In this document: piece after piece, positions 1-56,209 of the stretch
How the letters are laid out: every line of letters begins with the position of its first letter
Numbering within the stretch: position 1 is the first letter of the stretch
DNA from: Candidatus Zixiibacteriota bacterium
Lineage (GTDB): Bacteria > Zixibacteria > MSB-5A5 > UBA10806
Assembly: GCA_024641335.1 (NCBI GenBank)
Contig: JAHEDG010000006.1
Location: 38,359-94,567, forward strand
Length of the DNA: 56,209 nucleotides
Direction: 5' to 3'
The notes under the pieces: model-generated
What the model saw: only the letters and a program-made list of their open reading frames with translations
What the model was told of the DNA's origin: nothing
Database searches by the model: none
Translations under genes and position numbers: made by a program

Positions 1-1159
1 CCAGTGTCCTGGTATGGCCTTCCGCTTCCATCTGTGTCATGGCATGATTATCGCGGTTTTTGTTGCTCATCAAATGATCTACTTTATTGAAATAGAATTT
101 CGACGACAGCCGCGACCAGTTTTTGTTCAGGTTCGTTTGCGTATACCCGATCGAAGATATAATCCCCTCGTCTTTATCCGCGTCCATCGGCAATGACGGA
201 TATCCCACATCCCTGCCGATATTAGCCAGAAAATTCAATTCGAGAGTCTTGTTGTCATCAGGATAAATATCGACATGGCTTCCGTAGCTGGTTCTTTCAA
301 ATCCGGAACCCTCTATTGTTTGCCCGTTGGAACTATAATCAGAATATTCCTGACGAGTGGCGTTAAACCTGAGACCGTAATAGCTGGAACCAGCGGAAAA
401 CTCCATCTTCCCCTTTTTACCGTCGGCCACGGAATAATAAGACGCTTCCGAACTTCCGCTTATGGTCAGTCTGTCGAATTGCCGCGGTCTTTTGGATATC
501 AGATTAATGCTTCCTCCGAGATTATTGGCGCCCATAGTAACCGAGTTCGGTCCCTTGACAATATCTATATTTTCCAGTTCCCCGATCTCCAGGTATGTAG
601 TGGGAGGATCCATCCGGCCGGGGCACGCTCCGACAATTTTAGCCCCGTCGATAGTGACATTGATCCTGCCTTCCTTCAGACCCCTGATGACCGGATCGGA
701 ATTGGTGTTTCCTCTCCTTACTACAGAGATCCCTTCCACCCCTTTTAAAAGTTCGTCGGTGTTGGATAGCTTCTCTTCCAGCAATTCCTCTACTTTCGAT
801 TGTTCGCCCCGTTTCCCTATCACCACTACCTTCTGCCCGAGCTTCAGAGCCTCCGGCTTCAGCCAGACCTCGATCCGCTCTCGCGAATCAGCCGTCATGG
901 ATAGCGCTTGGCGTTCGGTCCGGAAGCCTATCACTGAAAACTGAATCGTGCAGCCGTCGGAAATCAACCCGCTCAGCTTGAACGAGCCGTTTCTGTCGCT
1001 GATCGTTCTTGCCCCGATATCCTCCAGGAGCACGTTGACACCCTGAAGAGGTTCTAGGGTTTCGGCGCTGTAAATCACCCCGCTTATCTCACTCGCCGCT
1101 CCCGCTGCGGTCGCCGATACCGATAGTAAAACAGCAGCCAAATAAATCGCTCGCTTCAT
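1..1159 (-). CDS. TonB-dependent receptor, copper (OprC/NosA)-like, 3' end cut by window edge
   Basis: This outer-membrane receptor is open at the left edge, so only its first 386 residues are visible and no stop codon is reached. The start is the ATG at 1159, with GGAGA seven bases upstream. In order I see a signal peptide (residues 1-22, ending AAGAA), a carboxypeptidase-regulatory-like beta domain (about 24-100, GVIYSAETLEPLQGVNV), and a plug domain (about 110-225, including VVVIGKRGE and VKGPNSVTMGANNLGGSI). The first barrel strands follow. The plug carries C179-x3-M183 (CPGRM), and residues 362-364 are H-x-M (VDHLM). This CxxxM plus HxM pair, about 180 residues apart, is the copper-binding arrangement described for OprC. 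The family call is firm. Copper specificity is an inference from these four residues. No ABC permease or other metal gene is visible next to it inside the window. Confidence 0.88.
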   Translation of the reverse strand, partial: MKRAIYLAAVLLSVSATAAGAASEISGVIYSAETLEPLQGVNVLLEDIGARTISDRNGSFKLSGLISDGCTIQFSVIGFRTERQALSMTADSRERIEVWLKPEALKLGQKVVVIGKRGEQSKVEELLEEKLSNTDELLKGVEGISVVRRGNTNSDPVIRGLKEGRINVTIDGAKIVGACPGRMDPPTTYLEIGELENIDIVKGPNSVTMGANNLGGSINLISKRPRQFDRLTISGSSEASYYSVADGKKGKMEFSAGSSYYGLRFNATRQEYSDYSSNGQTIEGSGFERTSYGSHVDIYPDDNKTLELNFLANIGRDVGYPSLPMDADKDEGIISSIGYTQTNLNKNWSRLSSKFYFNKVDHLMSNKNRDNHAMTQMEAEGHTRTL

Positions 1160-1438
1160 CTTGCATCTCCTTGCGTCAAAGGAATACGTTTAATGGTTTA
1201 TATTTTATTTGCCCGAGGCTTTACAGATGAAGATACGCGATGCTAAAGCATCGGAGGACGCCTGTTACCTGCCGCTCATTTGAAAAAACTACGACGCCTT
1301 CCGCACATAAAGCCCTCACCGCAATATATGCCGAATAATGGTATTGAAATCCTTGACCAAAGTCAATGCCGTCGGCGAAAACTATCCTTAATGAAAATTG
1401 AAACTAATCGCGTTAAGATAACAGTCATTCCTTGCCTT

Positions 1439-1468
1439 TTGATATTGTATCTTGTAGGTTTATATAGA
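1439..1468 (+). promoter_or_regulatory. Possible promoter for the S9 peptidase; rest of the 1160-1509 gap appears empty
   Basis: TTGATA (1439-1444) is followed 18 bases later by TATAGA (1463-1468), or 16 bases later by TATATA, about 40 bases before the ATG at 1510. The rest of the 350-base divergent spacer holds no ORF, repeat or RNA that I recognise. The receptor to the left must have its own promoter here too, but I could not point to one. Confidence 0.35.
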
Positions 1469-1509
1469 TTACTTGATTATTCGTCCTTTGTAAATTACGG
1501 GGTGCAAAA

Positions 1510-3501
1510 ATGAAAAAACGAAAGATCACCGCGGAAGATCTTCTGAAAATGAAGTTTATCCGGTCCGTAAGACTCTCGCCGGACGAATCCAAAATCATGT
1601 TCACAACCGAAACGACGTCGGACGATAAAAGGAAATACCACTCGCATATTTACATGGTCAATTCCGACGGGACCGGCTGCCGGCAATATACTTTCGGCGA
1701 TGTCAGCGACTCCGGGCCGGTATTCTCGCCTGACGGCAAGTGGATATTTTTCACCTCCAAACGAGGCGGGAAAAAAGGATTATATAAAATGCCCACAGAG
1801 GGCGGCGAAGCCAGGCTTCTGGCCGGCGAAGACGGTTCATATTCGAGCCTTTCAGTTTCCCCTGACGGCAAAAAGATTCTCTGCGTATTCACCAAATCCG
1901 ATGATGTTCCCAAAGATAAGGACGGTAAAAGGGAAGAACCGGTCTTTCGTCATATAACCCGCCTTTTCTACAAACTCGATAACTCCGGATTTTTACCGGG
2001 GGATCGAGGACATATCTACATTTATGACGCGGAAACCGGCCAGGGGAAACGAATCACCAACACCAGGAACGGTGAGAAATGCCCGATCTGGCTGGGAGAC
2101 GGCAGGCATATCGCTTATATTGCTAATACCAGCCGCGACTCGGATATCGAACATATGCGCGACGATATTTTCATTATTTCCGCCAAAGGGGGCAAACCGC
2201 GCGAATTGAGCAAACCGCCCGGGCCGGTTGAAGCTCTTTCAGCCTCTCCCGACGGCAGGGAAATAGCTTTTTTTGGTCATGATGATCCCGATGACGCCTG
2301 GGGAGTGAGCAACCATCATATTTGGAAAGTGCCGGTAGCGGGCGGCAGGGCCGTGGATCTTACGCCTAAGCTCGATCGCATGACCGCCGATATAACAATT
2401 TCCGATACCGCCGAAGACCACACCGCCGAAGGTCCGGCCTGGTCGCAGGATGGAAAAACCATATATTTCCAGGTTTCGGAGAACGGTTCCACGCGGCTTT
2501 ACAAAGTCAGATCAACAGGGAAAGAATACAGCCTGGTAATCGGCGGAAAAGCGCACCTGACTGCGTTCTCTCTTGGGAAAAGAAACCGGACGATAGCCTA
2601 TGCCCTATCCGATTCCACCGTCCCAGCCGAGATTTTTATCACTAATATACCCGGCCAATCCAAGGCAAAACGGGTCAGCCATCTCAACGATACCCTTTTC
2701 AAGGAGATCGAGATCCCCAAACCGGAGGAGATGATAATTCGGGGGCATGACGGCTATCCGATTCACGCCTGGATTCTGAAACCGCCCGGATTTTCCACGA
2801 ACAAAAAGTACCCATCCATAATGCAGGTCCACGGCGGGCCGAGAGTACAGTACGGCTACTCGTTTTTCCATGAGATGCAATACCTTGCCGCCAATGGTTA
2901 TGTTGTTTACTACGGCAACCCCCGGGGCGGGCAGGGATACGGCAGAGAACACGCCGATTCGATTACAAACGCCTGGGGAACATTGGACTATAAAGACTGT
3001 ATGTCTTTAGCCCAATTCATGGCCACTCAAAAATATATAAATAAAAACAGAATGGGCCTGACCGGCGGGAGCTACGGCGGCTATATGACCAACTGGATCG
3101 TAACCCATACGAGCTTTTTCAAGGCGGCTGTAACCCAGCGTTCCATATCCAATTTTATCTCCTTTTACGGATCGTCGGATATCGGATTCGATTTCGACAG
3201 GGAGATCAAAGGATCGCCATGGAAAAACCACGACAGCTGGTGGGAAATGTCACCCCTTAAGCACATAGCAAAAGTTACAACACCGCTTTTGATAATTCAC
3301 TCCGAACAGGATCTGCGTTGTCCGATTGAACAAGGCGAACAATTCTTTACCGCTTTGAAAAAACTCGGCCGTAAAGTGGAGATGGTACGTTTTCCCGAAG
3401 AACCGCACGGTCTTTCCCGCTGCGGACGGCCCGACCGGCGAATCGCCCGGCTGGATTGGATTCTAAAATGGTTCGACCGTTATCTCAAAGGAAAGAAATA
3501 G
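1510..3501 (+). CDS. S9 family peptidase (prolyl oligopeptidase / acylaminoacyl-peptidase type)
   Basis: A 663-residue serine peptidase. The N-terminal half (about 15-400) is a beta-propeller of PD40/WD40-like repeats, recognisable from recurring 'SPDGKKI' and 'SPDGKWI' segments. The C-terminal half (about 410-663) is an alpha/beta hydrolase of the S9 type. The nucleophile is Ser521 in GGSYGG, the acid is Asp601 in SEQDLRCP, the base is His633 in EEPHGLSR, and the oxyanion region is VHGGP. All three catalytic residues are present. There is no signal peptide, so it should act in the cytoplasm, trimming short peptides or removing blocked N-terminal residues. It is monocistronic, with a hairpin terminator directly behind it. 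Family and catalytic competence are clear; the exact substrate is not. Confidence 0.95.
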   Translation: MKKRKITAEDLLKMKFIRSVRLSPDESKIMFTTETTSDDKRKYHSHIYMVNSDGTGCRQYTFGDVSDSGPVFSPDGKWIFFTSKRGGKKGLYKMPTEGGEARLLAGEDGSYSSLSVSPDGKKILCVFTKSDDVPKDKDGKREEPVFRHITRLFYKLDNSGFLPGDRGHIYIYDAETGQGKRITNTRNGEKCPIWLGDGRHIAYIANTSRDSDIEHMRDDIFIISAKGGKPRELSKPPGPVEALSASPDGREIAFFGHDDPDDAWGVSNHHIWKVPVAGGRAVDLTPKLDRMTADITISDTAEDHTAEGPAWSQDGKTIYFQVSENGSTRLYKVRSTGKEYSLVIGGKAHLTAFSLGKRNRTIAYALSDSTVPAEIFITNIPGQSKAKRVSHLNDTLFKEIEIPKPEEMIIRGHDGYPIHAWILKPPGFSTNKKYPSIMQVHGGPRVQYGYSFFHEMQYLAANGYVVYYGNPRGGQGYGREHADSITNAWGTLDYKDCMSLAQFMATQKYINKNRMGLTGGSYGGYMTNWIVTHTSFFKAAVTQRSISNFISFYGSSDIGFDFDREIKGSPWKNHDSWWEMSPLKHIAKVTTPLLIIHSEQDLRCPIEQGEQFFTALKKLGRKVEMVRFPEEPHGLSRCGRPDRRIARLDWILKWFDRYLKGKK

Positions 3502-3523
3502 ATAGTTGATTTCGATTTAACTG

Positions 3524-3558
3524 AAGGCCGGGTTGATATTAAATCCCGGCCTTTTATT
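3524..3558. terminator. Bidirectional intrinsic terminator
   Basis: AAGGCCGGG (3524-3532) and its reverse complement CCCGGCCTT (3545-3553) form a 9-bp stem with a 12-base loop. On the + strand it is followed by TTTTATTCTATTT, and on the - strand the flank is also A/T rich. It sits between the convergent peptidase and kinase genes and can serve both. Confidence 0.75.
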
Positions 3559-6500
3559 CTATTTGTCTTTTTTGTTGGCTGATGTCTTTCGGTCCAGAAT
3601 CTCGCGAACCTTCAACGCGAAAGTCATCGGCCTGAACGGCTTCTGCAAATACGATATTCCGGTCTCCAATACGCCCTGGTGGATTATGGCGCTCTCAGTA
3701 TAACCGGACATATACAATACAGCGATATCAGGCCAGTAATCGCGCAGTTTCTGGATAAGTTGAGGACCGCTCATGTTCGGCATAACTACATCGGTAACTA
3801 TCAAATCGATCAGTTCTTCCATCCGTTCGCAAAGTATATAAGCGTCGCCGCCGGATTTGGCTTCTATCACCTTATACCCCTGCCTCTTTAAAATCTCGAC
3901 AGCTATATCTCTGACAATCTCATCATCCTCCACGACCATTACCGTCTCATTTCCACGGGGCATTTCGCTCGGTTCTGGTACTGATTCGAAAAATTCCACT
4001 TCCCCCTCGACAGCCGGTAAATAGACTTTAAATGTCGTTCCCTGGCCAACCTCGCTGTATACCGAAACATGCCCGTCGCTCTGTTTGACAATGCCGTAAA
4101 CTGTCGACAATCCCAATCCCGTTCCTTTACCCAGATCCTTGGTAGTAAAAAACGGTTCGAATATTCTGGCCTTGGTATTTTCGGGCATACCGATTCCGGT
4201 ATCGCTGACCGATAAAACTACATATCTGCCCGGTTTCAAGTCCGGATTATGACCGATAAAATCCTCCGCCAACTCTAAATTCGATGTTTCTATAATAAGA
4301 TCCCCACCCCCGGGCATAGCGTCACGGCCGTTAACGCAGAGGTTTACGATCACCTGTTCCATTTGGCTCGGATCCACTTTCGTCTTCCAGAGATCCGTGC
4401 CGGAAATCGATTTCAAATTAACATCCTCGCCGATAATCCGTTTCAGCATACCGCCCAGGTATACCAAAATGCTGTTCAGATCCACAACCTTGGGCGCCAG
4501 CGCCTGTTTACGGCTGAAAGCTAACAATTGCTTGGTCAGGTCGGCCGCCCGACCCGCGGCTTTTTGAATTATCTCGATATCTTCCAGCAGAGGATCGTCC
4601 GTTTTAAGACTCATAGCTGCCAGTTCGCTGTGACCGGTTATGGCCGTAAGAAGATTGTTAAAATCATGGGCTACTCCGCCGGCCAGCCTGCCTATCCCCT
4701 CCATCTTCTGAGATTGCCGCAGTTGGTCCTCGAGTTTTTTCCTCTCGGTTACATCATGCAATATCCCCTGCATAGCTTTCCTGCCTTCATATAATATAAA
4801 GGTCATCGATGCCTGGATATCGATCTCCCGACCGCTCTTATTCAGTATGGTCAGCTCTATCAGACCCGACGGCTGATTTGCGCCTGTTTTCGCGTCATTT
4901 ATCATGCTTTTTACCTGTTCAATACTCGACGGCGCTATAAACTCCCAAAAATCGAATTTATCCGAGAGTATATCATTCTCTGAAACCGCCAGCATCTCGC
5001 AAAATCTGCGGTTAACCAGTTCGATTTTATTCTCTACCACAAGGAATATCCCGTCGTTCGATTGTTCTATCAGGCTGCGGTATTTCGATTCGGACTCCCT
5101 CAGCGCTATCTCCGCCTTTTTCCTCTCGGTGGTATCGAGCAATGTCCCTATCACTACAACCGGTTTTCCATCTTCATGCTCTACGATCTCCCCCTGAGCC
5201 TGAACTATCATCACATCTCCATTCTTCCGGACAAGCCTGTATTCGATGCCCTCGAAAGAATGTCCGTCCGCGATATTCGATGCCGCCCGGACAAAACCCT
5301 CCTTATCATCGGGATGAACATATGATATATAAGATTCCAGATTGAACCTGGTCGAATTGGGGTTCAAACCGAGCATTCGGTATAATTCATCGGAAATTGT
5401 CAGTTCATTGGTCTTCGGATACCATTCCCAGTTCCCCAAATGAGCGATTCGTTGAGCTTCGGCCAGACTCTTCTCGTTTTTTCTGATCGCTTCTTCGATC
5501 CGTATCCGTTCCCCGATCTCCCGGCGAAGCTGCTCGTTGGCCGAGATTATCTCCGCCGTTCGCTCCTGTACCAGATTTTCCAAATGATCCCGGTGTTTCC
5601 TGAGTTCTTCTTCTATTTTCTTGCTGTCGGTAATATCATGAATAGTACCCAGCATCATCAACGGTTTTCCATCGCTATCGTAATAAACCTCGCCCCTTCC
5701 GTACGTTACCCGGATAGTCTGGTTGGGCAGCATCATACGGAATTCCAATCCATACGGTTTCCCCCCATAAAGGGATTCATTAACCGCCTTTTGAACCATC
5801 TCTCTGTCATCATCGTGAATAAGAGATATGAACTTCTCGAAACTCGGCTTGAATTCCTGCGGCCTAAAGCCCAATATCCTGTAAACCTCATCCGACCAGT
5901 AAAGTTCATTCCCCTGGACTTCCCAGTTCCAATTCCCGAAATGAGCGATGCGCTGGGCCTCGGTCAGGAGCTTTCCGCTCTTTTTGAGCGATTCCTCCAT
6001 CTCCTTTCGTTCGGTAATCTCGATCCAGTAGCCGGCCAGTTCCAACGGCTCCCCATTTTCGTCCCTGATCACCGCCAGCTCATCCCTCATCCAGATATAA
6101 TGACCTTTCTTATGCCGGAAACGGTATTCGTGAGTATGATGGCCCCGCTCTAATAGGCCGTCAAGCCCGCTGAATACTGTTTCCCGGTCGTCAGGATGAA
6201 TATTTCCCGCCCAGAAATTGGGATCGCTTATAAAATCATTCGGCTCATAATCCAAAAGCTGTTTTATATTTGGAGAAATAAAGGTAGCCGGATATGCGCC
6301 GCTGGATTCGCATGAATATATAACCGCGGGAGTAGCGAGCATAAGATGCTCCAACTGTGCCTTGGCCATTACCAAGGCCTTCTCGGCCTGCTTGCGTTGG
6401 GTTATATCAAGGATAGCGCCAAAAGTGCCTACGTAACGGCCATCCTTGAGCCGCGGTGAAATCGAGGCTAGTATCGTCCTGGAGAGTTTGGCCGCGGTGA

Positions 6501-9500
6501 TAATCTCGAGCTCGTATTGCGAGCTTACTCCCCTGGCCCTTTTCTCGGATTCGGTTCGAATCATCTGATGATTTCTTTCAGGTATGAAATCCATAAGATT
6601 CCTGCCGATTATTTCTTCCGGCAGGTCAAAACCGAATATCCTGGCGAATGCCGGATTGCAGAAAATTATATTTTCATTTTCGTCAACCGATCCCAGGCCT
6701 TCCATTACAGTTACAAACAACTCATGATACCTGGCTTCTGATTCCGACAAGGCCTTTTCCGCTCGACGCCGCACTTCTATTTCGGCCCGAAGCTTCTCGT
6801 TGGTCCGTATTATCTCCGCCGAACGCTCCTGGACAAGCTCCTCGAGATGTTCCTTGTGATTCCTGAGCTCTTTCTCCGCCGTTTTCCGCCTCGTAACATC
6901 CATACCGTACACGTTGATATAGCCGGCCTCGACTATCGGAGTACATACCAACGAGAAAACACGCTCGCCGGCTTCAACCTCAATATTCCTTATGGAACCA
7001 TCGCTGTTTATTTCATCGACAATCGATTTGATCGAGTCGGGCAGGGGTTTTCCGATATCGCATCGCCATAAATCGAGAAGCTCTCCGCTCGACTTGTTGG
7101 CATATAATAAAATCGCGTTATTGGACACTCTCAATACAGGCCCCGGGTTCTCATTAGGGAATCTGGCCAGGTTGTTAATTTCCCGCTCGGCGTTTACCTG
7201 TTCGGTGATATCTCTGGATATGATATGGAATCCCGTTACCTCACCATCTTCCATTATCAGGGAGGCGTTCTGGGAAAACCAGACTATATCTCCATTTTTG
7301 GATTTGAAAGCGTATTGAATATGGCTGGCCGGATCTTTTTTCAAATACTGCTTGATATAATGACGCTTTACGCGTTTCCTGTGTTCAGGAATTATCAGAT
7401 CCTGATAGTTCATCCGGCGGAGCTCCTTAAGAGAGTATCCGGATAACCGTTGAACCGCCGGATTGGCGTAGACATAATTCCCCTTGATATCGGTGGTAAA
7501 TATCATCTCCACCGCGTTTTCTATAACCTGCCGGTGCCGTTTCTCGGAATCGCGAAGAGCTTCCTCTGTCCGCTTTTTCACTGTAATGTCTCGGATGAAC
7601 GAGGCGCTAAGGGCTGTATCTTCCGGTTTTATTCTCACGGTACTGACTTCGATATCTATGATACTGCCGTCTTTTTTGTGATGTCTGGTTTCCAGACGGC
7701 GATGCCCGTTTCCATCGCCGCTGTTATGAACTCCTGAATCGGAATCAAAATCATATTGTTTATCCAGATCCATGAGGTTCATACTCAGAAGCTCATTTCT
7801 TGAATATCCAACCATATCGCAGTAGGCCTGATTGACGCCGATTATTCTATCGTCGATATCGGCCAAAACAAACCCGTCGTTCATCGTCTCGAGAATCTGT
7901 TCGTTCCATCTGGTCTGTTCCCGTAACTTCTCATCGGCCTGTCTGCTGGCCGTGATATCACGGGAACTGATGACCGCGCGCAACCGGCCCCCGCCCCAAT
8001 CGTGGATGCTCCCGATCGAACTCAAAATCCGCCAGCTGCCGTCTTTATGCCGAAAACGAAATATCTGAGATTGGATTTGTCCCGGGTTTTCGAATCCTTG
8101 TCTAATTGTTTTAATAGCCGCCTTTTGATCATCAGGGTGAACAAATTCGAATGCGCTTTTGCCTATCAATTCATCAGGCCTGTAGCCCAGAAGATTCCAT
8201 ATCGCGGGGCCCTCATACTCGATGGTGCTTTTTTCATCCAATACCGTGATGATATCATGAGTATGCTGAACCAGAAACCTGAACTGCTCTTCGTTTTTCT
8301 TGAGCGCGAACTCCAATTCCTTTTGGCTGGTAATGTCCTGAATCGTGCTTATTAATCTTGACGGCCTGCCGTCTTTATCTTCGAGCACGCTTCCGCGGCC
8401 GGCGATTATCCGCTCCTCGCCGGTCTGTTTCAATATTCTATACTCGGCGCTGAATTCGCCCCCATGACGGGAGTGTTTTTCAAAGGTCTTTCTCAAACTT
8501 TTCCGATAATCCGGATGAACATATCCGAAAAGAGCCTCCTGCGATGGTCGAATGGATCGAGGCTTTATGCCCAATATCAGATAGACGTTGTCAGACCATA
8601 TCGATTCGCCGGTATCTATATCAACATCGATCGTCCCTATTCCCGCGATATGCTCGGCCTCGGCCAATCTGGCCTGGCTGACATGAAGTTCTGATTGGGC
8701 CAACACCCGATCAGATATATCTTCCAGAATACCTATCGTCCCGATGATTTCACCATCGTTGTCCCGCAGCGGAGCGGTCGATACGCTGATATCGATATAG
8801 ATACCGTCTTTTCTTACTCGACGAGTTTCTTTGCCTAAAACGGTTTTTATATTGGATGTATCTTCTAATATACCAAGGAATTCTTCCCTGGCATTTTTAG
8901 GGATAATTGGGTTGAATCTGCCGATGACCTCTTTTTCGCTCCAGCCGAACATATTCTCGGCCGCCCGGCTCCAGGAAATTACGTGACCCTCAAGATCAAC
9001 AGAAATGATGGCCAACGGAGATGCTTTTATAATAGATTCCAGATACTGAACAGTCTGCCGCTTGTCCACCAGGATCTGTTGGTCCTCGGTTATGTCCAGA
9101 CCCGATCCCAATATGCCGGTAACATCGCCGTTCGAGTCAGAAGATGACGCCATCTGCCAGGCTATCAACCTCTCCTCGCCGGATTTCGAAACTAACGGAT
9201 ACTCGCAATACTCCAGTGATTGAGCTTCGCCCGAAAGCAATGTCCTGAACCGTTTTTTTACATCCGACTGAAAATCCTCGGAAATAAAATCATACCAGCT
9301 TTCGCCGATTAGTTCTTTCTCATCATATCCAAGCGCCTCGCAGCCGCCGCGGTTGATCATTATGATCCGGCCGCCGCTGTCCGCGGCGAATACTATGGTC
9401 TGGACTATATCAAGACATTGTTTGGAAAACCCCGCGCTCGAATCCGCCTTAAAGGATATTCCTCCCGCGGAGCTCCAGGGGGTTTTATTCCGCGGAATAC

Positions 9501-9561
9501 CGACAATCCTGTCCGATTTCTTCAAGATCTTTGTTTTTTTCTTGCCCCTGCTCATGATCAT
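3559..9561 (-). CDS. Giant cytoplasmic hybrid histidine kinase with about twelve PAS domains and a C-terminal receiver
   Basis: This 2000-residue protein has no obvious membrane segment. I count about twelve PAS repeats across roughly residues 45-1600, several with PAC-type tails ('ITERK', 'DITEQ', 'DITQRK'), with charged coiled linkers such as 'LEELVQERSAEI' and 'LENLVQERTAEI' between some of them. Then come a HisKA domain (GGVAHDFNN, phospho-acceptor His1632) and a HATPase_c domain (N box 'NLCVNGRDAMPGGG', G boxes 'DTGIGMPE' and 'GTGLGL'). The end is a CheY-like receiver with Asp1924 (VTDVVMP) and the switch lysine in LQKPF. All catalytic elements look intact. No separate response regulator lies beside it, so the phosphate presumably goes to its own receiver and then elsewhere. 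The start could equally be the ATG at 9555. The signals sensed cannot be read from sequence. Its size and PAS number are unusual. Confidence 0.93.
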   Translation of the reverse strand: MIMSRGKKKTKILKKSDRIVGIPRNKTPWSSAGGISFKADSSAGFSKQCLDIVQTIVFAADSGGRIIMINRGGCEALGYDEKELIGESWYDFISEDFQSDVKKRFRTLLSGEAQSLEYCEYPLVSKSGEERLIAWQMASSSDSNGDVTGILGSGLDITEDQQILVDKRQTVQYLESIIKASPLAIISVDLEGHVISWSRAAENMFGWSEKEVIGRFNPIIPKNAREEFLGILEDTSNIKTVLGKETRRVRKDGIYIDISVSTAPLRDNDGEIIGTIGILEDISDRVLAQSELHVSQARLAEAEHIAGIGTIDVDIDTGESIWSDNVYLILGIKPRSIRPSQEALFGYVHPDYRKSLRKTFEKHSRHGGEFSAEYRILKQTGEERIIAGRGSVLEDKDGRPSRLISTIQDITSQKELEFALKKNEEQFRFLVQHTHDIITVLDEKSTIEYEGPAIWNLLGYRPDELIGKSAFEFVHPDDQKAAIKTIRQGFENPGQIQSQIFRFRHKDGSWRILSSIGSIHDWGGGRLRAVISSRDITASRQADEKLREQTRWNEQILETMNDGFVLADIDDRIIGVNQAYCDMVGYSRNELLSMNLMDLDKQYDFDSDSGVHNSGDGNGHRRLETRHHKKDGSIIDIEVSTVRIKPEDTALSASFIRDITVKKRTEEALRDSEKRHRQVIENAVEMIFTTDIKGNYVYANPAVQRLSGYSLKELRRMNYQDLIIPEHRKRVKRHYIKQYLKKDPASHIQYAFKSKNGDIVWFSQNASLIMEDGEVTGFHIISRDITEQVNAEREINNLARFPNENPGPVLRVSNNAILLYANKSSGELLDLWRCDIGKPLPDSIKSIVDEINSDGSIRNIEVEAGERVFSLVCTPIVEAGYINVYGMDVTRRKTAEKELRNHKEHLEELVQERSAEIIRTNEKLRAEIEVRRRAEKALSESEARYHELFVTVMEGLGSVDENENIIFCNPAFARIFGFDLPEEIIGRNLMDFIPERNHQMIRTESEKRARGVSSQYELEIITAAKLSRTILASISPRLKDGRYVGTFGAILDITQRKQAEKALVMAKAQLEHLMLATPAVIYSCESSGAYPATFISPNIKQLLDYEPNDFISDPNFWAGNIHPDDRETVFSGLDGLLERGHHTHEYRFRHKKGHYIWMRDELAVIRDENGEPLELAGYWIEITERKEMEESLKKSGKLLTEAQRIAHFGNWNWEVQGNELYWSDEVYRILGFRPQEFKPSFEKFISLIHDDDREMVQKAVNESLYGGKPYGLEFRMMLPNQTIRVTYGRGEVYYDSDGKPLMMLGTIHDITDSKKIEEELRKHRDHLENLVQERTAEIISANEQLRREIGERIRIEEAIRKNEKSLAEAQRIAHLGNWEWYPKTNELTISDELYRMLGLNPNSTRFNLESYISYVHPDDKEGFVRAASNIADGHSFEGIEYRLVRKNGDVMIVQAQGEIVEHEDGKPVVVIGTLLDTTERKKAEIALRESESKYRSLIEQSNDGIFLVVENKIELVNRRFCEMLAVSENDILSDKFDFWEFIAPSSIEQVKSMINDAKTGANQPSGLIELTILNKSGREIDIQASMTFILYEGRKAMQGILHDVTERKKLEDQLRQSQKMEGIGRLAGGVAHDFNNLLTAITGHSELAAMSLKTDDPLLEDIEIIQKAAGRAADLTKQLLAFSRKQALAPKVVDLNSILVYLGGMLKRIIGEDVNLKSISGTDLWKTKVDPSQMEQVIVNLCVNGRDAMPGGGDLIIETSNLELAEDFIGHNPDLKPGRYVVLSVSDTGIGMPENTKARIFEPFFTTKDLGKGTGLGLSTVYGIVKQSDGHVSVYSEVGQGTTFKVYLPAVEGEVEFFESVPEPSEMPRGNETVMVVEDDEIVRDIAVEILKRQGYKVIEAKSGGDAYILCERMEELIDLIVTDVVMPNMSGPQLIQKLRDYWPDIAVLYMSGYTESAIIHQGVLETGISYLQKPFRPMTFALKVREILDRKTSANKKDK

Positions 9562-9832
9562 CTATTCCCAATAAGCATACAACCATAGCGGCTATCCATA
9601 ATGATAGTCCGCTTACCCAATCCCAAAAGCCTGATCAGCTGCTGACTACTGTATACTGAATCGGCATCAGCCCTTATAACTTAATTGTACGTCCCATTTG
9701 TTTCCGAAAAAACCGGACCCGTAACTCTATGAATATCTTGCCCTTAAAACAACAGATTATACGGCCGGATGACACCTCCGCGATTTTTTCCCGATGGATA
9801 AAATCCGTATAAAACCCAAGCGAGGAATTCTG

Positions 9833-9861
9833 TTGAAAATAACTTTTCTAATTACTAAATT
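9833..9861 (+). promoter_or_regulatory. Possible acs promoter; remainder of the 9562-9933 gap appears empty
   Basis: TTGAAA (9833-9838), a 17-base spacer and TAAATT (9856-9861) lie about 70 bases before the acs start. The spacing is ideal but the -10 box is only a 4/6 match. The rest of the 372-base divergent region holds no gene, RNA or repeat that I recognise. Confidence 0.35.
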
Positions 9862-9933
9862 GAATATAACGAAACTGGCTTTAATCTCATTCGGTTGGCG
9901 GTCACGGCCGATTCCGCGGGAGAAGATATTACT

Positions 9934-11892
<1,959 letters not shown>

Positions 11893-11971
11893 GCCGAAAA
11901 TCCGCCGGATCATCCGGGAATAATCGGACGCGACAGCTGTATATATAGAAGTTTAATTACAGGAGGTGATT

Positions 11972-12382
11972 ATGAAAGGGCTTCTTTTCCGGTTTATACT
12001 GATTTCGTCGATACTGTCGGGAACTGTGTTCATCAGCGGCTGCTCGTTATTCGAAGATAACCACGGCAGGGGGATTCGTCCGATGTATCCGGTATCAGTT
12101 TCAATTGAGCAGACCGGTTCTCCGGATCATCTGATAACATTCACCATCGAATCCAATCTGAATGACGGCTGCAGCCTCTATTCGCACGCCACAACGATCC
12201 GCGATGGATATGATGTATATATAGGTCTCTTCCAGAAGAGGGATAGCCAACTATACTGCACAGATGCGATCGTGCGTACCACGGTTATCTGCAATTACAA
12301 CCCCCCGGCCGGCGGCGATTACAAATTCCATTTCTGGCGCTCCGACAGTACGAGTCTGGATACGGTCGTAATGGTTCGCTGA
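11972..12382 (+). CDS. Small lipoprotein of unknown function
   Basis: A 136-residue protein with a lipoprotein signal peptide: a hydrophobic stretch ending in ISGC, lipidated Cys24, then Ser at +2, which favours the outer membrane. The start is the ATG at 11972 with a full Shine-Dalgarno AGGAGGTGAT directly upstream. An overlapping in-frame GTG lies inside that ribosome site and is unlikely. The mature part is short, with likely beta strands and three further cysteines (in DGCSLY, LYCTD and VICNY), which suggests a small beta-sandwich. I do not recognise a family. It follows acs on the same strand after 79 bases and converges with cinA, so it may be cotranscribed with acs, but nothing links the functions. 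Confidence 0.8.
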   Translation: MKGLLFRFILISSILSGTVFISGCSLFEDNHGRGIRPMYPVSVSIEQTGSPDHLITFTIESNLNDGCSLYSHATTIRDGYDVYIGLFQKRDSQLYCTDAIVRTTVICNYNPPAGGDYKFHFWRSDSTSLDTVVMVR

Positions 12383-12407
12383 GCGGATCTGAATAAATAA
12401 TATAGCG

Positions 12408-13667
12408 CTATTTAAATTCCTTTAGATATCGCCTTAGCATATCCATCGCCGCCGTGGCCGCCCGTTCACGATTTGATTCGCGGTCGCCGCCGAAATGATA
12501 CTCTTTTGTTTCGGTCTTTCCCGGTATGGCCAGCCCTATAAATACTGTGCCCACGGGTTTCTCCTCGGTTCCCCCCGATGGTCCGGCGATTCCGGTAATG
12601 GCCAATCCGATATTGGCCCCGAGTTTCTGTGCCGCTCCTTCGGCCATGTAAGAGACACATTCGGCGCTCACCGCCCCGTACTTCTCTAATATTATCTGCG
12701 GCACCGAAAGGAGATTCATTTTAAGATCGTTGGAATAGGCGATGACCCCACCTAAAAAATAACTCGATGAACCGGGAATATCGGTGATCATCTTGCTCAC
12801 CAGTCCGCCCGTACATGATTCCGCCGCCGCCAGGGTCAGGTGCCTCTCTTTCAGAATATCACCGATCGTTCCGGCCATATCGTCGCGGTCGTAACCGAAA
12901 ATATACTTGCCGATTCTCTCCGTGATTTTGCTTTCCAGTTCCCCGATATTTCTCCGCCCATGTTCCTCGTCATCGGTGATGGCGGTCAGCCTGATATCGA
13001 CCCCTTTCCATGACGGCAAAAAGGCTACCGTGATTTTGCTTTCACGAGGCAACGCTTTAGGGTCGATCAGCTCGGCGATTTTCTCATACAACGCTGATTC
13101 TATTATCCCCACCGTCCTCAGCTTGCGGTGAATGGTGATATTGCTGCCGGCCCGTTTCCGTATAGTCTCGGTTATCCAGCCGTCAACCATGCCTCGCATC
13201 TCCGAAGGTACGCCCGGCACCGCGATGAAGAGCCTGCCGTCGTCCTCTATCGCGATTCCCAGCGCCGAGCCGAGTTGGTTCTCGATAAACTCCGCTCCCT
13301 GGGGGAGCAGGGCCTGGTTCTGGTTGACCGCGGGCATTCTTATCCCCCGCTTTTCAAATCGTTCCTCTAATTTCTTCAATACGCTGTCATAGAGAATCAA
13401 TGGTCGTTTGAAATATCTGCAGATACCCTTCTTGGTTATATCATCATGGGTCGGACCCAGCCCCCCCGACGCTATAACGATATCGGCGCGCTGCATCGCC
13501 CGGGCGATAGCCTCGGTCATAGTCTCCAGATCATCCCCAACAGTCGTCCGCCAGATAACCCTGGCGCCCGCCTCGGTGATTTTTTCCGAAATATAGGCGG
13601 CGTTGGTATCTATGGTATGACCGTAGAGAAGCTCATCGCCGATCGTTATTATTTCCGCTTTCGTCAT
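12408..13667 (-). CDS. cinA: CinA family protein (MoCF-like domain plus nicotinamide-nucleotide amidohydrolase)
   Basis: The N-terminal part is a molybdopterin-binding-like COG1058 domain (starts MTKAEIITIGDELLYG, with 'GGLGPTHDDITKKG'). The C-terminal part is the CinA/PncC domain ('AAAESCTGGLVSKM', 'GIAGPSGGT'), which in characterised proteins deamidates NMN to NaMN for pyridine-nucleotide salvage. The serine in ESCTGG is the expected nucleophile. I use the ATG at 13667, giving 419 residues. The longer frame from 13724 would add 19 unrelated residues and overlap pgpA. It is the last gene of the pgsA-pgpA-cinA operon, an arrangement seen in many bacteria. 'Competence/damage inducible' is only a historical name here; no competence gene is nearby. 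Confidence 0.93.
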   Translation of the reverse strand: MTKAEIITIGDELLYGHTIDTNAAYISEKITEAGARVIWRTTVGDDLETMTEAIARAMQRADIVIASGGLGPTHDDITKKGICRYFKRPLILYDSVLKKLEERFEKRGIRMPAVNQNQALLPQGAEFIENQLGSALGIAIEDDGRLFIAVPGVPSEMRGMVDGWITETIRKRAGSNITIHRKLRTVGIIESALYEKIAELIDPKALPRESKITVAFLPSWKGVDIRLTAITDDEEHGRRNIGELESKITERIGKYIFGYDRDDMAGTIGDILKERHLTLAAAESCTGGLVSKMITDIPGSSSYFLGGVIAYSNDLKMNLLSVPQIILEKYGAVSAECVSYMAEGAAQKLGANIGLAITGIAGPSGGTEEKPVGTVFIGLAIPGKTETKEYHFGGDRESNRERAATAAMDMLRRYLKEFK

Positions 13668-13702
13668 ATCCTCAGAAATCCACCCTTTGCCGATCTTTGG
13701 CG

Positions 13703-14200
13703 TCAGATATAGCCGATCCCCCATTTATTCAGTAAAGCCAGGATCAGCTGCGCCGAGCAGGCGGCGTAAAACCCTGCCGCCAGATCATCGGCCATAACAC
13801 CCCATCCCCGGCGCCATGATTCCCATGCTCTGCATGGCGGAGGTTTGAGTATATCGAACAATCGAAAAAATATAAATCCTAATATAAACGGCAAGAACTT
13901 GGGCGGGGCCATAAAGAGAGCGGCCATCTGCCCGGCTACCTCGTCGATTACTATATGCGGCGAATCGTGGCCCAGATAATTCTCCGCCTTGCCGCTGACC
14001 AGAATCCCGAAAAGATAAACCGCCGCTATCGCCGCCAACTGGATATACCACTCCCCGGGCCAGATGAAAAACAGAATCAACGTGGTTATTCCCGATGCCC
14101 AGGTGCCGGGGGCTTTCGGCAGATAGCCGGAAAAGAAAAATGTGGCCGAAACCCTCGCCAGAAAACCCTCGCCCGATATTCTCCTCTTGTCTTCCGTCAT
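13703..14200 (-). CDS. pgpA: Phosphatidylglycerophosphatase A
   Basis: A 165-residue integral membrane enzyme that removes the phosphate from phosphatidylglycerol phosphate. Family signatures seen are 'APGTWAS' near the N-terminus, the acidic motif 'IVIDEVAGQMAAL' in the middle, 'FRLFDILKPPP' after a membrane segment, and 'GWGVMADDLAAGFYA' near the C-terminus. About four membrane helices are evident. Its start overlaps the pgsA stop by four bases (ATGA), so the two steps of phosphatidylglycerol synthesis are translationally coupled. Confidence 0.94.
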   Translation of the reverse strand: MTEDKRRISGEGFLARVSATFFFSGYLPKAPGTWASGITTLILFFIWPGEWYIQLAAIAAVYLFGILVSGKAENYLGHDSPHIVIDEVAGQMAALFMAPPKFLPFILGFIFFRLFDILKPPPCRAWESWRRGWGVMADDLAAGFYAACSAQLILALLNKWGIGYI

Positions 14201-14802
14201 CTGAGCATTCCCTTAATCAGGTTACCTGACTTTAAAAGATAATCGATCCCCGTCCAGAGTGTCAGTGCCAGCGGGATAAAAATTATAACATCGAAAAGAT
14301 TATATCTCCAGTGGAAAAGCGGCAACGACCATTCGATTATGAATGAATTACCGTAGTTTGCCGAGATCAAAAGAGGTTCCACTGTGGCATAGGCCATTAT
14401 AACCACGATAGCGGTCATCTGGGTCACCGTTTTCCATTTGGCCAGTATCGACGATGTTATGACCATCCCCTTATAGGCGGCCATCGAACGCAGCCCGGTG
14501 ATTAAAAACTCCCGCACAATGATTATAATGACCATCCAGTCCCGGACCAGTCCGAGGGGAATGAAGGTCAAAAAGGCGGTGGAGACCAGAATCTTATCGG
14601 CTAACGGGTCCATGAAACGTCCGAACCCGGTATGCCGTCCCATACGACGGGCCAGGTAACCGTCCACCAGATCGGTCAAAGCCGCAATGATAAAAACCAG
14701 CATAGCCGCCAAACGCCAGAAAAAATGATCGAATAGCATCAAAACCATGAAGACCGGCGAGAGCACTATTCGGGTTATTGTCAAAAGGTTCGGGAGATTC
14801 AT
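14197..14802 (-). CDS. pgsA: CDP-diacylglycerol--glycerol-3-phosphate 3-phosphatidyltransferase
   Basis: This enzyme makes phosphatidylglycerol phosphate from CDP-diacylglycerol and glycerol 3-phosphate. The CDP-alcohol phosphotransferase signature D-x2-D-G-x2-A-R-x8-G-x3-D-x3-D is complete in the segment running from DLVDGYLARR to FMDPLADK. Several membrane helices surround it. I start at the ATG at 14802 (MNLPNLLTITR), which has AGGA six bases upstream and gives 201 residues. The longer frame from 14865 adds 21 residues unlike the family. It heads the pgsA-pgpA-cinA operon and is divergent from the acyl-CoA synthetase at 15094, with an intergenic region of about 290 bases. Confidence 0.94.
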   Translation of the reverse strand: MNLPNLLTITRIVLSPVFMVLMLFDHFFWRLAAMLVFIIAALTDLVDGYLARRMGRHTGFGRFMDPLADKILVSTAFLTFIPLGLVRDWMVIIIIVREFLITGLRSMAAYKGMVITSSILAKWKTVTQMTAIVVIMAYATVEPLLISANYGNSFIIEWSLPLFHWRYNLFDVIIFIPLALTLWTGIDYLLKSGNLIKGMLR

Positions 14803-15093
14803 CGGCGTCCTTTTGGGGTTTTCGGTTATGCCCGGTTTTCGGCCAAACCCGGACGGCTGGAGCAATTTAAGGCATTATTAGATGGCAGTCAAGGGCCAGG
14901 GTGAAGGAGGCCGAAGCGATTGTAAAATCAAACTACCTGCCTTTCGCGGCCCGAAAATGACACTAATCTAATCAGGTTAAAAGCACGCCTTCTCTTTTGG
15001 TATCCATGTTGTTCGGCCAGAGCCGATTTCTCTTGCTCCGATCCTCCGGATCGATTAATATCCTCAAATCAATAGCAACATGAGGAGACCGGG

Positions 15094-17205
15094 ATGAATA
15101 ATTTTTTGGATGGGATTTTTCGGCCGAAGTCGATCGCGGTAATCGGGGCATCGACTAAAAAAGGAACCATAGGCAGAGAGATTCTCCATAATCTGATAGA
15201 GTTCGAGTTTAACGGCAAGGTATTTCCGGTCAACCCCAAGGCCAGCGTAATTCACTCGATCAAATGCTATTCCACCATACTGGACGTTCCCGACGCGGTC
15301 GACCTGGCTATAATCGTGGTGCCCGGAGATCATGTCAAACATATATTGGAGCAATGCGGCGAAAAAGGGGTAAGCGGAGTAGTGGTCATCACCGCAGGAT
15401 TCAAGGAAATCGGGCATGAAGGAGCCGTCAAAGAGCTCGAACTGGTGGAGATAATCAAAAAATACGGTATCCGCATGATCGGACCCAACTGTTTCGGAGT
15501 GCTGAACACCGCCCCCGAATACTCCATGAACGCTACCTTCTCAAAAATCCAGCCCCTCTCCGGCAACGTCGGATTTATGTCTCAATCCGGCGCTTTGGGC
15601 GAGGCTATTCTCGATTACGCCAACAGCCTGAACCTCGGCTTTTCCATGTTCGCTTCGGTAGGGAATAAAGCCGATATATCGGGCAATGACCTGCTGGCTT
15701 ACTGGGAGGACGATCCCTATACCGAATTGATCCTGCTCTACCTTGAAAATTTCGGCGATCCCAGACGTTTCACCAAGATCGCCAGGGGTATCAGCAGAAA
15801 AAAACCGATTATCGCGGTTAAGGCCGGACGAACCGCCGCTGGAGCGAAAGCGGTCAGCTCGCATACCGGCGCCCTGGCGGGCCTCGATGTTGGCGCTGAC
15901 GCGCTCTTCGATCAATGCGGTGTGCTGAGAGTCTCGTCGGTCAACGAGCTTTTCGACGTGGCCATCGCCTTCACCCATCAGCCGCTTCCCAAAGGCAACC
16001 GGATCGCTATTATCACCAACGCCGGAGGACCGGGGATTCTGGCGACCGACGCCGTCGTCAGCCTCGATATGGAGATGGCTAAGTTCGATGATAAAACCCT
16101 GCGATACCTTAAAGACAACCTGCCCTCTATCGCCTCCATCAATAACCCCATCGACGTTATCGCCGCCGGCGGCCCCGAATCATACTCGGTGGCTATGGAT
16201 GCCGTACTCTCGGATAACAATGTCGACGCGGTAATAGTGATTTTCGTGCCGCCCGTCGTGGTCGACCACAGGGCTGTGGTCCAGGCCATCGTGGAAATGA
16301 TCGAAAAGCACAAAAACAATAAAACTGTTTTGGGATGTTTCATGGGAGCTCCCGGTGGTATCGCCGGTTCGGAGGAAATGAAGAAACACAAAATACCGCT
16401 ATACACATTCCCGGAATCGGCGGCCAAGGCCATGAAGGCCATGACCAGCTATCGTAAATGGATCGAGAGGCCGGAAGGCAGGATTGTCGATTTTCAGGTC
16501 CAAAAGGATATCGCTCAAAAGATCATTGATAAGGCCGTCAAATCCGGACAGGAGATTATTCTCGGCGGGGAGGCGCTGGAGATACTCGAAGCCTACGGAA
16601 TCGGAATCGTGAGGTCGATCAAAGTGAAAACCGAAGCCGATCTCGAATCGGCCTCCTCAAAATTGAGTTTCCCGATGGTTATGAAAATCGATGATCCGCT
16701 GATCGCCCATAAGACCGATGTCGGCGGAGTCAAAACCGATATCCGCGATGAAAAAGAACTCGATGAGTCATTTAGTTCGATGAAAAAACGATTTTCCGCC
16801 GATGAAAAAAAATTCGCCGGCGTGATTATTCAGGATATGATCCATGGAGGCGTGGAAACCATAATGGGAATGCACCACGATCCGACCTTCGGCCCGCTCA
16901 TGATGTTCGGCCTGGGCGGCATATATGTGGAGGTTATGAAGGATGTTTCGTTCAAGATTCAGCCGCTGACAGATTACGACGCCGAGGAGATGATCAAGGC
17001 GATCAAAGGATACCCTCTCCTGACCGGCTTCAGAGGCTCCCAGCCTGTCGATCTGAAAACATTGGAGGAAACTCTCCTGAGGCTATCGCAATTGAGCGCC
17101 GATTTCCCGATCATAGATTCGTTCGATGTTAACCCGTTTATCGCCGCTGATAAATCTCGCCAATCCAGGGCTGTCGACGCCCGATTCGTGCTGAAATCAA
17201 AATAG
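15094..17205 (+). CDS. Acetate/acyl-CoA synthetase (ADP-forming), fused alpha-beta type
   Basis: A 703-residue fusion of the alpha and beta parts of NDP-forming acyl-CoA synthetase, which couples acyl-CoA breakdown to ATP formation from ADP and phosphate. The domains in order are CoA-binding (about 5-130, 'SIAVIGASTKKGTIG'), two succinyl-CoA-ligase-like domains (about 145-450), and an ATP-grasp domain (about 480-700, 'MVMKIDDPLIAHKTDVGGV', 'GGIYVEVMKDVSF'). His257 in SSHTGALAG is the phosphorylated histidine and has the same number as in the Pyrococcus enzyme. The ribosome site GAGGAGACCGGG lies just before the ATG. It is monocistronic. With the AMP-forming acs at 9934, the cell can both use acetate and excrete it with energy gain. 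Acetate as the main substrate is inferred. Confidence 0.93.
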   Translation: MNNFLDGIFRPKSIAVIGASTKKGTIGREILHNLIEFEFNGKVFPVNPKASVIHSIKCYSTILDVPDAVDLAIIVVPGDHVKHILEQCGEKGVSGVVVITAGFKEIGHEGAVKELELVEIIKKYGIRMIGPNCFGVLNTAPEYSMNATFSKIQPLSGNVGFMSQSGALGEAILDYANSLNLGFSMFASVGNKADISGNDLLAYWEDDPYTELILLYLENFGDPRRFTKIARGISRKKPIIAVKAGRTAAGAKAVSSHTGALAGLDVGADALFDQCGVLRVSSVNELFDVAIAFTHQPLPKGNRIAIITNAGGPGILATDAVVSLDMEMAKFDDKTLRYLKDNLPSIASINNPIDVIAAGGPESYSVAMDAVLSDNNVDAVIVIFVPPVVVDHRAVVQAIVEMIEKHKNNKTVLGCFMGAPGGIAGSEEMKKHKIPLYTFPESAAKAMKAMTSYRKWIERPEGRIVDFQVQKDIAQKIIDKAVKSGQEIILGGEALEILEAYGIGIVRSIKVKTEADLESASSKLSFPMVMKIDDPLIAHKTDVGGVKTDIRDEKELDESFSSMKKRFSADEKKFAGVIIQDMIHGGVETIMGMHHDPTFGPLMMFGLGGIYVEVMKDVSFKIQPLTDYDAEEMIKAIKGYPLLTGFRGSQPVDLKTLEETLLRLSQLSADFPIIDSFDVNPFIAADKSRQSRAVDARFVLKSK

Positions 17206-17450
17206 ATCCATTTCGCCGTAAATCCGCTCCGGATCGAATAATAGCCGAGTGCCGAAATTTTTCTCATGGTAAGGGCCAAAATGGTCTGACTCATCCGATT
17301 TCCTCTTGCCCTGAGAATTCGATATTGCTATTTTATCCTTCGGAACAGCTCTTTTAAAAAAAAGGTACCTGGCAAAACTCCGGAATGCTATTTTAGCCGA
17401 TACGAAACCACAATGAATTTTAAAATTAATATAAAATCAGGGAGGAATAA

Positions 17451-18410
17451 ATGAACCCGTTCCAGCCAAAAGACGCGGCGGAGTATGGATTTAAAGAGGT
17501 ACTCTATAAGAAAAAAGATTGGGTGGCCACTATTACCATCAACCGTCCCGATTTCTATAACGCTTACTCCACTAACTGCCTGAAAGAACTGACTACGGCT
17601 TTCACAGACGCGGCCTGGGACGACTCTGTCGGCGTGGTGATTTTCACAGGCGCCGGCGATAAAGCGTTCTGCACCGGAGGTGATGTCAAAGAATATGCCG
17701 CCTATTACACCCAAAAACCCCGCGACTATTTTAAGTATATGGGTATCTTCGCGGCCTATATCGAATCTATTTTGAAATGCGGCAAGCCGGTTATCTGCCG
17801 CTTGAACGGCATGGCGGTCGGTGGGGGCAATGAATCGCACATGGCCTGCGATCTCTCTATCATGGCCGACGATACTTATATCGGGCAGATCGGCACCAAT
17901 GTCGGTTCGGTCGCCTGTGGCGGCGCCACCCAATGGCTGCCGATTTTCGTCGGAGACAGGCGCGCACGAGAGATCCTCTATCTCAATGAGAAAATCAAAC
18001 CGGAGAAAGCGTTGGAGTGGGGCCTGGTCAACCAGGTTGTTCCGCGCGAAAAACTCGATGAGGCCTGTATGCAGATGGCCGAGAAGATGCTTAACAAATT
18101 CCCCGAATGCATGCGCTATACGAAAACTTCGGTGAACTATTGGAAAGAGCAGGTTTGGTTCCAGACAATCGGCCACGCCCGCGACTGGTTGACACTTCAC
18201 TTCTCCTCCTGGGAGCCCAACGAGGGGATGCAGGCGTTTGTGGAGAAACGCAAGGCCGACTACATGGGCTTGCGCAAAATCGCCGCCGATGGTGGATCGT
18301 CGGAATTCAAATACGGACCGTATAAGCATACCTGTAAAGCCTGCGGATCGACCCAGCTTCCGGGCCTGCATAAATTCTGCGGTATGTGCGGGGCCAAACT
18401 GGAGGGATAG
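17451..18410 (+). CDS. Crotonase-family acyl-CoA hydratase/hydrolase with C-terminal zinc ribbon
   Basis: A 319-residue protein. Residues 15-270 are an enoyl-CoA hydratase/isomerase fold (INRPDFYNAYS, oxyanion segments 'DKAFCTGGDVKEY' and 'GMAVGGGNESHMACDL'). The first catalytic glutamate is Glu128, but the second crotonase glutamate is replaced by Gly148 (GQIGTNVGS), so it is not a standard hydratase. A C-terminal CX2C-X11-CX2C ribbon (CKAC, then CGMC, about 293-314) probably binds zinc. The segments 'CTGGDVKEYA' and 'GGATQWLP' recall ring-opening 6-oxocyclohexene-carbonyl-CoA hydrolases, but the large insertion typical of those is absent. It has a very good ribosome site (GGGAGGAATAA). It is the first gene of an operon whose next start directly follows its stop (TAGATG). 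Exact reaction unknown. Confidence 0.85.
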   Translation: MNPFQPKDAAEYGFKEVLYKKKDWVATITINRPDFYNAYSTNCLKELTTAFTDAAWDDSVGVVIFTGAGDKAFCTGGDVKEYAAYYTQKPRDYFKYMGIFAAYIESILKCGKPVICRLNGMAVGGGNESHMACDLSIMADDTYIGQIGTNVGSVACGGATQWLPIFVGDRRAREILYLNEKIKPEKALEWGLVNQVVPREKLDEACMQMAEKMLNKFPECMRYTKTSVNYWKEQVWFQTIGHARDWLTLHFSSWEPNEGMQAFVEKRKADYMGLRKIAADGGSSEFKYGPYKHTCKACGSTQLPGLHKFCGMCGAKLEG

Positions 18411-19163
18411 ATGTCTAAAGATTCCGGCTGGTGGGATAATTTCTTCCCCGAGTTTCGACCGTTTTTCGGATTGGTTTCTCAGAGAGAGACGAACAACCAT
18501 GTCCGCTATATTATGGAGAAGCTGAACCTGAAACCTGGAAAGAAGTTTCTCGATTGTCCCTGTGGTATCGGCAGGGTAGGGTTACCCCTGGCAAAAAAGG
18601 GGATAAAGGTTACCGGTGTCGATATCACTCAATCCTATCTCGACGAGTTCGGTTCGAAGGCCAAGAAGAGCGGGCTCAGTATCGATTTGAGTCGGGCGGA
18701 TATGCGCCGGATAAATTTCAATTCGGAATTCGACGCCGCCGGCAACCTTTGGACGTCGTTCGGTTATTTTGAAAACGAATCCGACCATCAATTGGTTTTG
18801 AAAAAGATGTACAAGGCCTTGAAGCCGGGCGGAAAGTTCATGCTGCATGTAATCAACCGCGATTGGATCATGGCTAATTACCAATCCCACGGCTGGCAGG
18901 AAGTCGCCGGTGTCAAATCGATGGAAAAACGATATTTCGATTACCGCACATCGATTAATCACGGGACTTGGTATATCATCAAGGACGGCAGGGAGAAAAC
19001 ATTCGAGGCCAATATCAGGATGTATTCGTTTCATGAGCTAATCGCTATGTTCGAGAAGGTCGGTTTTATAGATATAGAGGGGTACGGTTCGATAAAAAAC
19101 GAACCCATTTCGCGCGAACGGATGATGATGTTTATAACTGGCGCCAGGCCGAGGAGAAAGTAA
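18411..19163 (+). CDS. Class I SAM-dependent methyltransferase
   Basis: A 250-residue methyltransferase. Motif I is 'LDCPCGIGRVGLPLA' (about residue 45), followed by the acidic residue in 'VTGVDITQSYL'. 'ADMRRINF' is the motif II region and 'ALKPGGKFMLHVINRD' is motif III. The N-terminus (DNFFPEFRPFFGLVSQRE) looks like ones found in small-molecule or lipid methyltransferases. It is locked into the acyl-CoA operon: its ATG directly follows the upstream stop and its TAA overlaps the next start. The substrate is unknown. A methyltransferase translationally coupled to a crotonase and a ketoreductase suggests that it modifies an acyl chain or a cyclic acyl-CoA, which is inference. Confidence 0.85.
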   Translation: MSKDSGWWDNFFPEFRPFFGLVSQRETNNHVRYIMEKLNLKPGKKFLDCPCGIGRVGLPLAKKGIKVTGVDITQSYLDEFGSKAKKSGLSIDLSRADMRRINFNSEFDAAGNLWTSFGYFENESDHQLVLKKMYKALKPGGKFMLHVINRDWIMANYQSHGWQEVAGVKSMEKRYFDYRTSINHGTWYIIKDGREKTFEANIRMYSFHELIAMFEKVGFIDIEGYGSIKNEPISRERMMMFITGARPRRK

Positions 19164-19909
19164 TGTTCGATTTGAAGAATAAAACCGCTATTGTCACCGG
19201 ATCGTCTATGGGCATAGGCTCGGCCGCGGCGTTGTATCTGGCCAAATGCGGAGCGGATGTAGCTGTCAATTATCGCAGCCATGATAAAGAAGCCAAAGCG
19301 TTGGCTGCCCGGATCGAGAAGATGGGACGGCGCGCGCTGGTTATCAAATGCGATGTCTCGTCGTTCGAGCAGGCTCAAATGATGGTGACAGAGGTCATCG
19401 CCGAATTCGGGCGGCTGGATTTCCTGGTGAATAACGCCGGCATTAACCGGGACGGGGTAATCTGGAAGATGACTGAGGAGATGTGGGATACGGTCCTCGA
19501 TACCGATCTTAAAGGATATTTCAATTTCATCAGAGCCGCCTCTTCTCATTTTCGCGAGCAGAAATCGGGCCGGATAATTAATGTAACATCGATTAACGGC
19601 CTGCGCGGGAAGTTCGGGCAGGCGAATTATTCGGCGGCCAAGGCGGGGATAATCGGGTTGACCAAGGCGGTGGCCCGGGAGCTGGGCAAATATTCTGTCA
19701 ACGTGAACGCCGTTGCGCCGGGTATGATATTGACCGATATGATGAGCGATTTGCCCGATGATATCAAACAGAAAGCGGTGGATGAGACGGTATTGGGCCG
19801 ATTAGGCACGCCCGAGGAGGTAGCGACAGTAATCGCGTTTTTGTGCGCCGAGGAGTCGCGCCATGTAACCGGCGAGGTGATCAAAATCGACGGCGGCCAG
19901 TATATATAG
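19163..19909 (+). CDS. Short-chain dehydrogenase, FabG/PhaB-type 3-oxoacyl reductase
   Basis: A 248-residue classical SDR. The cofactor motif is TGSSMGIG (12-19), with NNAG following, and the catalytic set is Ser143, Tyr156 and Lys160 (in NYSAAKAG). The C-terminus 'EESRHVTGEVIKIDGG' is the FabG pattern. The segment after the second strand, NYRSHDKEA, favours NADPH. It would reduce a 3-oxoacyl thioester or oxidise a hydroxyacyl-CoA. The start overlaps the methyltransferase stop by one base (TAATG), with GAGGAGAAAG upstream as ribosome site. Its operon place between a crotonase and a thiolase points to acyl-CoA metabolism rather than general fatty acid synthesis. The direction of the reaction is uncertain. 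Confidence 0.92.
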   Translation: MFDLKNKTAIVTGSSMGIGSAAALYLAKCGADVAVNYRSHDKEAKALAARIEKMGRRALVIKCDVSSFEQAQMMVTEVIAEFGRLDFLVNNAGINRDGVIWKMTEEMWDTVLDTDLKGYFNFIRAASSHFREQKSGRIINVTSINGLRGKFGQANYSAAKAGIIGLTKAVARELGKYSVNVNAVAPGMILTDMMSDLPDDIKQKAVDETVLGRLGTPEEVATVIAFLCAEESRHVTGEVIKIDGGQYI

Positions 19910-19944
19910 TAAGGTGAGCGAGAGAATTAAAAAAGTCATTGCGT

Positions 19945-20014
19945 AGGGGTTTGATTAATCAAACCCCTGCAACAATCAAAAACGTGGTGTTTCGGGAACA
20001 GTAATTCCCGAAAC
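19945..20014. repeat. REP-like bipartite palindrome pair
   Basis: Two hairpins lie in the 132-base spacer between the dehydrogenase and the thiolase. The first is a perfect 24-bp palindrome (19945-19968), AGGGGTTTGATT followed by its reverse complement. The second is a 10-bp stem GTTTCGGGAA with a 6-base loop (19989-20014). The first palindrome occurs again at 22288-22311 inside the RAYT gene. Neither is followed by a T run, so I read them as REP elements moved by the RAYT rather than as a terminator, although they may attenuate or stabilise the operon mRNA. Confidence 0.8.
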
Positions 20015-20041
20015 GAAAGCGCGATAAAAAAAGGAACCAAA

Positions 20042-21226
20042 ATGAACTTAAACGACATTGTCTGTATCTCGGCCTGCCGTACCCCTATGGGGCGGTTCGG
20101 CGGGACATTGAAGGATATGGCCGCCTACGATATCGGGGCGGCGGCAATCAAAGAAGCGGTGAAGCGCTCGGGCGTGAATCCGGATGATCTCGACGATGTC
20201 GTCCTCGGCAGCTGCCGCCAGGCGGGCAACGGCCCCAACCCGTCTCGCACGGCTTCGATCAGAGGAGGAGTGCCGGAATCGGTGCCGACTCATACGATCA
20301 ACATGGCTTGCCCATCGGGGATGAAAGCGATACAGGTGGCCAGTCAGGCCATCCGGCTCGGCGATTCGAAGATCGTGCTGGTCGGCGGATTCGATTCCAT
20401 GTCGACCATCCCGTATCTGCTCAAGAACGCCCGTTGGGACGGTTTCAAGATGGGGGATAAAACCCTGCAGGACGGCTGGTCCGATTCGATAGATCCGTTG
20501 ATTAATCAGGGGATGGGACAAACCGCCGAAAACCTGGTCGACAAATATAAGATCTCCCGCGAGGCGCAGGACGAGTTCGCGTTATCGTCGCATAAGAAAG
20601 CGGCCAAGGCTCAGAATGAAGGATGGTTCGATCAGGAGATCACTCCGGTCGATGTAGTATCTCGAAAAGAGACTATCCTGTTCGCGAAGGATGAGACAGT
20701 CCGCGCCGATTCGACCATGGAGCAGATGGCCAGACTCAAACCTGTGTTCCGCAAGGATGGCACAGTGACGGCGGCCAACGCCTGCGGTATGTCCGACGGC
20801 GCCTGCGCTTTGGTTTTCACCAGTCGTGAGCAGGCCAAAGCTATTGGCGCGAAAATTCTTTTCTCAATTCAAAGCATATCGTCCGTGGCGGTGTCACCGT
20901 CGACAATGGGCGAGGGGCCCGGCGTGGCCATACCGGCGGCCTTGAAGGCAGCGGGCATGACAATCAACGACGCCGATCTGATCGAGGTCAACGAGGCGTT
21001 CGCGGTGCAGATCCTGGCCAACGAGCAAGTATTGGGCTGGAACCGCGACAAGCTCAACGTGCATGGCGGGGCTATCGCCCTGGGCCATCCCACCGGCATA
21101 TCCGGCGCCCGGATAATCGTGACGCTATATCACGCCTTGAAGACCCACAACGGCGAAACCGGGTTAGCGGCGATTTGCGGCGGCGGTGGCGTCTCCATGG
21201 GCATGGTCATAAAAAGGGAGTCATAA
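20042..21226 (+). CDS. Thiolase (acetyl-CoA C-acetyltransferase family)
   Basis: A 394-residue thiolase. The nucleophilic cysteine is Cys90 (NMACPSGMKA), with His349 (GHPTGISGAR) and Cys379 (ICGGGGVSMG) completing the active site. These lie within one residue of the classical positions Cys89/His348/Cys378. It condenses two acetyl-CoA or cleaves a 3-oxoacyl-CoA. The open pocket motifs match short-chain biosynthetic-type thiolases more than long-chain beta-oxidation ones. The start codon is ATG after AAAAAAGGAACC. It is followed after one base by the next crotonase gene (TAA-A-ATG), so the operon continues across the REP pair upstream. Confidence 0.94.
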   Translation: MNLNDIVCISACRTPMGRFGGTLKDMAAYDIGAAAIKEAVKRSGVNPDDLDDVVLGSCRQAGNGPNPSRTASIRGGVPESVPTHTINMACPSGMKAIQVASQAIRLGDSKIVLVGGFDSMSTIPYLLKNARWDGFKMGDKTLQDGWSDSIDPLINQGMGQTAENLVDKYKISREAQDEFALSSHKKAAKAQNEGWFDQEITPVDVVSRKETILFAKDETVRADSTMEQMARLKPVFRKDGTVTAANACGMSDGACALVFTSREQAKAIGAKILFSIQSISSVAVSPSTMGEGPGVAIPAALKAAGMTINDADLIEVNEAFAVQILANEQVLGWNRDKLNVHGGAIALGHPTGISGARIIVTLYHALKTHNGETGLAAICGGGGVSMGMVIKRES

Positions 21227-21227
21227 A

Positions 21228-21998
21228 ATGGCCAACTACAAGCATATCGCCTGCGAAGAAAAGAATAAAACCGGCTATCTCACTCTGCAAAGGGACGACG
21301 ATCTCAATATCATTAATATAGAGATGATGAACGAGATCAACGAGGCCCTCGAATCGCTCGATAGTTCGGCGTTGAAGGCGTTGGTCATCCGGGCAAAGGG
21401 GCGGGCGTTTTCGGCCGGTGTCGACGTGGCCGAGCATACCGAGGAGCTGGCCGAGAAGATGATCAAGACGTTCCACCTGATGTTTTTGCTTTTAGATCGC
21501 CTGGAATGCCCGACAATCGCTATTGTCCATGGCGCGGCGCTGGGCGGGGGATGCGAATTGGCTTGTTTCTGCGATATGGTGATCGCCCGCGAGGGTGTTA
21601 AGTTCGGCCAGCCGGAGATCAAGGTCGGGGTGTTTCCGCCGGTGGCGGCCGCCGCGTTCCCGCAATCCAGTCCTCTGAAAAAAATATATGAGCTTCTGAT
21701 GATCGGCGACGTAATCTTAGCCGAGGAGGCCGAGCGGATCGGGCTGGTAAATCAGGTGTATCCCAAGGACGAATTTGAGAAGAAGGCGGAGGAGTTTATC
21801 TACCGGCTGACCTCGAACTCCGGCGCGATCTTGCGTTATTGCAAGAAGGCGATCAGGGAGAGTATCGGCAAACCGTTCGGGGAAGCGCTGGAATCATCGG
21901 AGGCGATTTATTTGAAGGAGATGATGAAATCGTACGACGCCCACGAGGGCTTGGCGGCGTTCATGGAGAAACGCAAGCCCGAGTGGCGGGATAGGTGA
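21228..21998 (+). CDS. Enoyl-CoA hydratase family protein, cyclohexadiene-carbonyl-CoA hydratase (Dch)-like
   Basis: A 256-residue crotonase with both catalytic glutamates, Glu110 (GGGCELA) and Glu130 (GQPEIKVGV). The segments 'AFSAGVDVAEHT', 'KVGVFPPVAAAAFP' and the C-terminal 'AHEGLAAFMEKRKPEW' resemble the Dch group, which hydrates cyclohexa-1,5-diene-1-carbonyl-CoA in anaerobic aromatic degradation. Related members act on ordinary enoyl-CoAs. It completes a possible set: hydratase, dehydrogenase, ring hydrolase and thiolase. No benzoyl-CoA reductase subunit is present in the window, so the aromatic assignment is tentative. The crotonase-family call itself is secure. It is the last gene of the operon; a RAYT reading frame begins right after its stop. 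Confidence 0.9.
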   Translation: MANYKHIACEEKNKTGYLTLQRDDDLNIINIEMMNEINEALESLDSSALKALVIRAKGRAFSAGVDVAEHTEELAEKMIKTFHLMFLLLDRLECPTIAIVHGAALGGGCELACFCDMVIAREGVKFGQPEIKVGVFPPVAAAAFPQSSPLKKIYELLMIGDVILAEEAERIGLVNQVYPKDEFEKKAEEFIYRLTSNSGAILRYCKKAIRESIGKPFGEALESSEAIYLKEMMKSYDAHEGLAAFMEKRKPEWRDR

Positions 21999-22011
21999 GA
22001 CTAAAACTTTA

Positions 22012-22614
22012 ATCGAATATAGAAATAAGAAAATTAAAAAACGGCGCCGTCGGTCTAAACGATTAGCAGACTATGACTATTCCAGGGACGGCGCTTATTT
22101 TATTACTATTTGTACAAAGAATCGAATTCCATCGCTTTCCATTATCAAAGATGGTCAGACTAATTTATCGGAAGAAGGTAAAATAGTCTTTAACCGATGG
22201 TCCGCGTTAATAGAAATATTCGACGAAGTTGAATTGGACGAATTTATAATAATGCCGAATCATTTTCATGGAATCGTTCATATTCGTAGGGGTTTGATTA
22301 ATCAAACCCCTACGGCTACGGGGGACAAATCAATGGCGAGTTGGATCCTGATGGAAAATCCCCGACTCACTCTTGGAAAAATCGTGCGTCACTTTAAGGC
22401 AAATGCGACCCGTATTATTAGAAAGGGCGGAAATGTAGATTTTGCCTGGCAAAGAAATTATCATGACAGGATTATCCGTAACGAATGCGAACTGAATAAA
22501 GCGAGAGAGTATATTGTTAATAATCCCCTAAAATGGGAGCTTGATAGAGAAAACCCTGATTCTGTCAATTTCGGTCTGGTTCACGATGTATATTTCAAAG
22601 ACCTGCTTAATTGA
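22012..22614 (+). CDS. REP-associated tyrosine transposase (RAYT, IS200/Y1 family), start codon unclear
   Basis: The frame encodes the full RAYT pattern: a basic N-terminus (KKRRRRSKRLADYDY), the strand GAYFITICTKN, the HUH metal site in MPNHFHGIVHI, the downstream 'LGKIVRHFKANATR', and the catalytic tyrosine region 'WQRNYHDRIIRN'. The N-terminal homology begins near 22012, but no ATG, GTG or TTG occurs in frame between there and a TTG at 22234, and starting at 22234 would cut off the first strand. Either a rare start (ATC 22012 or ATT 22033) is used or the gene is decaying. A 30-bp palindrome identical in its core to the REP at 19945 lies in frame after the HUH motif and encodes part of 'RRGLINQTPT'. 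RAYT proteins move or process REP elements in other bacteria. It sits between the acyl-CoA operon and a truncated hydrolase. Confidence 0.85.
   Translation: MEYRNKKIKKRRRRSKRLADYDYSRDGAYFITICTKNRIPSLSIIKDGQTNLSEEGKIVFNRWSALIEIFDEVELDEFIIMPNHFHGIVHIRRGLINQTPTATGDKSMASWILMENPRLTLGKIVRHFKANATRIIRKGGNVDFAWQRNYHDRIIRNECELNKAREYIVNNPLKWELDRENPDSVNFGLVHDVYFKDLLN
22285..22314. repeat. REP-like palindrome inside the RAYT coding sequence
   Basis: This is a perfect 30-bp palindrome (CGTAGGGGTTTGATT plus its reverse complement). Its inner 24 bp are identical to the palindrome at 19945-19968. It is in frame and encodes a Gly-Leu-Ile-Asn-Gln-Thr-Pro stretch in a loop just after the HUH motif. Confidence 0.85.
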
Positions 22615-22689
22615 AAAATTATTTTAGATCAAAATAATTGGAATTAAATATTCCTTCGCCTCGGCTCGTAGCGAAGCGTGACCCGGCGC

Positions 22690-22902
22690 TTATGGCGTAT
22701 CGGCATGAACGGATAATTGCTCGATCAGTTCATCGATCTGCCCCACGACCGATTCTTTTGTCTGCAACGGCTCTATCACGCCGACTGTTTTAGCCAGCTC
22801 CCTGGCCACCGTGGCCATGTACCCCGGCGCGCCCGGTCCGCCATGCACGACGGCAACTCGGTATGGATGATTGCCATATTTTCTGACTGTCCGGCCGCAC
22901 AT
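22690..22902 (-). pseudogene. Truncated alpha/beta hydrolase, N-terminal 70 residues only
   Basis: The frame starts at an ATG with AAGGG five bases upstream and opens like an alpha/beta hydrolase: 'YRVAVVHGGPGAPGYMA' holds the HGGP oxyanion motif. It stops after residue 70 (SVHADTP), before the nucleophile elbow (GxSxG) that should follow within about 15 residues. The break lies about 75 bases from the end of the RAYT gene, so an insertion or deletion linked to that element probably removed the rest. It begins 7 bases after the MFS exporter stop and must once have been in that operon. A functional 70-residue protein is unlikely. Confidence 0.7.
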
Positions 22903-22909
22903 AACGCCC

Positions 22910-24259
22910 TTACTGCCTCTGCCCGATTCGATCGGTCAACTGCAAAGCTTCCGCTACCTCCGGGATTATCCCCTTGCGGATATAAATCGGGCGCACCATC
23001 TTGCGATAAACCGGCAGTTTCCGCATGAATACCGCAGCACCGATCATGCAGGAAAGCCCGCCCATGACAATTGTCCACGACGGTCCGATACTGCTGGCCA
23101 GACTCCCTGCTAACAGATTCCCCAGCGGCACCATGCCGAAAAACGACATGGCATAGAAACTCATGACCCGTCCCCGTTTGTCATCGTCGACGATGGTCTG
23201 TAGTATCGTATTACTGGCGGCCATCTGCACCATCATCCCCATGCCGGCGAAAAACAGCAGAATCATGGAAAGCCATGTCTGCCGCGATATCGAGAACAAT
23301 ATCAGTCCGCAGCCAAACAACGCCGCCGCCGTCGGAACCACTTTCCCCAAGCCGACCACTGTTTTACGTGAGGCCAGATAAAAGGCGCCGAGCAATGCCC
23401 CGGCTCCGGCGGAGGCCATCAAAAATCCCAGCGTATGCGCTCCGCCGCCTAAGATATCCCTGGCGAAAATCGGCATCAGCACCGTGTACGGCATCCCCAT
23501 CAGGCTGATCAGCGAGATCAGCATAAGCACCGAGCGGATCGGAGGAAAGCCGAAAGCGTACTTGAAACCGTCCTTGAAATGCCCGAACAGGTCCTGTTTG
23601 GATCGAATACTTTCCACAATCTTCAAACGCATCCCCAGCAACGCGGCGATAACCGCGATATAGCTTATGGCGTTACTCAAAAAGCAAACTCCCTCGCCGA
23701 ACGCGGCTATGAGAATGCCGGCAATCGACGGCCCTATAAGCCGGGCTCCATTGACCATGGATGAATTCAAGGCGATGGCGTTGCTGAGATCTGATCGATC
23801 CTCGATCATATCGACCATCAATGATTGCCGCGACGGTGTATCGAAAGCGTTGATAATCCCTAAAACGCTTCCAAGAACTACTATCTCCCAAACTCTGATG
23901 GTGTCTGTTAATACCAGTATGGCGAAAATAACTGCCTGAATCATGGCGAATATCTGCGTTATCAATAATATCCGATAACGGTTGAATCTGTCGGCCGCCA
24001 CTCCGGCAATCGGCCCGAGCAGGAATGTCGGCATCTGGGTGGCGAACCCCACGAAACCGAGCAGGAACATAGAGTTGGTCAGCCGGTAAACAAGCCAGCT
24101 TATGGCGATCCGCTGCATCCAGGTGCCGATAAGGGAGATCCCCTGCCCCATAAAATAGAGACGATAATTTCTGAAACGCAGAGCCCGGAATATAAAGTGA
24201 ATAGCTGATATACCGTTATTGGGTTTTTCGGAGGAATTCGATTTTTCTTCGCTGTTCAT
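22910..24259 (-). CDS. MFS transporter, DHA3-type drug/metabolite exporter
   Basis: A 449-residue inner-membrane protein with about twelve hydrophobic helices. Early segments 'FRNYRLYFMGQGISLIGTW' and 'GPIAGVAADRFNRYR' (motif A-like loop between helices 2 and 3) match the EntS/macrolide-efflux DHA3 branch of the major facilitator superfamily. It would export a small molecule by proton antiport; the substrate is unknown. I use the ATG at 24259; an in-frame TTG three codons upstream is less likely. No good ribosome site is visible for either. The remnant hydrolase follows in the same direction. There is no adjacent TetR or MarR regulator. Confidence 0.9.
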   Translation of the reverse strand: MNSEEKSNSSEKPNNGISAIHFIFRALRFRNYRLYFMGQGISLIGTWMQRIAISWLVYRLTNSMFLLGFVGFATQMPTFLLGPIAGVAADRFNRYRILLITQIFAMIQAVIFAILVLTDTIRVWEIVVLGSVLGIINAFDTPSRQSLMVDMIEDRSDLSNAIALNSSMVNGARLIGPSIAGILIAAFGEGVCFLSNAISYIAVIAALLGMRLKIVESIRSKQDLFGHFKDGFKYAFGFPPIRSVLMLISLISLMGMPYTVLMPIFARDILGGGAHTLGFLMASAGAGALLGAFYLASRKTVVGLGKVVPTAAALFGCGLILFSISRQTWLSMILLFFAGMGMMVQMAASNTILQTIVDDDKRGRVMSFYAMSFFGMVPLGNLLAGSLASSIGPSWTIVMGGLSCMIGAAVFMRKLPVYRKMVRPIYIRKGIIPEVAEALQLTDRIGQRQ

Positions 24260-24403
24260 AATAAACAATAGAAATAAACTTATAGCATTGCGTATACCGG
24301 GTCAAATAAATTCGAAATATGATTCCCGCCGATAATGCTCGCTCAGAACTATAACCACTGTCAGGATCTATTTAGCTTACTGACCAATAGCCGTAGTCTC
24401 AGA

Positions 24404-25264
24404 TCAGTCTCCTCTATGTTTTATAAATGTCCCGTCGCGGTATTCCTCCATCGCGATCTTCAGTTCGTCCTGGGTGTTCATGACAATCGGGCCGTACCAG
24501 GCTACCGGCTCCCGCAACGGCTTTCCGGAGATTAGCAGAAAGCGGACAGCTTCTTTTCCTGTCGCGGCAATAACTTCCTCGCCGTCATCAAATAAAACCA
24601 GATCCCCATTCGAACCCTTTTGCCCCATCGCGCCGAACAAGCCCGAACCGTCAATGATATAAGCGAATACGTTATGGCTTTCGGGTATATGATAAGTAAA
24701 TTTCGATCCCGCCGGTACCGCGATGTCTAAGTATTCAGGCTCGATCACCACATCGGTTACCGGCCCGGCTATATCGCCGATTTTGCCGCAGATGATCCTG
24801 ATCTTAGCGCCGCTCTCGTGGCTTACCTCCGGAATCGTATCCCGCAGAATATCCCGGTAGCGGGGGTTCATCATCTTATGCGATGCCGGCAGATTGGCCC
24901 AGAGCTGGAATCCGCCCATTCTGCCGTTTTTATCCCCTTTGGGCATTTCCTGATGGATAATCCCGTTTCCGGCGGTCATCCATTGCACGTCCCCCGGGCC
25001 GATCACTCCGCTATTGCCTATACTATCGCCATGCTCGGCGTACCCTTCGAGCATATAGGTGATCGTCTCGATTCCCCGGTGCGGATGCCAGGGAAATCCC
25101 TTGATATATTGATCCGGCTTATCCCCCCGGAAATCATCGAATAGCAGAAACGGATCGAAATCGGTGGTGTTGCCGAAACCGAAGGCCCTTTTGAGATGTA
25201 CCCCGGCTCCCTCTATAGTGGGACGGCTGCTGGTGATTCGCTTGATGGCTCTGGTTTTGGGCAT
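24404..25264 (-). CDS. Pirin family protein
   Basis: A 286-residue bicupin. Metal ligands His60 and His62 (WHPHRGIET) and His104 and Glu106 (GIIHQEMPKG) correspond to the iron site of human pirin. The second cupin begins near residue 150. Family members are quercetin dioxygenases or redox-sensing regulators. The start is the ATG at 25264 preceded by GGGGGG; the longer frame from 25294 adds ten residues without family support. It is apparently monocistronic. Role in this organism unknown. Confidence 0.92.
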   Translation of the reverse strand: MPKTRAIKRITSSRPTIEGAGVHLKRAFGFGNTTDFDPFLLFDDFRGDKPDQYIKGFPWHPHRGIETITYMLEGYAEHGDSIGNSGVIGPGDVQWMTAGNGIIHQEMPKGDKNGRMGGFQLWANLPASHKMMNPRYRDILRDTIPEVSHESGAKIRIICGKIGDIAGPVTDVVIEPEYLDIAVPAGSKFTYHIPESHNVFAYIIDGSGLFGAMGQKGSNGDLVLFDDGEEVIAATGKEAVRFLLISGKPLREPVAWYGPIVMNTQDELKIAMEEYRDGTFIKHRGD

Positions 25265-25429
25265 AATCCCCCCTATTCTGATTTTGTCTAACATAAATCA
25301 TACGATAACAATCGAAAGAGCACAACTACTTGTTGGACTCGAAGGCTACAGCCGGACAAAAAGAATGGAACCGTTATTTCGCGGCTCCATTTTTCGATAA
25401 ATCAAAATTAAGATCACCGGCTTTCAGGC

Positions 25430-25858
25430 CTAAGAGCAGAAAATCTTCACGCTCTCCTTGTCGCTCTCGATCTCGATCGGGTTGTCCTGCAACGCCCGCA
25501 CCAACTGCTCGATCTTCTCCGAATCCATATTCTTCAGATCCAGATCGATCCCTTTATCCGCCAGGTGAGAGTGGAACTTATCCTTGGCCCTCTCCGGCAT
25601 CAATGTCCCCAGCTTGATCCCGGCCTTAAGCAGCGCCAACGGCACCTTGATATCGACATTGCCATGCCCGTGCCCGCTTCCTTCCTCGGAGTTAACCTTG
25701 ACATGAAGATATTTCGGTTTCTTCTCCCCATTTCCCCCGATCGGCACGGCATCCTCCGCGGCTCCCTCGTTCAACACGTCCAGTAGTCGTTCCGCCTCGT
25801 CGGCGCTGATCTTGCCCCCTCCAAGCATTTCCAGAATCTGCTTTCTCTGATCGTTCAT
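25430..25858 (-). CDS. SHOCT-like domain protein (DUF2089 partner)
   Basis: A 142-residue cytoplasmic protein. The N-terminal helix pair 'RKQILEMLGGGKISADEAERLLDVL' (about 5-29) is the SHOCT-like/YvlB-type motif. The rest holds a small beta region (KYLHVKVNS) and an amphipathic helical part with 'VPLALLKAGIKLG', a pattern seen in such proteins from FCB-group bacteria. Its start overlaps the DUF2089 gene stop by one base, so the two are cotranscribed and probably work together, perhaps as a stress-response regulator and effector. No enzyme motif is visible. Confidence 0.8.
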   Translation of the reverse strand: MNDQRKQILEMLGGGKISADEAERLLDVLNEGAAEDAVPIGGNGEKKPKYLHVKVNSEEGSGHGHGNVDIKVPLALLKAGIKLGTLMPERAKDKFHSHLADKGIDLDLKNMDSEKIEQLVRALQDNPIEIESDKESVKIFCS

Positions 25859-26229
25859 TATTTTCTCCTTTTTTTCAGCAACTCTATAGCTTCATTGACA
25901 TCGATCTCTCCCTTATCCAGACGGTCGAGGGCGTCGGACTCATCGACTTCCGTCTCCACCCGCGCAAAATCGAGTTTTTCGGCGATCCGGTTCAAACGAT
26001 TTTTTATCGTCGGATAACTGACATTGAAATACTTCTCCATCTGTTTGATCGAGCCGTGGCATTTGATAAACACGGCCGCGAAAATCTGATCGTCACTATC
26101 GAGTTTAGCCAACGGCGGCAGTTCGAAATCCCCCTCGATCGCCACTTCATCCCCCTCGATAACTACCCTGACTATCCTGACCGGTTTATTGGCGGCCATC
26201 TTTGTTAAATAGGTCCAATCTTTTTTCAT
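25858..26229 (-). CDS. DUF2089 family protein, probable transcriptional regulator
   Basis: A 123-residue protein. The middle segment 'SDDQIFAAVFIKCHGSIKQ' and 'YFNVSYPTIKNRLNRIAE' (about 45-82) forms a helix-turn-helix typical of DUF2089. The C-terminus ends in the short motif 'LDRLDKGEIDVNEAIELL', which resembles the SHOCT-like helix of its partner. The N-terminal zinc ribbon found in some DUF2089 proteins is missing: no CxxC occurs. It heads a two-gene operon with the SHOCT-like gene. An A/T-rich region upstream (26230-26349) probably holds the promoter, but I could not fix its boxes. Confidence 0.85.
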   Translation of the reverse strand: MKKDWTYLTKMAANKPVRIVRVVIEGDEVAIEGDFELPPLAKLDSDDQIFAAVFIKCHGSIKQMEKYFNVSYPTIKNRLNRIAEKLDFARVETEVDESDALDRLDKGEIDVNEAIELLKKRRK

Positions 26230-26349
26230 TTCAGCTCCATTTTTCCATTTCTATCTCAATATACTCAAATTATATTAATTATGTTTCATAAAAAAATAAG
26301 AATATTCAATTAAATCATGATAATATATTAACTATTTTAATGTCTATTT

Positions 26350-26625
26350 CTATTTACTTCGCGGGAGCCCGGCGCGGGACTGGCAGAAACAATCTAACAT
26401 ATTGATAAATATATAACTTACCTTATTGAATCGCTCACGGACCGGGGCGTGGTCAGTCTTGCGCTTGAAAATAAACCACGTCGCGAATCCTGACAATCCC
26501 GCCGCCAATATGCTTCCTACTCCGATCAACTCCCCTTTATGGCGAAGATCATCGGCTACAGTCAGAAATCCAACAATTCCAGCCAAGATAAGGATGACGC
26601 TAATCCATCTAATCTTGCCAATCAT
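26350..26625 (-). CDS. Small membrane protein of unknown function
   Basis: A 91-residue protein with two hydrophobic segments (about residues 6-22, ISVILILAGIVGF, and 34-50, GVGSILAAGLSGFATWFIF), followed by a charged, probably cytoplasmic tail. I start at the ATG at 26625, which has AGAAGGTGG six bases upstream; an in-frame GTG three codons earlier lies inside that ribosome site. No family recognised. Same strand as its neighbours, but spaced from them. Confidence 0.6.
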   Translation of the reverse strand: MIGKIRWISVILILAGIVGFLTVADDLRHKGELIGVGSILAAGLSGFATWFIFKRKTDHAPVRERFNKVSYIFINMLDCFCQSRAGLPRSK

Positions 26626-26710
26626 AAAATCCACCTTCTCTTTCGATGATCGGGACTCATCGGCGCTAATTGCCTTTGTTTATTCAGATCGATTGTCCTT
26701 CGCTTTGCGG

Positions 26711-27196
26711 TTAGCCCGAGCGACGGATGAAGAGAGCGTTGTAGATTTTTGACGGAATGCACAGATCCAGAAAAGTAACCAGAAACGCTGAAGTCAGAAG
26801 CCCGGAGCCTACGATATAAACCACGGTGAAATTTCCCTGATACGCGTAGTAGTTCATGGTCGCAAGCATGACGGTAGCCATGCTGCAGGCAAAACGACCC
26901 TGATTGGAACGGTGCGGAAGCTTGGGCCGGCCGATCAAATGCCTGAACGCGTAGTTATATAAATAATCAATCGGATGATACGGTGGCAAAATTCCCAGTA
27001 ACGCGATGATATTCGCCAACAGCAAAATCTGTTGATTTTTCAAAAACAGACCTGTCATTACCACACTCATACAAATAAAATAGGCGAATCTGATCCCGAA
27101 CCGATGATTCCCCAGCTCCACGTCAGAGAATCCGTAAAATCCCTGTTCCACGAGACGTTTTATTGACGTCGCGCCAATTGATTTCGCGCTATTCAT
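26711..27196 (-). CDS. DUF4395 family membrane protein
   Basis: A 161-residue integral membrane protein with about four helices. The central motif 'PPYHPIDYLYNYAFRHLIG' followed by 'LPHRSNQGRFAC' is the DUF4395 signature. The function of the family is not established; homologues often sit near rhodanese or redox genes, which are not seen here. Start is the ATG at 27196 with GGAG seven bases upstream. Confidence 0.85.
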   Translation of the reverse strand: MNSAKSIGATSIKRLVEQGFYGFSDVELGNHRFGIRFAYFICMSVVMTGLFLKNQQILLLANIIALLGILPPYHPIDYLYNYAFRHLIGRPKLPHRSNQGRFACSMATVMLATMNYYAYQGNFTVVYIVGSGLLTSAFLVTFLDLCIPSKIYNALFIRRSG

Positions 27197-27458
27197 AGCT
27201 TTCTCCAGAAGTTATTTTCCTGCCGACCAAACTGAATTCTCGTTAAACCTATTGAAATGAATAATCATTTTTAATAATACCATGACATTCGAATAATTCC
27301 AAGAAAATAAAGATCCGTTTAGTCCATAAATTACCAATCAGGGATATTTAATCAATAGTCGATTTTCTGTGTTTAGTTAACCGCCTGTAAATAAACAAGT
27401 TAGTTTGTAAGCTATAGGGTGGGGAACAGTCGTGTTGAGAATACAGATTCGGAAATAT

Positions 27459-27697
27459 CTAATACACCGCCAATAATCCATTACTGCCATTGCCATAGGA
27501 TAAACCGGCGCGCTGATAATGGTACGATCCGAATCCGGCAACGCTCCTGCCGCGCGTTTTCGGCTTTTGGCCCACTATTTTCTCCATAAGGCCATACAAT
27601 CTTCGCGAATATGATCATCCTGTATCGCTTTAAAAATCCGCCCGCCACTCTTATCGGTTTCTTTGGTTTTCAATTCAGCGGTATTCCGAATTCTCAT
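27459..27697 (-). pseudogene. Decayed DUF1801 (YdhG-like) gene
   Basis: Reading the minus strand from an ATG at 27697 gives a DUF1801-like N-terminus (NTAELKTKETDKSGG, then DDHIREDCMALWRK) that stops after about 40 codons. In another frame just behind it the family's central motif follows as 'GRSVAGFGSYHYQRAG', ending in a stop at 27459. The two halves are in different frames, and part of the C-terminal domain is missing, so this is a frameshifted and truncated remnant. It lies just downstream of the large MFS/TPR gene. The rest of the 27197-27706 gap is A/T rich with nothing else recognised. Confidence 0.7.
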
Positions 27698-27706
27698 TTC
27701 ATTGGT

Positions 27707-30700
27707 TCATAATGTTCGCTTCGCGGCCAGTTTTACTATTCCCTCCAGTTCCTTCTTAACCGCCGCGGCTGCCTGGAGTCCGGGTTTGATTGCCAGAGCC
27801 TGGTTGGCCGCCCCGATAGCTTCCTCGTACATCCCGGCATCCTTCGCCGTTTCGGCTAATTCGAGCCAGGTATCGGACCGATCGGGTATCATGACGGCGG
27901 ATTCACGTAAATATTCGAGAGCGAGTTCCGGTTCGTTGATCGCCCGATAATACCAGGCTATTTGACGAAGAACAGAAGCTTTTTCAGAACCGTCGGTCTT
28001 TATTCCGGATAATATCGCCATCGCCTTTAAGCGAGCGGCTTGTAAAGATAAAAATTCGAAATCAGGGTTAATCTCGAACCCCTTTTCCCATAAGTCCGCC
28101 GCTTTTTCAAATTGCCCCAACGCTTCGTAAATAGTGGCCGCGTCAATATAGGCATGCAGATCGTCCGGTTTGCTTTGAGCTGATTTCTCAAACAATTTGG
28201 CCGCCCGCAGAAGATTCTTCGGATCGGCCGCTCCTTCGGGATCGACATCATTCCAAACAGCAAGCGCCTCGTCGCAGGTCGACGGGTGTTCCGCGGTATT
28301 CGTTTCCTGATCGATAGCGGCTATCCGCCCGTTTAGCCATTCGCGAAGTTCATCCGGGTCACTGGACAACGCGCTGAATTGGTCGCCTTTCGTCCTAAGA
28401 GCCATATCCGCGGGCCAGGAATCTGCCAGTTTTGTATATATCCTTGCGGCGCCTTCTACAAACTCGTGATTTTCGTAAATACGGGCGAGATTATAGATAA
28501 TCTCCTGATCGTCGGGATCCAATTCGGCCGCCTTGCGATAGGCGCGTATAGCATCGAGAATACGGCCGTCGTTGTAATAGGCAATACCGAGCGAACGAGT
28601 TAATTCGGCGGATTCCGGTTGGTATTGAAGTTTTCTCAGTATTCTCTCTATAGCCAGCTGTCGCGAGACCGAGTTTAAAATTCTCTTGCTCGGGGAAAGC
28701 TCGCGAACCTCCAACAACCCGGAAACAGCCTTATCAAGATCGCCGTCGGCCAGCTGAGTCAGAGCCAGGTTGATTCTGGCGAAGGCATGGTCCGGCTTCA
28801 AATTAATCGTTGTATTGAATTCCCTTTCCGCCAATTCAAGGCTGCCCTCGAACAGATATATGTTCCCCAGCCAGTTGTGCGCGGTTAAATCGTCGGATGA
28901 CGCCTTGACCCGTTCCATAAAATACCGTTTCTTTTCCGGACAATAATTCAGATGATGCGCCACGTTGGCGTCAGCCAGGCCCGCATCGGCGGAAGCAACA
29001 GCCGCCTCGGAATACCTGGTACTATTATCTGTCAAAAACCCGACATTGAGCCTCCTGGCGATATCTTCATAGGCAGTCATGGTCGGAAAAAACCTATCCG
29101 GTAAAGAGCTGTTATCCTTCATGTAGTTTTTAATTGATTCCTGGTACCGTACCAGATCCAGGCAGTTGTCGATCCCCTCGCGATCCTGAGATATTTTAAA
29201 TTGGGCATGCGGAAGATCATCAGTGCTGATTTTATCGAATCCCTGAAGCATTTGCGAAATCCCGTCTTCACCGATGAGGAAAAAGCTTAGGAATTTCTCC
29301 ACGCTGTTCACGCCATAATCGGCTAATCCGGCGTCATCCAAAAGTGGCCTGAGCCGGCTTTCTAAATCGACATAGTCTATTTCGAGCCGTTCCGGAGTTC
29401 CGAGCATCAACACCTGCGAAGAACCATAGATGGCCCAGAAGCTCATATGTGGAAAAACACTTCGGAAAGTATTGAGGACCACCTTGATAGCGTCGCCGGG
29501 AAGAGGAATCAGCGCCCATTGGCAGAAAACGCCGTCGGGTTCGAGCCGATCCTTGACCAGCTGGTAAAATTCCCGTGAGTACAATGTCCATGAGTCGAGC
29601 ATCTTGGGATTGGTCGCGTCGGAAATGATCAGCGAGTATTTGCGGGGGCTGAGCATCAGCGCGTTACGGCCGTCATTTACAATTTGTTTAAAATTCGGCT
29701 GATTGATAACGTCGAGATTCTCGCGGGTGAACGCGGCGGCGATACCCTGTATATCGGGATTGAGATCGACACAGTCCAACGATTCCACATTGCGAGCGCA
29801 GGCGCCGGCCGACATACCTGCTCCAAATGCCACCATTAGGGCGTCGCTCGGATTTTTATGGACCAGAGTCGGCAAAAGCCCCAGCATTTTAAAAAGCTGT
29901 ACGTGCCACAGCCTGGAGGAAGCTTCATTCACCGCGTTGAGATGGAAATCCTTGTATCCCAATTTCTTAAAATCGTAAACTAAAACATTAGCCACCTTGC
30001 CTTCTTTATAGTAGGCGATATCAGCGTTCGGATGAGCGTCCTGAAACAGGCCTCGAAACAGGTCCCGAGGGGCGGACAATACCATGACCACAATCACCAT
30101 TGCGAAAACCGCGACCCAGGCGGGCCGCAGACGTTTCCTTGCGGTCGAGAATAGAGGCAGGAATCCCGCCAGAATGTTCAACACAGCCACGATAATCACC
30201 CCATAATGCAGGCCAACCGTCGGCAATAGAATAAAACCGGCTGTGAACGCGCCGAGAATCGCGCCCATAGTATTTACCGCGTATACCGTTCCTACGCTGG
30301 AACCCTCATGACTCTCGCCCCGCTGGCATATCTGTATCGCCAGAGGTACGGCGATTCCCATCATTATCGTCGGGCCGATCATAATTATCGACGTTTTAAC
30401 CAGAGTCAGCGCCTCGCTGAAATCGCTGAATAGACCGCCGTGAAGCAAACGAAATATATACGGGGTGGCATACGAAATCAGGCCGATGCCTATCTGCAGC
30501 CCCACGAAAATTTTCACCTGATTATTTGAACGCGAAAGATAGCGGGCATAAATAAAACTTCCAACCGCGATGCCCACCAAAAATGTAGCCAGTATAGCGG
30601 TAAATGAATAAATATTATTGTTCAAAAAGAGATTCAGCATGCGGGTCCAGAAAACTTCGTAAGCCAGAGCGCAAAAACCCGAAAGACCGATTCCGATAAG

Positions 30701-31426
30701 AGTCATCCTGACTATTGTCCTGCTGTAAACCCGCTCGGCGGATCTTGTCGGGGAGATTATATCTTTTTCGTCGACAGGCTCTCTAAGAGATTCTTTCGCG
30801 CCGCCGCTTAGGATCCAGGCCGTCGCCGCTACGCCTAAGTTGATGGCCACGGCCACCCAGGTGGTCTTCTGCATACCTAAAAAACGAAGCAGAAAATAAC
30901 CGCAGGCGATTGTGCCGATAACCGCTCCCGCCGTATTCAAGCCATATAAAAATCCGGTCGGACGACCGATAGAACTGCCCTTCCCGCAGAAACGTTTAAT
31001 CAGTACAGGCAGCGTGCCGCCCATGAGGAATGTCGGTATGACTATAATCGCGAAACAAACGATAAACCTGACCAGGTTCAAAAGAACTATGTTGCCCTCT
31101 ACCAGGTTATAAAGCCCGGCATAAATAGGGGTCACGACGCTCAAGATGGCCGGGAACAGCAAGGCGAATATTCCGATTCCCGCCTCAAGCATTGCGTATA
31201 CCCGGATCAGAGGTCTGGGCCTTTTATCGATATATCGGCCGAAAACGAAACTTCCAGCCGCCAGTCCGCCCATGAAAGAGCTCAATACCGTGCTTGTCGC
31301 CAACATCGTATTGCCGAATACCAGAACAAGCATCCTGGTCCAGACTATCTGATAAACGAGTCCGGATACGCCCGAAAGAAGGAATAATGAATAGATAAGA
31401 TATCGATAACTTCGTTGCTCGTTCAT
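27707..31426 (-). CDS. MFS-like membrane domain fused to spermidine-synthase-like and TPR domains
   Basis: A 1239-residue protein. Residues 1-440 hold about 12-14 membrane helices in two similar halves, each opening with a 'SGxxALxYQxxWTRML' type motif ('SGVSGLVYQIVWTRML', 'SGFCALAYEVFWTRML'). Residues about 480-720 are a spermidine-synthase-like fold with a SAM-type loop (VAFGAGMSAGACARN, then DCVDLNP). Residues about 800-1230 are tetratricopeptide repeats, for example 'NWLGNIYLFEGSLELAEREF' (TPR). This 'fused MFS/spermidine synthase' family is widespread in environmental bacteria and its substrate is unknown. The real aminopropyltransferase acid pair is not clear to me, so polyamine synthesis should not be assumed. 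Start: ATG at 31426 after GGAGG. Confidence 0.9.
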   Translation of the reverse strand: MNEQRSYRYLIYSLFLLSGVSGLVYQIVWTRMLVLVFGNTMLATSTVLSSFMGGLAAGSFVFGRYIDKRPRPLIRVYAMLEAGIGIFALLFPAILSVVTPIYAGLYNLVEGNIVLLNLVRFIVCFAIIVIPTFLMGGTLPVLIKRFCGKGSSIGRPTGFLYGLNTAGAVIGTIACGYFLLRFLGMQKTTWVAVAINLGVAATAWILSGGAKESLREPVDEKDIISPTRSAERVYSRTIVRMTLIGIGLSGFCALAYEVFWTRMLNLFLNNNIYSFTAILATFLVGIAVGSFIYARYLSRSNNQVKIFVGLQIGIGLISYATPYIFRLLHGGLFSDFSEALTLVKTSIIMIGPTIMMGIAVPLAIQICQRGESHEGSSVGTVYAVNTMGAILGAFTAGFILLPTVGLHYGVIIVAVLNILAGFLPLFSTARKRLRPAWVAVFAMVIVVMVLSAPRDLFRGLFQDAHPNADIAYYKEGKVANVLVYDFKKLGYKDFHLNAVNEASSRLWHVQLFKMLGLLPTLVHKNPSDALMVAFGAGMSAGACARNVESLDCVDLNPDIQGIAAAFTRENLDVINQPNFKQIVNDGRNALMLSPRKYSLIISDATNPKMLDSWTLYSREFYQLVKDRLEPDGVFCQWALIPLPGDAIKVVLNTFRSVFPHMSFWAIYGSSQVLMLGTPERLEIDYVDLESRLRPLLDDAGLADYGVNSVEKFLSFFLIGEDGISQMLQGFDKISTDDLPHAQFKISQDREGIDNCLDLVRYQESIKNYMKDNSSLPDRFFPTMTAYEDIARRLNVGFLTDNSTRYSEAAVASADAGLADANVAHHLNYCPEKKRYFMERVKASSDDLTAHNWLGNIYLFEGSLELAEREFNTTINLKPDHAFARINLALTQLADGDLDKAVSGLLEVRELSPSKRILNSVSRQLAIERILRKLQYQPESAELTRSLGIAYYNDGRILDAIRAYRKAAELDPDDQEIIYNLARIYENHEFVEGAARIYTKLADSWPADMALRTKGDQFSALSSDPDELREWLNGRIAAIDQETNTAEHPSTCDEALAVWNDVDPEGAADPKNLLRAAKLFEKSAQSKPDDLHAYIDAATIYEALGQFEKAADLWEKGFEINPDFEFLSLQAARLKAMAILSGIKTDGSEKASVLRQIAWYYRAINEPELALEYLRESAVMIPDRSDTWLELAETAKDAGMYEEAIGAANQALAIKPGLQAAAAVKKELEGIVKLAAKRTL

Positions 31427-31491
31427 CAACGCCTCCGTAAAATGCCAAGCGCCCCATCGGCTTTTCGATAAAAACCGATACGAAAATTAGA

Positions 31492-31520
31492 AATATAGAG
31501 ATCCAGACCGCCGGTTACAA
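31492..31520 (-). promoter_or_regulatory. Probable promoter of the MFS/TPR gene; rest of the 31427-31800 gap appears empty
   Basis: On the minus strand TTGTAA (31520-31515), a 17-base spacer and TATATT (31497-31492) lie 66 bases before the ATG at 31426. The remaining part of the gap up to the typA stop holds no gene, repeat or RNA that I recognise. Confidence 0.55.
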
Positions 31521-31800
31521 TAAAATTCTACCTTAAAAGAAACTATACTCCCGATCCATCCGCTATTGCCGACTGTTTATTCTCATATTATGCGAAATGG
31601 CGCTCGCCGCTGACCATCATATGCCGCTCTGAATGATCTTAATTTTATTTCGACGCTGTCAGGAAACCGTACCGGAAAACTGTAGTGTCTTGCATAGGCA
31701 TATCAACCCTTTGACCCATACCATGACCTGCTTCATACTATATGGAATTTGTAAAACTATTTATGGGAAGAATCTTGACCGCCGGCATCAGGATTACCAC

Positions 31801-33672
31801 CTAAGCCAGCTGTTTCTTCTCGACCTTCTTCCGTTCATCGATATCCAAAATCGATTTTCTTATCCTGATCGATTTCGGAGTTACCTCGACCAACTCATCC
31901 CCTCTGATCCATTCCATAGCCTGTTCCAACGACATCTTGCGGGGTACATCGAGCTTGACAGCGATATCTTTTGTACTCGATCGATGGTTAGTCAGGTTCT
32001 TGCGTTTGGTCGGGTTGCAGGTCATATCCATATTTCTGGAATTCTCACCGACAATCTGCCCGGTATAGATCTTATCCATCGGTTCGATAAATATAACCGA
32101 GCGCTCCTGAAGCCCTTCCAGGGCATAGGCTGTGGCGATTCCTGTTTCGATGCTGATAATAGAACCTTTGCTTCTCGAGACAATATCACCCCGCCACGAA
32201 CCGTAACCGATAAAACGGGATGCCATGATACCCATACCCCGCGTGTCGGTTAAAAACTCCGTCCTGTATCCGATCAACCCACGCGTCGGAATTTCAAACT
32301 CGATACGAATGGTTTTCGTGCCGGCGTTATCGACCGTGATCAGCTCCCCTTTTCTCCTGGCGAGTTTCTCGATTATTATCCCCTGGTATTCCTCGGGAAC
32401 ATCGATAATCAGCTGTTCCAACGGCTCCAGCGTATCACCATGGCTGTCGAGACGAGTTATGACTTCCGGGCGGGAGATACAAAATTCGAGCCCTTCGCGC
32501 CGCATCTCTTCGATCAGGATCGCCAGGTGAAGTTCACCGCGGCCAGAAACCTTTACTCCGTCAGAACGACCGAGATCCTCCATTCGCAGGGCGACATTTA
32601 CCCGAAGTTCTCTTACCAGCCGCTCTTTCAGCTGGCGGAGCATGATCGCCGTGCCTTCCTGCCCGGAGAACGGACCGTTGTTGACCAGGAAAAACATCGA
32701 AAGTGTAGGCTCTTCTATCTCCAGAGGTTTTAACGCTTCTTTTATATCGCTATTTTCAGAAAAAGTATCCCCTATGCCGATTTCAGAAGGTCCTGCCAGC
32801 CAGATTATATCGCCAGCGGAAATTTCGTCGGTTTCCACCCGCGTTAATCCGCGGGTAACCCACATCCGAACAGCCTGCGCCCTTGACGACGATTCCACGG
32901 CCCAACCTTTGTCTTGAGACAATGGATCTTTCTGTCTGGTAATTATGCGGGTAAACTCCTCCCCTTTTTTCAAACTGCCTCGCAATACCCGTCCGCAGCC
33001 TATTTGACCGATATAATCGCTCCAGTCGAGGGAGCTGACCTGCATCAGAAAGTCACCTTCCTGATCAACTTGCGGTGGAGGAACTTCATCAATAATCGTC
33101 TGAAAAAGAGCATCCATTCCGGTACCTTCGTGATCACCTAACTCATTGACAAACCATCCGTTGAGGCCTGAACCATACAATACAGGGAAATGAGCCTGCT
33201 CATCGGTTGCGCCCAAATCTATGAAAAGGTCGAATGTCTTATTCAAAGCGTAATCGGGGCGGGCGTTCGGACGATCTACTTTGTTTATAATTACGATCGG
33301 ACGAAGACCGAGCTTTAACGCGCGCATGAGCACATAGCGGGTCTGCGGCATCGGGCCCTCGTTAGCGTCAACCAGCAATAAAACCGAATCAACCATGGAA
33401 AGCACCCGCTCTACCTCGCCGGAAAAATCAGCGTGGCCGGGAGTGTCTATTATATTTATGAGGTAGTCGTCCCATGATACCGTGCAATGCTTCGCCCGGA
33501 TAGTTATGCCGCGTTCACGCTCCAGCACGTTGCTGTCCATAAGCCGTTCGGCGACCTCCTGGTTTTCGCGGAAAGTCCGAGTGGCTCTAAACACCGAATC
33601 TATAAGTGTCGTTTTACCGTGATCTATATGGGCTACAATTGCGAGATTTCGGATATTGGCGATATTGGCCAT
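31801..33672 (-). CDS. typA: Translational GTPase TypA/BipA
   Basis: A 623-residue ribosome-associated GTPase, which in other bacteria helps 50S assembly and growth under cold or other stress. The G domain is at the N-terminus: G1 AHIDHGKT (14-21), G3 DTPGH, G4 NKVDRP. EF-G-like domains follow, and the BipA-specific C-terminal region begins near residue 400 and includes '[17 protein letters not shown]'. All nucleotide-binding motifs are intact and the length is normal. It is monocistronic, with a strong promoter about 130 bases upstream and a hairpin in its leader. Confidence 0.96.
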
Positions 33673-33762
33673 CGGTCATTTTACCTTTCGCGGCAGAATT
33701 ACCCGCCGGCAACACATTTGAAAAATTTCTACAGATTAATCTTTAAGGGAATAATCACGCAG

Positions 33763-33794
33763 AAAAAAACCCGAACAGCCGCTTTGCCGTCCGG
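33763..33794 (-). terminator. Hairpin followed by seven T's in the typA leader (possible attenuator)
   Basis: On the minus strand the arm CCGGACGGC (33794-33786), a 6-base loop and the arm GCTGTTCGG (33779-33771) form a continuous 9-bp stem with two G-U pairs. One G and then TTTTTTT follow (33769-33763). It lies between the promoter at 33806-33833 and the typA start at 33672, only a few bases after the expected transcription start. No other minus-strand gene ends here, so it would act on typA itself. Confidence 0.55.
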
Positions 33795-33805
33795 AACAGT
33801 CTTGG

Positions 33806-33833
33806 AATATACGGCAAATTCCAGTTTTGTCAA
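33806..33833 (-). promoter_or_regulatory. Strong typA promoter
   Basis: On the minus strand a perfect TTGACA (33833-33828) is followed by a 16-base spacer and TATATT (33811-33806). Transcription should begin near 33799, giving a leader of about 127 bases before the typA ATG. The rest of the 33673-34047 gap holds no gene. Confidence 0.7.
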
Positions 33834-34011
33834 CGGAATTTTGACGTCTGATGTTCCCGCTATTGATGAGGGGGGTCAAATCGTTGCCCTGATATAGAGG
33901 CTTTTGGAGATATTTAGCCGCGAATAGGGTGAGGCTAAGACTTTTCATAAACCGCTTGCAAACAGGACCTCGTCAAAAGCATGAAATTTTGGCAAAAACC
34001 GATAAAATATC

Positions 34012-34041
34012 TTGACAAAGTCTAAAATAGGACTTTATCTT
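34012..34041 (+). promoter_or_regulatory. Promoter with embedded inverted repeat for the Fur-like regulator
   Basis: A perfect TTGACA (34012-34017) is followed by a weak -10 TATCTT (34036-34041, 18-base spacer). Between them lies the inverted repeat AAAGTC (34017-34022), 8 bases, GACTTT (34031-34036). An operator in this position would let the regulator block its own promoter. Part of it recurs upstream of katG at 34475-34492. Confidence 0.5.
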
Positions 34042-34047
34042 AATAAA

Positions 34048-34446
34048 GTGAACGACAGCGTGACCCTACTTCGCGAATGCGGTATTCAGCCTACGCCGCA
34101 GAGAATAGCGGTAATTGAATTTATTCTCAATACCCGTTCTCATCCGTCGGCTGACCAGGCCCTGGAACAGGTGCGGTTGCAATGCCCCACTATTTCTCGC
34201 GCTACAGTTTACAACACACTGAATCTATTAGTCAAAAAAGGCTTGGTCAGAACGCAAATTATCAGGGAAGGTACGGTTGTCTTTGATTGTAATATTAATC
34301 AACATCATCATTTTATCGATGAGGAAACCGGAAATATTTATGATATCCCGTGGGATCAATTGGAAGTCAAAGGGAAGGACAGACTCAAGGATTTCGAGAT
34401 TGTCGAGTTTCAAGTGATATTGAGAGGAAGAAGAAAGAAAAAATAG
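34048..34446 (+). CDS. Fur family transcriptional regulator, PerR/Irr-like
   Basis: About 132 residues from the GTG at 34048. The winged-helix half starts 'LLRECGIQPTPQRIAVIEFI' with recognition region 'PTISRATVYNTLNLLVKKG'. The dimerisation half has the metal site 'NQHHHFIDEETGNIYDI'. The CxxC pairs that bind structural zinc in Fur and Bacillus PerR are absent, as in Irr-type and some PerR-type proteins. It lies 162 bases before katG on the same strand, which points to control of peroxide defence. Longer (TTG 34012) and shorter (GTG 34060) starts are possible. I prefer 34048 because the TTG would place the promoter-like repeat inside the gene. No Shine-Dalgarno is evident, so the mRNA may be leaderless. 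Confidence 0.88.
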   Translation: MNDSVTLLRECGIQPTPQRIAVIEFILNTRSHPSADQALEQVRLQCPTISRATVYNTLNLLVKKGLVRTQIIREGTVVFDCNINQHHHFIDEETGNIYDIPWDQLEVKGKDRLKDFEIVEFQVILRGRRKKK

Positions 34447-34464
34447 CTATTTTTTTACATGTGA

Positions 34465-34492
34465 ATAAGACTATGTCTAATATTATACTTTT
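34465..34492 (+). promoter_or_regulatory. Candidate operator upstream of katG
   Basis: ATAAGAC, TAT, GTCTAAT (34465-34481) is a near-perfect 17-bp palindrome (6 of 7 arm positions pair), similar in size to Fur/PerR boxes. The stretch 34475-34492, starting GTCTAA and ending ACTTTT, matches 12 of 18 bases with 34020-34037 upstream of the Fur-like gene. It lies about 120 bases before katG. Confidence 0.45.
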
Positions 34493-34599
34493 TCCACTTG
34501 ATTGACAGGGGAAATGAATGAAAGTAATTCAAATTGTATTAATGATGCTGATAACTTGGTTGTAAATACGAACAAACTCGCGGAAACTATTTCGATTAG

Positions 34600-36807
<2,208 letters not shown>

Positions 36808-36831
36808 ACCCTGCAAACAACGCTAACAAGC

Positions 36832-36864
36832 GGGAGGTCGATCAGATCGGCCTCCCTGTTTTAT
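36832..36864 (+). terminator. katG intrinsic terminator
   Basis: GGGAGGTCGAT (36832-36842), loop CAG, then ATCGGCCTCCC (36846-36856) form an 11-bp stem with one G-U or mismatch position. TGTTTTATT follows, starting 25 bases after the katG stop. Confidence 0.8.
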
Positions 36865-36971
36865 TGAGTTTCAGCCCGCCATCTATATCGAAGGGAATAC
36901 CGGGATAAAACTTACGGGTCTTTCGACTCTGCAGCATATAAAGATGATTTGCGTCAAAAACAATGACAGTT

Positions 36972-37002
36972 TCGATCCCGTCGCGGACCGAAACTCGCGG
37001 CC
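36972..37002 (-). repeat. 31-bp repeat, copy 1 (tRNA-tail-like)
   Basis: These 31 bases are identical to 39995-40025. On the minus strand they read GGCCGCGAGTTTCGG..., and the same frame (GREFRSATGS) is open in both copies. Copy 2 is the tail of the broken GIY-YIG gene, and its first 11 bases match the 3' half of the tRNA-Asp at 40323. No GIY-YIG sequence remains beside copy 1. Confidence 0.85.
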
Positions 37003-37406
37003 CTGACCTGATCTATTGATCGCGGGATTTATTGGGCGAACGCTGAAGCTATCCTGATCGTAAAAGCCAGGGACTGCCGGTACAGTTTCCGCTTTTTCAA
37101 TATTGGTTGTTAAGCCGCTTGCCCATATTTCGATATCCTCGATCTGCTTTCTTCCGATTACAAAAATCAAGCCACACATCAAAATCAACCCGCCGTTCGT
37201 TCGCGCTTCCCAAACCGATTTGCGGGGAGGTTTGAACTTGAGAGTAATGGCAAAGCCGTTTTGATTTTAGTCTCTTTTTGCATTTCGGATACCCTGCATC
37301 GCCGCTACTCTTGCTTCCGAATTATTCCCATGAGCTTTTACTAATTTCGACAATCCGATCCTGTCGATAACGCGGAATCAACGGGACATTTCGAAAAACG
37401 ATCAAC
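37003..37406. other. Intergenic region without a recognised gene
   Basis: A minus-strand frame at 36883-37188 runs through here, but its product has no family resemblance and no ribosome site, and it contains the repeat tail, so I do not call it. I see no RNA gene or terminator for the cargo-protein gene that ends at 37407. Confidence 0.5.
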
Positions 37407-39008
37407 TTACTTTAGCAGCAACATCCTCATGGTCTTTGTATAATCTCCGGCTTTGATTTTGTAGAAATAGATACCGGATGTCTGCCCGTCTGCATCCCAA
37501 ACGGCCTGATGATTGCCTGCCGACTCGATTCCTTCCGCAAGCGTTGTGATTTTGCGGCCGAGGATATCGAAGATATCGATCGAAACCATTGATTCCATTG
37601 GCAGCGCGTACTCAATTGTGGTCGATGGGTTGAATGGATTCGGGTAGTTCTGCGACAAAACAAATTCACGCGGTATACCTGAGATTCCATCTCCGGAAAC
37701 TGATGTAACAATCTGGGTATACTTGATAACGGTAAGCATGTAATCGCCGGCCACGTAGACGCTGTTATCGCTTGATAGAACAAGGCCGACACCGCGCTGG
37801 GATGTCGCATAGTACGTCGCCGCCCAGGGATTGGAGCCGTCGGAATTGTAGCGAAGCGTTACCATCGATCTGTATTGGCAGCCGGCTGGAGGGCACGGCC
37901 CTCCGGCTCCGGTAAGATAAATTTCGTCAGCCGGCCCGATCGCGATGAATCCCGGAACTTCATCCCAGGAAGGATGCTCATTGTACACATCGGACCAAAG
38001 CAGATTCCCCTGGGGATCGGCCTTGAGGGTAATCCAGTTGGAGGGAATACTTTGTATCCCGGAAACTATGATATTTCCCTGTGAGTCGAGAGCGAGCTTT
38101 GTGCCATACTCGGATGCGGCCCCGAAATCGTAGCTTTGCTCCCAAATAAGATTTCCACTCAGATCGTATTTCAAAAGCCAGATGTCGTTACTTGTTTCAC
38201 TGCTGTAATGGCTCCCCGTAAGATAGAAGAAACCATCCCCTGATAACCGCACCCAATTTGTCTTGTTGCCGGAACCTTCGATAACCCACTGACGGACACC
38301 ATCAGTGTTGTATAGCGCCGTAATGAAACCACCGCTGTTTCCGACTCCGTTGATTATCAGATTTCCCTGCGGATCGAGATCCATGGAGTTGGGGGTGTGA
38401 AAGCCGGAATTCTGATCAAAGGTATCGACCCATAGCCTTGTCCCGTCGGGCGAGTACTTGATCGTAACAAAATCATAAGTCCCGAACCAGGCCCGTCCGG
38501 CTACGTAAATGTTGCCGTCGACATCCGAGATCCCCCTTATGGCCAACGCCCAGGTTCCCGAATAGGTATCGCTCCAGAGGAGGTTTCCCGCGCTGTCATA
38601 TTTTATAGTCAATAGTCCTGTTTCCACAGGATTGGAGGAACGGGTTTGAGGATAACCGGTAATGACGATATTATCGAAAGGATCGACCAGAACCCAGGTC
38701 GCGACCGCCTGAAAATTGGGAACCTCGAAATGCTGTTCCCAAAGCATGTTGCCATCCGGATCGTATTTTTTTGTCACAATGTACGTACCAAGACGCCAGC
38801 CGGTAACAACAACGTTTTCCTGACTGTCGATGGCGATCATGCTTCCGTAGGGATATCCGTTGGCGTCGGATTGAACCCAGGCCTCGTTGAATGTCTGGGC
38901 TCTGGAGGGTGAAAATCCGAAGATAATCAGTCCGACAAGGACCACAATTCGGATATAATTCACCCATACTGAGAATGTCTTTTTAGTTGTCAGTAATTGC
39001 TTCATCAT
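37407..39008 (-). CDS. Secreted beta-propeller (SBBP-repeat) protein with type IX secretion C-terminal domain
   Basis: A 533-residue exported protein. The N-terminus is a signal peptide (basic start, hydrophobic 'IRIVVLVGLIIFGFSPS', cleavage near SRAQ, residue 38). The body (about 45-430) is a series of repeats of about 50 residues with 'DPQGNLI', 'DSQGNIIVSG' and 'YDLSGNLIWEQSYD' patterns, typical of SBBP-type beta-propellers. The C-terminus (about 450-533) starts 'LSQNYPNPFNPST' and ends 'GIYFYKIKAGDYTKTMRMLL', a type A sorting domain that is removed when the protein is anchored at the cell surface. No type IX machinery gene lies in the window. Start: ATG at 39008 with GAGGAG upstream. It lies between two identical 31-bp repeats. 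Function unknown, probably surface binding. Confidence 0.9.
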   Translation of the reverse strand: MMKQLLTTKKTFSVWVNYIRIVVLVGLIIFGFSPSRAQTFNEAWVQSDANGYPYGSMIAIDSQENVVVTGWRLGTYIVTKKYDPDGNMLWEQHFEVPNFQAVATWVLVDPFDNIVITGYPQTRSSNPVETGLLTIKYDSAGNLLWSDTYSGTWALAIRGISDVDGNIYVAGRAWFGTYDFVTIKYSPDGTRLWVDTFDQNSGFHTPNSMDLDPQGNLIINGVGNSGGFITALYNTDGVRQWVIEGSGNKTNWVRLSGDGFFYLTGSHYSSETSNDIWLLKYDLSGNLIWEQSYDFGAASEYGTKLALDSQGNIIVSGIQSIPSNWITLKADPQGNLLWSDVYNEHPSWDEVPGFIAIGPADEIYLTGAGGPCPPAGCQYRSMVTLRYNSDGSNPWAATYYATSQRGVGLVLSSDNSVYVAGDYMLTVIKYTQIVTSVSGDGISGIPREFVLSQNYPNPFNPSTTIEYALPMESMVSIDIFDILGRKITTLAEGIESAGNHQAVWDADGQTSGIYFYKIKAGDYTKTMRMLLLK

Positions 39009-39449
39009 ATTATGCTCCTCTCTCTAACCTTTATCCACGAGCTAAAGCCTGCTCCCGTATGCTGGAAATCGAAATGGGTATCATCCCGCATTCTCCATTT
39101 TTCGATATTTCCAAGAACCCTTCTCCAGTGATAATGGTTCCTGATATGAGCTGACGATTTATGCTTGGGGAAAAACAACTCTTCTTTGCATTTCAGAACC
39201 GCCCGAATGAAAAAAGCGGATAAATCAGTCGAGTTTTGCTATAATCGCATTATCTACTGGAAGCGTTAAAACAGTAAACCATAAAATAGCATAACATTCA
39301 CATAAACAACGAGTTGCGACACTTACGGCTTCTGAAGGTGCCTCCCGGGCTATAGAGAGTTCTAAATCGATTATTTGATTGACCTATGCCTGCATTGGCC
39401 GAACGTCGTTTATACAATACTTCTATATACCCCGAATTAGCCAGGAAGG
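39009..39449. other. Intergenic region, nothing recognised
   Basis: About 440 bases upstream of the cargo-protein gene. No ORF, RNA or repeat stands out. The promoter of that gene must be in here, but no convincing -35/-10 pair is visible. Confidence 0.5.
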
Positions 39450-39758
39450 CTAAGTCAGCCAATATACGGAGGCAAAGGCAGCGATCCAGACGCCGACCTG
39501 CAGGGCCAGTATTCTCAATGCCTGTCTGGGGTGCCTGGACAAGTTTTTGAACACGAAGTACGCCGCTACTGGTATCTGGGCTACCATGAGAACCTGAAAA
39601 ACATGGGCCGCGGTGCCTTCATCCGCTTCATGGACCACACCAAATATCGCGGCGCGCAATACAACCATTGCCAAAGACGCGAGCGACATGACAAGCGGTA
39701 TAAAAGCGCTCGGCTGTTTTATCAACGACTGATTCCTGGCAACCGGTACGTTGCTCAT
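39450..39758 (-). CDS. Small integral membrane protein of unknown function
   Basis: A 102-residue protein with three hydrophobic segments (about residues 20-40, 52-70 and 82-101). A conserved-looking soluble loop 'FGVVHEADEGTAAHVFQVLM' lies between the first two. A strong ribosome site GGGGGAG precedes the ATG. I recall similar small proteins from environmental bacteria but no named family or function. The histidine and acidic residues in the loop might bind a metal or haem, which is speculation. It stands alone between the cargo protein and the GIY-YIG remnant. Confidence 0.65.
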   Translation of the reverse strand: MSNVPVARNQSLIKQPSAFIPLVMSLASLAMVVLRAAIFGVVHEADEGTAAHVFQVLMVAQIPVAAYFVFKNLSRHPRQALRILALQVGVWIAAFASVYWLT

Positions 39759-39983
39759 ATTAATTCTCCCCCGATTGAGCTATTGTCCAACAAAACAGAT
39801 GCCATTAAGCCCTCCTCTTTCGAGCGGAATCGGTTCGTGACAAAACCTGTCCGCCCCCGGTCATAGATATGATATTGTAAATTTACTCAATTGTTTCAAA
39901 AAACTAAGCCCGATATCAGCGAATTCGCGGCTTTTTAATGATCAACGGGATAAGATGGTGGCGGGGAAACTTGCGGAATGTAA

Positions 39984-40310
39984 TTATAGCGGGGTCGATC
40001 CCGTCGCGGACCGAAACTCGCGGCCTTTCCCGGCCGTAGACCGGGGAGGTTTTAATCCTGACGGATCCGAATGGACCAAACGGTTGATACGGTCGTGGCT
40101 ATTCCAACCTTTTATCTCGCGTTCTCGTCTCATCGCCTCGATCCTCGTCGAAAATCGCTCGGTATAAACCAGTTCCTACGGATCATCCCTTTTCATGTAT
40201 TTCGATCTGCCCGCGTTATGACGTTTCTACCTGTCATCCAAATCGGAAGTACTGCCCGTATAATACTTACCGGTAGACAGGCTTTGGAGTATATAAGAAT
40301 ATTCTGGCAT
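39984..40310 (-). pseudogene. GIY-YIG endonuclease (UPF0213-type), broken by two stop codons
   Basis: Translating the minus strand from the ATG at 40310 gives an almost complete GIY-YIG domain in a single frame: 'MPEYSYILQSLSTGKYYTGS' opens it, 'KRHNAGRSKYMKRDDP' follows, and 'RREREIKGWNSHDRINRLV' holds the catalytic glutamate region. Two in-frame TAG codons interrupt it, at 40227-40229 (where relatives have Leu) and 40176-40178 (where relatives have Trp). Each is one base change from a sense codon. The frame then runs through the 31-bp repeat as GREFRSATGS and stops at 39984. It begins 13 bases after the tRNA-Asp gene, and its tail resembles the end of that tRNA. Such nucleases are found in mobile or intron-like settings. 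Confidence 0.8.
39995..40025 (-). repeat. 31-bp repeat, copy 2 (tail of the GIY-YIG remnant)
   Basis: Identical to 36972-37002. On the minus strand it is preceded by A and followed by CCCC, so the segment begins AGGCCGCGAGTT and ends TCGACCCC. Both ends match the T-arm and acceptor half of the tRNA-Asp 300 bases away; the middle differs and is about 7 bases longer. Confidence 0.85.
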
Positions 40311-40322
40311 CGAAATCAAATA

Positions 40323-40397
40323 CGGGGTCGACGAGACTCGAACTCGCGGCCTCCTGCGTGACAGGCAGGCGTTCTAACCAAACTGAACTACGACCCC
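40323..40397 (-). tRNA. tRNA-Asp (anticodon GTC)
   Basis: The minus strand folds as a full cloverleaf: acceptor GGGGTCG with CGACCCC and discriminator G, D-arm GTTC...GAAC, anticodon stem CCTGC/GCAGG with loop CTGTCAC, and T-arm GCGAG TTCGAGT CTCGT with GTTCGAGTC. CCA is not encoded. tRNA-Val lies 22 bases upstream on the same strand. Confidence 0.95.
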
Positions 40398-40419
40398 TTA
40401 ATATTCTATTTTCAATATC

Positions 40420-40494
40420 TGGGCAGTGCTGGATTCGAACCAGCGACCCTCTGCGTGTAAGGCAGATGCTCTAACCAAACTGAGCTAACTGCCC
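40420..40494 (-). tRNA. tRNA-Val (anticodon TAC)
   Basis: The minus strand gives acceptor GGGCAGT with ACTGCCC and discriminator A, D-arm GCTC...GAGC, anticodon stem TCTGC/GCAGA with loop CTTACAC, and T-arm CGCTGG TTCGAAT CCAGC. CCA is not encoded. It is probably cotranscribed with tRNA-Asp. Confidence 0.95.
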
Positions 40495-40509
40495 GAATCC
40501 CCATTATCG

Positions 40510-40758
40510 CTAAGGAGCCGGGCTATCCCCTTCGCCCGCCAAACGCTCCCCCTCGGTCTTGCCCTTGGGCAATAAAATCCCCAATGGGATGACCACGCAA
40601 TAGCCCAGAACCAGGAGAATCGGAGCAATAGTGATATCGCCGAAGCCCAGGAAGATGAAACCCACGATTATTACCAGAATACCAATCCCCAATGTCAGAT
40701 AGTTATTCCGGCCTAAATCGATTCCATCCTGACTTTTCGCTCTTTTCACCACTACCAT
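40510..40758 (-). CDS. Small two-helix membrane protein (DUF3098-like)
   Basis: An 82-residue protein. After a polar start comes 'LGRNNYLTLGIGILVIIVG', then a glycine-rich turn, then 'ITIAPILLVLGYCVVIPLGI', then a charged tail. The layout of two helices with 'ITLAPILL' in the second recalls DUF3098 proteins of FCB bacteria, but I am not sure. Function unknown. The ATG at 40758 directly follows AGGAGAC. Upstream is a candidate promoter with a perfect TTGACA at 40868-40873, and the two tRNA genes follow downstream, so they may share the transcript. Confidence 0.65.
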   Translation of the reverse strand: MVVVKRAKSQDGIDLGRNNYLTLGIGILVIIVGFIFLGFGDITIAPILLVLGYCVVIPLGILLPKGKTEGERLAGEGDSPAP

Positions 40759-40845
40759 GTCTCCTTTTACGCCCCCGACCCGGGATTTCTCCCGATAATC
40801 AGAGCTTACCGGAAAAGCCCGGTAACGGCGGCTTGCCAGACGCCT

Positions 40846-40873
40846 AAGTTAACCCAAATCAATATAATGTCAA
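40846..40873 (-). promoter_or_regulatory. Possible promoter for the small membrane protein and tRNAs
   Basis: On the minus strand a perfect TTGACA (40873-40868) is followed after 16 bases by a weak TAACTT (40851-40846), 88 bases before the start at 40758. Confidence 0.4.
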
Positions 40874-40934
40874 GCAGATTTTCTTCTGTTCGAATCCGAT
40901 TTTCGAACCGCTTATGGGCCAGTCGGGCCTGCTT

Positions 40935-42323
40935 TCAGTAAGCCCCTGGACTCCTGGCTATGTTCCTGATTGTCAAAAGGATGATCTTTATATCGAATAC
41001 CAGAGACCAGTTCTCCACGTAATACAAATCGTATTTGGTTCTTTCGCTTATAGATGTGTCTCCCCGCAAGCCGTTTACCTGTGCCCAGCCGGTTACACCC
41101 GATTTTACTTTATGACGCTGGAAATAGCGGGGAATATCGTCCCTGAATTTTTCAACATAGCCGGGCTGCTCCGGCCGAGGCCCGACAAGCGACATCTGAC
41201 CCAAAAATACGTTCCAAAGCTGCGGCAATTCATCCAGACTATACTTCCTGATAAACTGGCCGACCGTGGTCCGCCGAGGATCGTTCTCCACTGTCCAGCA
41301 CTCACCATCAGGATTTCCTACGCCATGTCTCATCGAGCGGAATTTGATCATACTGAATTCCCGGCCGTTTCGCCCGACACGACGTTGGATAAAAAACAAC
41401 GGCCCCTTCGAATCGAGTTTCACCGCCAGACCGATAATCCCCAACGCTGGAAACAGCGCCAGCAAACCGGTCCCCGACAACACAATATCGAATACTCTTT
41501 TCAACAGACGAGAATACCCTTCTATCGATGTTCTGCCCCAACGCAGCACCGGGATACCCTCGATCTGTCCAGATTCCGATCTCGAAGTCATAATGCCCAT
41601 AATATCCGCCGTCATCATATACTCGATCTTCAAATTCTCGCTCTTCATAACAAAATCGACTATAAAATCCTGCCTGGATGGCGGCAGGTTGAATATCACC
41701 ATATCGATACCGAGGTTCTTCACTATTTTTTCGGAATCTTCCAGCCGACCAGGAAAATCGTCAGGATTGTCGTTCCCGCCGATAAACCCCACGGGGAAAA
41801 TCCCCCAAGCCGGTTGATCCTTCAGCTTTTCAAAAAGACGACGTCCGCTCTTCTCGGCTCCGATGAAAACCGCCCTTTTTACCCCCAACCCCCGACGTAA
41901 TGTTGCTAACTCGATTCTGTAAAATAACTCCCGCGTTAGATAAACTATCGCTATTCCCAATATCCATGCAAATACCATAACCAACCGCGAAAAACTCTCG
42001 CCGCGATAGAAAAAAGTCGTGGCGATTATCAATATCGCCCCGGACGATACCCCCCGCGCCGCTTCCCAGAAACGGTCGAATGACGATGGAGAGCGGCGGC
42101 GGTAATGCCCCATCAGGCCGAAAATAAAAATCCAGACCAATGCCACAAAAACAAGAGCCTGAAGATATAATCCCAGCCTGGGGATACCCTTAGTGACTGG
42201 TATAAGCCGTGTGGCCGCCGAATAAAATCGGATCTCATAAGCCAGATAAAAACTCAAAAATATGCCGACGGCATCGGCAAAAATATAAAAAAGAGGCACT
42301 ATATACGGGAATTTCGTTCTCAT
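40935..42323 (-). CDS. Polyprenyl-phosphate sugar phosphotransferase (WbaP/WcaJ type)
   Basis: A 462-residue membrane enzyme that places the first sugar phosphate on undecaprenyl phosphate to start a surface polysaccharide. About four N-terminal helices (1-120) and a CoA-binding-like middle domain (about 140-240, 'AVFIGAEKSGRRLFE') precede the C-terminal bacterial sugar transferase domain: 'KRVFDIVLSGTGLL', 'PLFFIQRRVGRNGREFSMIK', 'KYSLDELPQLWNVFLGQMSL', then 'GPRPEQPGY'. I start at the ATG at 42323, which overlaps the upstream gene's stop (ATGA). A longer frame to 42632 would run back through that gene. It is the last gene of the polysaccharide operon. The sugar is unknown. Confidence 0.93.
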   Translation of the reverse strand: MRTKFPYIVPLFYIFADAVGIFLSFYLAYEIRFYSAATRLIPVTKGIPRLGLYLQALVFVALVWIFIFGLMGHYRRRSPSSFDRFWEAARGVSSGAILIIATTFFYRGESFSRLVMVFAWILGIAIVYLTRELFYRIELATLRRGLGVKRAVFIGAEKSGRRLFEKLKDQPAWGIFPVGFIGGNDNPDDFPGRLEDSEKIVKNLGIDMVIFNLPPSRQDFIVDFVMKSENLKIEYMMTADIMGIMTSRSESGQIEGIPVLRWGRTSIEGYSRLLKRVFDIVLSGTGLLALFPALGIIGLAVKLDSKGPLFFIQRRVGRNGREFSMIKFRSMRHGVGNPDGECWTVENDPRRTTVGQFIRKYSLDELPQLWNVFLGQMSLVGPRPEQPGYVEKFRDDIPRYFQRHKVKSGVTGWAQVNGLRGDTSISERTKYDLYYVENWSLVFDIKIILLTIRNIARSPGAY

Positions 42324-43489
42324 CTCAGCAACCGTTTCTCTAACGTTTTCTTGCCGTCTTTCCTGAATATCCCGATCGATTCTTCCAGGAATCCGTTGAT
42401 CCGAGCCATAAATTTCTCCTTTGAGAAATTCAAGGCATGATCCCTGATCGCCGTCGAATCGAAGCTCGAGCTTTCGAATACCCGCAAGGCCTCCTGTATC
42501 GCCTCGGACGATTGAGTTCTGAAAAATATCCCCGATTTGAAACCCTCGAATCTGTCGGTTTCGTCGGAATACGGCCCGATAACCGTATCGAAAATTCCGC
42601 CCTGGCCGAACGCTATCACCGGCTTGCCGCAAGCCTGGGCCTCTACCGGTACAATGCCGAAATCCTCCACACCGGGAAACAGCAGAGCCTTACATCCCCG
42701 GTAACAATCCCGGAGAGTCTCCCGATCTATCCAGCCGGTAAACCGCACATTTTCCGGAGCGTTATTGGCCAACCGATAAAAATCGGGGCCGTCGCCTGTT
42801 ACCACTAACTTCTCAGGAATACCTCTGAACGCCTCTATTGCCAGATCCGCTCTCTTATACGGAACCAGGGCCCCGCCCAGAAGATAATAATCCCCGTCCT
42901 TATTGACACCCGGAGTGTAGTACTTGGTATCCACCGGAGGATGAATTACTATCGACGGTCTTCCGTAGTAGTTTTGAATTCTCGATTTTACGAAATTCGA
43001 ATCGGCGATGAAAAGATCGACCCGGCTGGACGATTCTCTATCCCATTTGCGCAATCTCGAGGCCGCCATCGATATGATCCTGTGCTTCATAAGATTCATC
43101 TTATCCTTCGGGAAATAATCGTCAAACCTGTCCCAGACATATCTCATGGGGGAAAAACAATAGCAGATATGCAGAGTAGAATCACCGGTTCTGGCCCCCT
43201 TGGCCACGCAATGAGAACATGAGATAACAATGTCGTAATCCTTAAACTCGAATCGTTCTATGGCCCGCGGGAAAAGAGGCAGATAGTAACGGTAATGAGT
43301 CAGCGCCTTCGGCATTTTCTGAATGAATGAAGTCTTGATCTCATGCCTTAAAAGATCAGCGGAGATTTTATCGGCCTCGCTGAAAAGGGTAAATATCCCG
43401 GCCCGAGGAAAAATGGATGCTATGGCCTCGAGAACCTTCTCCCCGCCGCGCATGCCGTTGAGCCAGTCGTGAACCAGCGCCGTTCTCAT
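42320..43489 (-). CDS. Glycosyltransferase family 4
   Basis: A 389-residue GT-B glycosyltransferase. The N-terminal half opens 'TALVHDWLNGMRGGEKVLEA', a glycine-rich loop typical of this group. The C-terminal donor domain has 'GDYYLLGGALVPYKRADLAI', and the E-x7-E motif appears as 'EDFGIVPVEAQACGKPVIA'. It should transfer a nucleotide-activated sugar with retention of configuration, in the cytoplasm at the membrane. Both ends overlap the neighbouring genes by four bases. Confidence 0.92.
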   Translation of the reverse strand: MRTALVHDWLNGMRGGEKVLEAIASIFPRAGIFTLFSEADKISADLLRHEIKTSFIQKMPKALTHYRYYLPLFPRAIERFEFKDYDIVISCSHCVAKGARTGDSTLHICYCFSPMRYVWDRFDDYFPKDKMNLMKHRIISMAASRLRKWDRESSSRVDLFIADSNFVKSRIQNYYGRPSIVIHPPVDTKYYTPGVNKDGDYYLLGGALVPYKRADLAIEAFRGIPEKLVVTGDGPDFYRLANNAPENVRFTGWIDRETLRDCYRGCKALLFPGVEDFGIVPVEAQACGKPVIAFGQGGIFDTVIGPYSDETDRFEGFKSGIFFRTQSSEAIQEALRVFESSSFDSTAIRDHALNFSKEKFMARINGFLEESIGIFRKDGKKTLEKRLLR

Positions 43490-44553
43490 CGCTTGATTAT
43501 TTCCTCTGCTACCCGAAGCAAAGCCCCGGCTGATTTCTCCCAGCTGTAAAGCCTGACTCTTTCCAATCCTCGCTCGATAAGGGTTTGCCTCAACTGATCA
43601 TTAAAAAACAGTGTCTCGATTTTATCCGCAATATCTTTTTGGTTATATGGATCGCAGTAAAGGGCCGCCGGACCGCAGACCTCGGGCAGCGACGATACAC
43701 CCGAGACTATACAGGGACACTTCCGGGCCATTGCCTCTATGGGCGGAAGCCCGAATCCCTCATAAAACGACGGATAAACCAGCATCCGGGCGCGGCTGTA
43801 TAAATTCGCCAGTTCATCGGTATCCATAAACCCTGAAAAAAATATCCTCTTATCATCCCCGGCCAAATCTTTCAATCTTTGTTCGGCGAATATCTTCTCT
43901 TTCGATCCGGCTATCACCAGGTTCAGATTATCTATCTTCAGGCTTTTGAACGCTCCTATGATACCGGCGAAATTCTTTCTCGGATCTATCGATGACACCG
44001 CTAAGATATAATCGCCGAATTCGTTCGGCCGGTTAGTCCCCGGATTAATGGAAAATTCTTCGGAAATTCCGCAGGGAATTACCTCCACCATCCGCTCCTC
44101 GACCTTCAATAGCTCGATTATCTCCTTTTTCGAATGTTCACTGTCGGATACGATTTTTAGCGCTCGTTTTCCGATTATGGGCCAAAGAACCCTATAAGCG
44201 ATCGAGAATTTTCTCGAATACCACTCAGGGTGACGCAACGGGGCCATATCGTGAATTACCGCGATATTTCTTCGGTAAAAAACAGGAGCCATGTTGCCCG
44301 GATTAATCAGGATCGATCCGGGAGCATGCCGCTTCAAAAACAGAGGCAACTCGATCTGCTCCCAGAAATATCCTTCGAAAAAACCGATCCTCTCCGCGCC
44401 AAGTTTCCCGGCGATTTCATGCTGGATTATATTCCGAGGAGCCAAAAACCTGATTCCCGGATGAAGCTCTTTTAGTTTCAGCGACATCTCTATGGAGTAA
44501 CGTTGTACCCCGGTGATCTTCTGGGTAAGGAATCGCGCGTTGACTATCAACAT
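43486..44553 (-). CDS. Glycosyltransferase family 4 (GT1-like)
   Basis: A 355-residue GT-B enzyme. It opens '[20 protein letters not shown]', continues with the donor-site start '[20 protein letters not shown]', and has the E-x7-E motif in '[20 protein letters not shown]'. 'QKITGVQRY' is common in rhamnosyl- and mannosyltransferases, but the sugar cannot be assigned. Its start follows the next upstream glycosyltransferase after 18 bases, and its stop overlaps the downstream start. Confidence 0.92.
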
Positions 44554-44571
44554 TGCTCCGCCCGCGAACGC

Positions 44572-45702
44572 TTATAGGTTCTTGTAATCATATGCCCGGC
44601 TATAAACGTTCATCATGTCATCAGCCATTTTTCCCCAGGTGAAAGTCGAGGCCCGCAGACGTCCGGCGTTTTTTAATCTTTCACGAAGATCAGAATCGCC
44701 GGCCAGTCTTTTCAAACCATCGGCTATAGAGTCTATATCGAGTGGGTTTACCAGTAAAGCGGCGGCGCCGGCAACTTCCGGTATCGAGGAAGTATCCGAG
44801 GTCAGTACGGGACAGCCTGCCGACATAGCCTCCAGTATCGGAAGACCGAAGCCTTCAAAAAGCGATGGGTAGGCCAAAAATACCGCCCCGCCGTAAAGCG
44901 CCGCCAAATCCTCATCGGTAACATAATTCAGCCGCCTAATTCTGTCTTTGCATTCGAGAGAATTCCATTCCGCCCGCAGCTTATCGAAATACCATCCCTG
45001 CGGTCCGGCTAAGACCAGCTGAAAATCATTCGACAGGCCGCTCCGATCGAAAGCCATGAAAAGACGGGCCAGATTTTTCCTCGGTTCGAGGCTGCCTACA
45101 AACAGAATATAGGAGCCATCGAGTCCGAATTTGGCTTTCATCCGGCTGATATCATCTGCCGAAACCGCTTTTATCGGAATGGTACCCGGGTACACTACTT
45201 CCACCTTCTCCGATGGCACATGCAGATACTCTCTTATATCCGAGGCCGTAGCCAGCGAGTCGGCTACGATCATATCGGCTCTGCCGGCATAGTATTCCAT
45301 CCGTCTTCGAAAATGACTTACCGCCGATGGAATTGCCATCTCTGGGTGAATAAGAAATACCAGATCGTGAATAGTTAAAACCAACGCGGCGTTCAAAGCC
45401 GGCGGAATTTGATAATTCAGAGAATGGAAAACGTCGATTTTACCGGTTAAAAAATCCACCGGTGGAATCGGCGAGTAGGCCCAGAGCAGATTCAGTACCT
45501 TGCTCGGAATCCTCGAGCGAACCAGCCGGAAATTGCGCTTCCCTTCGAATCCGTCGGGCATCTCCCCGCGCATGGCATTATAAAAAAGCAAATATTCGTC
45601 GCTTTCGTTTCGTGATCCCAGGGCTTCCAGATATTTCAGGATAAAACGTCCCACCCCGGTTCTGGTGCCCTTGAGAGCCCTTATATCAATCCCGATTTTC
45701 AT
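44572..45702 (-). CDS. Glycosyltransferase family 4
   Basis: A 376-residue GT-B enzyme starting 'KIGIDIRALKGTRTGVGRF'. Donor-domain marks are 'YILFVGSLEPRKNLARLFMA' and the E-x7-E motif in 'FEGFGLPILEAMSAGCPVLT'. It is related to the gene downstream (43486) but clearly distinct. Its start lies 17 bases inside the upstream methyltransferase gene, so translation is coupled. Donor and acceptor unknown. Confidence 0.92.
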   Translation of the reverse strand: MKIGIDIRALKGTRTGVGRFILKYLEALGSRNESDEYLLFYNAMRGEMPDGFEGKRNFRLVRSRIPSKVLNLLWAYSPIPPVDFLTGKIDVFHSLNYQIPPALNAALVLTIHDLVFLIHPEMAIPSAVSHFRRRMEYYAGRADMIVADSLATASDIREYLHVPSEKVEVVYPGTIPIKAVSADDISRMKAKFGLDGSYILFVGSLEPRKNLARLFMAFDRSGLSNDFQLVLAGPQGWYFDKLRAEWNSLECKDRIRRLNYVTDEDLAALYGGAVFLAYPSLFEGFGLPILEAMSAGCPVLTSDTSSIPEVAGAAALLVNPLDIDSIADGLKRLAGDSDLRERLKNAGRLRASTFTWGKMADDMMNVYSRAYDYKNL

Positions 45703-46456
45703 CCCTGCCCGCTACTATACCGATACTGAATCTTAAATAGTCGCAAATATGCGATCTCTCGAACCGGCGCCATAACCGGCCAATCGGATTTCTCAAAAAA
45801 CGGGGGATGACCGGATGACCAAACCGATTTTTCCCCAGGGTGTCTATCCTGTCCAGCAAGAGAAATCCCCTGAAATCAAATCCCCATCCGTACGCATCTA
45901 TTGCCTGAAACCCCGCTTGCTCCAGCGTTCTTTTCAAGCGATGCGGCGTATATTGTGTTTCCCAACCGGCGAACCATTTCCCCCGCGCTATGGATATTTT
46001 TTTCTTTATCGTATATAGAGTAAATGTCTGCGGAACGTCCGCAATTATGCGCCCGGTCGTTTTCATCGTTCGCCTTTGTTCCGCCAAAAATCGATCAGGT
46101 TTCCTGAAATGCTCCAATACACCCTGATGATAAATTAAATCAACTGAACCGCTCTTGAACGGAAGATACAAAGCGTCCCCCCTGACCGCCAAAACCCTCG
46201 CTTTCGCTGCATACGCCTTGGATCGAATCAGCTTCAAAGATTCATCCGACATATCCAGAGCGATAACCGTCCTTCCGGCAAGGGCAATCTCGATAGCGTC
46301 GACCCCGGCGCCGGCGCCGATTTCGAGAATAACATCTTTATCCCCTCGGGTAAATCGAACCGCTCGATCGACGATTTCCTTGTGGGCGGTATACCCCGGA
46401 TCTCCCCGGCTCCAATATTCATCCCAGGTTTTCTTCACCGGATCGCTCTTAGTCAT
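45686..46456 (-). CDS. Class I SAM-dependent methyltransferase
   Basis: A 256-residue methyltransferase with motif I 'VILEIGAGAGVDAIEIALAG', the acidic residue in 'VIALDMSDE', and 'VDLIYHQGVLEHFRKPDRFL' as motif II. It lies between the flippase and a glycosyltransferase and overlaps both, so it probably methylates a sugar or the end of the polysaccharide chain, as capping methyltransferases do. Its target cannot be read from sequence. Confidence 0.88.
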   Translation of the reverse strand: MTKSDPVKKTWDEYWSRGDPGYTAHKEIVDRAVRFTRGDKDVILEIGAGAGVDAIEIALAGRTVIALDMSDESLKLIRSKAYAAKARVLAVRGDALYLPFKSGSVDLIYHQGVLEHFRKPDRFLAEQRRTMKTTGRIIADVPQTFTLYTIKKKISIARGKWFAGWETQYTPHRLKRTLEQAGFQAIDAYGWGFDFRGFLLLDRIDTLGKNRFGHPVIPRFLRNPIGRLWRRFERSHICDYLRFSIGIVAGRDENRD

Positions 46457-47885
46457 TCTTCAAAATCTCCATAATCGGCTGCATGTCTACTCTGGTCAAT
46501 CCTTTCAAAATGATCAGTACGGCAAAGTAGATAATAATCCCGGCCGGTATCCTGATAAACAACGACCACCCGGGGAATGTTATAAGAAATAAGTACATAA
46601 TCCCGCCGGCCGCGAATGACCTGAGAACCACGGGGATCGCGTCTTTCAGCCGGTTCGATCGCCTTAATATGTAAAAACAGCCAGCCCCGGCGACTAACTC
46701 CGCGAGCACTGTGGCAGCGGCCGCGCCTTCCATTCCATAACGGGGAATCAAAATGAAGTTCATTATAATATTGGCCAGACAGGCCGCTCCGGTAATCCAG
46801 GGCATCAAACGCTGTTTGCCTATCGCTATTATCATATTCCCCTGCATGGAATTCACGAATATCAAAGCCAGTACCCAGATCAGGATATTCAACGCGGCAT
46901 ACGCCGGCTCATATTCCTGCGGGTAAATCCGCCTAATCAGCTGATATGAAACTCCTATGCCCCCGAATCCCAGACCGAAACCGGCGAAAAACAGATATTT
47001 AAAAGAAGCGCGGTAAATCAGCTCCAGCTTGGCCATGTTCTTTTCCAGAAAATAGGACATCTTCGGCAATAACGTCGATGAGATAGTCGATGGCAGGAAT
47101 ATCAGGGCATTGATTATTACATACGCCGCGTTATAAAAACCGACCTCCGCCTTTCCCCTGTAATATTCCAGAATCAAATAATCCGATTTATAGTAAATAA
47201 CAACCAGAACCGCCGTCAGACCTATGGGAGCCGCTTCTCTAAAAAACGAATAGACATCGGCCCGCGTGATCCCTAATGACGGCCGATACAGCATTACCGA
47301 TATAACCAGAGAATTCGCTATAAGAGAAACCAGCGACCAGCCGGAAAAAGCGAAACCGATACCGTAAAGACCGTATCCCAGGTACACCAGCAGACAGGCC
47401 GAACCGACGTTGAATACCTGCGATATCATGAATATTATTCCGTACAGACCGAAACGCTCGTGCCCGATCAGGCTGTTGATGAACGCTCCATTGATATTAT
47501 TGAAAAACATCCCCGCGCCGAACAGAATTATCAGCCAGGCTCCCCCGGCGTCGTCCGATAATAACAACGCTATCGCCGTTACTATCGCCAGACCCAGAAT
47601 ACCCAGGACGATCCGGATGATCAACGAACTTGAAAGAATCGCCCGCCGGGAATCTATGTCGCTCAATATGGCTGTCTGTCGAACCTGATATGTATTCGAA
47701 CCGAAATCGGCGGCCACACCCGCCATAGTTATTATCGCCATGATATAACCGTAGGCGCCGAACTGCTGAACCCCCAAAGCCCCGGCGATATACAGAGAAA
47801 AAAGAAGCGCCATTCCCCGCCCGAAAATCTGAACCAAAATCATCCACAAAGAGTCGCGGGCGAGCTTCCCTCCTGCCGATATCAT
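46449..47885 (-). CDS. Oligosaccharide flippase family protein (Wzx-like)
   Basis: A 478-residue membrane protein with about 14 helices. It opens 'GGKLARDSLWMILVQIFGRG', the usual start of polysaccharide flippases of the MOP superfamily, and 'AGALGVQQFGAYGYIMAI' follows. It should turn the lipid-linked oligosaccharide to the periplasmic face. Its start overlaps the gmhA stop by four bases. No Wzy polymerase is recognisable in the operon, so the product may be short or the polymerase may lie elsewhere. Confidence 0.92.
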   Translation of the reverse strand: MISAGGKLARDSLWMILVQIFGRGMALLFSLYIAGALGVQQFGAYGYIMAIITMAGVAADFGSNTYQVRQTAILSDIDSRRAILSSSLIIRIVLGILGLAIVTAIALLLSDDAGGAWLIILFGAGMFFNNINGAFINSLIGHERFGLYGIIFMISQVFNVGSACLLVYLGYGLYGIGFAFSGWSLVSLIANSLVISVMLYRPSLGITRADVYSFFREAAPIGLTAVLVVIYYKSDYLILEYYRGKAEVGFYNAAYVIINALIFLPSTISSTLLPKMSYFLEKNMAKLELIYRASFKYLFFAGFGLGFGGIGVSYQLIRRIYPQEYEPAYAALNILIWVLALIFVNSMQGNMIIAIGKQRLMPWITGAACLANIIMNFILIPRYGMEGAAAATVLAELVAGAGCFYILRRSNRLKDAIPVVLRSFAAGGIMYLFLITFPGWSLFIRIPAGIIIYFAVLIILKGLTRVDMQPIMEILKND

Positions 47886-48460
47886 TCCAATAGCCTTTTC
47901 TCCGCCGATTCTATTATTATATGACCCATGGCTATATGGGCTTCTTGTATTCGCTGGGTATCTAACGATGGAGCGGTTAAATTATAATCGGTCATTTTCA
48001 GAAGTCTACCGCCGTCCCCTCCCAAAAATCCGATGCTGATCATTCCTTTTTTCACCGCCGCTTCCACGGCCCTGATAACATTGGGAGAGTTACCTGACGT
48101 CGAGAAAACAATTAGAATGTCCCCTTTGTTTCCCAGGGCTTCGAGCTGACGGGAAAATACATATTCGAAACCGAAATCATTCGCGCAGGCAGTCAGAATA
48201 GAACTATCCGTGGTCAGCGCGATGGCTGGTAAGGCCTGACGGTTCCTGACCGCCGACAGACGAACCACAAGTTCCGCGGCCAGATGCTGGCTGTCGGCCG
48301 CCGAGCCGCCGTTGCCGCATAGTATCACCTTGTTCCCGCGCTTCAAAGCCCCGGAGAGTACTTCCGAAACCTCCAGAATTTTCTCCGATAACGTCTCCGC
48401 TATCTTTCTTTTTAGCTCAGCGGAATCCAGAAGCGATTTCTTTATGTTCTCGAGCGACAT
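47882..48460 (-). CDS. gmhA: D-sedoheptulose 7-phosphate isomerase
   Basis: A 192-residue SIS-domain isomerase that converts sedoheptulose 7-phosphate to D-glycero-heptose 7-phosphate, the first step to ADP- or GDP-heptose. Signatures are 'KVILCGNGGSAADSQHLAAE', 'LTTDSSILTACANDFGFE', 'VFSTSGNSPNV' and the C-terminal 'QEAHIAMGHIIIE' with the catalytic Glu and His. Its place ahead of the flippase suggests that heptose enters the polysaccharide or lipopolysaccharide core. The other heptose genes (hldE, gmhB) are not in the window. Confidence 0.94.
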   Translation of the reverse strand: MSLENIKKSLLDSAELKRKIAETLSEKILEVSEVLSGALKRGNKVILCGNGGSAADSQHLAAELVVRLSAVRNRQALPAIALTTDSSILTACANDFGFEYVFSRQLEALGNKGDILIVFSTSGNSPNVIRAVEAAVKKGMISIGFLGGDGGRLLKMTDYNLTAPSLDTQRIQEAHIAMGHIIIESAEKRLLE

Positions 48461-48483
48461 TATAAATTACCTTTCGAACCTTT

Positions 48484-49236
48484 CTAAGCTCTCCCGTTGG
48501 AGTGTATCGCCTCGGCAAACAACTCCGCCAGACGAATTGAATTGTCCCCTTCGAGAGCGTTGCCTATTACCACGAACGACGCTCCCGCACGGGCAATCCT
48601 GCGCGCGTGCGACGGTTCGGTGATTCCTCCGCCAACAATGATCGGAAGATTTATATAACCTTTGAGTTCGCTGACCGTCTTCGCCGAGACAGGTTCGGCC
48701 GCCCCGGAGCCTGCTTCCAGATATATCATCTTCATACCCAGATATTCCGCCGCTAACGCGTGCGCCTTAACTATCTCCGGCTTGTCGCGGGGAATCGGAA
48801 CGGTATTGGAAAGGTACGATACCGACGTTATATTTCCCGATTCTATTAAAATATATCCTGTCGATATAGCCTCCAGTCCGAGCGATTTTATCGCCGGCGC
48901 CGCCTTGACTTGTTCCTCGATCAAGAGATTGGGATTCCGGCCGGAGATAAGCGATGTAAATAATATGGCGTCGGCCGAGCCGGACAACATACGGGAACCG
49001 TTGGGGAAAATTATCAACGGGATACTGACCGCTTTCTTAACCGCTTGAACCGCTTTCTCAAACGATGCCGACATCATCAGCGACGAGCCGATCAATAGAC
49101 CGTCAGCCCCAGCCAACTCCATCGTTTTGGCGAATTTCGCCAGGGTCGACGGCGTTCCGCGGTCCGGATCGAGCAAAACCAGAAAACCGGTCCTCTTCTT
49201 TTTCCTGATCGATAGAAGCGTATCGTATATGCTCAT
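48484..49236 (-). CDS. Geranylgeranylglyceryl/heptaprenylglyceryl phosphate synthase family
   Basis: A 250-residue TIM-barrel prenyltransferase of the GGGPS/PcrB family, which joins a polyprenyl diphosphate to glycerol 1-phosphate by an ether bond. Family marks are 'VLLDPDRGT' near the N-terminus, 'GADGLLIGSSLM', 'IIFPNGSRMLS', 'YLEAGSGA', 'LPIIVGGGITEP' and 'SFVVIGNALE'. The call is firm. In Archaea this is the first step of membrane lipid synthesis; FCB-group bacteria often carry the longer bacterial group. The chain length and product here are unknown. It lies between alaS (two bases away) and gmhA, which links it by transcription to the cell-envelope operon. Confidence 0.92.
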   Translation of the reverse strand: MSIYDTLLSIRKKKRTGFLVLLDPDRGTPSTLAKFAKTMELAGADGLLIGSSLMMSASFEKAVQAVKKAVSIPLIIFPNGSRMLSGSADAILFTSLISGRNPNLLIEEQVKAAPAIKSLGLEAISTGYILIESGNITSVSYLSNTVPIPRDKPEIVKAHALAAEYLGMKMIYLEAGSGAAEPVSAKTVSELKGYINLPIIVGGGITEPSHARRIARAGASFVVIGNALEGDNSIRLAELFAEAIHSNGRA

Positions 49237-49238
49237 CC

Positions 49239-51914
49239 TCAGGCAAACCTCTTCTTCAATCCGTCGATTACCTCATCAACCCGCTCCGGCGGCATACTCC
49301 CCCTGATAGTCGGCTTTCCTCCACCCCTGGCCCCTGATATGGAGGATATTTCCTTGAATACCGATTGAGATAACTCGTTATCGGACGATGTTATGGCAAA
49401 CGCCCCCCCCTGACCGGAAATTGTTATAACTATCGATTGTTTATGAATCTCCTTGAAGCGGTCGGCAAAGACCATCAGGTCTTTGGCGTTATCGGTCGGA
49501 ACAATATATATAAAAATCTTCCCCCGGCCGATCTCGGCCGTCGGGGTCAAATCGGAAGCTTTATCCGAAAGCTTACCCGCTTCCTCTTTTTCCTTTTGCT
49601 TCTGACTCTTATCTATCAGGCTCTGAAAATTCGATACCGCGTCGGCCAGATTCTCCCGCTCCAGAATACGACGATGGACATCCGATACCGCGTTCCTGAA
49701 TAATGATATATCCTCGACGGCGAGACTATCCGGATCTTTGCCCAGGTAATCTCGTAACCGCCCCAGTATCTTATCTTGCTGAGCGAAGAATTCCGCCGCC
49801 GCCCTGCCGGTTACCGCCTCGATCCGCCGCATACCCGCGGCTATAGCCGTCTCCAGAGTAATAAAAAACCTACCGATATCGGCCGTGTGATCGACATGTG
49901 TACCACCGCACAGCTCCATGGAAAAAGGATCGTCCGGATCGCCGGTGGTGACCACTCGCACAGTCTCACCGTATTTCTCGCCGAAAAGAGCCATCGCGCC
50001 CATCTTCTTGGCTTCGCCAAGCGATTTATTTTCCCAGCAGACCTTTAGATCCTCTTTAATTTTCTTCCTGACTATCTCCTCGACCCTGCCGATCTCCTCT
50101 GTTGTCATCCCCTTGAAATGGGTGAAATCGAATCGCAGCTTATCGGGAGCGACCAGCGAACCGGCCTGATGAACATGATCGCCTAAGACGTCACGGAGCG
50201 CTTTATGTAACAGATGCGTGGCTGTGTGATTGCGTTTGATATCGGCGCGGCGGGCAGAATCTACGCGGGCCGTGACATTTTCATTATATAGATTTCCCGC
50301 TGATTCCCCGGGAGGCAAAATAGCGTAATTTCCATAATGAATAATATCATCGCCGATCTTCTTGGTATTCTCGACAATAAATTTCAGACGATTAGACTCG
50401 ATAATACCCGTATCGCCGATTTGCCCTCCCGATTCGGCGTAGAACGGAGTCTGATCAAGATATACAATACGTTCATTTTCTGCCAGGATGACCGTATCAG
50501 CAACTTCATTTTCGTAACCGATGAATTCGGATCTTTTATCGGTCCTGGAGCGAATTGTTTCGCCATCATCAACCCATGCAAACCCTTCGACCGATTTCGA
50601 TCTTTGCCGTTGCTTAGCCAGTTCCGTTTCGAATCCCTTCATATCCACACTTAATCCGCGTTCTTTAGCCATAACTTGTATGAGGTCTATAGGAAGACCA
50701 TAAGTATCATATAATGGAAATGCCCATTCGCCGGGAATAACATTCAGTCCCATGGATTTACATTTTCGCACGATATCCTCAAACCTTTCAAGAGCAGCAT
50801 CCAGTGTCCGCCCGAACTGCTCTTCCTCGCTTTGTAAAACAAGCTCGATATGTTTTCGCCTGGAGATGATCTCCGGGTACTGATCCCCCATCAAATCGGT
50901 CAGCGTGCCGACCAGCTTATGCAAAAACGGCTCGTGCATATCCAGAAGCCGTCCATGGCGGGCCGCGCGACGCAGGATGCGGCGTAGCACGTACCCCCGT
51001 CCCTCGTTGGAGATAATACCGCCGTCGGCGATGGCGAATGTCAAGGCCCGAATATGATCGGCGATTACGCGATGCGAAACGCCGGCTGCTTCAATCGAAT
51101 ATTCTTTCCCCGACAACTCGGCGACTTTTTCGATAAGCGGGATGAACAGATCGGTCTCGTAGTTGGAGTTGCCGTTCTGCAATATCAGGCAGAACCTCTC
51201 CAGCCCCGCGCCGGTATCCACCGATGGTTTCGGCAGGGGGGTCATCTTGCCGGAATCGTCGCGATTGAACTGCATAAAGACCAGGTTCCAGATCTCCATG
51301 AACCTGTCGCCGTCGCCATTAAGTTCGCCCGGGTATTTCTCCCCTCTATCGTAATGAATCTCCGAGCATGGCCCGCAGGGGCCGGTGTCACCCATCGACC
51401 AGTAGTTATCCTTCTCCCCGAATCGCAATACACGGTCACCCAGCTCCGGAGCGATCTTTTTCCAGAGCTTCTCGGCATCGTCATCCTCGTTGTATACCGT
51501 GGCATAGAGCCTTTTAGGATCGAGCCCGACTGTTTTGGTGACATATTCCCAGGCGAAGGCTATAGCCTCTTCCTTGAAATAATCGCCGAATGAGAAATTC
51601 CCCATCATCTCGAAAAAGGTATGATGCCGGGCAGTGAATCCGACATTTTCCAGATCATTATGTTTCCCGCCAGCTCTGATGCATTTTTGGGATGACGCCG
51701 CCCGGAAATAATCCCGTTTCTCCAGCCCCTGGAAAACTCCTTTGAACTGGTTCATCCCGGCGTTGGTGAAAAGAAGAGTCGGGTCGTCCCGGGGAATAAG
51801 GGGGGATGACGGCACGATTTTATGTCCCCGGTCGGCGAAATATCTCAGAAACGACGATCTGATTTCGCTGCTGAGCTTTACAGATCCTCCGGGCATGGGC
51901 GACATTGATTTCAT
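49239..51914 (-). CDS. alaS: Alanyl-tRNA synthetase
   Basis: An 891-residue class II synthetase. The catalytic domain occupies about 15-260 ('RDDPTLLFTNAGMNQFKGVF', 'WSMGDTGPCGPCSEIHYDRG'). The editing domain has zinc ligands in 'HTATHLLHKALR' and 'CGGTHVDHT', and the C-terminal DHHA1 domain ends 'GGGKPTIRGSMPPERVDEVI'. All parts are present. The true start may be one of three ATGs at residues 1, 4 or 7; none has a clear ribosome site. It heads the long minus-strand operon that continues into the GGGP-type synthase and the polysaccharide genes, an unusual pairing of a translation gene with envelope synthesis. Confidence 0.96.
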   Translation of the reverse strand: MKSMSPMPGGSVKLSSEIRSSFLRYFADRGHKIVPSSPLIPRDDPTLLFTNAGMNQFKGVFQGLEKRDYFRAASSQKCIRAGGKHNDLENVGFTARHHTFFEMMGNFSFGDYFKEEAIAFAWEYVTKTVGLDPKRLYATVYNEDDDAEKLWKKIAPELGDRVLRFGEKDNYWSMGDTGPCGPCSEIHYDRGEKYPGELNGDGDRFMEIWNLVFMQFNRDDSGKMTPLPKPSVDTGAGLERFCLILQNGNSNYETDLFIPLIEKVAELSGKEYSIEAAGVSHRVIADHIRALTFAIADGGIISNEGRGYVLRRILRRAARHGRLLDMHEPFLHKLVGTLTDLMGDQYPEIISRRKHIELVLQSEEEQFGRTLDAALERFEDIVRKCKSMGLNVIPGEWAFPLYDTYGLPIDLIQVMAKERGLSVDMKGFETELAKQRQRSKSVEGFAWVDDGETIRSRTDKRSEFIGYENEVADTVILAENERIVYLDQTPFYAESGGQIGDTGIIESNRLKFIVENTKKIGDDIIHYGNYAILPPGESAGNLYNENVTARVDSARRADIKRNHTATHLLHKALRDVLGDHVHQAGSLVAPDKLRFDFTHFKGMTTEEIGRVEEIVRKKIKEDLKVCWENKSLGEAKKMGAMALFGEKYGETVRVVTTGDPDDPFSMELCGGTHVDHTADIGRFFITLETAIAAGMRRIEAVTGRAAAEFFAQQDKILGRLRDYLGKDPDSLAVEDISLFRNAVSDVHRRILERENLADAVSNFQSLIDKSQKQKEKEEAGKLSDKASDLTPTAEIGRGKIFIYIVPTDNAKDLMVFADRFKEIHKQSIVITISGQGGAFAITSSDNELSQSVFKEISSISGARGGGKPTIRGSMPPERVDEVIDGLKKRFA

Positions 51915-52105
51915 ATGGAGCTAAATAATCTATTTGACCCGGAAAATCAAGATCTAATGGGTTGCCCGCCGACCTGTTAAAGCCGTTTTTAGGCCGGTTA
52001 GACATTATTTTAAAAACCGTTTGTAAAATCAAAAGGCCCGTTATAGTTTTATGAATTGGATATTGTACCGTCGAACGCCCTCCAAACCGTGATCGGGGAA
52101 GATAA

Positions 52106-53311
52106 TTGAGCTTTGTAACTCCTTCCAAAATACTCGAATTGGCCGAAAAATACCGGTCAGATTCTATCAGAATCGCTGCCGATCTTATCAGGATACCATC
52201 GTTTTCGGGCCGGGAAAGCGCGGCCGCACGGTACCTCGAAAAAGAGCTGGCCGCCAGAAACGCCGACGAGATACAGATCGACAACCTGGGCAATGTCATT
52301 GCCCGGATCGGATCACGGGGGCCGGTCATCGCTGTTGACGGTCATATCGATACGGTCGATATCGGCCGCCAAAGCCGATGGAATAAAGACCCATTCTCCG
52401 GCGATTTCCAGAGCGGACGAGTCTTCGGACGGGGAGCCGCCGATCAGAAAGGCGGACTGGCCGCCATGCTGACAGCCATGAGGATCCTCAAAGATATCGG
52501 CGACGATCTCCCATTCACCCTCTTTTTCGTCTTTTCGGTGCAGGAGGAGGAATGCGAAGGGATCTGCTGGCAGTACATCATCAAAGAGGACCGCATAGTC
52601 CCGGATATCGTCATACTTACCGAGCCTACCGATGGCCGGATCAATATCGGGCATCGGGGCAGAATGGAGATGGAGATTGTGGTCGAGGGGATCTCCTGCC
52701 ACGGCTCCACCCCGGACCTCGGCGAGAACGCCATCTACAAGCTCAACCCGATTATCGCCGCCATACAAAAGCTGAACGATTCGTTGCCGGCCGATCCCTT
52801 CCTGGGCAAAGGCAGCCTGACAGCCACCCGTATCCGATCGGTGGCGCCGTCCCTCAACGCCGTGCCTGATCTGGCCGCTCTTTACATTGACCGGAGGCTG
52901 ACCGGCGGCGAGACCCCCGATGACGCCCGCAGACAGATCGAGTCGATTCTCGATATCCAGATTGCCGGCGCCAGGGTGGAGATCCCGATCTACGAAACCC
53001 CCAGCTGGCGCGGCACCACTTATCCGACATCGAAAATCTTCCCCGCCTGGACCATCGATTCGGGGCATCACTTGATCGATTATGCCGGCAAGTGTCATAA
53101 GGGGCTGTTTGATCAATCGCCGAATACGGGCAAATGGAGTTTCTCCACCAATGGCGTGGCCACTATGGGATTGTTCGGCATTCCCACATTCGGTTTCGGA
53201 CCGGGGGAGGAGAAGATGGCTCATGCTTCCAACGAGTCGGTGGCGGTGGATGACATAGTCCGTTGCGCGGCGTTTTACGCCTATTTCCCCTGGATCGTGG
53301 TGGGGCGGTAA
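52106..53311 (+). CDS. M20 family metallopeptidase/hydrolase, YgeY-like
   Basis: A 401-residue dinuclear zinc amidohydrolase. Metal ligands are His80 and Asp82 (GHIDTVD), Asp113 (GAADQKGG), the glutamate cluster 147-149 (QEEECEG), the glutamate of 'LTEPTDG', and a C-terminal histidine in 'KMAHASNESV'. The lid domain holds 'ISCHGSTP'. The motif set 'EGICWQYIIKE' and 'RGRMEMEI' matches the YgeY group, which is linked with selenium metabolism in some bacteria. No selenium gene is near. The start is the TTG at 52106 with GGGGAAG five bases upstream; no ATG fits. It is divergent from alaS and convergent with the restriction gene. Confidence 0.9.
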   Translation: MSFVTPSKILELAEKYRSDSIRIAADLIRIPSFSGRESAAARYLEKELAARNADEIQIDNLGNVIARIGSRGPVIAVDGHIDTVDIGRQSRWNKDPFSGDFQSGRVFGRGAADQKGGLAAMLTAMRILKDIGDDLPFTLFFVFSVQEEECEGICWQYIIKEDRIVPDIVILTEPTDGRINIGHRGRMEMEIVVEGISCHGSTPDLGENAIYKLNPIIAAIQKLNDSLPADPFLGKGSLTATRIRSVAPSLNAVPDLAALYIDRRLTGGETPDDARRQIESILDIQIAGARVEIPIYETPSWRGTTYPTSKIFPAWTIDSGHHLIDYAGKCHKGLFDQSPNTGKWSFSTNGVATMGLFGIPTFGFGPGEEKMAHASNESVAVDDIVRCAAFYAYFPWIVVGR

Positions 53312-53346
53312 GGCCGGAGGTTATACGGGATTTACGGGGTTGGTGC

Positions 53347-53364
53347 CCCACAGCTCGCTGTGGG
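53347..53364. repeat. Perfect hairpin between convergent genes
   Basis: CCCACAG, loop CTCG, CTGTGGG. It lies 36 bases after the peptidase stop and 18 bases from the restriction-gene stop. No T run follows on either strand, so an intrinsic terminator is only possible; a REP-like element is an alternative. Confidence 0.55.
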
Positions 53365-53381
53365 CTAGGATGATAAAATAG

Positions 53382-55958
53382 CTAAATTAAGTTTTGTTGG
53401 GCTGTTTCCAGTTCGGATAGTTTTGACGGATGCAATTCGTCAAATACCTTTTGAGGAACTTTAATATATTTCCAAGATGAACCTGATAAATTCGTGGCGT
53501 TTTCGCACCAATTTGTAGCCGCTATATCTTTATATCGTACCCTATCATCCTCCTGCCCCTTTGTCTCTATAATCCAATTAACCCCGTCGACGTCAATAGC
53601 TATGAAATCAGGGTAGTAGAAGCGGATATTATTGGCGCTATCTGTATATTCGATGCTGAAAGCGAAAGCTTCTGGCAATTTCGCGAAAGATTTTATGTCT
53701 TTAGCGTTATCCAAAAACACAGCGAATCGCTTTTCAAAATCATTGTCGCAGGCAGCCAGATTAAATACGGTCTTTGCAGCTTCATATACAGGCCGATCCC
53801 AGGGGAAAGGAGGAGTGGAAGATAGCATACGTGATGGTTGGGAAATCGACGGTTCTATCTTCTCCAATGTCAATTTTTGTAATAATTTCACAATAGTATC
53901 TACACATACGTATTCGGACAATTTTGTACTCATCGCTTTGACAACCAGAGGATCGGTTAAATCGACAGTCCTGCCGAACGCCAAGAATTCGAAATAATCT
54001 CGTATTAATGGAGCAATAGCGGCAAACTGCGACGGAAATTTTATTCTATCAGCTACGCAACCGGCATAATAGCTAATAACTTCCTGCGCCGTCTGGGCCT
54101 CTTGAATCGGGTATTTTCGTGTCAGTAACTTGGCTTTGCTTATTATGTCAAATCCCTCATAAATAAATTCCTTAATGGCGTTTTCATCCGCTTCAAGTGG
54201 TAGTGAGCCGGATGGAATGCTCTTAATATCTATGGATACTATTTCCTGTGCCAGACTTTTTTTCCGCAAAAGTGTCGGGGAAATTACTGGAACACCAATA
54301 TCGAATTCCGATTTTTCCGCAACGGGCATAACGGTAATGATTTTTAGCTTATCTTTTCCGACCCGGAATGTTTCAAACTCAATATCCTCGAGCTTCTCCA
54401 GGTCATCTACAAATTCGAGGAATGCCGGGGTACCGAGAACGTCTACACGTTCGACATAATTCCCAATGCCTGTAGGGAACATTTTGCGAAGACCCCTGCC
54501 TATTGTCTGTTCGGGCAATATATTGGCTTTTGACGTATATGGACGCAAACCGACAACAACAGTTACATTTCTTACATCCCATCCTTCGCGAAGCATCAGG
54601 ACACTTACGATAGCATTGATCGGATTGTCATCGGAATCTACATCTCGCACGGCTTTCCTGGCTTCATCAAGTTCCTTTTTTGAGATTTCGCCCTTTCTAT
54701 CGGTATGGATTATCTGCGTTTTGTCTCCACCGAAGTCCTCCGGATAAGTAACTCTTAGCCAATCGCCTATATCGTCGGCCTCTTCCGTTTTATTAAGCAT
54801 GATAAAAAGAACAGGCTTCTTTTTCAGATCGGATAATTGTTTCCTGTATTCCTTCCACCGCTCGACACCCGCAGTTAGCCAGCCAACATATTTTTTGCGC
54901 GGCCGGGGAGATTTACCTATCTCGATATCGGCGATTCCCTTTATCGGCTTTTTCACATAGCCATCTATTATAGCTTGCTTGAGAGGATAGTCATAAATAG
55001 TCCAGGGGAATAGCGCACCCTTTTGGAAACGAGGCGTGGCCGTAAAATCCAATTGAACGCTTAATGGATTTTTATCATGCAATTCCCGAATTACCTCATT
55101 CCATTTTAGATCTTCGTCGTGAGTATGATGAGCCTCGTCATTTATCACCAATAGCGGCCCTGATCTCAAAGCAATTTGCTGTTTAAAATCGGCCATTTCT
55201 AATTTTTGCGCAGGTGGTCTTGAACCGAGCACTCCGGTCATCTGTTCGGGTTCGCCCTGATTTTTACGATCTGGTCTTTCGTGCAATTGTTGGATATTGG
55301 TTAAGAATAACATACCATCATAATAAGGCCTCTGTCCTTCGCCTCTCATGACGCAATCCAAGTCCCAGAATATTCCCATATCTTTGGGAATTAGCGGATC
55401 TAATTTAAAAATCCTGCCGGAATCGAAATCCTTTTTCAATCTCTCGAAAACGATCACGTTCGGAGCCAATATTAGAAATGTCTTGGCGTAATATTTTGCT
55501 ATTTCGTTAGCTTCTCTTTTAGCATTCAAATACTGCCAGACAACGCAAAGCGACATGACTTTGGTTTTTCCGGAACCCGTAGCCATTTTAACGCAATAGC
55601 GGGGAAAATCATCATATTGCAAAAGGCGTAATGGTTCGCTCGATCTGGCATAGCGTTCTATTAAGTCTTTAGCTCTGTAAATCTTTTCATATTCCCAGAG
55701 ATAGACGATGGTCTCCATCGCCTCGCGTTGGAAATCGTAATATTTGCTTATGCCGCTTTGTTTGGGCTTATGGTCCGTTTTGAACCAAAAATCAAATAGA
55801 CGCCGAGTCGTATCGGTCATTCCTTTATATTTTCCGGCACGCCAGGCATTTACCGCTTCCCTGATCGCAGGAACACAAGGGGCAGTTTTCAGCTTTTCGG
55901 TTATGTCGATTAGTTCTTGCTGCGAAGGCGCAGGCTTTGTTTTTCTTTTGGCTGGCAT
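53382..55958 (-). CDS. Type III restriction endonuclease, Res subunit
   Basis: An 858-residue superfamily 2 helicase/translocase with nuclease. Walker A is ATGSGKT (126-132), the DEAH box is 'VINDEAHHTHDED', and motif VI is in 'PEQTIGRGLRKMFP'. The C-terminal nuclease of the PD-(D/E)xK type is visible as 'YPDFIAIDVDGVNWIIETKG'. Together with a Mod methyltransferase it cuts unmodified foreign DNA. The end of the mod gene is 131 bases upstream on the same strand, so the pair looks complete apart from the window edge. Start: ATG at 55958; the frame extends one TTG earlier. A rather A/T-rich stretch compared with the genes to the left may mean that it was acquired. Confidence 0.92.
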   Translation of the reverse strand: MPAKRKTKPAPSQQELIDITEKLKTAPCVPAIREAVNAWRAGKYKGMTDTTRRLFDFWFKTDHKPKQSGISKYYDFQREAMETIVYLWEYEKIYRAKDLIERYARSSEPLRLLQYDDFPRYCVKMATGSGKTKVMSLCVVWQYLNAKREANEIAKYYAKTFLILAPNVIVFERLKKDFDSGRIFKLDPLIPKDMGIFWDLDCVMRGEGQRPYYDGMLFLTNIQQLHERPDRKNQGEPEQMTGVLGSRPPAQKLEMADFKQQIALRSGPLLVINDEAHHTHDEDLKWNEVIRELHDKNPLSVQLDFTATPRFQKGALFPWTIYDYPLKQAIIDGYVKKPIKGIADIEIGKSPRPRKKYVGWLTAGVERWKEYRKQLSDLKKKPVLFIMLNKTEEADDIGDWLRVTYPEDFGGDKTQIIHTDRKGEISKKELDEARKAVRDVDSDDNPINAIVSVLMLREGWDVRNVTVVVGLRPYTSKANILPEQTIGRGLRKMFPTGIGNYVERVDVLGTPAFLEFVDDLEKLEDIEFETFRVGKDKLKIITVMPVAEKSEFDIGVPVISPTLLRKKSLAQEIVSIDIKSIPSGSLPLEADENAIKEFIYEGFDIISKAKLLTRKYPIQEAQTAQEVISYYAGCVADRIKFPSQFAAIAPLIRDYFEFLAFGRTVDLTDPLVVKAMSTKLSEYVCVDTIVKLLQKLTLEKIEPSISQPSRMLSSTPPFPWDRPVYEAAKTVFNLAACDNDFEKRFAVFLDNAKDIKSFAKLPEAFAFSIEYTDSANNIRFYYPDFIAIDVDGVNWIIETKGQEDDRVRYKDIAATNWCENATNLSGSSWKYIKVPQKVFDELHPSKLSELETAQQNLI

Positions 55959-56089
55959 TTTCAAAATTCCATTTAGGTTCTACCATTTTCGTGATGTCAG
56001 GAAAATGGTCATCCTATTCGTAATTAGCGATTTACCTGTTATTCCGGCCTATCCATAATAGGCCTAAGTAAGTGCCCGTTCGGCCTAAA

Positions 56090-56209
56090 TTATTTTATCT
56101 CTACATCAACAGTCTTGGTCGTATCGTTGCCTAAAATATCGATAACCTTGATGACAATCGTATATTTGCCCTTGTTTTCATATTTATTCGTCATTTTATA
56201 TTGCAGATC
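56090..56209 (-). CDS. C-terminal end of a type III Mod DNA methyltransferase (partial)
   Basis: Only the last 39 codons are in the window, ending at the stop at 56090. The sequence 'GKYTIVIKVIDILGNDTTKT' matches the typical tail of Mod subunits found with this class of Res. It lies directly upstream of res on the same strand. Function inferred from the tail and the neighbour; recognition site unknown. Confidence 0.7.
   Translation of the reverse strand, partial: DLQYKMTNKYENKGKYTIVIKVIDILGNDTTKTVDVEIK

Follow-up and report, generated by a model that had tools for sequence, protein, structure and literature searches.

The window, a 56,209-nucleotide stretch of a contig from a Candidatus Zixiibacteriota bacterium, contains on its minus strand a tRNA-Val, a tRNA-Asp, 12 bases, a GIY-YIG reading frame and a degenerate tRNA-Asp copy, in that order. 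The features of the locus are as follows.

40420 to 40494, minus strand: tRNA-Val(TAC), the first of a conserved Val-Asp pair (ARAGORN; Rfam RF00005, 74.3 bits).
40323 to 40397, minus strand: intact tRNA-Asp(GTC), the host gene of the element (ARAGORN; Rfam RF00005, 71 bits).
39990 to 40322, minus strand: the whole element of about 330 bp, with limits as we infer them, comprising the spacer, the GIY-YIG pseudogene and the hairpin-marked tRNA-Asp copy.
39984 to 40310, minus strand: GIY-YIG nuclease pseudogene of 108 codons plus stop (PF01541, 57.6 bits; two TAG codons inside).
39990 to 40070, minus strand: degenerate tRNA-Asp copy (psi-tRNA), tRNA positions 5-75, overlapping the 3' end of the frame (local alignment score 21.5; 0 of 5000 shuffles as high).
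40055 to 40066, minus strand: palindrome ATCC-GTCA-GGAT in the D-arm region of the copy (read from the sequence).
40028 to 40047, minus strand: imperfect palindrome TCCCCGGTCTACGGCCGGGA (CCCGG/CCGGG stem) replacing the anticodon arm (from the alignment).
39997 to 40012, minus strand: weak imperfect palindrome GGTCCGCGACGGGATC in the T-arm region (read from the sequence).

A first-pass annotation had described a GIY-YIG frame between a tRNA-Asp and a tRNA-like tail, and ARAGORN, Rfam and PF01541 (57.6 bits, above the cut-off) showed this layout to be real; the spacer between the tRNA-Asp and the ATG was found to be 12 bases, not the 13 counted earlier. The frame continues through the tRNA-like tail, as had been read, to a terminal TAA at 39984-39986, and is interrupted by in-frame TAG codons at 40227-40229 and 40176-40178. 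Since TAG is an ordinary stop in this genome, in which the GIY-YIG gene of another locus (L001) terminates with TAG, the window copy is broken, in agreement with the earlier reading of a dead copy, and TAG recoding was unsupported.

The two words said to bound both the tail and the 3' half of the tRNA-Asp were each found twice in the window, AGGCCGCGAGTT at 40015-40026 and 40341-40352, and TCGACCCC at 39991-39998 and 40324-40331. The likeness to tRNA-Asp was thus confirmed, but its extent had been underestimated, as the alignment covers positions 5-75, nearly the whole tRNA and not only the 3' half. The score of 21.5 was not reached in any of 5000 dinucleotide shuffles (maximum 20.5), which rules out chance resemblance, and the best of 1390 other window segments scored 17.5 against tRNA-Asp. 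The copy is lengthened by palindromes in the D-arm and the anticodon arm, and by the weak third one in the T-arm region, and the att-like plain repeat proposed earlier is replaced by a hairpin-marked, near-complete tRNA copy. Within the element of about 330 bp there is no integrase gene, the GIY-YIG frame being the single recognised gene. A self-splicing group I intron or another known RNA family was rejected, as Rfam gave only tRNAs for the window and 20 loci, and the host gene is not interrupted, an intact tRNA adjoining the GIY-YIG gene.

We collected 114 small GIY-YIG genes, with UvrC left out, from the window genome and its relatives. Upstream of thirty of these, within 300 bp, lay a same-strand tRNA or tmRNA, and one had an opposite-strand one. 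With intact tRNAs masked, partial tRNA copies were present in 38 gene flanks, of which 21 were downstream and 17 upstream, and were always on the same strand; among 210 control segments located 500-900 bp away from the genes, 1 had such a copy. In the protein tree, 25 of the 37 members of a tRNA-type clade had a tRNA or tmRNA of the same strand at most 300 bp away, on one side or the other, and none had an opposite-strand one; in a related, mostly Ser-type clade the corresponding numbers were 11 of 17 and one. The UPF0213-like clade in Zixibacteria had no tRNA or tmRNA neighbour within 300 bp in any of its 50 members, which rules out that small GIY-YIG genes are in general associated with tRNAs. 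The tree also contained single-isotype subclades extending across families, namely a Gly group of seven and Met, Asn and Asp groups. At L001 of the window genome, an intact tRNA-Gly stands 5' of the GIY-YIG gene, and behind the gene comes a degenerate tRNA-Gly copy with the same 3' end.

Another tRNA-type gene of the window genome (L005, G000:C32:102939-103145) lies near a contig end, and the first 15 nt of the next sequence equal the start of a tRNA-Ser, a weak hint that this is possibly a Ser-type element. At two loci (L007, L144), GIY-YIG genes were observed approximately 160-190 bp behind a tmRNA gene, and no tmRNA copy indicating a duplicated target was detected at either.

The element occurs in two ARRANGEMENTS, a downstream type and an upstream type. 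The downstream type, to which the window belongs, consists of the intact tRNA, a spacer, the gene, and a copy that starts inside the tRNA and runs through to its 3' end. In the upstream type (L017, L026, L073), a copy from position 1 to approximately 56 is followed by the gene and then by the repeated 5' flank and the intact tRNA. The tRNA 3' end, as first proposed, is therefore not the only place of the element: the gene lies either 3' of the intact tRNA with a 3'-type remnant or 5' of it with a 5'-type remnant. Tandem gene-bearing units were found at L333 and tandem marked units at L081, L196 and L245.

Marked copies also occurred alone. At the tRNA-Asp locus they were present without a gene in five genomes (G037, G057, G029, G005, G009) and the gene was present in three (G000, G001, G019), with most relatives having neither. 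The first-pass annotation had held that a tRNA-like tail found alone just as often as with the gene would speak against a mobile element; this is partly so at Asp, by the five genomes to three, and not at Asn. The pattern of the marked Asn copy was found at 15 places in 8 of 132 genomes, and at none in the reversed control. All 15 places adjoin a tRNA-Asn or a contig end, and the gene lies in the same array in five of the six places with full context. One locus (L049, in G009), where no GIY-YIG gene was present, had three tandem marked tRNA-Asp copies upstream of the tRNA-Asp, with extra sequence inserted into the D-loop region of each. Many of the genomes in the whole analysis are metagenome assemblies in which contig ends fall inside arrays.

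At most loci read, the second tRNA copy has a stretch exchanged for a short palindrome, a change beyond simple decay. We found 113 palindromes with at least one tRNA-matching flank, and 60 of these matched on both sides. Exactly 17 nt were replaced in 22 of the 60; 23 spanned the anticodon arm, with junctions near tRNA positions 26 and 44, in ten kinds of tRNA; and 49 had TCC/GGA at the palindrome ends. In Asn copies, 10 nt had often been lost (near 24 to 35). The mark lay in the D-loop (12 to 20) in one Met group, and in the T-loop in Phe copies and in some Asp copies (51 to 58 and 50 to 59, respectively). The inner stem letters varied between copies with pairing kept (e.g. L217, L243), which indicates that the palindrome itself is maintained. 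Palindromes of the TCC...GGA form were approximately four- to six-fold commoner in GIY-YIG flanks than 500-900 bp away, where they were at the shuffled level, the distant segments being largely coding and so an imperfect control. Most marked copies read lacked one strand of the acceptor stem.

Three marked copies (L194:1115-1191, L194:1431-1506 and L226:1437-1516) passed tRNA detectors, which called them tRNA-Pro or tRNA-Ser, and copies of this sort will be entered as real tRNAs by annotation pipelines. Several UPF0213-like GIY-YIG genes without tRNA neighbours (L002, L003 on G000:C66, L088, L094, L107, L113 and L121) were also observed beside TCC...GGA palindromes, which in several of these loci were inverted on the two sides of the gene. 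This suggests that the GIY-YIG family at large has a REP-like partnership with palindromes.

A database-wide scan of one genome each for 84,980 species, with the alignment of the Gly clade as the query, gave 80 loci, from more than ten bacterial phyla plus archaeal loci. The bacterial phyla and lineages were Bacteroidota, Ignavibacteriota, Patescibacteria lineages, Margulisbacteria, Elusimicrobiota, Acidobacteriota, Nitrospirota, Thermotogota, Synergistota, Planctomycetota, Verrucomicrobiota, Armatimonadota and others. A same-strand tRNA lay within 300 bp in 56 of the 80 loci and an opposite-strand one in none, fractions that describe the tRNA-type family rather than GIY-YIG genes overall, since the query was of that type. 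The gene was 3' of the tRNA in 36 of the 56 and only 5' of it in 20. A copy of the nearby tRNA was found in 46 of 76 scan loci, and the reverse-complement control gave 1. No tRNA was found near the archaeal relatives (Bathyarchaeota, Hadarchaeota), whose twelve loci (L213, L221, L225, L233, L237-L239, L244, L246, L252, L188 and L189) make up half of the 24 loci without a tRNA. The elements sit on bacterial genome contigs. A scan of viral contigs gave 13 mostly weak matches with no tRNA nearby, and 10 phage records matched, each at less than 46% identity; neither viral carriers nor a location in a phage genome, of the kind known for SegB, was supported.

We searched 41 genomes of the genus of L241 with its tRNA-Phe locus and found a related gene in four (G132, G174, G152 and G176, the occupancy of G176 being known only as matching stretches). 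Among 19 inspected congeneric tRNA-Phe loci, 16 had no gene and no copy (background scores up to 14.5), and G174 and G152 were occupied and had a T-loop-marked copy. The locus of G140 was 94% identical through the 5' flank and the tRNA, and then diverged. At tRNA-Asn, a 436-bp GIY-YIG unit of G003 was absent from G001 of the same genus (g2), which keeps one solo marked copy. The element is thus present or absent sporadically at a fixed site in close relatives.

The tRNA isotype changed 42 times on the protein tree, which is based on approximately 90 columns of short proteins and is poorly resolved, compared with a mean of 63 (minimum 56) in 2000 shuffles. Shuffling within phyla gave a mean of 60 and a minimum of 52, again with none as low in 2000; when Zixibacteria were left out the signal was weaker, 20 of 2000 within-phylum shuffles being as low. 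A lineage-specific target is hence kept across distant hosts, more weakly so within phyla outside Zixibacteria, and vertical descent at a fixed locus could account for part of this fidelity. The dN/dS values were 0.06-0.20 in informative tRNA-type pairs, and judged by these values the GIY-YIG lineages are under purifying selection. Five of the 37 copies of the tRNA-type clade were broken by stops. Low dN/dS together with broken copies is the birth-and-decay pattern expected of homing genes.

The GIY-YIG nuclease of a living element is 80-90 amino acids long and represents a bare catalytic domain, whereas I-TevI has a separate DNA-binding domain. The residues Y6, Y17, G19, R27 and E63 (Tyr, Tyr-x-Gly, Arg, Glu) were invariant in the two alignments A1 and A3, and the PF01541 score over the cut-off, the catalytic residues and the fold all place the protein in the GIY-YIG superfamily. 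The AlphaFold model (pLDDT 89) was closest to UPF0213 BH0048, then to Slx1, the N-domain of UvrC and I-TevI; UPF0213 was the nearest relative by sequence too. Since Slx1, according to entry 6sei, acts on branched DNA, it is conceivable by analogy that the present protein recognises an extruded palindrome or a repair intermediate.

Taken together, the first proposal of a small tRNA-gene element with a homing-type nuclease and a duplicated tRNA piece was strongly supported across many genomes. We think that the window probably contains a dead copy of a minimal homing-type selfish element, of which each lineage is specialised on one tRNA gene. A living element has one GIY-YIG gene, with an intact host tRNA on one side and a partial copy of it on the other; in the copy, a segment (in many cases exactly the 17-nt anticodon arm, elsewhere the D-loop or T-loop) has given way to a palindrome, usually TCC...GGA. 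In a chromosome still without the element, the nuclease would cut the cognate tRNA gene, and repair would copy the element in, the homology arms being the 5' flank with the 5' part of the tRNA and the 3' part of the tRNA with the 3' flank. The host would retain one whole tRNA, so that the insertion would be tolerated, and the displaced tRNA part would remain as the marked copy. The palindrome may occupy the former recognition or cut site and block more cutting there. Continued breaks at the locus would give tandem arrays, and decay would leave dead genes, such as that of the window, and solo marked copies. Marked copies might also bind and titrate the nuclease, which would account for the persistence of solo copies as well. 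Homing of this kind would account for isotype fidelity, same-strand placement, the conserved intact tRNA, presence and absence, arrays and decay.

The homing model alone leaves unexplained how the adjoining intact tRNA escapes and how the palindrome originates. The marked copy is altered, but the adjoining intact tRNA looks unmodified and has no obvious recoding, so that self-cutting must somehow be avoided. A more far-reaching possibility, to which we give only tentative credence, is that the elements form a new class of tRNA-gene parasites in many bacterial phyla. The bare Slx1-like GIY-YIG nuclease and the TCC...GGA hairpins overwriting an arm of the duplicated tRNA would then be a two-part system, in which the hairpin would be the mark or binding site that tells own copies from targets, and would be made by a novel break-repair reaction.

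It is also possible, but unlikely, that tandem duplication of tRNAs came first and was followed by decay, a host repair gene of the Slx1/UPF0213-like kind being a passenger in the duplications. Solo marked copies without a gene, tandem arrays and the nearness of the protein to UPF0213 and Slx1 would all fit such a course of events. However, the exact exchange of 17 nt for TCC...GGA palindromes in unrelated phyla is not a product of decay, and the lack of tRNAs in the UPF0213-like clade (0 of 50), the strict same-strand placement and the tRNA-isotype fidelity also argue against it. More doubtful still is a system acting at the RNA level, in which the target of the GIY-YIG protein would be the cognate tRNA or the transcript of it, while the marked copy would be transcribed as a decoy or antidote RNA, in the manner of a toxin-antitoxin pair. 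The precise exchange of the anticodon arm for another hairpin, the placement of the copy on the strand of the tRNA, and the marked copies that still score as tRNA in Rfam (L194, L226) are consistent with this, but the majority of the copies read, lacking one acceptor-stem strand, could not fold as tRNA, and the GIY-YIG enzymes known to us cut DNA. Site-specific integration at tRNA att sites by an integrase supplied in trans, the GIY-YIG gene being its cargo, is very improbable: tRNA genes are classic att sites and the duplicated 3' end of the downstream form resembles attL/attR, but the position of the junction depends on the kind of tRNA (D-loop, anticodon arm, T-loop), it is the 5' part that is duplicated in upstream forms, the short elements have no integrase gene, and junction palindromes are not known as a feature of att sites.

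Should homing by a one-domain nuclease be correct, these would be among the smallest mobile elements, doing without an integrase and leaving behind a copy of the host tRNA that is marked by a hairpin. Such homing would also provide an explanation for many of the small GIY-YIG frames adjacent to tRNAs, for a number of pseudo-tRNAs that have been annotated as tRNAs, and for the pseudo-tRNAs that uncultured bacteria carry in tandem arrays.

No entry points for mobile DNA are better known than tRNA genes. Integrative elements with tyrosine integrases likewise enter at a tRNA gene and keep it whole by a duplicated end; the present elements differ in having no integrase, in duplicating either the 5' or the 3' side, and in their junction palindromes. 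Mobile GIY-YIG frames of fungal mitochondria carry a duplicated 3' end of the host gene (e.g. Allomyces atp6), and there, too, the carried copy keeps the host gene whole and the displaced end stays behind, but the host gene is a protein-coding mitochondrial one and hairpin-marked tRNA copies are not known to be part of the design. In the REP-RAYT system, a small nuclease-type gene is similarly combined with short palindromes, the gene being that of a Y1 transposase and no tRNA being known to take part. The UPF0213/COG2827-type proteins (1zg2, 1ywl) are the closest solved relatives by sequence and fold, and differ in that the UPF0213-like clade has no tRNA neighbour in Zixibacteria. The first-pass annotation knew of no named element of this design, and we likewise found no description of these elements in the open-licence literature. 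The closest known precedent is phage SegB, a free-standing GIY-YIG homing endonuclease in the tRNA clusters of phage T6, which drives tandem amplification of tRNA-segB segments by recombination between the tRNA 5' end and the segB 3' end (PMC13096335). A GIY-YIG gene among tRNA genes and tandem amplification are common to both systems. SegB-type genes are widely associated with tRNAs in phages, with no favoured isotype reported, whereas the present lineages follow one isotype and are located on bacterial contigs, and the available portion of the SegB report does not mention hairpin-substituted tRNA copies (PMC13096335). The present elements may extend the tRNA amplification mode of phage SegB to bacterial chromosomes.
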